41,970 nt of DNA from NCBI GenBank assembly GCA_021325035.1, contig JAJPHW010000016.1, positions 1-41,970 of the forward strand, in the 5' to 3' direction. Positions 1-41,970 of this stretch are shown here, piece by piece; position 1 is the first letter of the stretch, and every line of letters begins with the position of its first letter. Source of the DNA: Terriglobia bacterium. GTDB taxonomy: Bacteria; Acidobacteriota; Terriglobia; Terriglobales; Acidobacteriaceae. The notes under the pieces were generated by a model that had not been told where the DNA came from, made no database searches, and saw nothing but the letters and a program-made list of their open reading frames with translations. The position numbers were made by a program, and so were the translations under genes.

Positions 1-488
1 CGTCCGCCGATATACCACGGATTTCCTTTATTGATCGCGTAATCCGCTCCGGGGTGCGCGGCGCTCGTGCTGCCGAAAACCGCATCAGCTTCAGCTTTGC
101 GGTCCGGTTGCCAGATATCTTCGACATGCAACACAGCAAGCATCACACCTTCGGCGTCACGCAAGGCAACTTTGCTGCTGCCCGCTTTCAATGTCTTGGC
201 AAATTCTTCTTTTACATCGAGGGTGATGGGAATCGGCCAAAGCACGCCCGAAGTCAGGCGCATATTTTGGCAAACGCCTTCGTAGTCGGCGCGATTCATG
301 AAGCCGGTCAGAGGAGAGAACCCGCCGCTCATGAGCAACTCAAGATCGCAAACCTGGCGTGGGGTCAAATCCCATGAAGGAAATTCGCGTGATTGCGCTT
401 TTAATTCAGCCGCTTTTTGCGCTGGGACGATGAGATCAATCAATTCCCCGCCGTGCGGGGCAATAAGGTGGCTAGTCGAGGCAGTCAA
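1..488 (-). CDS. sat: Sulfate adenylyltransferase (ATP sulfurylase), 5' part, cut by window edge
   Basis: ATP sulfurylase makes adenosine 5'-phosphosulfate and pyrophosphate from ATP and sulfate, the first step of cytoplasmic sulfate activation. The reverse strand reads open from a TTG at 488 to the left edge, so only about 162 N-terminal residues are present and the C-terminus is missing. The family N-terminus is clear: APHGGEL near the start, then a leucine-rich stretch running into SGGFSPLTGFMN, followed by DYEGV and WPIPITLDV. The TTG is chosen because GGGAGG lies about 9 bases upstream and the protein then begins at the usual point before the PHGG motif. The catalytic HxxH region lies outside the window, so a C-terminal APS-kinase fusion cannot be excluded. 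A tandem repeat sits just upstream in the leader. Confidence 0.9.
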   Translation of the reverse strand, partial: MTASTSHLIAPHGGELIDLIVPAQKAAELKAQSREFPSWDLTPRQVCDLELLMSGGFSPLTGFMNRADYEGVCQNMRLTSGVLWPIPITLDVKEEFAKTLKAGSSKVALRDAEGVMLAVLHVEDIWQPDRKAEADAVFGSTSAAHPGADYAINKGNPWYIGG

Positions 489-829
489 TTCCTTGAACCT
501 CCCGGTTCGTGTTCTATGTATTTTGTTCGTGGTTATGTATTTTATTTTCCTGCATTTATCCTGACGGATGACGCTGCCATCGGGCAGAGACTTGAAAGGA
601 AATCTGGATTTCCACGAAACCTTTCTTCCAGATTACTACGTTCCTTCACGTCGCTCCAAATCATTGGGGGACATGATGGTGCAACCAGTGAATGTAGCAA
701 TTTCTGTTCCGAATTAGTTCCGTCGGGTTAGTTCCAAGTCTATCTTATAAATAGGGTTAGCGGGAAATCTACTAGCGGAGATTGAATTTCGCATGCAAAG
801 TTTTGCACAATAGTCCGTTCGTTGGCCAC
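489..829. other. Intergenic region between sat and the PPTase gene
   Basis: This 341-base gap holds the leader and presumably the promoter of sat, plus the 3' flank of the phosphopantetheinyl transferase gene. It contains the tandem repeat at 505-543 and a perfect 6-2-6 dyad at 794-807 (TGCAAA-gt-TTTGCA), which could be a weak hairpin or an operator. I see no convincing gene, terminator with a T-run, or known sulfur-related riboswitch here. Confidence 0.5.
505..543 (-). repeat. Tandem direct repeat in the sat leader
   Basis: Two abutting near-identical units occupy 505-524 and 525-543. On the plus strand each begins GTTCGTG and ends TATGTATTTT, with differences only in the middle. The array ends about 17 bases upstream of the sat TTG start. 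On the sat strand each unit carries AAAATACATA, so the repeat could duplicate a -10-like element or be a double activator site. Function is inferred only from position. Confidence 0.6.
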
Positions 830-1564
830 CTATTTTTCAACCCAGGAATCGGACAGCGAGACTGCAACCGCGCCGGCAAAACCTTTGGGAACCGCAAATG
901 GTTCGAGAATCCAACGGCCTGCTTCGGCTTGATCCGGCCTGGTCGCGAGCAAGGTTTGTTCCGGCTTTTCATCCAGGGAGACATCGAACTGCGCCAAGGG
1001 ATGAGAGAGACCTTCGCCGCGCGCTTTGATGTATGCTTCCTTTCTTGTCCAACAGCGGTAAAACGCGGCTGCACGCTGGTTCGGCGGATACTCGTGAAGC
1101 GCTTCACGTTCCTTGAGTGAAAAAAACCTCTCTGCGATTTCCTCCACTTTGAAGTTCTGCTTTTCCGCTTCTACATCCACGCCGATGGCGCGATTCCAAA
1201 CAAAAGTAAAAGCTCCTAACCCGCTCGTATGGGAAATGTTGAACTTCAGTTTCAGTGCCGGATCCAGGAGGTATGGTTTCTTGTGATTTGTATAGGCGAA
1301 AAGTATTTGCGGAGCTGGAATATTTAAATAAGAAGCCAGGAAAATTCGTAATCCGCCGCGACACAAAATGAATTCATTTCGATTTTTTTCGAAGTAGAAA
1401 CGTGAAGCGCGTTGTTTCTCTTCGTCTGACAAAACCGAAGTTAATTCCTCGATTTCTTCAGATTGGGGATTGAGTGGCCCCGAATAAACATGGACTGCGC
1501 CAGGTTCGACTGGGACTGTTGGACCAGCAAGGAGCCTATCCCATGTTTGAAATAGGAATTTCAA
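830..1564 (-). CDS. 4'-phosphopantetheinyl transferase, Sfp type
   Basis: Enzymes of this family move the phosphopantetheine arm of coenzyme A onto a conserved serine of carrier proteins (ACP, PCP or aryl carrier domains), activating fatty-acid, polyketide or peptide synthases. The 244-residue length suits the Sfp/AcpT group. Visible motifs are FNISHTSG, then GVDVE (magnesium-binding acidic residues) and FYRCWTRKEAYIKARGEGL (the WxxKEA motif). Translation probably starts at TTG 1564; no strong ribosome binding site is visible, so the exact start is uncertain. It lies 14 bases after the glycosyltransferase stop on the same strand, so the two are probably co-transcribed. No carrier-protein synthase gene is in the window, so its partner is unknown. 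Confidence 0.88.
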   Translation of the reverse strand: MKFLFQTWDRLLAGPTVPVEPGAVHVYSGPLNPQSEEIEELTSVLSDEEKQRASRFYFEKNRNEFILCRGGLRIFLASYLNIPAPQILFAYTNHKKPYLLDPALKLKFNISHTSGLGAFTFVWNRAIGVDVEAEKQNFKVEEIAERFFSLKEREALHEYPPNQRAAAFYRCWTRKEAYIKARGEGLSHPLAQFDVSLDEKPEQTLLATRPDQAEAGRWILEPFAVPKGFAGAVAVSLSDSWVEK

Positions 1565-1578
1565 AAGATTCGTGCGGC

Positions 1579-2358
1579 TTAACTTCCCCCGCTGGGAGCA
1601 CTTTCTCGAGAGGGGCTTGCCAGGGCGTTGTGCTCATGCGAACTGGCAGCAATGGATACAGGTTCCTTGGTCGCATATTTCAGCAGGCACCACAGCGCCC
1701 GTAAGCCATCCTTCCAGCCGATCTTTTTGCCTTCCTCGTAAGTGCGGCCCCAATAACTGATGCCGACTTCATAGATACGCAAATGCCGCTTGGCAATTTT
1801 GACCGTAATTTCTGGTTCGAAACCAAAACGTTCTTCTTCGATGGGGATGGCTTGGATCACTTCACGACGGAAAACTTTGTAGCAGGTTTCCATGTCGCTC
1901 AAGTTGATATTCGTCAAGCAGTTTGAGAGGAGCGTCAATCCCCAATTTGCGACGGAGTGCCAAAAATACAACACACGATGAGGCCCGCTGCCGAGGAATC
2001 GCGAGCCATAAACCACATCCGCTTTGCCCTGAATCAGGGGTTCCAGCAACGCGGGATAATCCACCGGGTCGTATTCCAAGTCGGCGTCCTGGATGATCAC
2101 ATAGTCCCCGGTTGCCTCCTGAATTCCACGCCGCAGGGCCGCTCCCTTGCCCATGTTACGAGGCTGAAAGATGACTTTCATCTGGGGATGTTCTTTTTGC
2201 AATGCGGAGAGAATTTCCCGCGATCCGTCGCGAGAGCCATCGTCCACACAGATCAGTTCGATCTCAAGGGGAACTGCCAGCACACGCGGGACAATGGCAG
2301 GTAATGTGACACGTTCGTTATAAACCGGCATCACGACCGAAAGCTTCGTCAGGCTCAT
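1579..2358 (-). CDS. GT2 family glycosyltransferase, dolichyl-phosphate mannosyltransferase-like
   Basis: This 259-residue protein is a GT-A fold family 2 glycosyltransferase resembling polyprenyl-phosphate mannose or glucose synthases. It opens with [11 protein letters not shown], followed by the nucleotide-sugar motif [10 protein letters not shown] near residue 40 and the metal-binding QDADLEYDP near residue 90. The basic, aromatic C-terminal half ([20 protein letters not shown]) is typical of the DPM1-like group. No membrane helix is obvious, so it probably acts on a lipid-linked acceptor from the cytoplasmic face. The ATG at 2358 has GAAGGG about 5 bases upstream. It leads a two-gene unit with the phosphopantetheinyl transferase, and a NarL-type dyad lies about 70 bases upstream of its start. 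The sugar donor cannot be read from sequence. Confidence 0.87.
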
Positions 2359-2386
2359 TCCGCCCTTCAGTTTAGAACAAACAACG

Positions 2387-2599
2387 GCTGAAACGGGATA
2401 GAGTTTTTTAAAGCTCCGGAAGAAAATACTCCCTTGGGTGTAATTACTTCCGGCGATTTAGACGATCCACGATGGGGCTGCCGAGGATTCGGCACTCGCG
2501 CATATAAATAAACAACGGGACTTGTGACGTTTGAACATCGAAGCCTTACATCTGTGATGCCAGGGTATGCTCGCGTCGCATTTTAAATCCCGTTTCAGC
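2387..2599. repeat. 13-bp perfect inverted repeat, arms about 190 bp apart
   Basis: GCTGAAACGGGAT at 2387-2399 is matched exactly in inverse orientation by ATCCCGTTTCAGC at 2587-2599. I see no target-site duplication beside the arms and no transposase between them, so a miniature transposon is possible but not supported. Paired distant operator arms are the alternative. Confidence 0.5.
2427..2442. promoter_or_regulatory. Candidate NarL/LuxR-type 7-2-7 operator
   Basis: The sequence is TACTCCC-TT-GGGTGTA, two opposed heptamers separated by two bases. It resembles the known NarL arrangement (TACYYMT-N2-AKRRGTA), with a mismatch at the last heptamer base. It is centred in a wider inverted repeat (2416-2453), about 70 bases upstream of the GT2 start and 430 bases upstream of two LuxR-type HTH genes. 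Binding is inferred. Confidence 0.4.
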
Positions 2600-2873
2600 T
2601 TAAATAAGTCTTTCCATATCAATACTTCAGGTATGTAGCAATTCCTGCTCGTTTCAGCCCAAGCGACCCAATGGGGTAGGATCCAAGGATTTCGCCGCTC
2701 AGGGCGATTCTTGTCTCAAAACCGAAATAATTGTGCAAATTCCTGCGATCTTGGCAATGGAAGTGCACCCGTATAGAAAAACCAATTATATGTGGACAAC
2801 TTCTGTCAGGGTGAAGTGTTCGCTCAATCAGCAACTTTTTTGGCACGGTTTATTCCGGGATTGGGGAGTCGGC

Positions 2874-3215
2874 ATGAAGGATGAGTCTGTTCGTTTGGGT
2901 CCACGCGAGCAGCAGATTGCCGAATTACTGCTTCAAGGCTGCGATAACGACGAAATCAGCAAAGAGCTTAAGATGGCGCGCCGCACCGTCAAGGCCCACT
3001 TTAACCGGCTATTCGTCCGCTTTGGGATCAATAGCGGGATCAAACGGGTCAAACTGGCCACACTTCTTTACCGGAGGCAGTTATGGCAGGAGAAGCAGGA
3101 AAATACGGCAAACGCAGCACCAACGAACGTGAGCAGCGCGTCATCGAACTCGTCGCACAAGGCCTTAAAAACAGTGAGGTCGCTCGCTCCATTGGAACCA
3201 CGGAACATGTCGTAA
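2874..3215 (+). CDS. Stand-alone LuxR/NarL-type HTH regulator (first of an overlapping pair)
   Basis: A 113-residue DNA-binding protein with no receiver domain. Residues about 5-68 form a LuxR-type helix-turn-helix: LGPREQQIAELLLQGCDNDE, then ISKELKMARRTVKAHFNRLF with the recognition helix at RRTVKAHFNRLF. The ATG at 2874 is preceded by GGGGAG at 5 bases, which favours it over an upstream in-frame start at 2733. The last 45 or so residues are Ser/Ala-rich and low-complexity because this stretch also encodes the start of the next LuxR gene in another frame; that tail is probably not a folded domain. The two genes overlap by 133 bases. Its target is unknown, but a NarL-like dyad lies in the upstream control region. 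Confidence 0.75.
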   Translation: MKDESVRLGPREQQIAELLLQGCDNDEISKELKMARRTVKAHFNRLFVRFGINSGIKRVKLATLLYRRQLWQEKQENTANAAPTNVSSASSNSSHKALKTVRSLAPLEPRNMS

Positions 3216-3319
3216 AGAATTACCTGCGCGTAATCTACGACAAACTCGGGTTATGGAACCGGGTGGAGTTGGCGCTCTGGTATGAAGCTCGTAAGTTTGA
3301 AAATACCGTGAACGCCTAG
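3083..3319 (+). CDS. Stand-alone LuxR-type HTH regulator (second of an overlapping pair)
   Basis: A 78-residue protein that is almost entirely a LuxR-type helix-turn-helix. It begins with a short charged tail, then TNEREQRVIELVAQGLKNSE and VARSIGTTEHVVKNYLRVIY, with VVKNYLRVIYDKLG as the recognition-helix region. The ATG at 3083 has a strong GGAGG six bases upstream, so it is clearly translated independently even though its first 133 bases lie inside the previous gene in another frame. A hairpin terminator follows about 20 bases after the stop. It has no sensor or dimerisation domain, so it may pair with the upstream LuxR protein or with a partner encoded elsewhere. Confidence 0.82.
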   Translation: MAGEAGKYGKRSTNEREQRVIELVAQGLKNSEVARSIGTTEHVVKNYLRVIYDKLGLWNRVELALWYEARKFENTVNA

Positions 3320-3339
3320 AGATATAAATTTAAGAACGG

Positions 3340-3367
3340 AAAGCCTCCCTGCGCGGAGGCTTTTTTA
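3340..3367 (+). terminator. Rho-independent terminator after the LuxR pair
   Basis: GCCTCC-ctgcgc-GGAGGC is followed by TTTTTT. It ends the LuxR transcript and lies between convergent genes. The reverse strand has a shorter T-run (GGCTTTCC), so it may also slow transcription of the opposing GAF gene. Confidence 0.85.
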
Positions 3368-3378
3368 TTGGTAAGTAT

Positions 3379-4833
3379 TTATTGGCAAACCTGCCGATTG
3401 GCAGGTTCGAATTGGTCAAGTTGCGCGTCCCGTTGCAGGGAGAATTTTCCGCCCGGAGTTTTTCCATACATCGGCGATCCTGGGCAGTAGTAAAGAGCGG
3501 TGTGCAAGTCAATCCAGACCTGTGTATTGGGATTCCCTAGGTTGGGCGGTTGCGGTGGGGGGTCAGCCAGTCCTACAGCCACCAGACTTCTTTCAAATAA
3601 ACTTAATTGCGGTTTTGCTGGTTGTGCAGATGTTGCTGCATTGGCGGAGATGCCGCGATTTGAGGAGTGAGTCCCCCAACCGGAGAGCACTGCCAACAGC
3701 AACAGAGCGGAGAATGCCAGATAAAAATTCGCCCGATTGGCATGCCATTGTTTCGACAGCCAGACAAATCCAGATTTTTCAGGACGCAAAGTTTCCAGCC
3801 ATTGCCGTGTGGATGTGGCCGACATCCACGGGGCCTTCGGTTCTTCCATGGCAACCGGCACAGATTCCGAATCCAATTCTTCCGCTTCGGTGATACTTAG
3901 GGCTGTTTGTATGGGAATGAAGGGCGCTTGTGGTATTACCTGAGGAATCGGCGCTACCTTTTCCTCGACGAGCGCAGTCTCAGAAGCTTTGAATTCATCT
4001 CCCAAGCGTGCGCTTGAGAAAACCGGTTCGTGATTGCTGAACTCTGCGGCGGAAAATTGAGTAGGTGGAACTTCTGACAATGGAGCCGGGGCCGTATCTA
4101 CAGTGGCGGTGGGCGAAATCAAGCGCTCGATCTGCGGCTGAATCGCATCCAGCGCTTCAAGCATGGTTGTGCGTTCCGCAGCCACGGTTTCCTTCCAGGC
4201 TATCTGCGCCGCGCGAACGATGGCATCGCGCAACAAGCTAGCCATCAACTCGGCAATGCGGACATCCTGCGCGCTGAATGCTTCCTTGCGGTCGGATGTG
4301 AGTTCCAGCACGCCTTCAATTTTTCCCTCATATTGCACTGGAATCAGAATCAACGAGCGAATGCCCTGTGCGCGGTAAAGCTCGGCGTTCAGTTCCGGAG
4401 TTGTGTTTACATCGGAACTCAACACGATCTTGCCGTACAAAGCTGAATCGGGTAACAAAACCGGCGCAGCGACGGACTGTGAAATGGGAACGCGCGTTCC
4501 GGGTTCGACTGCCGCGCTGCCGCTGGTGGAAGAGAAAATCAGGAAATTATTTTCGACGATCCCGATTGCGGCACTGTTGGCGTTTACGATGGCCCGAGCT
4601 TTTTCGACGATCAACTCGGCTGTTTCCGCCAAATCGAGCTTTTGCAGCTGTATGAATTTTTGGGTTTCAACGACCTCGCCGAGCGGATCAGCATGGGTGG
4701 GTAATGGCTGATTTACGCTGGTTTGTTCAGCATTGTGCTGCTGTAACACATATGCAGACTCCAGCAACTGCTGAAACGTCTGTTCGTCGAGGGCCAGCTT
4801 CTTTCCGGTTTTATCTTTATCCTGCGAACTCAC
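3379..4833 (-). CDS. GAF domain, single-TM protein with C-terminal Cys-containing outer module
   Basis: About 484 residues. A GAF domain lies near residues 68-205 (from LAETAELIVEKARAIV to LLRDAIVRAAQ), followed by a long Pro/Ala/Glu-rich linker, one membrane helix near residues 380-400 (FYLAFSALLLLAVLSGW), and a short outer domain ending the protein. The last 45 residues read VWIDLHTALYYCPG, YGKTPGGKF, then a Cys two residues from the end, resembling small secreted modules of the YxCPGxxxYGxT type; the paired cysteines may form a disulfide. The start is GTG 4833 with AGGGGA just upstream; extending to 4974 adds a non-conserved-looking leader and would pass a -10-like TACAAT at 4885-4890. It lacks the cysteine triad of the GAF domains at 11013 and 16095. 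It follows the efflux operon by 153 bases. The ligand is unknown. Confidence 0.78.
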   Translation of the reverse strand: MSSQDKDKTGKKLALDEQTFQQLLESAYVLQQHNAEQTSVNQPLPTHADPLGEVVETQKFIQLQKLDLAETAELIVEKARAIVNANSAAIGIVENNFLIFSSTSGSAAVEPGTRVPISQSVAAPVLLPDSALYGKIVLSSDVNTTPELNAELYRAQGIRSLILIPVQYEGKIEGVLELTSDRKEAFSAQDVRIAELMASLLRDAIVRAAQIAWKETVAAERTTMLEALDAIQPQIERLISPTATVDTAPAPLSEVPPTQFSAAEFSNHEPVFSSARLGDEFKASETALVEEKVAPIPQVIPQAPFIPIQTALSITEAEELDSESVPVAMEEPKAPWMSATSTRQWLETLRPEKSGFVWLSKQWHANRANFYLAFSALLLLAVLSGWGTHSSNRGISANAATSAQPAKPQLSLFERSLVAVGLADPPPQPPNLGNPNTQVWIDLHTALYYCPGSPMYGKTPGGKFSLQRDAQLDQFEPANRQVCQ

Positions 4834-4986
4834 ACTTCCCCTGCTCGGTCTTGCACCACACTGCGTGCCACCGGATGTCTCATTATTGTAGAGCAACGAG
4901 CATGTGTTTCGCAGGGAGAAACACTGGCAAGCGATTGATTTCAGTAACTTAGGTACCCAGAAGAGAACTAGCAAATTAGCGTTGCA

Positions 4987-7900
4987 TTACGCGTTGACGG
5001 CAGATTCTGCTATGACAGGGGCTCCCTCACGGCTCAGGAAATAATACATCGCTGGAGTAATGACCAGTGACAGTACCATTGAGATTAGAATTCCACCGAT
5101 CACTGCAATCGCGAGCGGCTGTAACATTTGCGATCCTGCTCCCCAGGCGAAAGCCAAGGGCAGCATGCCTGCGATCGTTGCGAGCGCGGTCATCACGATC
5201 GGTCGTAAACGGCGTTTGCTGGCTTGCAGCATGGCGTCTTCGGGAGATAGACCCAGGGCGCGCCCTTTTTGGTCGGCGTCTAGCAGCAAAATGCCATTCT
5301 TGGCTACGATGCCTATGACCATAATCATTCCCATGAATGACGAGACGTTGAACGTCGTGCCTGTAAGTAATAGTGCGATGAAAACACCGGAAGTTGAGAG
5401 AACCGCTGACGCCAAAATTGCCAGCGGCGCGGCGAAGTTACGAAACTCGAAAAGCAGCACGATGAACACTAATAGGATTGCCAAAATTAGTACGAATACC
5501 AAATCCTGAAACGACTTCTGCTGTTCTTCGTAAGTGCCACCGTATTCGACACGAATACTTGATGGCAAATGGAGATTGTTCACAGCTTGCTTTACGGCAG
5601 CGATGCCGCTGCCGAGATTCGTTCCTTCCAGACGCGCAGTGATCGCGACATAGCGTTGAAGATTTTCCCTGCGGATCTCTGTCTGACCCGGCAATTCTTT
5701 AATGGTCGCTAAGGCCCCTAGTGTGGCAGTTTTGCCCGTGCTGCTCACGAGCAATGTGTCACGGATAGCATCCAAAGATGCGCGGTTGCCTTCTGGAAAA
5801 CGCACGCGCACGGTGTAGGAACGATCATTGGCTATGACCGGGGTTTGAGCTGGTTCGCCTTCCACGATTGCCGATGCATCGGTCGCCACTTCTTCCGGAG
5901 TAAAACCTGCCCGCGCGGCAACACTGGGATTGATTTGGAACACGACTGCCGGTCCGCTGACGGTGTTCTCGATACCGTTTAAAACATCCACCACACCGTG
6001 AACTTTCGCGATTGTGTCACCAACTTTCGGCGCCCAATTCTCCAACTGCGCGGCATCTTGCGAGAAGAGTTTGATTTGTACCGGTTCAGGCGCACTTGTG
6101 AGATCACCGATCATGTCCTGTAAAACTTGCGTGAACTCGACATCCACTGCTGGCTCTTGCTCTTTAATGTCCGCTCGCAAGTCCGCCATCACCTCTTCCA
6201 CGCCGCGGCTGCGCTTTTTCTTGAGCTTGACTAGAATGTCGCCATAGTTGGCTTCTGTCACGGCAGCCAACCCAAGCTGCAATCCGGTCCTCCGCGAAGT
6301 ACTTTCTACTTCCGGCGTTTCGCGCAACATCTGCTCGAGATGGGTAACCACGCGGTTTGTTTCAGCCAAGGAGCTTCCGGCAGGCATGATGTAGTCGAGC
6401 ACGAAACCGCCTTCATCCATTTCCGGCAGGAGATCGGAGCCGGAGAATTGGTAGCAAGCGTAAGACACCACCACCAGAGCAAGCCCAAGCGCGCCCAGTG
6501 TTTTCGGGCGATGCAACGCCCAGCGCAGCCAGCGCTGGTGAAATGCGATGATCTTCTTGAAGAATTCTCCCACGGAAGCTTCTTCGGCTTCGAGCATTCG
6601 CGCATGTTCGGTGACAGAATCGCTGATTTCATCCGTCCCCGGAGCCGACTCAAGCTCTTTTTTCCTGATGAAGTATTGGCTCAGATTCGGCGTCCACGTA
6701 AGTGCGAGGCCAAGCGACGTAAATAAGGAAACGCCGACGGTCAGGGCCAAAGCACGGAAGAAAGTACCAGTAACGCCGGTGATAGCGATGAGCGGCAGAA
6801 ACACAACGATGGGCGTGAGTGTCGAACCCACCAGAGGAACTGTAATTTCTTGCAACGCCGCATGGATCGCTCCGAGCCGGCTTTGCCCCATATCGCGATG
6901 CAGGACAATGTTTTCGACCACCACGATGGCGTCGTCAATCACCATACCCACTGCGGCCGCAAGTCCGCCCAGCGTCATGAGATTGAAGCTCTGGTTCAGC
7001 ATTTTGAGGACAACAAAGGTGATGGCGATGGTAACCGGGATCACCAGACCAGCCACAATCGAAGTGCCCCAGTCGCGCAGGAAAAGCACAAGAATGATGG
7101 AAGCCAGAATTAGGCCAATCAAAATTGCATCGCGCACACTTTTGATGGAATCGCTGACGATGATGGACTGATCGTAAAAAGGCTGAATCTCCACACTTGG
7201 CGGCAGAGTTTTGCGAAGGGCATCAATTTCTGCGTGAATGCCATCCGCCACTTGCATGGTGTTGCTGTCAGGTTGGCGGCTCACGTTCAGCAATACCGCA
7301 GGTTGGCCATTCGCAGTGACAATCGTGTAAACCGGCTTCACGCTTGGCTCGACGGACGCGACATCACCGATGCGAACCGGAATTCCAGCGGAAGTAGTTT
7401 TGACTACAGTTGCTGCAATTTCTTCAGGAGTCCGAACTTGCCCGCTGATAAGGCCTAGAACGAGCTGATGATTGCGTTCAAACAATCCGGGCGAATCAAT
7501 TAGGTTGGTCCGCCGCATCGTTTCCAGAATGTCGCTGATCGTTACGCCGGTGGTTAGAAGTTTGGCCGGGTCGGGCGTGATATGAAATTCCGGTTCCTGC
7601 CCGCCTTGAACGATGACCGTAGAAACCCCATCTACGCGGTTCAATCGCGGTTTGATTTCATACGTGGCCATTTCCCACAGTTTGGTTTGCGGAATCTTGT
7701 TAGATGTGAGGCTGTAGCCAATGATGGGAAAACTGGCAAAGGTCATGCGGTGTGCTTCAACAGTTGCGGTTGGCGGCAACTCGGGCTGTACGCGTGACAA
7801 CGCTGCATTGACGTATTGAAGCGTCTGGAACATGTCCACATTCCAACTGAAAAAGAGGTCAATTTCCGCCGAACCGCGGCTCGTAATTGACCGGACGCTT

Positions 7901-8148
7901 TGCAATCCGGGAACGCTGTTCACCGCTTGTTCGATGGGGCGCGTGATGGTGACCATCATCTGGTCAATGGGCATGACGCCGTTGTCCACGCCGATCAGAA
8001 TGCGGGGAAAATTAGTTTCTGGAAAAACTGATACCGGAATAGTGAACGCCAGATAAACGCCCATCAATGCCAGCGTGACAATTAAAAAGATCACGGGCTT
8101 CGACTGACGAGAGAACCAGTATCCTGAAGGCTGGGAGTTATTTTTCAT
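4987..8148 (-). CDS. RND efflux transporter, inner-membrane permease (AcrB/HAE1-like)
   Basis: A 1053-residue proton-driven exporter subunit that moves substrates from the periplasm or inner leaflet into an outer-membrane duct. TM1 is PVIFLIVTLALMGVYLAFTI. The TM4 motif GMVIDDAIVVVENI keeps the paired aspartates of the proton relay, and the TM10 region GIVAKNGILLLDAD keeps the relay lysine, so the pump looks functional. Two large periplasmic loops follow TM1 and TM7 as in AcrB. The start is ATG 8148, overlapping the adaptor gene stop by 11 bases, which implies translational coupling; an upstream frame from 8217 exists but lies inside the adaptor gene. It is the third gene of the outer-membrane factor, adaptor, permease operon. 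Substrates cannot be inferred. Confidence 0.93.
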   Translation of the reverse strand: MKNNSQPSGYWFSRQSKPVIFLIVTLALMGVYLAFTIPVSVFPETNFPRILIGVDNGVMPIDQMMVTITRPIEQAVNSVPGLQSVRSITSRGSAEIDLFFSWNVDMFQTLQYVNAALSRVQPELPPTATVEAHRMTFASFPIIGYSLTSNKIPQTKLWEMATYEIKPRLNRVDGVSTVIVQGGQEPEFHITPDPAKLLTTGVTISDILETMRRTNLIDSPGLFERNHQLVLGLISGQVRTPEEIAATVVKTTSAGIPVRIGDVASVEPSVKPVYTIVTANGQPAVLLNVSRQPDSNTMQVADGIHAEIDALRKTLPPSVEIQPFYDQSIIVSDSIKSVRDAILIGLILASIILVLFLRDWGTSIVAGLVIPVTIAITFVVLKMLNQSFNLMTLGGLAAAVGMVIDDAIVVVENIVLHRDMGQSRLGAIHAALQEITVPLVGSTLTPIVVFLPLIAITGVTGTFFRALALTVGVSLFTSLGLALTWTPNLSQYFIRKKELESAPGTDEISDSVTEHARMLEAEEASVGEFFKKIIAFHQRWLRWALHRPKTLGALGLALVVVSYACYQFSGSDLLPEMDEGGFVLDYIMPAGSSLAETNRVVTHLEQMLRETPEVESTSRRTGLQLGLAAVTEANYGDILVKLKKKRSRGVEEVMADLRADIKEQEPAVDVEFTQVLQDMIGDLTSAPEPVQIKLFSQDAAQLENWAPKVGDTIAKVHGVVDVLNGIENTVSGPAVVFQINPSVAARAGFTPEEVATDASAIVEGEPAQTPVIANDRSYTVRVRFPEGNRASLDAIRDTLLVSSTGKTATLGALATIKELPGQTEIRRENLQRYVAITARLEGTNLGSGIAAVKQAVNNLHLPSSIRVEYGGTYEEQQKSFQDLVFVLILAILLVFIVLLFEFRNFAAPLAILASAVLSTSGVFIALLLTGTTFNVSSFMGMIMVIGIVAKNGILLLDADQKGRALGLSPEDAMLQASKRRLRPIVMTALATIAGMLPLAFAWGAGSQMLQPLAIAVIGGILISMVLSLVITPAMYYFLSREGAPVIAESAVNA

Positions 8149-9454
8149 CCTTCGCCTTGTCTCCCGAGTCGCCTGCTCCTGCTCCTTTTTCAGCTGCCAG
8201 AGGCTGAATCTTGGCATTGTCGGGCAAGCCGTAAGCGCCCGCTGCCACGACTTTATCTCCGTCTTTCACGCCGTCAGCAATCTGAATATCGTCATCCTGC
8301 CGGATTCCCACGGTCACTGTTTTTTGGTGGGCGCGATTGTCTGAACCCGCGATCATGACAGATGTAGTTCCATCGGGAGCGGTTAGCAGGGAGGCAGCTG
8401 GCACTACCAGCGCGTCATTAATCGTCTTTGCGACCATTGCAAGCTGCACGCTGGTGCCGGGTTTTAATCGCTGGCCAGGATTCTTGAACTCGGCCCAGAC
8501 TTCCACGGTTGTACTGTTTGGATCGAGTGCGGGGCTGATGATTGTGATTTTGCCTTCGTAGGGTTTTTCTTCGCCCGGTGCCGTGATTATGGCGTCGCCG
8601 CCGACTTTCAGCAATGCGGCTTCCCGCTGAGGAATATGCGCGCGCGCCACGACGCGTGAGATGTCCATAACGGTGAGCAAAGGCGTACCTGCCGCCGCCA
8701 TCTCTCCGGGATATAGCGGACGATCGGTGATGACACCGTCAATGGGGCTATGAATTTCCGAGTAGCTAAGCGCAGCTTGGGCGCCAAGATATTTACCCTT
8801 GGCAGACTCAAGCTGACCGGCAGCGCCTCTCATGCCTTGCGCATTGGCAAATTTCTTGAGCGCGTCAAGGTGTTTCTGGGCGATTTCATACTGGTTGCGC
8901 GCGGTGGTGTAGTCCACCAGGCCTTGGTCGAGTTCTTTGCGCGGAAGCGCGCCTTGCTCATATAAATCCTGCCGGCTCTTATAAACTTTTTCTTGCGCAT
9001 CCAGCATCTGCTTCGCAGCATTGGTGTCGAGTTCGGCTTTTTGCAAATCTTCCGGCAGGCTCGCGCCGGTTGTGGTTTCATAGACAGCCTGCGCCTGTTC
9101 GTATGCGCCTTTATTGTCTTGGGCTGCGGCCGCGAGGTCTTGATTCTCCAGCGTGGCCAGTAATTGACCCCGGCGGACTTTACTTCCTCGCTGCACATAA
9201 AATGCCTTCACTGGAGCGCTGATTTTAGGCGTGATGGCTGATTGCGCCAGCGGGAACAAAACTGCATCCGTTTGCACCGTATGCTTAATTGTTTTCTTTT
9301 CCACGGGAACGATCTGCACGGCGACATTGGGTTCCTTATCCGCAGGTTCTTTTGAGCAGCCGATTGCGAAAAGAAGGAAAGCCGGCATCAGCACTCCAGA
9401 AATCCGAAGCGCGGAAAAAAAGGAGTTTCGAGTGAGAATGCGCTGGTTCGTCAT
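8138..9454 (-). CDS. RND efflux periplasmic adaptor (membrane fusion protein), lipoprotein
   Basis: A 438-residue HlyD/AcrA-type adaptor that links the inner-membrane permease to the outer-membrane factor. The N-terminus has a lipoprotein signal ending in LLFAIGC, so the mature protein should be anchored by a lipidated Cys near residue 33. It is followed by a barrel-sandwich hybrid half-motif (APVKAFYVQRGSKVRRGQLL), a coiled-coil hairpin rich in Ala/Gln/Lys (about residues 105-220), the second half (SPIDGVITDRPLYPGEM), then beta-barrel and membrane-proximal domains. The C-terminal 20 residues are charged and probably flexible. It starts 3 bases after the outer-membrane factor stop and overlaps the permease by 11 bases, a tightly packed operon. 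Confidence 0.93.
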   Translation of the reverse strand: MTNQRILTRNSFFSALRISGVLMPAFLLFAIGCSKEPADKEPNVAVQIVPVEKKTIKHTVQTDAVLFPLAQSAITPKISAPVKAFYVQRGSKVRRGQLLATLENQDLAAAAQDNKGAYEQAQAVYETTTGASLPEDLQKAELDTNAAKQMLDAQEKVYKSRQDLYEQGALPRKELDQGLVDYTTARNQYEIAQKHLDALKKFANAQGMRGAAGQLESAKGKYLGAQAALSYSEIHSPIDGVITDRPLYPGEMAAAGTPLLTVMDISRVVARAHIPQREAALLKVGGDAIITAPGEEKPYEGKITIISPALDPNSTTVEVWAEFKNPGQRLKPGTSVQLAMVAKTINDALVVPAASLLTAPDGTTSVMIAGSDNRAHQKTVTVGIRQDDDIQIADGVKDGDKVVAAGAYGLPDNAKIQPLAAEKGAGAGDSGDKAKDEK

Positions 9455-9457
9455 GCG

Positions 9458-10810
9458 TTAAAAGTTTCCCGTGAGAGTTTGGAGGTTTGCAAGAGCAACG
9501 CGGTAGCGGACTTGCCCGTCATTGAAAGCATTGCGGGCTTGGGTCAGCGTGTTTTGTGCGTCCACCACTTCGAGGACCAACGCTTCACCCGCTTGATAGC
9601 GCAAATTTGTGAGTCGGAGACTATCGGCGGCCAATTCTGAAGACTGACTCAAAGAATCAAGTTCGGCGTGTGCGGCTCGTGCTTCTTCGTAAAGTGTGTG
9701 CAATTTTGCCAGCAGTTGACGTTGTGTAAAACTTAATTCCACCCGCGCCTGGTCACGGCGTAAATCGGCTTGCTTCACCTGGCTTCGTCCGGCGCCCCAA
9801 TTCCATACTGGTAGCTGTAGTGTCGCGGTCGCAGCATACCCCAAATTGCGAACGCCGTTGGTTTCCGTGGCAAAGTGGTTTGCATCAATGCCGTAAAAAT
9901 AATTCAGGTTGAGGGAAGGCAGGAAGTTATTCCACGCCACAAACACCTCTTGATTTGCCGCTTTCAGTGATGCCAGCGCGGCGCGCAACTCCGGGTTTTT
10001 ATTGGCGGCCGCTGCCTGGATGTCGGCGAAGGGCGCCAGAGGTTCAAGCATCTGCAAATCGTCCACAACGGAAAAGTTTTGGTTGAAGTCTGGGAACATC
10101 AGAACTGCCAATTCCATGCGGCTGCGGTTCATTTCCAGTTCTGCTTCCCGCAAATCGCGTTGTTGTTGCTGAAACTGCAATTGTGCTTTCACGACATCTG
10201 AATGCGCGACTTCGCCGCCCTGTTGCAGCTTTTGGCTGATGTCCGTGAAATGCCGGGCTTCTTCCATCGCGCGTTGAGCAGTGGCGTATTTCCGCTGGGC
10301 CGCCGCGAATCCGTAATAGCTCTGAACAACCGTGACCACCAATCCACGCGCCGCAATTTCTGCTTTGGCCTTGGCGACTGCTTCCAGAGCGGAGGTACGG
10401 CGATAATCCGCGACGTTCGCCAGCGACAGGGTTTCATTCACATTGCCCTGGCTGATGTACTCGTGAACTCCATTGTTTGCGATGAAGCGTGAACCTGAGG
10501 TGCCGTTGCCCTCGGTGTAGTTAAAGGCAGCGTTGTAATTCACATTGGGCAGCAAGGCGGCCCGGCTCTGGACGCGATCTTCTTTTGCCAATCTTGCGTC
10601 TGTCACTGCCGAGCGGTACTCCGGATTGTTGACCTTGGCGCGTGCCAGTGCATCCTGCAACGTGAGCGTAAGTGGTGCCTCATTGGCCGTTGGCACCGGG
10701 TTATCGCTGGTGACAACTTGCGCAGAACCGGGAATGGCAAGGCCAAGGGCAAGCCAGCCGGCCAAACGAAAAAGTCTGGATTTCAGTGAAAATAAAGCTA
10801 TTTTTTGCAT
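9458..10810 (-). CDS. TolC-family outer-membrane efflux protein
   Basis: About 450 residues forming the outer-membrane channel and periplasmic tunnel of the RND system. A signal peptide is visible (MQKIALFSLKSRLFRLAGWL followed by a hydrophobic run ending GSAQ). Two OEP repeats follow: one begins LTLQDALARAKVNNPEYRSA, the second carries IQAAAANKNPELRAALASLK. Long Ala/Gln-rich helices and the ending YQAGEALVLEVVDAQNTLTQ are diagnostic. The ATG at 10810 has GAG 6 bases upstream; an in-frame ATG at 10837 would add nine residues before the signal peptide. It is the first gene of the three-gene efflux operon, and a 6-3-6 dyad about 62 bases upstream of the start is a candidate operator. Confidence 0.92.
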   Translation of the reverse strand: MQKIALFSLKSRLFRLAGWLALGLAIPGSAQVVTSDNPVPTANEAPLTLTLQDALARAKVNNPEYRSAVTDARLAKEDRVQSRAALLPNVNYNAAFNYTEGNGTSGSRFIANNGVHEYISQGNVNETLSLANVADYRRTSALEAVAKAKAEIAARGLVVTVVQSYYGFAAAQRKYATAQRAMEEARHFTDISQKLQQGGEVAHSDVVKAQLQFQQQQRDLREAELEMNRSRMELAVLMFPDFNQNFSVVDDLQMLEPLAPFADIQAAAANKNPELRAALASLKAANQEVFVAWNNFLPSLNLNYFYGIDANHFATETNGVRNLGYAATATLQLPVWNWGAGRSQVKQADLRRDQARVELSFTQRQLLAKLHTLYEEARAAHAELDSLSQSSELAADSLRLTNLRYQAGEALVLEVVDAQNTLTQARNAFNDGQVRYRVALANLQTLTGNF

Positions 10811-10871
10811 AATAATCTCGTAAGTTTTACCTGGCATTACTCACGCACAGCGTGACCGGGAGAGGGCTTTC

Positions 10872-10886
10872 GACACTTTTAGTGTC
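10872..10886. promoter_or_regulatory. Candidate operator of the RND efflux operon
   Basis: GACACT-ttt-AGTGTC is a perfect 6-3-6 dyad in the 202-base divergent region between the tolC operon and the PilZ-GAF gene, with its near edge 61 bases from the tolC ATG. Short dyads of this form are typical of TetR- or MarR-class efflux regulators, but no such regulator gene is adjacent, so the binding factor is unknown. It could also serve the divergent gene 127 bases away. Confidence 0.4.
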
Positions 10887-11012
10887 CAAAAATCAAGATT
10901 AAGAGAACCTGAACCTGCGTTACCGTCAGCCTTGGCCATTATTCTTGCACTTCTGACTCGGATTCGTCACTTCCCAGCGGCTCCCGGCGGAGTAATATGA
11001 GATCAAGGCGAA

Positions 11013-12701
11013 ATGCAAATTTCTCCACCCAAGCCAGAGAGGACGAGTTCCCAACCACCTCCTGCGCGTGAGCGCCGTCGCCGTTTGCGGCATCGCGTTC
11101 ACACCCCGGCGTATGCCAGCCTGAATCAGTCCAGAGGCGCGATGCTTGATTTGTGCGCGATTCTTGATTTGAGCGAGGAGGGCATGTGCCTCCAAAGCCC
11201 GGTTCCGCTGGAGACCAATCGCCGCATTGATTTGCTGTTGGACTTCTCGGAGACCAAGAGCCGGATCCCAGTTACAGGTTTTGTCGTTTGGTCCGACCGT
11301 ACTGGCCGGGCCGGTATTCGCTTCGAGAACTCGACGGAAGCGCCTTTATCTGAAAATAAAATGCAGGCGCTCAAGGAGTGGCTGTTCGTCAATGCCATTA
11401 CGGCGTGGATGCATAATGCTCCAACGCGGCCCATGAATGTTGCTGCACCGCGAAGCGCGGAAGAATCCAGTTCGCCCTCTGCGCCCGATTTTACAGGTCT
11501 GCTTGCTGCGGTGGATGCTGTAAAACGTGAAGTCGAAGCTTTGGGGCCGAACTTGGATGCCGCACTGCGATTGATTGCGGAACGCGCCGCAGATTTTACT
11601 CAGGCCTCGGGTGCGGCCATTGCCATTGCGGACTTTGAGAGTTCCCGTCTTCCCGCGTCGGCAGTGCAAGAAATGACGTGCCGTGCCCGCGCTGGCACGG
11701 ATGCGCCAGACCTCGGTGCTCGATTACAAGTCGGTTCGGGGTTTTCAGGGGAATGTGTTCGCACGGGCAGATTGCTTCGCTGTGAAGACACCGAATCCGA
11801 CCCACGTGTGGACCAGGCCAACTGCCGCGCGCTGGGTATTCGTTCGATTGCAGCGGTACCGGTACGTTCGGGCAACTTTATTGCGGGACTTCTGGAAGTT
11901 TTCTCTCCTGCACCGCACGCATTTGACACAATCCCGAGTCCAATTTTTCTTCGACTGGCGGATGCGGCTTCATTTGCGATTCACCGCGCTGCTAAAGCCA
12001 TGGTCAAAGAGCATAGTTCCGCGGAAACTTTACGCAGGGAAGCAGCTACCGCAATACCACGGCCTTCCACCAAAAATTTCTGGCCTGAGCGAATTGTTCC
12101 GGATAATGATCCTGACGTTCCCGCGCTGATGGAAAGCGCTTCTGCGGAGCAACCGATGTCGCCCCTACGGCGAATCTTGCTCTTTGCAGTAGCTCTAACG
12201 TTGATTCTTGTTGTGGTGTGGTTGATTAAGACGTGGCCGGCGCATCCTACCCCGCAAGGCGTTGATACAAACCATCCAGTTTCTGCTGCGCCAAATTCGG
12301 CGACGCCTTTGCCCGTCGGCATGGATGGATTGCGCCAGTTGGCTACTCAAGGCGATCCCGCGGCGGAATTTGCCCTCGGCGTCCACTATGCGACGGGAGA
12401 CGACGTGCCCCAAGACTATAGTGAAGCCGTCCGTTGGTTTTCCATGGCAGCTGAACAGGGGCATGTAATGGCACAGGCCACACTCGGCGCGTATTACTGG
12501 GCTGGGCGTGGCGTTCCTCAGGACATGCAGAAAGCCTACTTCTGGGCGGTGCTCGCGCAAGCGGGCGGGGATGAGGCGAGTAAAGTTCGGGTCCAATTTT
12601 TGACTTCCCGCATGACGCGTACGCAGATCCTGGCTGCCCAACAACGCGCCAACGACTGGATCAAAGAACACCAGTTGATGACTGCTAAGCCCACTACTTA
12701 A
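11013..12701 (+). CDS. PilZ-GAF-TM-Sel1 repeat protein
   Basis: A 562-residue multidomain protein. Residues about 22-110 form a PilZ domain: an Arg-rich stretch (RERRRRLRHR) precedes DLSEEG, matching the c-di-GMP-binding RxxxR and (D/N)xSxxG motifs. A GAF domain occupies about 165-325 and contains Cys248, Cys257 and Cys271 with C-x8-C-x13-C spacing. One membrane helix lies near 385-406 (LLFAVALTLILVVVWLI). After it come two or three Sel1/TPR-like repeats (about 445-540), including AEFALGVHYATGDDVPQDYS and AQATLGAYYWAGRGVPQDMQ. By topology the sensors are cytoplasmic and the Sel1 scaffold is outside. ATG 11013 has AAGGCG close upstream. It is divergent from the efflux operon. The role is inferred as a c-di-GMP-responsive envelope scaffold; the GAF ligand is unknown. 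Confidence 0.85.
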   Translation: MQISPPKPERTSSQPPPARERRRRLRHRVHTPAYASLNQSRGAMLDLCAILDLSEEGMCLQSPVPLETNRRIDLLLDFSETKSRIPVTGFVVWSDRTGRAGIRFENSTEAPLSENKMQALKEWLFVNAITAWMHNAPTRPMNVAAPRSAEESSSPSAPDFTGLLAAVDAVKREVEALGPNLDAALRLIAERAADFTQASGAAIAIADFESSRLPASAVQEMTCRARAGTDAPDLGARLQVGSGFSGECVRTGRLLRCEDTESDPRVDQANCRALGIRSIAAVPVRSGNFIAGLLEVFSPAPHAFDTIPSPIFLRLADAASFAIHRAAKAMVKEHSSAETLRREAATAIPRPSTKNFWPERIVPDNDPDVPALMESASAEQPMSPLRRILLFAVALTLILVVVWLIKTWPAHPTPQGVDTNHPVSAAPNSATPLPVGMDGLRQLATQGDPAAEFALGVHYATGDDVPQDYSEAVRWFSMAAEQGHVMAQATLGAYYWAGRGVPQDMQKAYFWAVLAQAGGDEASKVRVQFLTSRMTRTQILAAQQRANDWIKEHQLMTAKPTT

Positions 12702-12765
12702 CTCGGCATCTTCGCAAGGATTTCCGAGCGCTCCATTGCGGGTTTACCATATAAAAAAGGCTTTT

Positions 12766-13881
12766 ATGCCGACGCTTCGTGAAGTCGTCGATGAAAATGT
12801 CCGTGAAGGCGTTCTCTACGAAAAATTAGACCGAAATCGCGTTCGCTGCTTCGCTTGTGGACATTGCTGTCCCATTCCCGACGGTCAACCCGGCGTTTGC
12901 AAAGTCCGCTACAACCGGGGCGGCACGCTCTACGTCCCCTGGGGTTATGTCGGAGGAGTGCAATGCGACCCTATCGAGAAGAAACCATTCTTCCATGCCT
13001 ATCCCGGCGCTCTTGCGTATAGTTTTGGCATGTTAGGGTGCGATTTGCATTGCGCCTACTGCCAGAACTGGGTGACTTCCCAAGCGTTACGCGATCCGCG
13101 AGCCGTTTCGCAGCCGCTGAGCGCAAGTCCAAAGGGGCTCGTCAAAGAAGCTATAAATCTAGGCGCGAAGGTTTTGGTCAGCACCTACAACGAACCGCTC
13201 ATCACTGCTGAATGGGCTGTCGAAATTTTTAAAGAAGCAAAATCTGCCGGCCTGATTACAGGATTCGTCTCTAACGGCAACGCTACGCCTCAAGTCCTCG
13301 AATACCTGCGCCCGTGGATTGATCTCTACAAAGTGGATCTAAAAAGTTTTGACGATCAGCATTATCATGAGCTCGGCGGGCGCATCGGGCCCATTCTCGA
13401 CACGATTTGCCGCTTGTATGAGATGAAAGTCTGGGTTGAAATCGTTACGTTGTTGATTCCCGGCTTCAACGATTCATCCGATGAATTGCAAAAGCTCGCA
13501 GAGTTTTTGGCCGGTATTTCTCAGGATATTCCCTGGCACATCACCGCCTATCATCACGACTACAAAATGAATGATCACCGTAATACAAACGCCGATGATC
13601 TGATGCGCGTTGCAGAGATCGGCAAAGCAGCAGGATTGCGCTACGTTTATGCGGGAAATCTGCCGAGGCAAGTTAGTGACCTAGAAAATACTTACTGCCA
13701 CGTTTGCTCCACGCTGTTGATCGAGCGCGATGCATATTTTATTAAAGATTATCGCCTCACTAAGAATGGCAGTTGCCCATCCTGCGGCACTGCTGTTCCC
13801 GGACGTTGGGCCGAAAAATTCTCAAGCCAAATCACCGGTCAGCCATTCCTTCCTGGGCGCAACCGCTTTATCACACTGTAA
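12766..13881 (+). CDS. amrS: AmmeMemoRadiSam system radical SAM enzyme
   Basis: A 371-residue radical SAM protein of the AmrS group, related to pyruvate-formate-lyase activating enzymes. The [4Fe-4S] cluster motif is Cys92-x3-Cys96-x2-Cys99 in GCDLHCAYCQNW. An N-terminal Cys-rich element (Cys28, 31, 34, 35, 45; CFACGHCCPIPDGQPGVC) and two C-terminal CxxC pairs (CHVC and CPSC) may hold metal. Other family signatures are STYNEPLITAEW, YKVDLKSFDDQHY and ITAYHHDYKMND. The substrate of this family is not settled; it is named for co-occurrence with AMMECR1 and Memo proteins, neither of which is in this window. The ATG at 12766 has AAGG at suitable distance; an upstream TTG at 12736 is less likely. 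Confidence 0.9.
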   Translation: MPTLREVVDENVREGVLYEKLDRNRVRCFACGHCCPIPDGQPGVCKVRYNRGGTLYVPWGYVGGVQCDPIEKKPFFHAYPGALAYSFGMLGCDLHCAYCQNWVTSQALRDPRAVSQPLSASPKGLVKEAINLGAKVLVSTYNEPLITAEWAVEIFKEAKSAGLITGFVSNGNATPQVLEYLRPWIDLYKVDLKSFDDQHYHELGGRIGPILDTICRLYEMKVWVEIVTLLIPGFNDSSDELQKLAEFLAGISQDIPWHITAYHHDYKMNDHRNTNADDLMRVAEIGKAAGLRYVYAGNLPRQVSDLENTYCHVCSTLLIERDAYFIKDYRLTKNGSCPSCGTAVPGRWAEKFSSQITGQPFLPGRNRFITL

Positions 13882-13983
13882 ACGCGAGCGATTTGGGAGC
13901 ACCCTCTTATGCCCCACGGTCATGCAGAATAAATTTCCCATTTGCCACAACGGCCATCCGCACGATATATCTCTTTGCAGCTC

Positions 13984-16092
13984 ATGATGATCCAAAAATC
14001 TCTCCCCCTACTTCTCGCCGTTATCTTTTTTGCTGTTTTCACGCAAGCCGAGACAAAACCCAAGCTCTCGCTCGACGAGTTTTTCAATTACGCTTTTTAC
14101 GATGCGATTGCTCTTTCGCCGGATGGTCACGCTCTCGTTCTGGTGACTGATCGCCCCGATTGGGACCAAAATATTTTCCGCAACGAACTTTACCTCTACC
14201 GCGATGACGGCCGGGGACTGATTCAACTTACCCAATCCGGCAAAGACTCGCATCCGCAATGGTCGCCCGACGGCGCGTGGATAGCATTTTTATCCGAAAG
14301 AAAGTCGGATGCCGGCAAAACCGATTCTTCCGACGACGACAAGAAGAGCGAAGACACTTCTCAGCTCTTTGTGATTTCGCCCAATGGCGGCGAGGCCATC
14401 CCCATTACAACGGGTGATGAAGAGGTTCATTCCTTCGCATGGTCCGCTGACTCGAAGACGCTTTACTTTGCAACGCGAACGCCATGGACAAAGTCACAAA
14501 AAGACGCACATAAAAAAGAATGGAAGGACATTCAACGCTATCGTGGTGACGAGCGTGGTGACACGATCTTTAGCATAAATTTCGCTGGAGCTCTCGCGCG
14601 CCGTGCGGGACTTGGTAAAAAGCCGGCAGATGATTCGGAAGAAGACACTACGTTAACGCCAGGCTCGATTGCGATTTCTGCCACGCCTTGGCGCGTTAAA
14701 GAGCTTATAGCTTCGCCCGATGCTCATCAACTTGCTTTTGTAAGCGAATCGGTTTCTCAACGGGACGAGCGCGTAAACGAATTCGAAATTTTCACCATAG
14801 ATTTGACGAAAGCGGCTTCCGCACCGCACCAGGTCACTCACAATGAGGCCGTCGAGGAACAGATTCGCTGGTCGCGCGACGGACACCATATCTTTTTCAC
14901 GATTGAAGTCGGCTCGGTGGAAGGGAAGTATGAAGATACGCAGCCCCGCCTCTATTGGGCAGATGCGAGTACGGGTGAAACGCAGCGCTGGGCCAGCGAT
15001 TTCAATGGCATGATTGTGCATTATGCGGTTACCGATGACGGTGTTCTCGCCCTCGGCCGTATCGGGACGGAAGTCCAAGTCTATGCGCAATCCAGCCCAT
15101 CGAAGCCATTCATCAAGCAAGCTGGATGGCCCGGCACTTACGATCTCATCGCAACCAGCGATCATTCACCGCGCATCGCAGTGCTGCACTCAACCATCGA
15201 AAAGCCGCTTGAAGTTTATTGGGCCAATGACATTGCAAAACTTGCACAAGCCCAGCCAGTGACTTCATTTAATCAGCTTTTCACTGAGCGCGAACTTCCT
15301 CGTGCGAAACCTTATCAATGGAAAGCAGATGATGGGACCACCATTGAAGGCATGTTGATGTACCCGCAGGGAAAATTTGAAGCCAAGAATTTGCCGATGT
15401 TTGTCTTTATTCATGGTGGCCCGGCCGATGCGGACGGAAATCACTTTGAAGCCGATTGGTATGTGTGGGACCGCCTCGCCGCCGGCCAAGGCTGGCTTGT
15501 ATTTGAACCGAACTATCGCGGTTCGACCGGGTACGGCGACAAATTCCTGGCGGGTATTGTCCCGCAAATCGTTTCCCGCCCCGGCAAAGATATTTTGGAG
15601 GGAGTGGACGCTCTCGTGAAAGATGGCATCGCCGATCCCGCTCATCTCGCCATTGGCGGATACAGCTATGGCGGCTACATGACCAACTGGCTCATCACGC
15701 AAAGCACACAATGGAAGGCTGCCGTCACTGGCGCAGGGTCGGTCGAACACGTCGCCGACTGGGGAAACGACGACACAACTTTCGACGACGCATATTTCCT
15801 TGGCGGATTACCCTGGGAACAACCGAAACGTTATCAGGATGAAGCTGCAATCTTTCAGATGAACAAAGTCCGGACTCCTACGCACATCGTTTCCGGTTCA
15901 GACGATATTCGCGTCGCGGTTGCTGAAGATTATCTGCTCGAGCATGCCTTGCATAATTTGGGTATCCCAAGTGAGCTGCTGATTTTCCCAGGGGAAGGCC
16001 ATTCGCTCGACAAAAATCCCTGGCATGGGAAAATTAAAGTAAGAGAAGAGTTGAAGTGGTTGCAGAAATACGGGGGAATTCCAGAGCAGTAA
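13984..16092 (+). CDS. S9 family peptidase (prolyl oligopeptidase / acylaminoacyl-peptidase type)
   Basis: About 702 residues. A signal peptide (MMIQKSLPLLLAVIFFAVFT, ending near QAE) indicates export. The first half is a WD40-like beta-propeller with repeats such as ALSPDGHALVLVTDRPDWDQ and SHPQWSPDGAWIAFLSERKS. The C-terminal half is an alpha/beta hydrolase: HGGPADADGN forms the oxyanion region, GGYSYGGYM carries the nucleophile near Ser561, SGSDDIRV the Asp, and PGEGHSL the His. It should cleave short peptides in the periplasm. The start is one of two adjacent ATGs (13984 or 13987); the ribosome binding site is weak, and an upstream TTG at 13942 would put 14 residues ahead of the signal peptide. 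It lies about 100 bases after amrS on the same strand. Confidence 0.92.
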   Translation: MMIQKSLPLLLAVIFFAVFTQAETKPKLSLDEFFNYAFYDAIALSPDGHALVLVTDRPDWDQNIFRNELYLYRDDGRGLIQLTQSGKDSHPQWSPDGAWIAFLSERKSDAGKTDSSDDDKKSEDTSQLFVISPNGGEAIPITTGDEEVHSFAWSADSKTLYFATRTPWTKSQKDAHKKEWKDIQRYRGDERGDTIFSINFAGALARRAGLGKKPADDSEEDTTLTPGSIAISATPWRVKELIASPDAHQLAFVSESVSQRDERVNEFEIFTIDLTKAASAPHQVTHNEAVEEQIRWSRDGHHIFFTIEVGSVEGKYEDTQPRLYWADASTGETQRWASDFNGMIVHYAVTDDGVLALGRIGTEVQVYAQSSPSKPFIKQAGWPGTYDLIATSDHSPRIAVLHSTIEKPLEVYWANDIAKLAQAQPVTSFNQLFTERELPRAKPYQWKADDGTTIEGMLMYPQGKFEAKNLPMFVFIHGGPADADGNHFEADWYVWDRLAAGQGWLVFEPNYRGSTGYGDKFLAGIVPQIVSRPGKDILEGVDALVKDGIADPAHLAIGGYSYGGYMTNWLITQSTQWKAAVTGAGSVEHVADWGNDDTTFDDAYFLGGLPWEQPKRYQDEAAIFQMNKVRTPTHIVSGSDDIRVAVAEDYLLEHALHNLGIPSELLIFPGEGHSLDKNPWHGKIKVREELKWLQKYGGIPEQ

Positions 16093-16094
16093 TC

Positions 16095-18290
16095 CTAATT
16101 TCCACTCGGACGCGTTAAACTTGCCGTTGTCCGGTGGAGTGAGGCTTCGTATTTCGCAATTCCTTGATACAAAGCCTCAGCCAACTGCTGGCGGTAAGTG
16201 GAGCTTTGCAGATTGGTTTCATCGGTGGGGCTGCTGACAAACGAAACCTCGGTCAGTACCGCCGGCATCGTCGCGCCGGTCAGTACAACATAGGAAGCCT
16301 CTTTTACGCCCCGGTTTGGTACTTCGCTTTTCGCCGCAACCGCATGATAAAGCGACTGCTGAATGTCAGTGGCGAACCGCTTCGAATCATCAACCTTCTC
16401 GCGGATGTTAACGTTCGTCCAACTCACATCCAATGGGGCTTTCCCGCCGCTGGCGTCCGGGGTGCGCGCATGCACCGAAGAGTAAGTATTGGTGTAGTAA
16501 GTCTCAACTCCGCGCGCAGACGGGAAGTCGCTATAGTTGGCGTGAACCGACAAAAACAAATCTGCCTTCGACAAGTTCGCTACTTCAGTTCTTTTTTCTA
16601 ACGGCACATAAACATCGTCAGAGCGCGTATAAACCACCTCCGCGCCTAGTTTGGTCTCGACCAGCTTGCCCAGCCGGCCCACAATGTCGAGCACTAAATC
16701 TTTTTCCAGCAATCCCTGCCGGCCGACCGTACCCAAGTCCCATCCACCATGGCCCGCATCCAAAACGATTCGTAGTTTTGGCATGGCCGCGACAATCTTT
16801 GCCGGATGATTTTCCGCCGCTGCACTCACTGCCGCTTCCTGCGCAGTAATCGGCGGATTCGCTGGACCGAATAAATCAACTTTCGCCCTCGCCTGCGGCC
16901 TCGCATCGGGGCTGCGTACTTCGACAACCAGGCGATACGGATTTTGTTCCAGACTCACCGTAAAGTTCACTGAGGTTGTTGTTTCCAGCACCACGCGGGT
17001 GGTGCCCGGGGATAGTTCCGCCGCGCGCACGCGCAACAAGAGGGGATCGCCAATCTCGATGTAGCGGTTTAACTTCGCATCCAGCTTTGTATCGTGCAAA
17101 TCGAAATAAATCCGCTCAGGATCATTCAAACGATGGGCTTCATATTGCACCTGATCCTGCAAATCAATCACGACCGTACTGGAGTCTGGCGAGGACCAAT
17201 GCCGAATCCCGGTAATCGCGAGCAATTCCGAAGGATCGCGTGGTGTGACTGGCAGGGACGCTGGGACGGGAGTTTCGAGCAAAGGCGCTGGTTTCGACGT
17301 GCTTACGTTTGCGGGAATAGTGGCCGCTGCATTCGAAGGGTGTGCCCCATTTCTGCTGCGTACTCCCCACCATGTTCCAGCACTCACCAAGAGCGCCGCC
17401 ATGACGGCCAGCCCAATCCACAACCCGCGCCGTGAATCTTGGACTTCCGCCGGCGCTGGAAGAATTTCGGGTGGCGCTTCTCTCGCCAGAACTTCAATTT
17501 TTCCTCTGGTTTCAACCCTTGCCGGAATCGCGGCGGCAGGTTTCATCGAAGGCACGGGAGCTGCAATCGAATCTGGCGGTTTTGTCGGGAGTCGCCGGAT
17601 GGGTTCTACCGCGCCTCCACGCCGCACAACCCGGCGCGAAATTTCCGCCATGCGGTCTTCTTCTTCGGGTTGCAGCGCGGCCAGCACCAACTCAGCCAGC
17701 AGATTCAAACTGCGAACGTCGGTATCTTTAAAATGCCGTGCATCTTTTGCGAAAGCTTCGATTAAGCCAATGACTGTCTGCTTGGCCCATAGCGGAACCG
17801 CCACCATGGAGAGGCTTCCCAGCTTTCGGCAAATGTCCGGGTTTACCCGTGGGTCAGTTTGCGCATCATCACAGCGCACCACGCTGCCGCTCGACAGGCA
17901 AGCGCCGGAAAAACCGTAATTCGGGTTGACGGTCGCGCCTTTGTCGGGAGTGATGGTTCCAGCGACCGCGCGGCATAGGACCGCGCCGTTCTCAGCGAGT
18001 GCAATGGCGACTCCGTCCGCTTTGGTGATCGCCAGCGCACGTTCGGCCACCAATTGCAAAACTTCATCCAAAGCGAAGCGGTCTTGATTAAATCGAGAAG
18101 GTGAAGAGGGCTCAGCCCCTTCTTGAGCTCCACGGTTGCGAAGTTGTTGCTGCAGCGCAGCAAAGGCCAGCAGCGCCTCCAACGCATCGCGCCCGGGTGC
18201 CGCATTCTTTGCGGTCTTCGCGGACGCGGGCGGCCAAGGGCTTTGTTCCGCGGCGGGTTCTCCAGGCGTTTTGTAGGTGCTGGCGTTCAT
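16095..18290 (-). CDS. GAF-TM-AMIN-N-acetylmuramoyl-L-alanine amidase fusion
   Basis: About 731 residues. It begins with a cytoplasmic part holding a GAF domain (about 70-205) with Cys131, Cys140 and Cys154 in C-x8-C-x13-C spacing. A basic, proline-rich linker leads to one membrane helix near 289-309 (GLWIGLAVMAALLVSAGTWW). An AMIN-like domain follows (about 357-460; ITGIRHWSSPDSSTVVIDLQ), which in known amidases targets the septum or peptidoglycan. The last part is a zinc-dependent Amidase_3 domain (about 506-725) with DAGHGG, a Glu in LLEKDL, SVHANYS and the catalytic Glu in VLTEVSFVSS, so the catalytic set is complete. It should cut the amide bond between muramic acid and the stem peptide outside the inner membrane. 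The start is placed at ATG 18290; a TTG frame extends to 18356, and neither has a strong ribosome site. Confidence 0.87.
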   Translation of the reverse strand: MNASTYKTPGEPAAEQSPWPPASAKTAKNAAPGRDALEALLAFAALQQQLRNRGAQEGAEPSSPSRFNQDRFALDEVLQLVAERALAITKADGVAIALAENGAVLCRAVAGTITPDKGATVNPNYGFSGACLSSGSVVRCDDAQTDPRVNPDICRKLGSLSMVAVPLWAKQTVIGLIEAFAKDARHFKDTDVRSLNLLAELVLAALQPEEEDRMAEISRRVVRRGGAVEPIRRLPTKPPDSIAAPVPSMKPAAAIPARVETRGKIEVLAREAPPEILPAPAEVQDSRRGLWIGLAVMAALLVSAGTWWGVRSRNGAHPSNAAATIPANVSTSKPAPLLETPVPASLPVTPRDPSELLAITGIRHWSSPDSSTVVIDLQDQVQYEAHRLNDPERIYFDLHDTKLDAKLNRYIEIGDPLLLRVRAAELSPGTTRVVLETTTSVNFTVSLEQNPYRLVVEVRSPDARPQARAKVDLFGPANPPITAQEAAVSAAAENHPAKIVAAMPKLRIVLDAGHGGWDLGTVGRQGLLEKDLVLDIVGRLGKLVETKLGAEVVYTRSDDVYVPLEKRTEVANLSKADLFLSVHANYSDFPSARGVETYYTNTYSSVHARTPDASGGKAPLDVSWTNVNIREKVDDSKRFATDIQQSLYHAVAAKSEVPNRGVKEASYVVLTGATMPAVLTEVSFVSSPTDETNLQSSTYRQQLAEALYQGIAKYEASLHRTTASLTRPSGN

Positions 18291-18496
18291 GAGACAAGTG
18301 GGCGCTTGCAACTTGCCTGTAGCCTGTAACTTACAAGGATTCCGGCAGATGCGCAATGGTTCTTCGCGAGGCTAATCCAAATGGGCAGCTTCGTTTTGAT
18401 AGAGTCGGCACTCACAAGTTCTGTTTTTCTTGCACTTGGGCCGGTTTCGGCATACCCTTGTCTTGTTGCCCGGTTCTTCGCGGCAGGACGGACGCA

Positions 18497-18802
18497 GTGG
18501 AAAAGAAGTCGAATTGGTTGTGGCCTTTGGGGTTGGTGGTGACCAGTGTTGCCGCAGCCTCTGTCGTAGTTTTTCGCGGTTGCTGGCACCGCAAAATGAG
18601 CTGGCCGCTCCGCTCTCAAGGATATTCCTATCAGGTCTGCACCGGCTGCGGCATAAAACGCCTCTTCGACGAAAAATTGTTTCGCGCCTATGGCCCCTAC
18701 AGCTACGATCTCGCCCGCTTGATTCACCGCGCTCAGCAGTCCCGCCCCGCGCGCGTCACTGAAGTTCCCGCACCGCCCTCCGAACAGCGCCCGGCTTCCT
18801 AG
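18497..18802 (+). CDS. Small conserved single-TM protein with Cys pair
   Basis: About 101 residues with one membrane helix at residues about 7-29 (WLWPLGLVVTSVAAASVVVF) followed by a compact Cys/Trp-rich segment: GCWHRKMSWPL, GYSYQVCTGCGIKRLFDEK, then FRAYGPYSYDLARLI and a low-complexity tail. The CxxC plus the earlier Cys and His could bind zinc. The GTG at 18497 has AGGA upstream and places the helix at the N-terminus; an open frame reaches 18356 but its extra sequence looks random. It diverges from the amidase fusion and its stop overlaps the opposing PilZ gene by four bases. I recall similar proteins in related acidobacteria but know no function. Confidence 0.68.
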   Translation: MEKKSNWLWPLGLVVTSVAAASVVVFRGCWHRKMSWPLRSQGYSYQVCTGCGIKRLFDEKLFRAYGPYSYDLARLIHRAQQSRPARVTEVPAPPSEQRPAS

Positions 18803-19473
18803 CGCGCAAAATACTGCCGTTCGAGCCACAGCTGTAAATCCTTTTTCGCCCGATCTTTGATTCCGACAAACTTAATTCCGGCATTGCCCTGAGGATCGTT
18901 CCACACGACTTCTCCCCGGACCGAGAGCGGCAGAGTACTTCCAGGCAGCGCGAAATTGACTGTAAGGGAACTTGCGATGGGCACTTCTTTTTTACTGCGG
19001 ATGCCGATGCCGCCCTGGCTCAAATTTATTAATTCCGCATCCAAGCGCTTCTTCGGACTGTACTCCACATACATCGGCAAGTTGAGTGTAGCGCGATGAT
19101 AGCGCAGCCTGCCGCCAACCATATTGTTGCGCGCCGCAGAAAGCGTATGCACCGCTTCCTCCACGGAGATTGGCTTTTGCAGCATGAAGTCCGGTACGGC
19201 ATCTTTCAATTTAGAAAACCCATGGGCCCGCGCCATGAATGCCACGGGCATCATGGCCTGGTTTGGACGTACCCGCAGTCCTTCCAGCACGCCGTCTGAT
19301 CCAGCAAGGTCGCAATCTACAATGAGCGCGACAAATTTCGCCGACGCCAGTTTTTCGCGCGCTTTTTCCGGACGCGGTTCGACATCCACGCCAATTTCCA
19401 TGCCGCCCAAAATACATTCCAGTACGCTAACTTCTTGCCAGTCGCGGGAAACAATCATTGAGGAAAGTGTCAT
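18799..19473 (-). CDS. Receiver-like plus PilZ domain protein
   Basis: A 224-residue protein. Residues about 1-115 look like a response-regulator receiver fold: FVALIVDCDL carries the phosphoacceptor-like Asp near residue 53-55 and FMLQKPIS carries the conserved Lys. The acidic pair normally found after the first strand is missing (MIVSRDWQEV), so the receiver may be degenerate. A PilZ domain follows (about 119-220) with INLSQGGIGI matching (D/N)xSxxG; the upstream Arg motif (RLRYHR) is only an approximate RxxxR. It is therefore a candidate c-di-GMP effector with altered phosphorylation control. No histidine kinase gene is adjacent. Its stop overlaps the convergent small membrane protein gene through the palindrome CTAG. 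Confidence 0.78.
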   Translation of the reverse strand: MTLSSMIVSRDWQEVSVLECILGGMEIGVDVEPRPEKAREKLASAKFVALIVDCDLAGSDGVLEGLRVRPNQAMMPVAFMARAHGFSKLKDAVPDFMLQKPISVEEAVHTLSAARNNMVGGRLRYHRATLNLPMYVEYSPKKRLDAELINLSQGGIGIRSKKEVPIASSLTVNFALPGSTLPLSVRGEVVWNDPQGNAGIKFVGIKDRAKKDLQLWLERQYFAR

Positions 19474-19552
19474 GCATTCAATCTATTCCAGAGCGTAATC
19501 GCGCCGAAGATAACCAAGGTAACGATGGCTCTAAAGTGGGGGGCTCGTGTAG

Positions 19553-19574
19553 GGACAGGCGTCCTCGCCTGTCC
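19553..19574. repeat. REP-like palindromic hairpin with tetraloop
   Basis: GGACAGGCG-tcct-CGCCTGTCC forms a perfect 9-bp stem in the 125-base gap between engB and the PilZ gene. It resembles the second hairpin at 20468-20485 in its [tc]cct loop and GC-rich stem, suggesting a dispersed short palindromic family in this genome. It also lies downstream of the PilZ gene's promoter side, so it is not an obvious terminator. Confidence 0.55.
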
Positions 19575-19598
19575 GGGCAAGGGTAATCCCGGCAAGAA

Positions 19599-20192
19599 TT
19601 AAGCCGACACAATTGCTTGCCGAATTTCCTTCCATAGCTCATCCCGTCCAACGCCGCTGCGCGCCGAGTACGCTACGATCTGTGCTTGCGGAAACTCTTC
19701 CGCATATTTCTTCAACGCGGGCCGCAACTGATTGCCAGATACCCGGTCGCTTTTGGTGGCCACAATCAGAAACTTCCGCTGCGCTTTGACTAGAAATTCC
19801 AGCAATTGCCGATCGCTCGCCTGCGGAGGAATACTGATGTCCACCAGCGCCAGGCACAGCGCCAGCGTCGAGCGCTGATGCAGGTACGGGTCAATAAAGC
19901 CCGCCCACTGGCTGGAGACTTCGCGCGAAATCTTCGCGTAGCCGTATCCTGGAAGGTCGGCGAAGATCAGTTCTGCTTCCGGCTTGCCCGGCCAGCGGAT
20001 CTCAAAAAAATTGATGGCTTGCGTGCGCCCCGGAGTATTGCTGGTCTTCGCGATCTTCGCGCCCACCAGCGAATTAATTACGCTCGATTTTCCAACGTTG
20101 GATCGCCCAAGAAAAGCTACTTCGGGCAGGCCGGGAGGAGGGAAGTGGCTCGGAGCGCTCGCCGACAACATGAACCGGGTTAAGACACGCAT
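19599..20192 (-). CDS. engB: Ribosome biogenesis GTP-binding protein EngB (YsxC/YihA)
   Basis: A 197-residue cytoplasmic GTPase of the TrmE-Era-EngA-EngB family that helps late assembly of the large ribosomal subunit. All G motifs are present: G1 GRSNVGKS at residues 29-36, G2-region NTPGRTQ, G3 DLPGYGYAK, G4 TKSD and G5 SARSGVG. Length is normal for the family. The ATG at 20192 gives the usual short lead before the G domain. It is separated by about 60 bases from the small membrane protein gene upstream, on the same strand as the lon cluster, and could be co-transcribed with it. Confidence 0.95.
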   Translation of the reverse strand: MRVLTRFMLSASAPSHFPPPGLPEVAFLGRSNVGKSSVINSLVGAKIAKTSNTPGRTQAINFFEIRWPGKPEAELIFADLPGYGYAKISREVSSQWAGFIDPYLHQRSTLALCLALVDISIPPQASDRQLLEFLVKAQRKFLIVATKSDRVSGNQLRPALKKYAEEFPQAQIVAYSARSGVGRDELWKEIRQAIVSA

Positions 20193-20253
20193 GTATTAGT
20201 GTGCCGTCTGCGGGGAGAAGATGCAAGCGCAACACGAAGCGGTGAAGGCGAGC

Positions 20254-20454
20254 CTACCCCAGCCCCAGCGGCTTTTTGTCGTTATGCACGTCTTTTTCTT
20301 TCACAGGCACATACTTGTTACGTAAATAGAGAATGCCGGCGACGACCAGACCAATGCCGACGCTGATTCCGAAGAATAAACGATAAGCAGGGAAGAAGAT
20401 GAGAACGACAGCCACCACAGCGATGGCGATGAATAGGCTGGTTCTGCCTTTCAT
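20254..20454 (-). CDS. Small two-helix membrane protein, unknown function
   Basis: A 66-residue protein with two closely spaced hydrophobic helices, LFIAIAVVAVVLIFFPAY and FFGISVGIGLVVAGILYL, and a short basic tail ending KPLGLG. It probably forms an inner-membrane hairpin with the charged tail in the cytoplasm. It lies between lon and engB on the same strand. No clear ribosome binding site precedes the ATG, but a palindromic hairpin sits 14 bases upstream. I do not recognise a family. Confidence 0.62.
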   Translation of the reverse strand: MKGRTSLFIAIAVVAVVLIFFPAYRLFFGISVGIGLVVAGILYLRNKYVPVKEKDVHNDKKPLGLG

Positions 20455-20467
20455 GAGAGAGTGTGGC

Positions 20468-20485
20468 GCGGACGCCCTCGTCCGC
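20468..20485. repeat. REP-like palindromic hairpin with tetraloop
   Basis: GCGGACG-ccct-CGTCCGC forms a perfect 7-bp stem in the 42-base gap between lon and the small membrane protein gene. Loop and stem style match the hairpin at 19553-19574. Without a T-run it is not a typical terminator, though it could protect the lon transcript 3' end. Confidence 0.55.
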
Positions 20486-20496
20486 GAAATCGCTAA

Positions 20497-22902
20497 CTAC
20501 TGGTGCGCTGCCGGAGCGTCGCCGGGATTCGCAATCGGCGCGATGGCTTCTGTTTCCACTGGCGCGACTTCGGGCAATGGACGTTCCAATGCGATCGCCA
20601 GCACTTGATCCATCGTGTCCACAAAGTGCAATTTCATCGCGCTGCGCAGATTCTCAGGAACTTCGGCAACATCCTTCTCGTTGTCATGCGGCAAGATCGC
20701 TTCAAATAATCCTGCACGGTGTGCCGCCAGAAGCTTTTCCTTCAATCCGCCTATCGGCAACACTTTGCCGCGGAGCGTAATCTCGCCGGTCATGGCTAGG
20801 TCGCGCCTTACTGGGATCTTGCTCAACGCGCTGGCCAGCGCAGTAGCGATCGTAATGCCCGCCGACGGCCCGTCTTTCGGAATCGCGCCCTCCGGCACGT
20901 GCACGTGAATATCAATATTGCGGTAGAAATCGCGTGCCAGTCCCAAACGATGCGCCCGCGAGCGGATGTAAGACATCGCTGCTTGGGCCGATTCCTGCAT
21001 CACGTCGCCCAGCTTCCCGGTCAGCGTCAGCTTGCCCTTGCCTTCAACCACAGTGGCTTCCGTACTGAGAATTGACCCGCCCACTTCTGTCCAAGCGAGG
21101 CCTGTGACGAGGCCAACTTCGCTCTTCTCGTGCGCTACGGTGTCACGGAACTTGATTACGCCGAGGAAGTCATGCACATTCTCGGCCGTGATCGTGATTG
21201 AATAATCCTGGCCTTCTTTCACAACCTTGCGCGCGACCTTGCGGCAAACATTACCGATTTCGCGTTCCAGATTGCGTACGCCCGCTTCCCGCGTGTAAGA
21301 ACGAATCAATGCCTGTAGCGCTTCAACCGTGAACTTAATGTTCTTGTCGGTCAAGCCCGCCTGCAAAAGCTGCTTCTTTACCAGATATTGCCGCGCAATT
21401 TCCACTTTCTCTTCTTCGGTGTAGCCGTGCAGCCGCAGCACTTCCATGCGGTCCTGCAAGGCGGCGGGAATCGTATGCATCACGTTGGCCGTGGCTACAA
21501 AGAAAACCTGCGATAAGTCGTATTCGACGTCGAGATAGTGATCCACAAACATAAAGTTCTGTTCAGGATCAAGCACTTCAAGTAGCGCGGCCGACGGATC
21601 GCCACGGAAATCCATAGACATCTTGTCCACTTCATCCAACATGAAGACCGGATTTTTGGTTCCGGCTTTTTTCATCATCTGGATGATCTGGCCGGGAAGC
21701 GCGCCAATATAAGTACGGCGATGTCCGCGCACTTCGGCTTCATCACGCACGCCACCCAGAGACATGCGGACAAATTTACGTCCTGTGGCCTTCGCGATGG
21801 ACATGCCCAGCGAAGTTTTACCGACGCCCGGAGGTCCGACAAAACAGAGAATCGAGCCCTTCGGATTCTTCACCAGTTGCCGTACAGCAAGAAATTCCAG
21901 AATGCGCTCTTTGATCTTTTCGAGACCATAGTGGTCTTCGTTCAAGATCTTTTCCGCGCGGGCGATATTGCGGATTTCCTTCGACCGTTTCTTCCACGGC
22001 ACAGCCAGCAGCCAGTCGAGATAATTCCGCGATACCGTGGATTCCGCTGACATCGGCGGCATGGCTTCCAGTTTTTTTAGTTCCTGGATGGCTTTATCTT
22101 TTACTTCTTTCGGCATCCCCGCCGCTTCAATCTTTTTCTTCAGTTCGTCGAATTCACTCTTCTCGCCGCGGCCCAGTTCCTTCTGGATGGCCTTGATCTT
22201 CTCGTTGAGGTAATACTCTTTTTGCGCCCGCTCCATCTGCCGTTTCACGCGCGACTGAATGGTGCGGTCCATGTTCAGCTTTTCAATTTCGATGTCCAAC
22301 ACATCGCCGATGCGGCTCAACCGCTCGCCGGGATCGAAGATCTCCAGCAGTTCCTGCTTTTCTTCAATGGAAAGCTGCAAGTTCGCAGCGATGGTGTCGG
22401 TCAGTTTCGCTGGGTCTTCCATGCGCACCGCCGCAATCATCGTTTCGTAATTCAATGACTGGCAGAGCTTTACATATTGTTCGAAAAGGGTAGTGACGCG
22501 CTGTGTAGCAGCTTCGATTTGGGGATTCGTTTCGGTCGCGTAACGCGCCAACCGCACCGTCACCTGCATCAAACCGTCAGTTTCGGTGATTTGCAGAATC
22601 TTGCCGCGCTCAATACCTTCGACCAGAACCTTGATGTTGCCATCAGGAAGTTTCAGACTCTGCACAATGTTGACGACTGTGCCTACCTGATAAATTTCGT
22701 TCGGTTTGGGCTCATCCACACTGGCATCGTGCTGCGTGGCCAGAAAAATTTTCTTGTCCGCTGCCAGAGCCTCTTCGAGGGCCCGTACGCTCGATTCCCG
22801 GCCCACCACAAAAGGCGTCATCATGTGCGGAAAAATGACCACATCCCGAATCGGCATCATCGGGAGCTTTTTTGTCTCGAATTTTTCTTTGGCTGTGGTC
22901 AC
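20497..22902 (-). CDS. lon: ATP-dependent protease Lon (endopeptidase La)
   Basis: An 801-residue AAA+ serine protease that degrades misfolded and regulatory proteins in the cytoplasm. It has the N-terminal substrate-recognition domain ([20 protein letters not shown]), a coiled-coil region, Walker A GPPGVGKT at residues 356-363, Walker [10 protein letters not shown], and the protease domain with KDGPSAG containing the catalytic Ser near residue 680 and a later Lys in [10 protein letters not shown]. The GTG at 22902 is chosen because AGGAG lies 5-6 bases upstream and it gives the same Walker A numbering as E. coli Lon; an in-frame ATG at 22926 has no comparable site. It is the last gene of the tig-clpP-clpX-lon order, 103 bases after clpX. 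Confidence 0.97.
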
Positions 22903-23005
22903 GGAATCTCCTAACTTAGTTGTCATCCAGCGAGCGCCGTACTTGCGCGACTCAAGCGGCTTGGGCGAGCAACGCGTAAAACCGCGCGTTTGGCTGGCTT
23001 CCTTG

Positions 23006-24283
23006 CTATCCTGCCTTTTCCATTACTCCCAAAGACGCTGCCCGCTTTTCCACCATTTCCCGCGTGACTTCAAATTCCTTGACTTTTTTCTGGCTGGGTA
23101 GGTGGTACATCAGATCCAGCATCAATTCTTCGAGAATCATACGCAGCCCGCGAGCGCCCACCTTCCGCGCCATGGCCTGCCGCGCCACAGCCTTCAGGGC
23201 CTCCTCGCCAAACTTCAGCCGCACGTTCTCAAATTCAAAGAGACGTTGGTACTGCTTGATGATGGCATTCTTCGGACGGGTAAGAATCTCTATGAGTGCG
23301 AATTCGTCGAGGTCTTCCAGTACGCCCACCACCGGCAACCGACCCACAAATTCAGGAATCAAGCCAAACTTGATTAAGTCTTCCGGTTGGACATCGCTGA
23401 TCATCTCGAAATTTTTCTTCCGCGCGACTGCTGGCTCGTCTTTGGCCTCTTCTTCGCCCGTTTTGAAGCCGAGGGACTTCTTGCCTGCGCGCCGCGAAAT
23501 GATCTTGTCGAGGCCGACAAATGCGCCGCCACAAATGAACAAGATGTTTGTCGTGTCCACGGGGGTGAATTCCTGATGCGGATGCTTGCGTCCGCCCTGC
23601 GGCGGTACATTGGCAATCGTTCCTTCCAGAATCTTCAGCAGCGCTTGTTGCACGCCTTCGCCAGAAACATCGCGCGTAATCGAAGGGTTCTCGTCCTTGC
23701 GGCCGATCTTGTCCACTTCATCAATGTAGATAATGCCGGTCTGCGCGCGCCCTACATCCCCATCCGCCGCTTGCAGCAGCTTCAGGATGATGTTCTCCAC
23801 GTCCTCGCCGACGTAACCTGCCTCGGTCAGCGTGGTCGCATCCACAATGGCGAAGGGCACATCCAGCATGCGTGCCAAAGTCTGCGCCAGCAGCGTTTTA
23901 CCTGTACCCGTCGGCCCGATCAGCATGATGTTCGACTTGCTCAACTCAATGCCATCGCTGGCCTTCTGCCGGTTCATGAAGATGCGCTTGTAGTGGTTAT
24001 AAACGGCCACTGCCAGCTTCTTCTTGGTCTGTTCCTGCCCGATGACATACTCATCGAGAAATGTCTTAACTTCTTGTGGTTTAGGTAGTTGCGTGGGTGC
24101 AGCCGCCGGTGGAGTTGCGGACCGGTCGTCTTCCAGAATGGAATTGCACACCGCGACGCACTCGTCGCAAATGTAGGCCCGCGGATAGTCGCTGGGCGAT
24201 GAGATCAGTTTGGCAACCGCGTCCTGCGACTTATGGCAGAACGAGCAGCGCAGAATTTCCTCGTTCCCAGTTCTATTCTTCAC
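23006..24283 (-). CDS. clpX: ClpX, ATP-binding subunit of ClpXP protease
   Basis: A 425-residue AAA+ unfoldase that recognises tagged proteins and threads them into ClpP. An N-terminal zinc-binding domain carries Cys13, Cys16, Cys39 and Cys42 (CSFC and CDEC). The AAA core has Walker A GPTGTGKT, Walker [11 protein letters not shown], sensor regions and the family ending [15 protein letters not shown]. The ClpP-contacting loop region is in its expected central position. The start is GTG at 24283 with AAAGGAG about 9 bases upstream. It follows clpP by 54 bases on the same strand, consistent with the usual clpPX transcript. Confidence 0.97.
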
Positions 24284-24337
24284 GCCGCTTGACTCCTTTG
24301 CCGTTCAAAATGCAAACCATAAACGCCGATCATACGC

Positions 24338-24946
24338 TCATCGCGTCTTGTAGATGATGTCGTCTATGATTCCGTATTCCTTGGCCTGTTGCGCGTTCAT
24401 GATGAAGTCGCGCTCCACGTCTTTTTCCACTTTATCGAGCTTCTGCCCGCTATGTTTCGATAGTAACTGATTGGTAATCTCGCGCATACGTAGAATTTCG
24501 CGCGCGTGGATGTCAATGTCGGTCGCCTGGCCGGAAAGACCGCCCATCGAAGGCTGGTGGATCAGAATCCGCGAGTTCGGTAGAGCGAGGCGTTTTTTAG
24601 CTTCGCCCGCTGAAAGCAACAGCGCCGCCATGCTGGCTGCCTGCCCAATGCAAATCGTGGTCACGTCGTTTTTTACGTACTGCATGGTGTCGTAAATGGC
24701 CATGCCTGCCGTGATGGACCCGCCCGGCGAATTGATATACAGCTGGATATCTTTTTCGGGATCTTCCTGTGCTAGAAACAGCATCTGCGCGATGACCAGA
24801 TTGGCAATGGTGTCGTCAATCGGCGTGCCGATGAAAATAATGTTATCCCGCAGCAACCGGGAGTAAATGTCGTAGGCCCGTTCGCCCCGCCCGGTCTGCT
24901 CAATCACCATGGGTACCAGCATCATTTTTGGGTCGTTCACATTCAC
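24338..24946 (-). CDS. clpP: ClpP, proteolytic subunit of Clp protease
   Basis: A 202-residue serine peptidase subunit that forms a double heptameric chamber. The catalytic triad is visible as Ser105 in GQAASMAA, His130 in ILIHQPS and Asp180 in KDVERD. The handle and axial region motifs [19 protein letters not shown] are intact. The start is GTG at 24946, with GGAG seven bases upstream; the first residues before [20 protein letters not shown] would be a short propeptide. It lies 51 bases after tig and 54 before clpX. Confidence 0.97.
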
Positions 24947-24997
24947 CTTCGCGCTCCAGCCCGTTCATTCCGGGTCTTTTCGTGGGGATCTAATTCT

Positions 24998-26272
24998 TTA
25001 AGCGGACTGCCGATACAGGAAGTCGAGGGTCTTTTCGTTGCGGATTCTGCTTCGGATTCTATCCAGCGCTCCATCCTGTGTCAATCGAGCCCGAACCGCT
25101 TCAGTACTCTGTTTTGTCTGCAATGCCAGCGCCTCAACTTCCCGGTCAATTTCCGCGTCGCTGACGTCAATTTTTTCTTCTTCCGCAATACGATCCAAGA
25201 GCAAAGATGCTTTCACTTCTTGTAAAGCTTGATCGCGTTGACCAGCACGGAGTCTCGCAAAATCCATTTTTTTGATGTCTTCTGCTTTCATGCCTTGCGC
25301 TTGCAACGCACGCAAGCCGCGTTCGAGCCGGACATCAATCTGGTGATCCACCAGGGCTTCTGGGACTTCAAACTCGTTGCGCTTTACCAACTCCGCCATC
25401 AGTTTATCTTTTGCTTCGTGTTCAGCGGCATGCTTACGCTCGGATTCCATCCCTTCGCGAATCCGCTTCTTCACTTCTTCCAAATCGGCAAACTCGCCCA
25501 GCTCTTTGGCAAATTGATCGTTTAATTCCGGCAAATGCTTCTTTTTAATCGCCTGGACCTTGACTTTGTATGTGAACGTCTTGCCCGCCAGCCGTTGGTC
25601 TGAGGAATCTGCCGGATACGTCACATCGAATGTCCGCTCATCTCCCGCAGCAGCGCCGCGCAGGTGTTCGGTAAATTCTGGCATCGTGTTCTTGCCACCA
25701 ACTTCGACCAAAACTTCATCCATGTGGACGGGCTTGGTCTCTTCATCAACCTCTTTCGGCTCACCATCCAGGGAAACCTGCGCATAATCGCCGTCAGCCA
25801 ATGCGCGCCCTTCAATTGCCGTGAATGTCGCCTGCCGCTCGCGCAACCCATCCAAAGATTGCTGTACTTCTTCGTCGGTGACGACAATTTCTTTCTTCTC
25901 TACTGGCAGGTTTTTGTAGCCTTCCGGACGGATCGTGGGCATCACTTCAAAGCTGGCCTTAAACCTTAATGGCTCACCGTCATGAATGTGCAAATCCGTC
26001 ACGCGTGGTTGTGAAACTGGCACAACACCCAGTCTCTCGGCTTCTTTGCGGAAATAGCGTGGTACCAGCACCTCCACAACTTCGCTTTTAAGGTCTTCGG
26101 CATAGCGCTGCTTAATAATGGACGCGGGTGCGTGGCCCTTCCGGAACCCTGGAATGCGGGCCAGTTTCTGATATTTCAGGATTAAATTTTGGGTTTCACG
26201 GGAGACTTCTTCGGCTGGAATCTCAACCGCAATTTCTCGTTTCGTAGTGCTTTCGGTCGCTGTAGGGCTCAC
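24998..26272 (-). CDS. tig: Trigger factor, ribosome-bound chaperone and peptidyl-prolyl isomerase
   Basis: A 424-residue chaperone that binds nascent chains at the ribosome exit tunnel. The ribosome-docking signature is IPGFRKGHAP in the N-terminal domain, followed by an FKBP-like isomerase domain (about 160-245; DGDYAQVSLDG to GKTFTYKVKVQAIKKKHLPE) and a helical C-terminal domain (NEFEVPEALVDHQIDVRLER). The start is GTG 26272. No ribosome binding site is visible, but a -35/-10 pair ends only six bases upstream of the GTG, so the transcript may be leaderless. It leads the tig-clpP-clpX-lon series. Confidence 0.96.
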   Translation of the reverse strand: MSPTATESTTKREIAVEIPAEEVSRETQNLILKYQKLARIPGFRKGHAPASIIKQRYAEDLKSEVVEVLVPRYFRKEAERLGVVPVSQPRVTDLHIHDGEPLRFKASFEVMPTIRPEGYKNLPVEKKEIVVTDEEVQQSLDGLRERQATFTAIEGRALADGDYAQVSLDGEPKEVDEETKPVHMDEVLVEVGGKNTMPEFTEHLRGAAAGDERTFDVTYPADSSDQRLAGKTFTYKVKVQAIKKKHLPELNDQFAKELGEFADLEEVKKRIREGMESERKHAAEHEAKDKLMAELVKRNEFEVPEALVDHQIDVRLERGLRALQAQGMKAEDIKKMDFARLRAGQRDQALQEVKASLLLDRIAEEEKIDVSDAEIDREVEALALQTKQSTEAVRARLTQDGALDRIRSRIRNEKTLDFLYRQSA

Positions 26273-26278
26273 TCTTAA

Positions 26279-26307
26279 AGTCTAAAGAGATAGGGGCACA
26301 GCGTCAA
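26279..26307 (-). promoter_or_regulatory. Candidate sigma-70 promoter of tig giving a leaderless mRNA
   Basis: On the minus strand TTGACG (26307-26302) and TAGACT (26284-26279) are spaced by exactly 17 bases. Only six bases separate the -10 element from the tig GTG, so transcription would start at or next to the start codon. No Shine-Dalgarno sequence is present, which fits this reading. Confidence 0.55.
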
Positions 26308-26323
26308 TGACCAGAGGCGCCTT

Positions 26324-26725
26324 TTAACGTGCGGTCGGTGCTGGCTTCAATTCCCTCAGATACATAACAAGCTGCCAGCGCTCCGGTTCGGGCAACTTGC
26401 TGAAGGAAGGCATGCCTTTGCCCGTGTTTCCGTTCGTCAGCTTCCAGAACAGTGTTCCATCGCTTTGCAGCTGGATTGCGGGTATAAGCAAATTGGCCGA
26501 ATGTTTCTTTGCCTTGCCGGTGCCGTCTTTACCGTGGCACTCCGCGCAGTTCCTTAGAAACAGCTTCCGGCCACCAGCTGCCAATTCTGGTCTGTTCGCA
26601 AATGGATTTACCTGTGCTGCAGCGCTTTCCGGGGCCTTCCAACTAGGATCGGGCCAATACGTCAAATTTTGGGCACTGACTCCCAATGACATTGCCAACA
26701 TTATGATCCATAAGAATTTGCGCAT
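26324..26725 (-). CDS. Secreted mono-heme cytochrome c
   Basis: A 133-residue class I cytochrome c. A signal peptide (FLWIIMLAMSLGVSAQ) exports it. The heme-binding motif is NCAECHGKDGTGK (CxxCH), and the distal Met ligand is probably in GKGMPSFSKLPE, followed by the helical ending WQLVMYLRELKP. It should act as a periplasmic electron carrier or as a small subunit of an oxidase or reductase. Its ATG overlaps the stop of the beta-barrel-like gene by one base (TAATG), showing co-translation. The pair lies downstream of a candidate Fur-family operator, so metal-dependent control is inferred. Confidence 0.87.
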   Translation of the reverse strand: MRKFLWIIMLAMSLGVSAQNLTYWPDPSWKAPESAAAQVNPFANRPELAAGGRKLFLRNCAECHGKDGTGKAKKHSANLLIPAIQLQSDGTLFWKLTNGNTGKGMPSFSKLPEPERWQLVMYLRELKPAPTAR

Positions 26726-27588
26726 TAATTCTTCGCTCCAAACAGGCGTGCCACTTTGCCCTTGAAATCCTGGATCTCATAGCTATAGCCCACGCGAAAC
26801 AGAACGGGATTGCTTTCATGCGTCAATCCAAAACCTGGGGAGAAGCGTAACGTAGAATTCTCAGTCACCAACCAGGCAAAAACGGGAGCAACATAGTGCG
26901 CTGTATCGCTCAGCACAAAGCCTTGCGTGCTCCCCAAGCCTCCGTAAAACTCCACGCCTGCAGAAAAATTCTCACGGCAAAAATGGCAATCTTTTCCCGA
27001 AGCCACAGTGCCTAACGGACGAAATGCGCCCAGCGAATAGCCGAACTCAACCCCTTCGCTCTGCGAGAAATTTTTCGCGACGATGAAGTTCTCGGCGAAG
27101 TTCCAGCTATGCCAGTCGCGAGACAGGATCAGCTTGGCTTCCAACTCGTGGTCTTGTTCCTGGCGCAGGATTGCATTCGAAGAACTCACATCCGGCGCGT
27201 CTCCTTCAACCTCTTTTTGAATACGGCTGGCCTCGTTAATATTTTCGTACTCCAGATAAAGCACTGGATTGATCAAATGCAGGCGCTTCAGCGGCCGGTA
27301 ACGGTTCTCCCAACGCCATCCCGTGAAGATTGTGCTGTCGCCGTAGGTGGATTGGCCCTCCAGGTAAAACTCAGTGGTCCAGTTCGCCGTAACACCATAT
27401 TCAAATTCCATCCACGGTGCACCATAGAATTTTTGGCCCGTGCGAGGCGCGTCGGTCGTTGCTGAAGCTTCGATGTCCAGATTTCCCGGTTCTTCCAGAT
27501 GATGATCGTAGGTCACAAAATAAGGACTTTCCTGCGCCGGACAACTGATTGCCGCCAGCAGCAACAGTCCGGCAAAATACAGCTTCAT
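26725..27588 (-). CDS. Predicted outer-membrane beta-barrel protein
   Basis: A 287-residue exported protein with signal peptide MKLYFAGLLLLAAISCPAQ. The rest is rich in alternating aromatic and polar strands, for example WMEFEYGVTANWTTEFYLEG and LHLINPVLYLEYENINEASR, ending in an aromatic strand (VLFRVGYSYEIQDF), all typical of an outer-membrane barrel. An internal CxxC (DCHFC) near residue 200 is unusual for such proteins and could bind metal or heme or form a disulfide. The ATG at 27588 has a good GGGAGA site. It is the first gene of a two-gene operon with cytochrome c, with a TTGTAAC-N3-GTTGCAA dyad 16 bases upstream. I do not recognise a named family; metal or electron transfer is inferred from context. 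Confidence 0.72.
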   Translation of the reverse strand: MKLYFAGLLLLAAISCPAQESPYFVTYDHHLEEPGNLDIEASATTDAPRTGQKFYGAPWMEFEYGVTANWTTEFYLEGQSTYGDSTIFTGWRWENRYRPLKRLHLINPVLYLEYENINEASRIQKEVEGDAPDVSSSNAILRQEQDHELEAKLILSRDWHSWNFAENFIVAKNFSQSEGVEFGYSLGAFRPLGTVASGKDCHFCRENFSAGVEFYGGLGSTQGFVLSDTAHYVAPVFAWLVTENSTLRFSPGFGLTHESNPVLFRVGYSYEIQDFKGKVARLFGAKN

Positions 27589-27604
27589 GATTCTCCCTCA
27601 TTAG

Positions 27605-27621
27605 TTGTAACTGTGTTGCAA
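27605..27621. promoter_or_regulatory. Candidate Fur-family operator of the barrel/cytochrome operon
   Basis: TTGTAAC-TGT-GTTGCAA, a 7-3-7 dyad, begins 16 bases upstream of the beta-barrel ATG. On the coding strand its inner half (GTTACAA) overlaps a -10-like TACAAC. The same dyad with spacer AGA precedes the Fur-family gene. A looser TTGCA-N6-TGCAA lies at 27700-27715. Confidence 0.62.
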
Positions 27622-27724
27622 GTAGGATCGCTTTAAAAATCCTAGCTGAGGAGATTCTCTCCGGTCAATGAACCGGGTGCATTTTCTGTTTCAAGATTGT
27701 TGCAATCAGATGCAATAGTAGGAG

Positions 27725-28183
27725 TTACTCGGCGATTCCAGTGCGGCAGTGAGAACAGTATCCCCCAACTTCGAGCCGTGTGACTGCGATGTGGAATTGG
27801 CAGTCGCGTTGAATTTGTCCTTTTAAACGGTCGAATAAATCGCTCTCAAATTCCGAAATTTTCCCGCATCGCAAACATGCCATGTGAATATGGTCGCGTT
27901 GAGGCCTTCGCTCGTAAAAATGTTTTTCGCCCTGCATATGCATGAGATCGAGCTCGTCAACAAGCCCGTGCCGCTTGAGCAACCCCAACGTGCGATAGAC
28001 GGTAACCCGGTCAATTTGCGGATCGAGCCTCCGTGCCTTGCGCAGAATTTGGCTCGCATCGAGATGCTGTTTTGCGGTTTCCACCACTTGCAGAATTGTT
28101 CTCCGCTGCCGCGTCATGCGCAGGCCGCGCGACATCAATTCTGCCTGTAATCGCCCGGGAGTTTCTGTTTGAGGAAGAGGCAT
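27725..28183 (-). CDS. Fur-family metal-responsive transcriptional regulator
   Basis: A 152-residue regulator of the Fur/Zur/PerR family. The N-terminal winged helix covers about residues 10-85 (GLRMTRQRRTILQVVE, DRVTVYRTLGLLKRHGLVDE). The dimerisation part has the metal-binding HIHMACLRCGKISEFE and a C-terminal YCSHC, giving the structural Cys4 zinc site. Which metal it senses cannot be decided from sequence alone. The ATG at 28183 lacks a ribosome binding site, but TACAAT ends five bases upstream, suggesting a leaderless transcript. A 7-3-7 dyad covers this -10 element, so autoregulation is likely. It is upstream of, and on the same strand as, the barrel/cytochrome operon, which carries the same dyad. 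Confidence 0.93.
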   Translation of the reverse strand: MPLPQTETPGRLQAELMSRGLRMTRQRRTILQVVETAKQHLDASQILRKARRLDPQIDRVTVYRTLGLLKRHGLVDELDLMHMQGEKHFYERRPQRDHIHMACLRCGKISEFESDLFDRLKGQIQRDCQFHIAVTRLEVGGYCSHCRTGIAE

Positions 28184-28189
28184 ACTTTA

Positions 28190-28206
28190 TTGTAACAGAG
28201 TTGCAA
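28190..28206. promoter_or_regulatory. Candidate Fur-family autoregulatory operator
   Basis: TTGTAAC-AGA-GTTGCAA lies 7 bases upstream of the regulator ATG. On the coding strand one half-site overlaps a -10-like TACAAT (28194-28189), so bound repressor would block RNA polymerase. It matches the dyad at 27605-27621 at all 14 arm positions. Confidence 0.62.
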
Positions 28207-28252
28207 CTAGAAGCCAGACGGATTTTCGCCGATGAAGTATTTTGATTTTTGT

Positions 28253-29875
28253 TTACGTTTTCATTAGTTCGGCCAGCAGAATTTCCCGGCGCTGCATGGC
28301 GATTTTGTCAGTTCGATTGAGCGCCAAAATATATCCTGTCATCGTGATTGCAGCCAGCCCGAGAAATATGAGAGTTGCCGTCGAATAACGCCCTGAACTT
28401 CCTGTCAGCCAAATGGTCAACGCTGCCGTACCCATGACGACAATTTGTATTCCAAAACTGATGAGCACCGTCGTCGCCGAAGCGCGCTGGCGCCCAAAGG
28501 CAGCTGCGTCAATCCTCTTCGGGAAATAAAGTGACAATAAATTTCCAGCCGCCAAATTCAATGGCGCGGCAAATAAAATTCCTGCAAGTGTTGCGGCCAG
28601 TGCATTCAGTGTGGGCGGACGGTAAATCCAACTCACGCCGATCCACGCAACCAGAAGCTCGAGCATCAACACAGTGACATGGGCGAGATTTTTCCCCGCC
28701 ACAATTTCACGAAACTTCACCGGCGCAGCAAAATAAAACTGAATACCTGTTCCGTCTCCGCCGAAATTGTTGTAGATCAAGTTGGTCAGCAGAATCAGTG
28801 TGTATCCGGCAACGGCGGGGAAAACCAAATCGGGTTTGTGATGCGGGAAGGCGCCATTGCTGCGAAAAATTACCAGCATAAACAGCGGGACGATCAACGT
28901 GAATAACATCGGTCCGCTGCGCGACAAGTAGCGCAACTCTTTTTCCATGACCATTGCCGCAGGTCTGGAAAAGCCCCACCCTCTATTGTGAATTAATTGT
29001 TTCTTTTCAGTCCGCGGGCCTGCCTCACTGAGGTCTTCGCCTCGATACTCTTGCCGCAAACGCATACTCAGGAGGCCCAAAATCACAATGCCGTATGCGC
29101 ACAACCCCAGGAAATGTTTCAGCATTTCGCCAAAGTCCCCACTCAGACTTTGTGCCATGACTTCCCCAGCCAAACCGGGAGGCAACGCTCGCTGCACCGG
29201 AGCAATTGCTCCAACAGCTTCCAACATCTGCATACGGCTGGCGGCATAGTGCTTTACCAGTGGCCCCACGAGCTGAAGGCTGAGCATTGCCAGAATGAAC
29301 AGAACGCCCAGAATTTCCCGGGTCTTTCGCTGTGCCAACCAGCGTTCCAACCAGGCAAAAAGCATCCGCGAAAGCAAAATATTGAGCGCTGCAAATGTAG
29401 CCAGCGCCGGAATTGCGGCGGGTAAAATGCGCGGCGCTGCGACGCCTGCCCCTACGGCGATCCCCGCAAGCCACAACATTCCCATCGCGCTTGCCGGGTC
29501 CAGCGCTCCATACGCCACTCGCACCAGAAAATACGCAGGATAACTCAAGGGAAAGCGCAGTAAATTCCCCGACTCTGTGTTCTCAGTAAATGCAGCCGCG
29601 AAAATAGGGAACAGTTGCCAGAACCCGAACACCGGCCATAGCAGAATTGCCAGCCATTCCGATTTTCCTTGAGAAACTAGAAACCAGGCGCCGGCGCCGA
29701 GTCCGAATGCACCCCCAATGGCCCCAATAGCTAATACCAACCCGACAACAATTCGCGAAAAAACTTCCATTTGCCCACGGGTAGTGCGCAATGAATGAAC
29801 AAATAATCGCCATCGTAACCATGCGATGGCGACGATTTGTCCTCGCACGCCTTCCCGCTGGTTTATTCCAACCAT
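28253..29875 (-). CDS. ABC transporter permease (ABC-2 type exporter)
   Basis: A 540-residue integral membrane protein with roughly twelve hydrophobic helices in two halves, for example VVGLVLAIGAIGGAFGLGAG, LGVLFILAMLSLQLVGPLV, and a second half starting after a cytoplasmic loop (EYRGEDLSEAGPRTEKKQLI) with MLFTLIVPLFMLVIF and ISFGIQIVVMGTAALTIWL. It has no binding-protein partner nearby, which fits an exporter. Its ATG overlaps the ATP-binding gene's stop by 13 bases, so the two are translationally coupled. Substrate unknown. Confidence 0.85.
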   Translation of the reverse strand: MVGINQREGVRGQIVAIAWLRWRLFVHSLRTTRGQMEVFSRIVVGLVLAIGAIGGAFGLGAGAWFLVSQGKSEWLAILLWPVFGFWQLFPIFAAAFTENTESGNLLRFPLSYPAYFLVRVAYGALDPASAMGMLWLAGIAVGAGVAAPRILPAAIPALATFAALNILLSRMLFAWLERWLAQRKTREILGVLFILAMLSLQLVGPLVKHYAASRMQMLEAVGAIAPVQRALPPGLAGEVMAQSLSGDFGEMLKHFLGLCAYGIVILGLLSMRLRQEYRGEDLSEAGPRTEKKQLIHNRGWGFSRPAAMVMEKELRYLSRSGPMLFTLIVPLFMLVIFRSNGAFPHHKPDLVFPAVAGYTLILLTNLIYNNFGGDGTGIQFYFAAPVKFREIVAGKNLAHVTVLMLELLVAWIGVSWIYRPPTLNALAATLAGILFAAPLNLAAGNLLSLYFPKRIDAAAFGRQRASATTVLISFGIQIVVMGTAALTIWLTGSSGRYSTATLIFLGLAAITMTGYILALNRTDKIAMQRREILLAELMKT

Positions 29876-30642
29876 GACAGCTCCCGCGTCGAGCCTTCCG
29901 CCGTGCCCACCACCCGCAGAAAAATCTGTTCCAATGTGATTTTTTCGCCGCTGCTTGCGCCCACGCCGGCGCGTAACTCTTCCAGCGATCCCTGCGCGAC
30001 CAGTCGGCCCTTATCAATAATGGCTACATGGCTGCATAGCCGCTCTACGATTTCCAGCACGTGAGAGGTCAAAAAAATCGTTGCGCCGCGCGCAATCATT
30101 CTTTGCAGCATCGCTTTGAGCGTTCCTGCTGCGATTGCATCCACGCCTTCGAATGGTTCATCCAGGAATAAAACCTTCGGACTATGAATGACCGCTGCTG
30201 CCAGCGCCAATTTTTTCTGCATGCCATGGGAATAATCGGTCACCAGCTTTTTATGCTGATCAGCGAGTTGCATGAATTCGAGCAGCTCTTGTGACCGGCT
30301 TGCCGTTGTTGCGCGGTCCATACCGTACATGCGTCCGACAAAATTTAGATACTCCCATCCGGTTAACCTTCCGAAGAGGGCCATGCCTTCTGGAACCACC
30401 CCAATTTGCCGCTTTATCTCCAGTGAATCTTTCAGCAAGTCGAGGCCGAGAACGTGGATAGAGCCTGCGCTCGGGGCCAGCAGACCGGTAAGCATTTTGA
30501 TGGTCGTAGATTTTCCTGCGCCGTTAGGGCCTAGAAACCCGAAGAATTGCCCCGCGGCCACATGAAGATTTACATCTTCCACGGCCACCAATTCACCGAA
30601 CCGCCGCGTGAGTTTTTCAGTAGATACGGCTGGAACTTCCAT
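29863..30642 (-). CDS. ABC transporter ATP-binding protein
   Basis: A 259-residue nucleotide-binding subunit driving the ABC-2 type permease encoded immediately downstream. Walker A is GPNGAGKSTT (about residues 38-47), the Q-loop region follows with IGVVPEGMALFG, the signature is YSHGMQKKLALAAA (SHGMQ in place of the canonical LSGGQ), Walker B is VLFLDEP and the switch His lies in TSHVLEIV. The variant signature is common in ABC-2 exporters. The ATG at 30642 has no strong ribosome binding site. Together with the permease it forms a two-gene exporter; the C-terminal 40 residues are an extension beyond the ATPase core. Confidence 0.92.
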   Translation of the reverse strand: MEVPAVSTEKLTRRFGELVAVEDVNLHVAAGQFFGFLGPNGAGKSTTIKMLTGLLAPSAGSIHVLGLDLLKDSLEIKRQIGVVPEGMALFGRLTGWEYLNFVGRMYGMDRATTASRSQELLEFMQLADQHKKLVTDYSHGMQKKLALAAAVIHSPKVLFLDEPFEGVDAIAAGTLKAMLQRMIARGATIFLTSHVLEIVERLCSHVAIIDKGRLVAQGSLEELRAGVGASSGEKITLEQIFLRVVGTAEGSTRELSWLE

Positions 30643-30709
30643 AGAAAGCTGACTCTAGCACGAGTCGCATCCGGCGTGCATTTTTATGAGAAGAGAAAGT
30701 ACTTGGTGT

Positions 30710-31762
30710 TTACTTCATCACGCCGCGTTGCGCAATGCCGATATTATCGCGGCTGGTGTTCTTGACGAGATACATCATTTCATCGGCCTGCCGGATTACA
30801 TCATGTGGTGTCTTCGCGTCATGCGGATATGTCGCGACGCCCATGGATGCGCGTACGTTGATATTTAGTCCTTCATCTTTGCAGAACATGCTGGTACGCA
30901 AACTGTCACGCAGGCGCTTCGCCACGACCAAAGCCTGATCTTTGCCGGTTTGCGGGAGTAGAACAACAAACTCATCCCCGCCGTAACGAAAGGCATAATC
31001 AATCAATCGCAGTTGTGCTTTGATGAGATACCCAATCTCCGCCAGCAATTTGCTGCCGATGAGATGCCCATGCGTGTCATTTACTTGCTTGAAATGATCG
31101 AGATCAATGAACACGACGGTGAACTCATACCCAAACCGTGCCGACCGGTAGACTTCTGTTTCCAGCGTCTTATAAAGATGCCGCGCATTGTAAAGGCCGG
31201 TGCAGTCATCTGTAATGGTCAATTCTTGAATGCGTTCAACAGCGCGCGCATTTTCAATTGCGATGGCCGCGTAGTCACACAGCGACTGTAAGAAAAATTC
31301 TTCCTGCGCGCCAAAGTGATTCATGTCCACATTCACAAGTTGAATCACGCCCAGCACCCGCAACCGCGACCTTAAGGGTACGCAAATGATGGATTGCGTC
31401 TCCCACTTCGTCATCTCATCGATTCTTTTCGCAAATCGCGGATCGTTCATTACATCGGGAACAATCACTTTTTCGCCGTTCTTTGCGACGTAGCCGGCGA
31501 TGCCTTCTCCCACCTTAAGCCTCACATTCTTCAGAGCTTCGGAGGCACTGCCCACGGCAATCGCAAAATATAGCTCATCGCGCTCTTCATCCACCATTAA
31601 TAACGACCACGTGTCTGGGCGGAAATATTCCGCCATCTTCTCCATGATTGTTTGCAGAATGGAATCGAGCTCCAGGGAAGACGTGAGGGTTTTCGCCACA
31701 TCATGAAAGATGTTGAGTTCCAGGTTTTGCCGGTTCAACCCCACACCTGTGGCCTCGCTCAT
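30710..31762 (-). CDS. Diguanylate cyclase with N-terminal GAF domain
   Basis: A 350-residue cytoplasmic enzyme that makes cyclic di-GMP from two GTP. Residues about 15-175 are a GAF sensor (NIFHDVAKTLTSSLELDSIL to FLQSLCDYAAIAIENARAVE); residues about 180-350 are a GGDEF domain with intact active site GGDEF at 261-265. An inhibitory site RLID at 252-255 lies exactly five residues before it, so product feedback inhibition is expected. It has no membrane segment. The ATG at 31762 has AGGGTGA upstream; a longer frame to 31867 adds unrelated-looking sequence. Two PilZ proteins in this window (11013 and 18799) are possible receptors of its product. The GAF ligand is unknown and it lacks the cysteine triad found in two other GAF proteins here. 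Confidence 0.94.
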   Translation of the reverse strand: MSEATGVGLNRQNLELNIFHDVAKTLTSSLELDSILQTIMEKMAEYFRPDTWSLLMVDEERDELYFAIAVGSASEALKNVRLKVGEGIAGYVAKNGEKVIVPDVMNDPRFAKRIDEMTKWETQSIICVPLRSRLRVLGVIQLVNVDMNHFGAQEEFFLQSLCDYAAIAIENARAVERIQELTITDDCTGLYNARHLYKTLETEVYRSARFGYEFTVVFIDLDHFKQVNDTHGHLIGSKLLAEIGYLIKAQLRLIDYAFRYGGDEFVVLLPQTGKDQALVVAKRLRDSLRTSMFCKDEGLNINVRASMGVATYPHDAKTPHDVIRQADEMMYLVKNTSRDNIGIAQRGVMK

Positions 31763-31901
31763 GAAACCATCACCCTTTTTGCTGCGCGAAAGTACTCCGA
31801 TTATAGGTTCCGGCCGTAAGCGGGAGCAATGCACCTTGGTAACATGCACCCTCGTAAGTGCAGGCAATCAATGACTTACACCAAATCATCGTATTCCGGC
31901 C

Positions 31902-32615
31902 CTATTTTTCGGCAAGCACGCTGTAATTTGGGGTGAATTGGTCATTATTTGTAAGTTTTAGTCGTTCCAGCCAAAGGCCAAGGCCATTGAGCAAAGGACA
32001 AAACGTCCACTCGTGGATTTTTCGCACTGCTTGAAAGTGTGCATATGTATGCATTGCCAGGTTCAAAGTACGAACCAGCCCACCAAGACTCAACGTCTCG
32101 GGAACAATTTCAACTTTTTTGAATAATGACAGACTCTCCCGGATTCCGCGTGGGGTAAAACGCCAGCATTCTTCATCAACAAAGCGCGGGGCGAATGAGG
32201 CGACACTAGCGAGCAGCTTCCCGCCAGGTTTGAGCGCGCTATAAATGTGAGCTCCAGCATCGCCGGGATTGGCAAAATACTCCAAGACTTGCGTGACGAT
32301 CGCCACATCAAAAGTGTTTGCGGCGAACGGCAGTGCATCACCACTTCCTACAACATCCACAAGTTCAGTTTGCAAAATATCAACTGCGATGTATTGTGAA
32401 ATCCGCTCTTCGAATAATGGTCTATACGGCTGATATCGTCCACCGACATCGAGTATCTGCAGTTTTTTCTGCGGGAATTCATGGATCCATTTCTCGAAAA
32501 TGATTTTTCTTGCGCGAAGTACTAAAAAATTTGGATTGGTCCAAGCAGGATTCAATCGCGCGCTTGCGATCTTCAAAAGCTCTTCGCGTTCTGTGCTCTC
32601 CTCATGCTGGTTCAT
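31902..32615 (-). CDS. Class I SAM-dependent methyltransferase
   Basis: About 237 residues with a Rossmann methyltransferase core: motif I LQILDVGGRYQPY, an acidic VDIL at the end of strand 2, then SGDALPFAANTFDVAIVTQV and ALKPGGKLL. The C-terminal third lacks obvious named domains but has hydrophobic and aromatic patches that may contact a lipid or sugar acceptor. It starts about 42 bases after the flippase on the same strand, which suggests methylation of an exported glycan. The ATG at 32615 is favoured over the TTG at 32627; neither has a strong ribosome binding site. The substrate is not known. Confidence 0.83.
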   Translation of the reverse strand: MNQHEESTEREELLKIASARLNPAWTNPNFLVLRARKIIFEKWIHEFPQKKLQILDVGGRYQPYRPLFEERISQYIAVDILQTELVDVVGSGDALPFAANTFDVAIVTQVLEYFANPGDAGAHIYSALKPGGKLLASVASFAPRFVDEECWRFTPRGIRESLSLFKKVEIVPETLSLGGLVRTLNLAMHTYAHFQAVRKIHEWTFCPLLNGLGLWLERLKLTNNDQFTPNYSVLAEK

Positions 32616-32657
32616 GTCGTTTCGCAATCATAACGAAGCCTTAGCGATAAATGATCC

Positions 32658-34226
32658 TTAGATTCCCAATGTTCCTCGTATCTTTGCCAACGCTGTTTGC
32701 AAAATGAACGTATCTTCTTCGCTCTTCGCCTGTGCTGCAAACACGCCCACAAAAACTATGTATGAAGCAATTAATGTTGCCAAAAGAATCCACAGTTGTT
32801 GGTGCATGCTTTGTGTTAAGAAGCGTAGACCGAGTATCACTCCCAAAGTGAGGAAGCTTGCTGGTAGAAGCTGCATATATCCCCGAGCGGATGGCACAAT
32901 TCCCAACGTATTCCTTACCGCTCGCAGATATAGGAAATTCATGGCCGCATTTGTTAATGCAGCCACCGTTGCTGCTCCAATCAATCCCCAGAAAGGAATT
33001 ACTGCAAAATTAAGAATTGTCACGATGGGGGCCAGGACGATTTGAAAACGCAGAGCAGCAGATTCTTGCCCTGACATCAACAAAAGCATGCCAACTGATC
33101 CTACGCCGCAGTTAATCAATTCGCCTACGGTGGCAATTATCAATACAGGCCATCCAACTGCAAAGTCGCGGCCAAAGACTTCCATCAGAGGGCGGGCAAA
33201 GACCATTACGGAAAAAGCCAGAGGTATCGTCAGGCCGAGAGTCCATTTCGTTAATGACTGATAGAGGCTACGCAACACCTCAGACTGCTGTTTTGCATGC
33301 AATTCCGCGATAGTTGGACTAAAAATCTGGTTCACAGATTTCAAGATGATGGGGACAAATCCTGTGACGCCGATTGCCAATGCATAAATTCCGACATTTG
33401 CAGCGCCTGTAAACATGCCGAGTGCAATGCGGTCAGTCTGCGCGAGCAGGAAGTCCAGTATTTGCAGCCCCAGCAGAGTTCCGGCATAGCGTCTGACGTC
33501 AGTTCCGAGCGGTGCATGACGTGGCGGCCAAGCGTGCGCCACAACTGGGTTTAATTTCCAGGTCGTAAAAATTAACAGCGCCGTTACTGCTACCGCGCTC
33601 ACTGCCTGTCCGAGTAAATATCCACGAAGCCCGTATCCCTGAATCAGAAATATCGCCACTGCAATCATCAGCGCTGGCGTGCCCACGAAATTTACGATTA
33701 CGGTGCGCCGGCTCACATCGCGGTATCCCGCGAGCACTTCACTGAAAAAGCTCGTCAATGCCCCCAACAACATGAGGGCTACAAAAAAGCCCATATATGT
33801 GGCAATTTCGGGTGCATGATAAATGCGATACGCGACCAGATTCTTCGCCGTCATCAACAGCACGCCGGCGGCTAATTGCAGCAATATCAAAATTCCCGCG
33901 CCACGCCATAAGAATCCGCGCAATTTCTCGACTTGACCTGTTGCAGAATATGCCGCCACATAGCGTGTCGCGCTTTGGGGTAATCCTCCGCCCGCGAGGA
34001 CGCCCAGCAGTCCCGTTGCGGTCATGCCCAAGGCATAGACGCCCAATGCCTCTGCACCCAGCATTCGCGCTACAAAAATTTTGAAGAGATACCCCGCCGC
34101 CACAGTGAAGATAGTTCCTGCGAAGAAGACCGAAGACTGTCGCGAAATGCGTCCTACATGCGCGCGAAAGTCCGTCCCCACTTCATCCAGCGGATGCGTG
34201 TCTATGAGTGACAAGGGATCGGACAT
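32658..34226 (-). CDS. Polysaccharide flippase (MOP/Wzx-like, 14 TM)
   Basis: A 522-residue membrane protein with about 12-14 helices and the N-terminal arrangement of lipid-linked oligosaccharide flippases (SVFFAGTIFTVAAGYLFKIF, ARMLGAEALGVYALGMTATG, and later LLGLQILDFLLAQTDRIALG and IYALAIGVTGFVPIILKSVN). Such proteins move undecaprenyl-linked sugars across the inner membrane for O-antigen, capsule or exopolysaccharide. The next gene is a methyltransferase, but no glycosyltransferase or polymerase is adjacent, so the rest of the pathway must be elsewhere. The GT2 gene at 1579 is too far to be part of it. The ATG at 34226 lacks a strong ribosome site. Confidence 0.9.
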   Translation of the reverse strand: MSDPLSLIDTHPLDEVGTDFRAHVGRISRQSSVFFAGTIFTVAAGYLFKIFVARMLGAEALGVYALGMTATGLLGVLAGGGLPQSATRYVAAYSATGQVEKLRGFLWRGAGILILLQLAAGVLLMTAKNLVAYRIYHAPEIATYMGFFVALMLLGALTSFFSEVLAGYRDVSRRTVIVNFVGTPALMIAVAIFLIQGYGLRGYLLGQAVSAVAVTALLIFTTWKLNPVVAHAWPPRHAPLGTDVRRYAGTLLGLQILDFLLAQTDRIALGMFTGAANVGIYALAIGVTGFVPIILKSVNQIFSPTIAELHAKQQSEVLRSLYQSLTKWTLGLTIPLAFSVMVFARPLMEVFGRDFAVGWPVLIIATVGELINCGVGSVGMLLLMSGQESAALRFQIVLAPIVTILNFAVIPFWGLIGAATVAALTNAAMNFLYLRAVRNTLGIVPSARGYMQLLPASFLTLGVILGLRFLTQSMHQQLWILLATLIASYIVFVGVFAAQAKSEEDTFILQTALAKIRGTLGI

Positions 34227-34308
34227 AAAAGCCGCGCCAGGCTACCCTCAAAGGTAACTCGGAACGGGCGTCGAGCATAAGCCAAAGAAAGGTTCCTGTG
34301 ATTGCGTG

Positions 34309-35901
34309 CTAGGCCTTCACCTCATACGGCCGCATCATTTCATTGTCGCCATGCTCCAGAATGTGGCAATGCCACACGTATCTTCCTGCATATCCCTCGA
34401 ACTTCATGATGATTCGCGTCACCATGCCGGGATCCGCGCGCACCGTGTCTTTCCATCCTGCCTCATAAGCCTCCGGTGGAATTGGTCCGCCGCGATAACG
34501 CAAAATCCCTTCATTCTGGTAGGCAAATGCATCAAATCGCCGTCGGTCGAGAATCTGGAATCGCACCAAGTGCAAGTGAATCGGATGCGCATCGTCCGTC
34601 ATATTAATCAGGTTCCATATCTCGACCGAGTTTAGCTTTGGATCTTCGGTTACCGGCATATTCCAGTGCGTGTTGTTGAGCAGCATGATTACGGGGTTCT
34701 GCACCATATCGTCAATTTCGCCAAGTGTCAGCGATCGTGTCTTAACCGCCTCGCTTTCAGCAATCTTGGCGACTGGACGCAACGCCACCGGCAATGAACT
34801 TGTGTCGGTAACTTTGTTTTTTGCCACACGGAACTGCATGATGGGCTGAAACATATCGTTGCGCAACTCAATTTGAGCGCCAGCATGTTCGCTGAAATCA
34901 ACAACCACGTCACCGCGCTCTCCCGGGATAAACTGCAATTGCCGCAAGGCAGTGGGCGCAGCAAAAAGTCCTTGGTCGCTTCCGATCTGATGAAATTTAT
35001 CACCGTTCGACAACGAAAGATGAAACGATCTTCCGTTCGCGGCATTCAGAACCCGGAAGCGATACTTACGGGGTTCCACTTCCAGATAAGGAAACAGCTT
35101 TCCATTCACCAGAATCGCATCGCCAAAAAACTCCGGGAGCCATGGCTTATCGGGATAATTCGAGACCGGATAATAAAGCTGCCCATCCGGATCGAACTTT
35201 CGGTCATAAATGACCAGAGGGATTTCGTATTTTCCGCTCGGCAAATTAAGCGCGCCCTCTACTGCATCTCTCACCACAAATAAACCAAACATTCCCGCAA
35301 ACACATTCAGGCGGTTAATTCCCATCGCATGGTCGTGATACCAGAGGAGTGTTGCCTCCTGCTGGCTCGGATAGTGATATGTCGCCGATTTCCCCGGCAG
35401 ATACCAATCTTCTGGATAGCCATCACTTTCCGGGGGCGTTTTCCCCCCATGTAAATGAATCACTGCGCGGACATCTGGCTTGTCCTTTTCCGCTCCATGC
35501 AAGCTATGGTCAATTGGTAAGAAATGCGTCGTCGGTAAATGATTGGCCCACTCCACCAAAACTCCTTCGCCGCTGCGAGTTTCTATCGTCGGCCCGGGCG
35601 ACGAACCGCCGATACCCCACAGGCGGGTTGGCTTCATGTCGCGATGTACTCTCGCCTCAAACTGCGACATCTCAAGCCGGTAAAAAGGGATTTTATTTCC
35701 GGCGTTCATAGGGTCAACTCTGCGTTCGGCAGAACGAACAATACGGGGAATCGGCAATGGATCCACGAACTTTGCCAGCGAATTCGGATCCAGCGATGGT
35801 TTTACTTTCGCTCCCGGATAATGCGGGGCCGTCTGCATCGCCATCATGCCTGCGGCCGCCAAGCTGCTTTGCTGAATAAATCTTCTTCTCGTAATGGCCA
35901 A
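34309..35901 (-). CDS. Multicopper oxidase, Tat-exported
   Basis: About 530 residues. The start is taken as TTG 35901, with GAGG six bases upstream; a TTG at 35937 would add twelve residues. A Tat signal is visible in ITRRRFIQQSSLAAAGMMAM. All copper motifs are present: VIHLHGGKTP, WYHDHAMG, HPIHLHLVRF and HCHILEHGDNEMM, the last giving the type-1 copper Cys and axial Met. Enzymes of this type (CotA, bilirubin oxidase and related laccases) oxidise phenols, bilirubin or metals with oxygen as acceptor. It lies 100 bases after a phosphoesterase gene but a hairpin separates the two. Whether it acts in metal tolerance or on phenolics is not decidable here. Confidence 0.93.
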   Translation of the reverse strand: MAITRRRFIQQSSLAAAGMMAMQTAPHYPGAKVKPSLDPNSLAKFVDPLPIPRIVRSAERRVDPMNAGNKIPFYRLEMSQFEARVHRDMKPTRLWGIGGSSPGPTIETRSGEGVLVEWANHLPTTHFLPIDHSLHGAEKDKPDVRAVIHLHGGKTPPESDGYPEDWYLPGKSATYHYPSQQEATLLWYHDHAMGINRLNVFAGMFGLFVVRDAVEGALNLPSGKYEIPLVIYDRKFDPDGQLYYPVSNYPDKPWLPEFFGDAILVNGKLFPYLEVEPRKYRFRVLNAANGRSFHLSLSNGDKFHQIGSDQGLFAAPTALRQLQFIPGERGDVVVDFSEHAGAQIELRNDMFQPIMQFRVAKNKVTDTSSLPVALRPVAKIAESEAVKTRSLTLGEIDDMVQNPVIMLLNNTHWNMPVTEDPKLNSVEIWNLINMTDDAHPIHLHLVRFQILDRRRFDAFAYQNEGILRYRGGPIPPEAYEAGWKDTVRADPGMVTRIIMKFEGYAGRYVWHCHILEHGDNEMMRPYEVKA

Positions 35902-35938
35902 TGTTTTCCTCGACCCAAATAGTTTAAAGCGAAACAAA

Positions 35939-35967
35939 GGGCACGCGAGAGTGTGTCTCGCATGCCC
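35939..35967 (-). terminator. Hairpin between the phosphoesterase and multicopper oxidase genes
   Basis: GGGCA-c-GCGAGA, loop gtgtg, TCTCGC-a-TGCCC: an 11-bp stem with one mismatch. On the minus strand it is followed by the T-rich but interrupted TTTGTTTCGCTTT, so it probably ends the phosphoesterase transcript, with moderate strength. Confidence 0.6.
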
Positions 35968-36000
35968 TGTTTCTTACTGCGCTTCTTGAATCAAACTCAC

Positions 36001-37635
36001 TTACGGAATCTGCTCACCCGTATTGGGATTCAAAATCAGAGTTCCGTTCGTGCGGATTTGTTTGAAGTTGAACATCTGGGTGAGCGAATTGGCGACTGCA
36101 TCGAACGAACCCTGGCCAATGCGTTCTCCGCCAAGCCAGTTATCTTCGATAAATCGAATGACCGAAGACTGGTCCGTTACGGTGTGATCAACCGAATTTT
36201 GCAGTGCCCAAGGCGAGATGACCAGCAAGGGCAAACGTGGACCGTAACCGCAACGTCCCAGTGCATGCGTGTTACCTGGATCGATGCCCGCGAGCGAGTT
36301 GGCTCCAGTACCGCAAGCATTCGGGCCGGTGAGCGCATCAGCGGAACCGGTAGACTGGTTCACGATTGGCCCCATCTGGTGGTCGTACCATCCATCGGAG
36401 TCATCGTAGGCAATCACGACCGCGGTGCTGCTCCACGAATCTTGCTGTTCGAGGAAGTTGATTAACTTCACGACAAATGTCTGCTCATCCAGCGGGTCGG
36501 AATAGCCCGCATGGCCATCCTGATAGGCTTGCGCCTTGATGAAGCTGACGGCAGGGAAGTTTCCAGCATTGACGGCGTTGACGAAGTCCTGCAGATCATA
36601 CTGATGGTTTGCCGGGCCTGCGTTGCCGATTTCCTGAATGTTTCTCGGCCGCGCATGGGTGGGGTTCGCAGTGGAAGTGTAGTACTGGAAGAACGCATGG
36701 TGAGGAATGTAATCTGCGGTCGTTCCTGCCAATCCTGTGGAGCTGCGTGCGCAACCAGTCGTGCCGTTCGGATTCTTGATGTTCAGATTGAAGCCGCCGA
36801 CAAAAGAGCCCCAGGTCACGCCGGCTGCGTTCAGTAAATCGCCGATGTTTTTGCTGCCCATCGTGACTTGATTGCGGCTCGGGTTGGAGCAGACGTCTCC
36901 GATTGGATCGGGATCGCCAATAACCGTGAGAGATCCGTCGCCGCCATCCACTTCGTCGCCGGTTCCGTTCAGGGTCGCAATGGCCCCGTTCGTCTGGCCA
37001 GCCAGCAGATTGAATACGCCAACCGTCGAAGGTCCAAACGTCGTGCCATAGGAATTGTCACTCATGGCGAAGTGTTGCGCGTAGTTCCACAATGCCGTAG
37101 TGGTGTTTCCGTCAAAGTATCCGAGGTTCAGACCGGTTGTGCTGGTCACGCCTCCACCTTGCGGCGGCGGTCCAGCGGTGCCGACATAGAGAGGGAAAAG
37201 ATCCATCAGACCGGCGTCAAATGCCTGTTGCTCTGCTGTGTAATCGTGGTCCTGATCTGCAGTTACGGCTTGTGTGCGGTCTAACCGGAAAGGATTCGTC
37301 GCACCCGTTCCGTTCAGCGGATTAAGGTTCGGGTTGTTTGACAACAGCGCGTTGCTGAATCCATTCACGGTCGGCGTGCCCGGTGCGGCCACAAACTTCG
37401 GCTCACCCGCGGGATTCGTTGCGTTCGGGTAGGTTCCAAAATAGTGGTCGAAGGAAACGTTTTCCTGGAAAATAACAACCAAGTGTTGGATGGGCGTAGA
37501 GGTCGAAGGATTCGCTGCTGATTTGCCGGAAGCGGCAAACGCCGGGGTTACGCTCGATCCCAAGCCAAACACAGCTGCCGTAAACAGCGCAAGCAGCTTC
37601 TTGGGGGCTGCGGCTTCTTGTAGCTTTTGGAACAT
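36001..37635 (-). CDS. Secreted phosphoesterase / phospholipase C family protein
   Basis: A 544-residue exported enzyme of the bacterial phospholipase C / acid phosphatase phosphoesterase family. The signal peptide is KKLLALFTAAVFGLGSSVTP, cut near AFA. The metal-binding start motif is LVVIFQENVSFDHYFGTYPN, followed by the conserved middle region with VSFIKAQAYQDGHAGYSDPL and DEQTFVVKLINFLEQQDSWS and the second metal site VVIAYDDSDGWYDHQMGP. These residues suggest a working metal-dependent hydrolase acting on phospholipids or phosphomonoesters outside the cell. Its ATG has GGAG about 11 bases upstream. A hairpin terminator follows. Which phosphate ester it prefers cannot be said. Confidence 0.9.
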   Translation of the reverse strand: MFQKLQEAAAPKKLLALFTAAVFGLGSSVTPAFAASGKSAANPSTSTPIQHLVVIFQENVSFDHYFGTYPNATNPAGEPKFVAAPGTPTVNGFSNALLSNNPNLNPLNGTGATNPFRLDRTQAVTADQDHDYTAEQQAFDAGLMDLFPLYVGTAGPPPQGGGVTSTTGLNLGYFDGNTTTALWNYAQHFAMSDNSYGTTFGPSTVGVFNLLAGQTNGAIATLNGTGDEVDGGDGSLTVIGDPDPIGDVCSNPSRNQVTMGSKNIGDLLNAAGVTWGSFVGGFNLNIKNPNGTTGCARSSTGLAGTTADYIPHHAFFQYYTSTANPTHARPRNIQEIGNAGPANHQYDLQDFVNAVNAGNFPAVSFIKAQAYQDGHAGYSDPLDEQTFVVKLINFLEQQDSWSSTAVVIAYDDSDGWYDHQMGPIVNQSTGSADALTGPNACGTGANSLAGIDPGNTHALGRCGYGPRLPLLVISPWALQNSVDHTVTDQSSVIRFIEDNWLGGERIGQGSFDAVANSLTQMFNFKQIRTNGTLILNPNTGEQIP

Positions 37636-37899
37636 AGAAGTTTTTTCTCCGTAGTCTCGTCCTTATCCTCGCCGCACACACATCGAAGTCCTGGCGCGGA
37701 TTTCAAAGAAAAGGATTGGTTTCAGACTATCCAGACGCCGCTTTTGGATTGTTGCGCTCTTATTAAAAATCCATTAAACCTCTGCAACACCGGAACGGAA
37801 AGAAACGGATGCATGGTCGCCTCCGCGTTTCTATAAATGTAAAGCGAGTTTCATGTATCGCTGGGAAACATATATATTGTTGTGCTTGGGCACAATCTA

Positions 37900-38721
37900 A
37901 TGGATTCTTTCGGCGCGAAGCTCAAGCGCGAACGCGAAAAACGCAAAATATCCCTTGACGATGTGTCTGCCGCCACCAAAATAAGCAATCGCTTTCTTTC
38001 CGCGATCGAAACAGATCGCTTCGAGCAGCTGCCAGGCGGGATTTTTAATCGTGGATTCATTCGTGCCTACGCCCGCCACCTCGGGCTCGACGAGGACCAG
38101 ACGATCACTGATTATCTGGCGGCTGCCGGCGAGGACGACCCAAATATCCCAAACCAACCGGAGATCTCCCAAAACGCTCGCATGGAAGAAACTCCATCAT
38201 CCGCCGAACTTCCTTGGATGGAAATCGTAGCGCTGCTTTTATTGGTGATAGTAGGAATTGCTCTATGGCGGTTTCACGAGCGTGAATCCAAGCCCAGCCA
38301 CTCATCCGACAAGAGAGAGGCTCCCTTGCAAGCAGTCACGGCTAAGGAAGCAACCTCCACTCCAGTGAAAGACCTTCAACGCCCCGTTACCCCTGCGCTC
38401 GACAAGCTCGCGAGTGCGCAAACCGAAAGCAACACCAATGGCCAGGTGTTTCAGCTACGCATTGTGGCCCGCGAGGATTCATGGATTTCGGTCAACGGCC
38501 CGCAAGGGGAAATTTTTCACCAGGTAATTTCCCCGCCTGAAGAAAAATCATTCACCACGCGTAACCGCATCGTTGTAAAAGCTGGGAACGTTGGTGGCCT
38601 CGATTTCTTTTGGAACGGCCGTGCGATCGCCTCTCAGGGAAAAGAAGGAGAAGTGAAAACTTTGATTTTCGACGGCTCGGGTGTTCATTCACCCTCACCA
38701 TTGCCCGCAACAGCAAACTAA
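37900..38721 (+). CDS. RodZ-like HTH-TM protein with C-terminal DUF4115-type domain
   Basis: About 273 residues. Residues 1-70 form a Cro/RodZ-type HTH (GAKLKREREKRKISLDDVSA, FLSAIETDRFEQLPGGIFNR), one membrane helix follows (MEIVALLLLVIVGIALWRF, near residues 107-125), then a Ser/Thr/Lys-rich linker and a C-terminal beta domain (FQLRIVAREDSWISVNGPQG to VKTLIFDGSG) like the RodZ outer domain. RodZ links MreB to the wall-building machinery, so a shape role is likely, although mreB is not here. The ATG at 37900 is favoured; GTG at 37882 is possible. A TATATT at 37873-37878 may be the -10 element. Confidence 0.85.
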   Translation: MDSFGAKLKREREKRKISLDDVSAATKISNRFLSAIETDRFEQLPGGIFNRGFIRAYARHLGLDEDQTITDYLAAAGEDDPNIPNQPEISQNARMEETPSSAELPWMEIVALLLLVIVGIALWRFHERESKPSHSSDKREAPLQAVTAKEATSTPVKDLQRPVTPALDKLASAQTESNTNGQVFQLRIVAREDSWISVNGPQGEIFHQVISPPEEKSFTTRNRIVVKAGNVGGLDFFWNGRAIASQGKEGEVKTLIFDGSGVHSPSPLPATAN

Positions 38722-38780
38722 TGTTGCCCAGTGCGTGAGGGCATTCCGGTGCGTTTATCTACTAAAATTCAATTAGCTTC

Positions 38781-39680
38781 ATGCCCGAACTTCCCGACAT
38801 TGCTGCCTATCTCACTGCGCTCGAACCTCGCATCGTCGGCCAGCCCCTTGAGCATGTCCGTATTGCGAATGCTTTTTTGCTCCGTACAGTGACTCCACCG
38901 ATTTCTAGCGTGGAAGGCCATATTGTCCGCAAACTTCGCCGCATCGGAAAGCGCATCGCTTTCGGTTTCGACAATGATCACTGGCTCGTCCTTCATCTCA
39001 TGATCGCGGGGCGTCTTCACTGGCGTGATCCCGGCGCCAAACTCGGAGGCCGCCAAAATCTCGCAGCCTTCGATTTCCCCAACGGATCGCTGGTTCTTAC
39101 CGAAGCTGGAGCCAAGCGCCGTGCATCGCTTCATCTCTTCAACAACGAAGCCACACTCGAATCCATTGATCCGGGCGGGATTGACGTCTTCAACACCGAT
39201 CTCAAAACTTTCCGTGAAACTCTGACTGCGGAAAACCACACGCTCAAGCGCTCGCTCACCGACCCACGCCTGCTCAGCGGTATCGGCAACGCTTACTCCG
39301 ACGAAATCCTCCATGCAGCGCGGCTATCACCGATTACATTGACGCATAAATTGAAAAACGAAGAATGGCAGCGCCTCTACGATGCCACGCGTCAGACTCT
39401 TACTTTATGGATGGATCGCTTCCGGTCTGAAGCCGAAAAGAAATTTCCCGAGAAAGTTACCGCGTTTCGTCCGGAGATGGCCGTCCATGGGCGCTACAAC
39501 CAGCCCTGTCCGCGCTGCGGAGAAAAAATTCAACGTATCCGCTATGCCGATAACGAAACCAACTACTGCGCCCACTGCCAGACTGGAGGCAAAGTCCTCG
39601 CCGACCGCAGTCTTTCGCGTCTCTTAGGCTCTGATTGGCCGCGCACGCTGGATGCTCTCGAAGCTCTCAAACGTCGTTGA
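38781..39680 (+). CDS. mutM: Formamidopyrimidine-DNA glycosylase (Fpg/Nei family)
   Basis: A 299-residue DNA repair enzyme that removes oxidised bases such as 8-oxoguanine and nicks the abasic site. The N-terminus is [10 protein letters not shown]; after Met removal the catalytic Pro and Glu are in place. Lys57 (RRIGKRIAF) matches the DNA-contact Lys, and the helix-two-turn-helix reads [22 protein letters not shown]-terminal zinc finger follows with C-x2-C-x16-C-x2-C spacing (CPRC and CAHC). Length is slightly above the usual 270. Fpg versus Nei specificity cannot be settled by eye. A bidirectional terminator lies 10 bases downstream. Confidence 0.88.
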
Positions 39681-39690
39681 GGTCATGGGC

Positions 39691-39723
39691 AAATAAAAGG
39701 GCGGCTTGCGCCGCCCTTTATTT
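39691..39723. terminator. Bidirectional Rho-independent terminator
   Basis: AAATAAAAGGGCGGC-ttgc-GCCGCCCTTTATTT has a GC-rich 7-bp core flanked by A and T runs on both sides. It lies between the convergent mutM and ahcY genes and should stop transcription from both. Three TTGAAAC repeats follow at 39721-39750. Confidence 0.88.
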
Positions 39724-39755
39724 GAAACTTGAAACGTTGCAACCTTGAAACCTTT

Positions 39756-41027
39756 TTATGTTCCCTCACTCCATCCAGCCAGATACTCTTCCTGCTCTGG
39801 TGTGAGTTTGTCAATCTTGATGCCCATGGATTCGAGCTTCAATTTCGCCACGCGCTTGTCGAGATCCACGGGTACGGTATAGACCTTCTTTTCAAGGGTC
39901 TTGTAGTTCTTCACCATGAACTCGACTGAGAGGGCCTGGTCGGCAAAGCTCATATCCATAACCGAAGCTGGATGGCCTTCGGCAGTGGCCAAATTGATTA
40001 GGCGGCCTTCGCCGAGAAGGTTGATTTTGCGGCCGTCTTTGAGCGAATACTCATCAACGCCAGCGCGGGTCTGACGTTTTGACGACGACATTTTTTCGAG
40101 GGCCGTAATGTCAATTTCGACGTTGAAGTGGCCGGAGTTGGAAATGATCGCGCCATCTTTCATGATGTCGAAGTGCTGCTTGGCAAGCACATTCTTGTTG
40201 CCGGTGACGGTGCAGAAGACATCGCCAATTTTGGCGGCTTCTTCCATCGCCATCACGCGGAAGCCGTCCATCACGGCTTCGAGGGCCTTTGTTGGATCGA
40301 CTTCTGTAACAATAACCTCTGCGCCCGCGCCGCGAGCGCGGCTGGCAAGTCCGCGTCCGCACCAGCCGTAGCCGGCGACGACAAACTTGGAGCCCGCAAG
40401 CAGGAAGTTGGTGGCGCGAATGATTCCGTCAATCGTAGATTGTCCGGTGCCATAACGATTGTCGAAGAGGTGTTTTGTGTCCGCGTCGTTCACGGCAATG
40501 ACCGGGAACTTCAACACGCCTTCTTTTGCCATCGCGCGAAGACGGATAACGCCAGTGGTGGTTTCTTCGGTTCCACCAATCACGCCGGTTAGTGCATCGG
40601 TACGCTTGGTGTGCAGGAGGGTGACGAGGTCCGCGCCGTCGTCCATTGTGATCTGCGGCTTGTGATCGATCGCCGCCAGAATGTGGCTGTAGTAGCTGTC
40701 GTTGTCCTCGCCCTTGATTGCGAATACGGGAATGTTGTGGTCGCGCACCAAGCTGGCGGCAACGTCATCCTGCGTGGAAAGGGGGTTGGAAGCGCAGAGA
40801 ACTACATCCGCTCCGCCGTCGCGCAAACAAATCGCTAGGTTGGCAGTTTCCGCGGTTACGTGAAGGCATGCCGAAATTCGGATGCCCTTCAGCGGCTGGT
40901 TCTTGATGAACTCTTTACGGATAATTTGAAGAACCTTCATGGACTGGTTAGCCCAGTCAATGCGTTTCTTTCCGATGTCGGCCAGTTCAATATTTTTTAC
41001 GTCACAATTTACCGGTGTCGTTGCCAT
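39756..41027 (-). CDS. ahcY: Adenosylhomocysteinase
   Basis: A 423-residue enzyme that hydrolyses S-adenosylhomocysteine to adenosine and homocysteine, removing the product inhibitor of methyltransferases. Substrate-domain motifs [13 protein letters not shown] and [13 protein letters not shown] are present, and the NAD-binding motif is [12 protein letters not shown]. The shorter length and the ending YLAGWSEGT resemble the compact form of the enzyme rather than the longer form ending in Tyr-Arg-Tyr. The ATG at 41027 has a good AGGAG site; an open frame to 41153 runs into the metK 3' end and is not used. It follows metK by 109 bases, with a hairpin in between. Confidence 0.96.
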
Positions 41028-41093
41028 CACTTCTCCTGTGGCGCTATAAACGCGATTTTTAATTTCAAATAAATCTAGTGAAGTTATCGGGTG

Positions 41094-41124
41094 CCCATGT
41101 CTCGCCCTTTTTGCGAGACATGGG
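41094..41124. other. Perfect 12-bp hairpin between metK and ahcY
   Basis: CCCATGTCTCGC-ccttttt-GCGAGACATGGG forms a perfect 12-bp stem with a 7-base loop. There is no T-run after it on either strand, so it is not a standard terminator. In the minus-strand transcript it follows the metK stop by about a dozen bases and precedes the ahcY start by about 67. It may be a processing or stability element. Confidence 0.7.
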
Positions 41125-41136
41125 ATGAATCCAAAT

Positions 41137-41970
41137 CTACTTTCTTGCTCCAACGGGCTGCTTCAATCCCGCTTCTTCGGCCAGTTTTGCAGCCTTGTCT
41201 GTAGCTTCCCACGTGAAATCTTTGTCATTGCGGCCGAAGTGTCCATAAGCCGCGGTCTTGCAGTAAATCGGGCGACGCAGATTCAGCGACTCGATGATTC
41301 CCTTTGGGGTTAATTTGAAGTTTTTGCGAACGAGGTCGGGAATGATGTTCTTGTCCACCTTCTCGGTACCAAAAGTATCCACGAGTACGCTGACCGGCTC
41401 AGCCACGCCAATCGCGTAGGCCAGCTGCACTTCGCAACGGTCAGCTAGTCCAGCCGCGACAATGTTCTTCGCGATGTGGCGTGCCATGTAAGCAGCCGAA
41501 CGATCTACTTTGGTCGGGTCCTTACCGCTGAAGGCCCCGCCGCCATGACGGCCCATGCCGCCGTAGGTGTCCACAATGATCTTGCGTCCGGTGAGTCCGG
41601 TATCGCCCATGGGCCCGCCAATGACGAAACGTCCGGTCGGGTTGATGTGGTATTTGGTGTCTTCGTCAAGAAGATGAGCTGGCAGAACTGCTTGAATGAC
41701 GTGCTTGAGAATGTCGGAGCGAAGCTCGTCGTTGCCAACGGTTTCCGCATGTTGCGTCGAAATCACAACTGCATCAATTCTCTTGGGTTTGTGATTCGCG
41801 TCATACTCCACCGTCACTTGCGATTTTCCGTCGGGGCGCAGATAAGGCAGCTTGCCATTCTTGCGGACTTCGGTCAGCCGCATGGTCAGCTTGTGCGCGA
41901 GCGAAATCGGTGTCGGCATCAAATCTTCATTTTCGTTGCAGGCATAACCAAACATCATGCCCTGGTCACC
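41137..41970 (-). CDS. metK: S-adenosylmethionine synthase, 3' part, cut by window edge
   Basis: MetK joins ATP and methionine to form S-adenosylmethionine. The gene runs off the right edge; about 277 C-terminal residues are present. Visible signatures are [13 protein letters not shown] at the cut end (methionine/ATP site), [20 protein letters not shown], and [20 protein letters not shown] with the phosphate-binding GGGAFSGKD and metal-binding residues. The C-terminus is [14 protein letters not shown] followed by a short tail. The missing part is the N-terminal domain with the HPDK region. It shares strand with ahcY and is separated by a hairpin, forming a methyl-cycle pair. Confidence 0.96.

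Follow-up and report, generated by a model that had tools for sequence, protein, structure and literature searches.

Why should two GAF domains that carry the same cysteine pattern be joined to different envelope modules, and what might these cysteines do? The question is raised by a window of 41,970 nucleotides, the whole stretch of DNA analysed here, in which one such domain belongs to a PilZ-GAF-TM-Sel1 protein and the other to a GAF-TM-AMIN-amidase protein (Table 1). The spacing C-x24-C-x8-C-x13-C, with cysteines named C1 to C4, is identical in both. A preliminary description had reported the C-x8-C-x13-C part, which was borne out; its list did not include C1, a fourth cysteine that lies within 'CRAxAGT' and is common to both GAFs. 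The 'GxG' placed at the head of the common motif is not shared, as the amidase GAF reads NYG. The cysteines had been described as missing from a third GAF-TM protein and from the GAF of a diguanylate cyclase, and indeed neither contains any of C1-C4. A relative of the third GAF-TM protein (L030/L064) retains C2, C3 and C4.

Table 1. Positions of the features discussed, in window coordinates.
Feature	Position	Strand	Remarks
Third GAF-TM protein	3379..4974	-	diverged paralogue without C1-C4
PilZ-GAF-TM-Sel1 protein, 562 aa	11013..12701	+	Pfam: PilZ 23-111, GAF_2 180-324, two Sel1 stretches
GAF domain, PilZ-GAF-TM-Sel1 protein	11550..11984	+	GAF_2, 58.5 bits
C1, Cys223, same protein	11679..11681	+	unlisted in preliminary description
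C2, Cys248, same protein	11754..11756	+	
C3, Cys257, same protein	11781..11783	+	best-conserved cysteine of the GAF family
C4, Cys271, same protein	11823..11825	+	
One transmembrane helix, same protein	12174..12230	+	hydropathy; putative topology
Sel1 repeat (better of two stretches), putatively periplasmic	12357..12464	+	PF08238
GAF-TM-AMIN-Amidase_3 protein	16095..18356	-	likely start 18290, giving 731 aa; Pfam; model
Amidase_3 domain, amidase protein	16155..16769	-	Pfam
AMIN domain, amidase protein	16929..17207	-	PF11741
Transmembrane helix, amidase protein	17352..17432	-	model residues 287-313; structure model
GAF domain, amidase protein	17670..18071	-	GAF_2, 56.8 bits; AlphaFold2 model
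C4, Cys154, amidase protein	17829..17831	-	helix 99-105 in domain model
C3, Cys140, amidase protein	17871..17873	-	strand b3; Cys in 74/74 amidase orthologues
C2, Cys131, amidase protein	17898..17900	-	helix 74-82 in domain model
C1, Cys106, amidase protein	17973..17975	-	model strand b2
GAF-GGDEF diguanylate cyclase	30710..31867	-	GAF without C1-C4; outside the family counts

Architecture of the two window proteins

The c-di-GMP receptor motif of PilZ domains consists of RxxxR and [DN]xSxxG. Both elements are present N-terminal to the GAF in the window PilZ protein, the second as DLSEEG. With a loose pattern applied to the region before the GAF, RxxxR was found in 22/22 and [DN]xSxxG in 21/22 PilZ+Sel1 proteins.

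The cysteines of the amidase protein are numbered from the ATG at 18290, not from the TTG at 18356, and from this ATG C1-C4 are the sole cysteines in 731 residues. Across 74 amidase orthologues the GAF has 2.57 cysteines per 100 aa and the part after it 0.06, a 40-fold difference in density that fits a GAF in the cytoplasm and the rest of the protein in the periplasm. The linker between GAF and TM helix is A/P/E-rich, has a median length of 100 aa and is predicted to be disordered, which makes tethering or recruitment a better fit than a rigid signal across the membrane. In the structure model, low-confidence stretches (227-288 and 313-349, pLDDT <50) flank the TM helix; a hydropathy scan (threshold 1.8) left the helix uncalled in the window amidase and called it in 24 of 25 amidase-type proteins.

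Residues H536, E551, H605 and E703 of Amidase_3 (753-aa numbering), which we take to be the Zn ligands and the catalytic Glu, are conserved in 74/74 orthologues. The combination of AMIN and Amidase_3 is shared with the AmiC/AmiA amidases, and the best PDB stretches cover residues 1-207/209 of 221 against AmiA (8c2o) and AmiC (4bin), with the insert spanned. The window amidase differs from them by an N-terminal GAF joined through a TM helix, and the NCBIfam AmiC model scores 136.7 bits on it, under its cut-off of 700. In AmiA/B/C-type amidases, activation by a LytM partner proceeds through an autoinhibitory helix.

A GAF subclass and its outputs in Terriglobia

Sequence comparison shows the two window GAFs to be paralogues in one GAF subclass that recurs across Terriglobia MAGs and has multiplied there. 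Both match PF13185, at 55.2 and 52.6 bits in the scan against its curated cut-off of 28.6, and resemblance to the GAF families PF13185/PF01590 extends to a structure model of the amidase GAF close to solved GAFs; the window subclass differs by its four Cys columns. Over the GAF, no NCBIfam model reached its cut-off; a weak NifA match (16.6 bits) falls in this region. GAF domains are common, with 31 PF13185 matches in this genome, and two unrelated domains could in principle have come to look alike through chance or convergence. This explanation is scarcely credible and already contradicted by the identical four-cysteine spacing, the 38% identity between the two domains and the nesting of both in a family found across the sampled GTDB family.

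The subclass is combined with AMIN-amidase, PilZ together with Sel1, PilZ alone, two zinc-ribbon-like arrangements, TonB_C, GGDEF and a hybrid histidine kinase, and several of these outputs sit behind a TM helix. In a GAF tree of 85 domains, obtained by a quick search, with an unsupported root, several long branches meeting and small-group labels set by hand, architecture labels change 14 times, against a minimum of 13 and a mean of 62.2 after shuffling. Each window GAF sits in its own group of the paralogous family; most architectures form single clades, and the larger ones each occupy one side of a branch. As judged from these sequences, the joining of one GAF module to several outputs is real. 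The earlier idea of one sensor type feeding several outputs thus holds for the shared module, with more outputs than had been guessed, while its sensory role would be putative.

Altogether 175 distinct domains were gathered, 139 of them at ≥100 bits and 128 at ≥170 bits; these two sets were retrieved with cysteine-bearing profiles from the best-scoring rows and therefore favour cysteine. Family matches per genome are lower bounds, with 12 or 14 candidates at most scored in each, and the fetched domain and locus sets overlap partly, some contigs agreeing in length and place. Set A5 comprises the two window GAFs and 90 of 94 filtered domains, and set A6 the window and 35 of the 74 amidase orthologues. 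Plasmids of Burkholderiaceae, Methylobacteriaceae and Paenibacillus also carry the subclass, with partial cysteine sets. Plasmid records gave 9 weak matches for the amidase GAF and 19 and 22 for two other members, and 13 loci were retrieved from up to 22 records; a scan of viral contigs with a single protein found no relative.

Among the matches listed in the open-licence literature, no paper was found on this GAF family, on GAF-amidase fusions or on acidobacterial cysteine GAFs, and within the same scope a cytoplasmic GAF and a cell-wall amidase on one polypeptide look unusual. The GAF family connects a cell-wall amidase with c-di-GMP and TonB-like outputs in abundant, little-studied soil bacteria. 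It might represent an undescribed thiol-sensing GAF subclass, serving soil Terriglobia as a shared cytoplasmic input to at least eight outputs; peptidoglycan amidases and envelope proteins of the TonB-like and Sel1 kinds would then be controlled from the inside out, in parallel with c-di-GMP. This broad reading is speculative and, on balance, rather unlikely.

Conservation of the four cysteines

The 74 amidase orthologues, from 74 of 80 loci, were gathered by patterns without any of C1-C4. Cysteine is found at C3 in 74/74, at C2 in 65/74, at C4 in 47/74 and at C1 in 45/74. The preliminary description had taken C2-C3-C4 for a conserved candidate Fe-S, zinc or heme site and had suggested checking the triad in orthologues: all three are present in 42/74 and C3 alone is invariant, which leaves the proposal unsupported as stated; a metal site with a single Cys ligand would still fit, as would a pocket thiol that senses redox state or a ligand. 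C3 is accompanied by at least one of C1, C2 and C4 in 73/74, the exception being truncated before C1, and by a single other cysteine in some (xxCC in 5, CxCx in 3). C4 and C1 rank 98 and 101 of 145 columns in conservation, both below the median column. Downstream of C3, three D and one R are invariant.

Substitutes are S/A/G at C2, A/S/T at C4 (Ala in 15) and L at C1, with six, five and one changes, respectively, on an amidase tree from a quick search. The C2 and C4 swaps, mostly to small residues (S, A, T, G), are compatible with ordinary pocket packing. Four further columns carry Cys in 17, 13, 31 and 13 of the 74 orthologues, and clades without C1 or C4 bear cysteines at other positions; all 28 rows with Leu at C1 have Cys directly after VPL. 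C4 is lost in 0/28 of these rows versus 26/45 with Cys at C1. Compensation between C1 and C4 was dropped as an explanation, as the tree holds just one C1 change and the pair test gave no signal. The extra cysteines are confounded by clade, as is the C1/C4 alternation.

At the same loci, with patterns that likewise omit C1-C4, C3 is Cys in all PilZ+Sel1 proteins (17/17) and in all zinc-ribbon-like-GAF proteins (6/6). Within the sets retrieved with cysteine-bearing profiles, it is Cys in 128/128 domains at ≥170 bits, 73 of which have all four cysteines, and Ser in 2/139 at ≥100 bits. Two groups stand outside the main counts, 'none' with 9 rows and 'Sel1 only' with 4, and they include L248, with Ser at C3 and no recognised output (128 bits), and L244, with Cys at C3 and loss of C2 and C4 (130 bits). 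Among the relatives carried by plasmids in other phyla, C2 is present, C4 frequent and C3 rare, with Cys at C3 in 2/13 relatives outside Acidobacteriota; thiol chemistry at C3 is thus not subclass-wide.

The GAF pocket and possible roles of its cysteines

The amidase GAF model (pLDDT 87.9) has a GAF fold, with a best Foldseek E of 3.7e-11 and a best VIA Z of 19.4 against solved GAFs, and it places C54 in E51-59, C79 in H74-82, C88 in E86-88 and C102 in H99-105. In CyaB2 GAF-B, the sheet is described as the pocket base with helices a3 and a4 on top, and cAMP binding reduces the dynamics of a4, a3 and b3 (PMC4411481). C2, C3 and C4 are likely, from the model, to lie on elements that close the GAF pocket.

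We tentatively propose that the GAF pocket bears thiols, with C3 at their core, and signals through a disordered linker to envelope modules. The GAF would be located in the cytoplasm; C2 on the pocket helix, C3 on strand b3 and C4 on the following helix would line its pocket, and C1 would lie on strand b2. C3 would be the working thiol and the remaining cysteines replaceable helpers, either resolving thiols or ligand contacts, and the input a small signal, either redox, reactive towards thiols or coordinated by them. This signal might alter GAF dimerisation or partner recruitment, more probably than TM-helix rotation, which the long disordered linker makes less likely, and the consequence could be a change in where the amidase, Sel1 or TonB_C modules are located or in how many there are. 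In PilZ-GAF-Sel1 proteins the GAF input would be integrated with c-di-GMP. The near-fixed C3 with its replaceable companions offers a direct mutational handle on pocket thiol chemistry.

A serious possibility, short of probable and about as likely as the proposal above, is that no thiol chemistry takes place and that C1-C4 line the pocket or core of an ordinary GAF that binds small molecules; inherited from a widespread subclass, they would drift among Cys, Ser, Ala, Tyr and Leu in a compartment that tolerates cysteine. The substitutions at C1, C2 and C4 and their repeated changes, the low ranks of C1 and C4, the clade-wise gain of Cys in other columns, as after VPL, and the partial cysteine sets of the plasmid relatives would all be expected from such drift, but it accounts poorly for the fixation of C3 in all orthologues and in all domains at ≥170 bits, though relatives have Ser, and for the joint presence of four cysteines in 73/128 of the profile-retrieved domains. 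Taken together, the four positions resemble a fixed metal site less than they do a thiol that is reactive or sits in a ligand pocket. That the cysteines serve as ligands of zinc, iron, heme or an Fe-S cluster is improbable, despite the predicted position of C2, C3 and C4 on pocket elements, the invariant D, D, D and R, and the existence of iron-binding GAFs. The fixed triad is weakened by the orthologue counts, including those with C3 and one other cysteine and those with Ala at C4, and Asp and DPR are also found in ordinary GAFs in alignments. The GAF of Chloroplast Sensor Kinase (CSK) binds [3Fe-4S], with one cysteine ligand identified (PMC6949291); in NorR the ligands of the GAF-bound Fe are Arg, three Asp and one Cys, while AirS, with the motif C-x7-C-x-C-x17-C, carries a [2Fe-2S] cluster (PMC4601167). 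Chloroplast Sensor Kinase/Hik2 resembles the window GAFs, by description, in having a conserved Cys in a redox-sensor GAF, and its output is a kinase; AirS and NorR share Cys ligands in N-terminal sensor domains, but the AirS spacing differs from C-x24-C-x8-C-x13-C. NorR Cys113 falls on another strand, off C1-C4, in an alignment (hhalign probability 11%) too weak to uphold an equivalence, which was set aside.

That the window GAFs are catalytic domains like free methionine-R-sulfoxide reductase (fRMsr; MsrC/YebR), or sensors descended from one, is a very remote prospect. They share with it the GAF fold and cysteines around the pocket, type II fRMsr of Thermoplasma heads the Foldseek matches (4mmn, VIA Z 18.4), and C4 is one residue off the catalytic Cys in the alignment; yet many other GAFs reach VIA Z 15-17, and the family GAFs belong to multidomain proteins. 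The cysteine columns differ: the GVCG Cys is Ser in the window GAFs and the catalytic (IACD) Cys aligns with Arg (in E. coli fRMsr the cysteines are presumably numbered 84/94/118). Membership of the fRMsr family was ruled out by these positions. The same genome encodes a separate stand-alone fRMsr-like protein (L257), which carries the GICG and LACS cysteines.

Cysteine motif of the window GAF domains

The GAF domains of the PilZ-GAF-TM-Sel1 protein and the GAF-TM-AMIN-Amidase_3 protein (amidase protein) are 38% identical and share four cysteines, C1 to C4, with the identical spacing C-x24-C-x8-C-x13-C. The triad C2-C4, noticed in the preliminary description, is thus confirmed with the same spacing in both proteins and is extended by C1, which had not been listed. 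Counted from its likely start, the amidase protein contains no cysteines other than C1-C4. As also claimed earlier, the triad is missing from the GAF domains of the third GAF-TM protein and the diguanylate cyclase of the window; none of C1-C4 is present in either.

Genes and proteins of the window
Feature	Position	Strand	Remark
Third GAF-TM protein	3379-4974		
PilZ-GAF-TM-Sel1 protein	11013-12701	+	motif carrier
AmmeMemoRadiSam radical SAM gene	12736-13881		adjoins PilZ-GAF-TM-Sel1; in 37/80 amidase loci, many truncated
GAF-TM-AMIN-Amidase_3 protein	16095-18356	-	motif carrier; likely start 18290
PilZ protein (Pfam PF07238)	18799-19473		adjoins amidase gene; in 35/80 amidase loci

In the GAF tree, the third GAF-TM protein clusters with the relatives L050, L030 and L080 at 99% SH-aLRT, at a point where long branches meet, and its C-terminal part is common to L050 (45%) and L030 (55%). 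Since C2, C3 and C4 are kept in L030/L064, and C4 alone in L050 and L080, the window copy has likely lost its cysteines. The conserved C-terminal stretch reads approximately VWxDLHTALYYCPGS...YGKT...QRxAQLDQFEPA (45-55% in L050/L030).

An AlphaFold2 model of the amidase GAF, based on a 92-row alignment (pLDDT 87.9, pTM 0.82), places C1 in b2 (51-59), C2 in helix 74-82, C3 in b3 (86-88) and C4 in helix 99-105. The top fold matches are GAF domains, led by the type II fRMsr 4mmn in Foldseek and by 2qyb (Z 19.4) in VIA-align 2. In GAF-B of CyaB2, according to PMC4411481, the sheet is the pocket base with helices a3 and a4 as cover, and cAMP lowers the mobility of a4, a3 and b3; the helices of the model probably correspond to CyaB2 a3 and a4.

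Cysteine turnover around C3

Conservation was assessed in a cysteine-blind manner, by scanning genome contigs for the whole amidase protein with six peptide patterns, none containing C1-C4, and by using a search profile in which the cysteine columns had been masked. Among the resulting 74 GAF+AMIN+amidase proteins from 80 loci, C3 is Cys in all 74, C2 in 65 (Ser 5, Ala 3, Gly 1), C4 in 47 (Ala 15, Ser 9, Thr 3) and C1 in 45 (Leu 28, gap 1). Of the 145 columns, 12 are invariant, C3 among them; C2, C4 and C1 rank 49, 98 and 101. The claim of a fixed triad is weakened by these data, as C2+C3+C4 is complete in only 42/74. In the same loci, 17 PilZ+Sel1 proteins have C1, C2 and C3 throughout and C4 in 13, and L248, a further domain of 128 bits without recognised output, carries Ser at C3.

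A 75-row tree built from the AMIN-amidase part shows one change at C1, six at C2 and five at C4. Cysteine also occurs in four other columns (17, 13, 31 and 13 of 74 orthologues). All 28 rows with Leu at C1, e.g., L239, L201 and L197, have an extra Cys directly past the VPL strand (alignment column 153), and most rows without C4 have gained other cysteines, either by compensation or by drift. As read from these alignments, cysteine turns over clade by clade around a fixed C3, unlike what an obligate cluster of three or four cysteines would show; plain drift is also compatible with this turnover.

The turnover of C1, C2 and C4 weakens the multi-cysteine form of the proposed metal site, while a site with C3 as the lone Cys may exist, because, judging from CSK (PMC6949291), a single Cys may be enough to hold an Fe-S centre in a GAF. 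Known cysteine-bearing GAF proteins differ: no cysteine of E. coli MsrC, an fRMsr (GKIAC, GVCG, IACD), coincides with C1-C4 in the alignment, C4 being one residue off the IACD Cys; the spacing in AirS (PMC4601167) is different; and the Cys of NorR maps to another position, although its alignment is weak. A leading, yet unproven, mechanism is thiol or pocket sensing, which ranks level with a role as plain pocket residues.

Distribution of the GAF subclass

The amidase GAF matches six places in its own genome: the two motif carriers of the window, its third GAF-TM protein and its diguanylate cyclase, and further a zinc-ribbon-like-GAF protein with all of C1-C4 (L011) and a GAF-zinc-ribbon-like-TM protein with Ser instead of C4 (L012). 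The label zinc-ribbon-like refers to CxxC pairs visible in the sequence; Pfam found no zinc-ribbon match in L011. The genome has 31 places matching PF13185 and 15 GGDEF matches. It also encodes a separate stand-alone fRMsr-like GAF (L257, contig 43), whose GICG and LACS cysteines resemble those of type II fRMsr.

With a profile of four GAFs (E 1e-8), matches were obtained in 173 of the 297 phylum genomes, rows of at least 80 bits coming from 16 genomes; a 22-row profile (E 1e-14) hit 131 of the 250 genomes in the GTDB family, with up to at least 14 places per genome. Relatives of the amidase protein come from records titled Terriglobia, Acidobacteriaceae, Acidobacteriales, Acidobacteria and Ca. 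Sulfotelmatobacter, nearly all MAGs. Among 175 distinct domains fetched with cysteine-bearing profiles, a set thereby biased towards cysteine, the 128 scoring at least 170 bits have Cys at C1 in 112, C2 in 97 (Ser 20, Ala 11), C3 in 128 and C4 in 119; with the cut-off lowered to 100 bits, C3 is occupied by Cys in 137/139 domains of this biased set and by Ser in 2.

The subclass was also detected by tblastn on plasmids of Burkholderiaceae, Methylobacteriaceae and Paenibacillus. The Paenibacillus relative, judged by eye, runs on into GGDEF-like sequence; several of the others bear the annotation PAS domain protein. In all 13 fetched plasmid relatives, C1 is Tyr and C2 is Cys; C4 is Cys in nine, and C3 is Cys in 2, Ser in 8, and Ala, Val or Leu in 1 each. 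Acidobacterial GAFs of another family (f23) show Tyr-Cys-Cys-Cys; Cys at C2 and C4 is thus more widely distributed. Cys at C1 together with a fixed C3 would mark the Terriglobia radiation; as the root of the GAF tree is unsupported, this direction is an inference.

Output architectures and topology

The main architectures are zinc-ribbon-like-GAF (36 proteins), GAF-TM-AMIN-Amidase_3 (25), PilZ-GAF-TM-Sel1 (22), GAF-zinc-ribbon-like (20, most with a TM helix) and PilZ-GAF without TM (10). Pfam adds single examples: GAF with TonB_C (L144, L049), PilZ-GAF with TonB_C (L053), GAF-AMIN without amidase (L058), GAF-GGDEF (L023, L024) and a PAS-GAF hybrid histidine kinase (L069). A tree was built for 85 GAFs, with no more than 10 per group and with manually assigned labels for the small groups. 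On it, a single change suffices for each of the amidase, PilZ+Sel1, PilZ-only, two zinc-ribbon-like, GGDEF and TonB groups; 'other PilZ' and 'AMIN only', which are loose groups, require three and two. Architecture changes total 14, where 13 is the minimum and shuffling gives a mean of 62.2; this supports the earlier suggestion of several outputs joined to one GAF subclass, most of them inherited stably.

In L116, L117, L119 and L131, a zinc-ribbon-like-GAF gene adjoins PilZ-GAF-TM-Sel1 on the same strand, ~1 kb from GAF to GAF; in the window's genome it lies on another contig (C127).

The four active-site residues of the amidase are kept in 74/74 orthologues, and the c-di-GMP motif pattern of PilZ in 21/22 PilZ+Sel1 proteins. 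A cytoplasmic GAF with a periplasmic remainder would fit the amidase proteins, because their cysteine density drops from 2.57 per 100 aa within the GAF to 0.06 after it; 52/74 have no cysteine after the GAF. The GAF-to-TM linker, rich in Ala, Pro and Glu, spans 23-240 aa (median 100) in the amidase orthologues and 28-69 aa in the 22 PilZ+Sel1 proteins. In the full-length amidase model, pLDDT is below 50 at 227-288 and 313-349, flanking the TM helix (287-313), which a plain hydropathy scan of the window protein did not call. Rigid helix signalling is unlikely, because the linker is long and pLDDT is low on both sides of the TM helix; the GAF would preferably act through recruitment or dimerisation.

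A conserved helix (ALxALLAF...) precedes the GAF in the amidase model (residues 32-56) and in the orthologues, and is a possible dimerisation or partner site.
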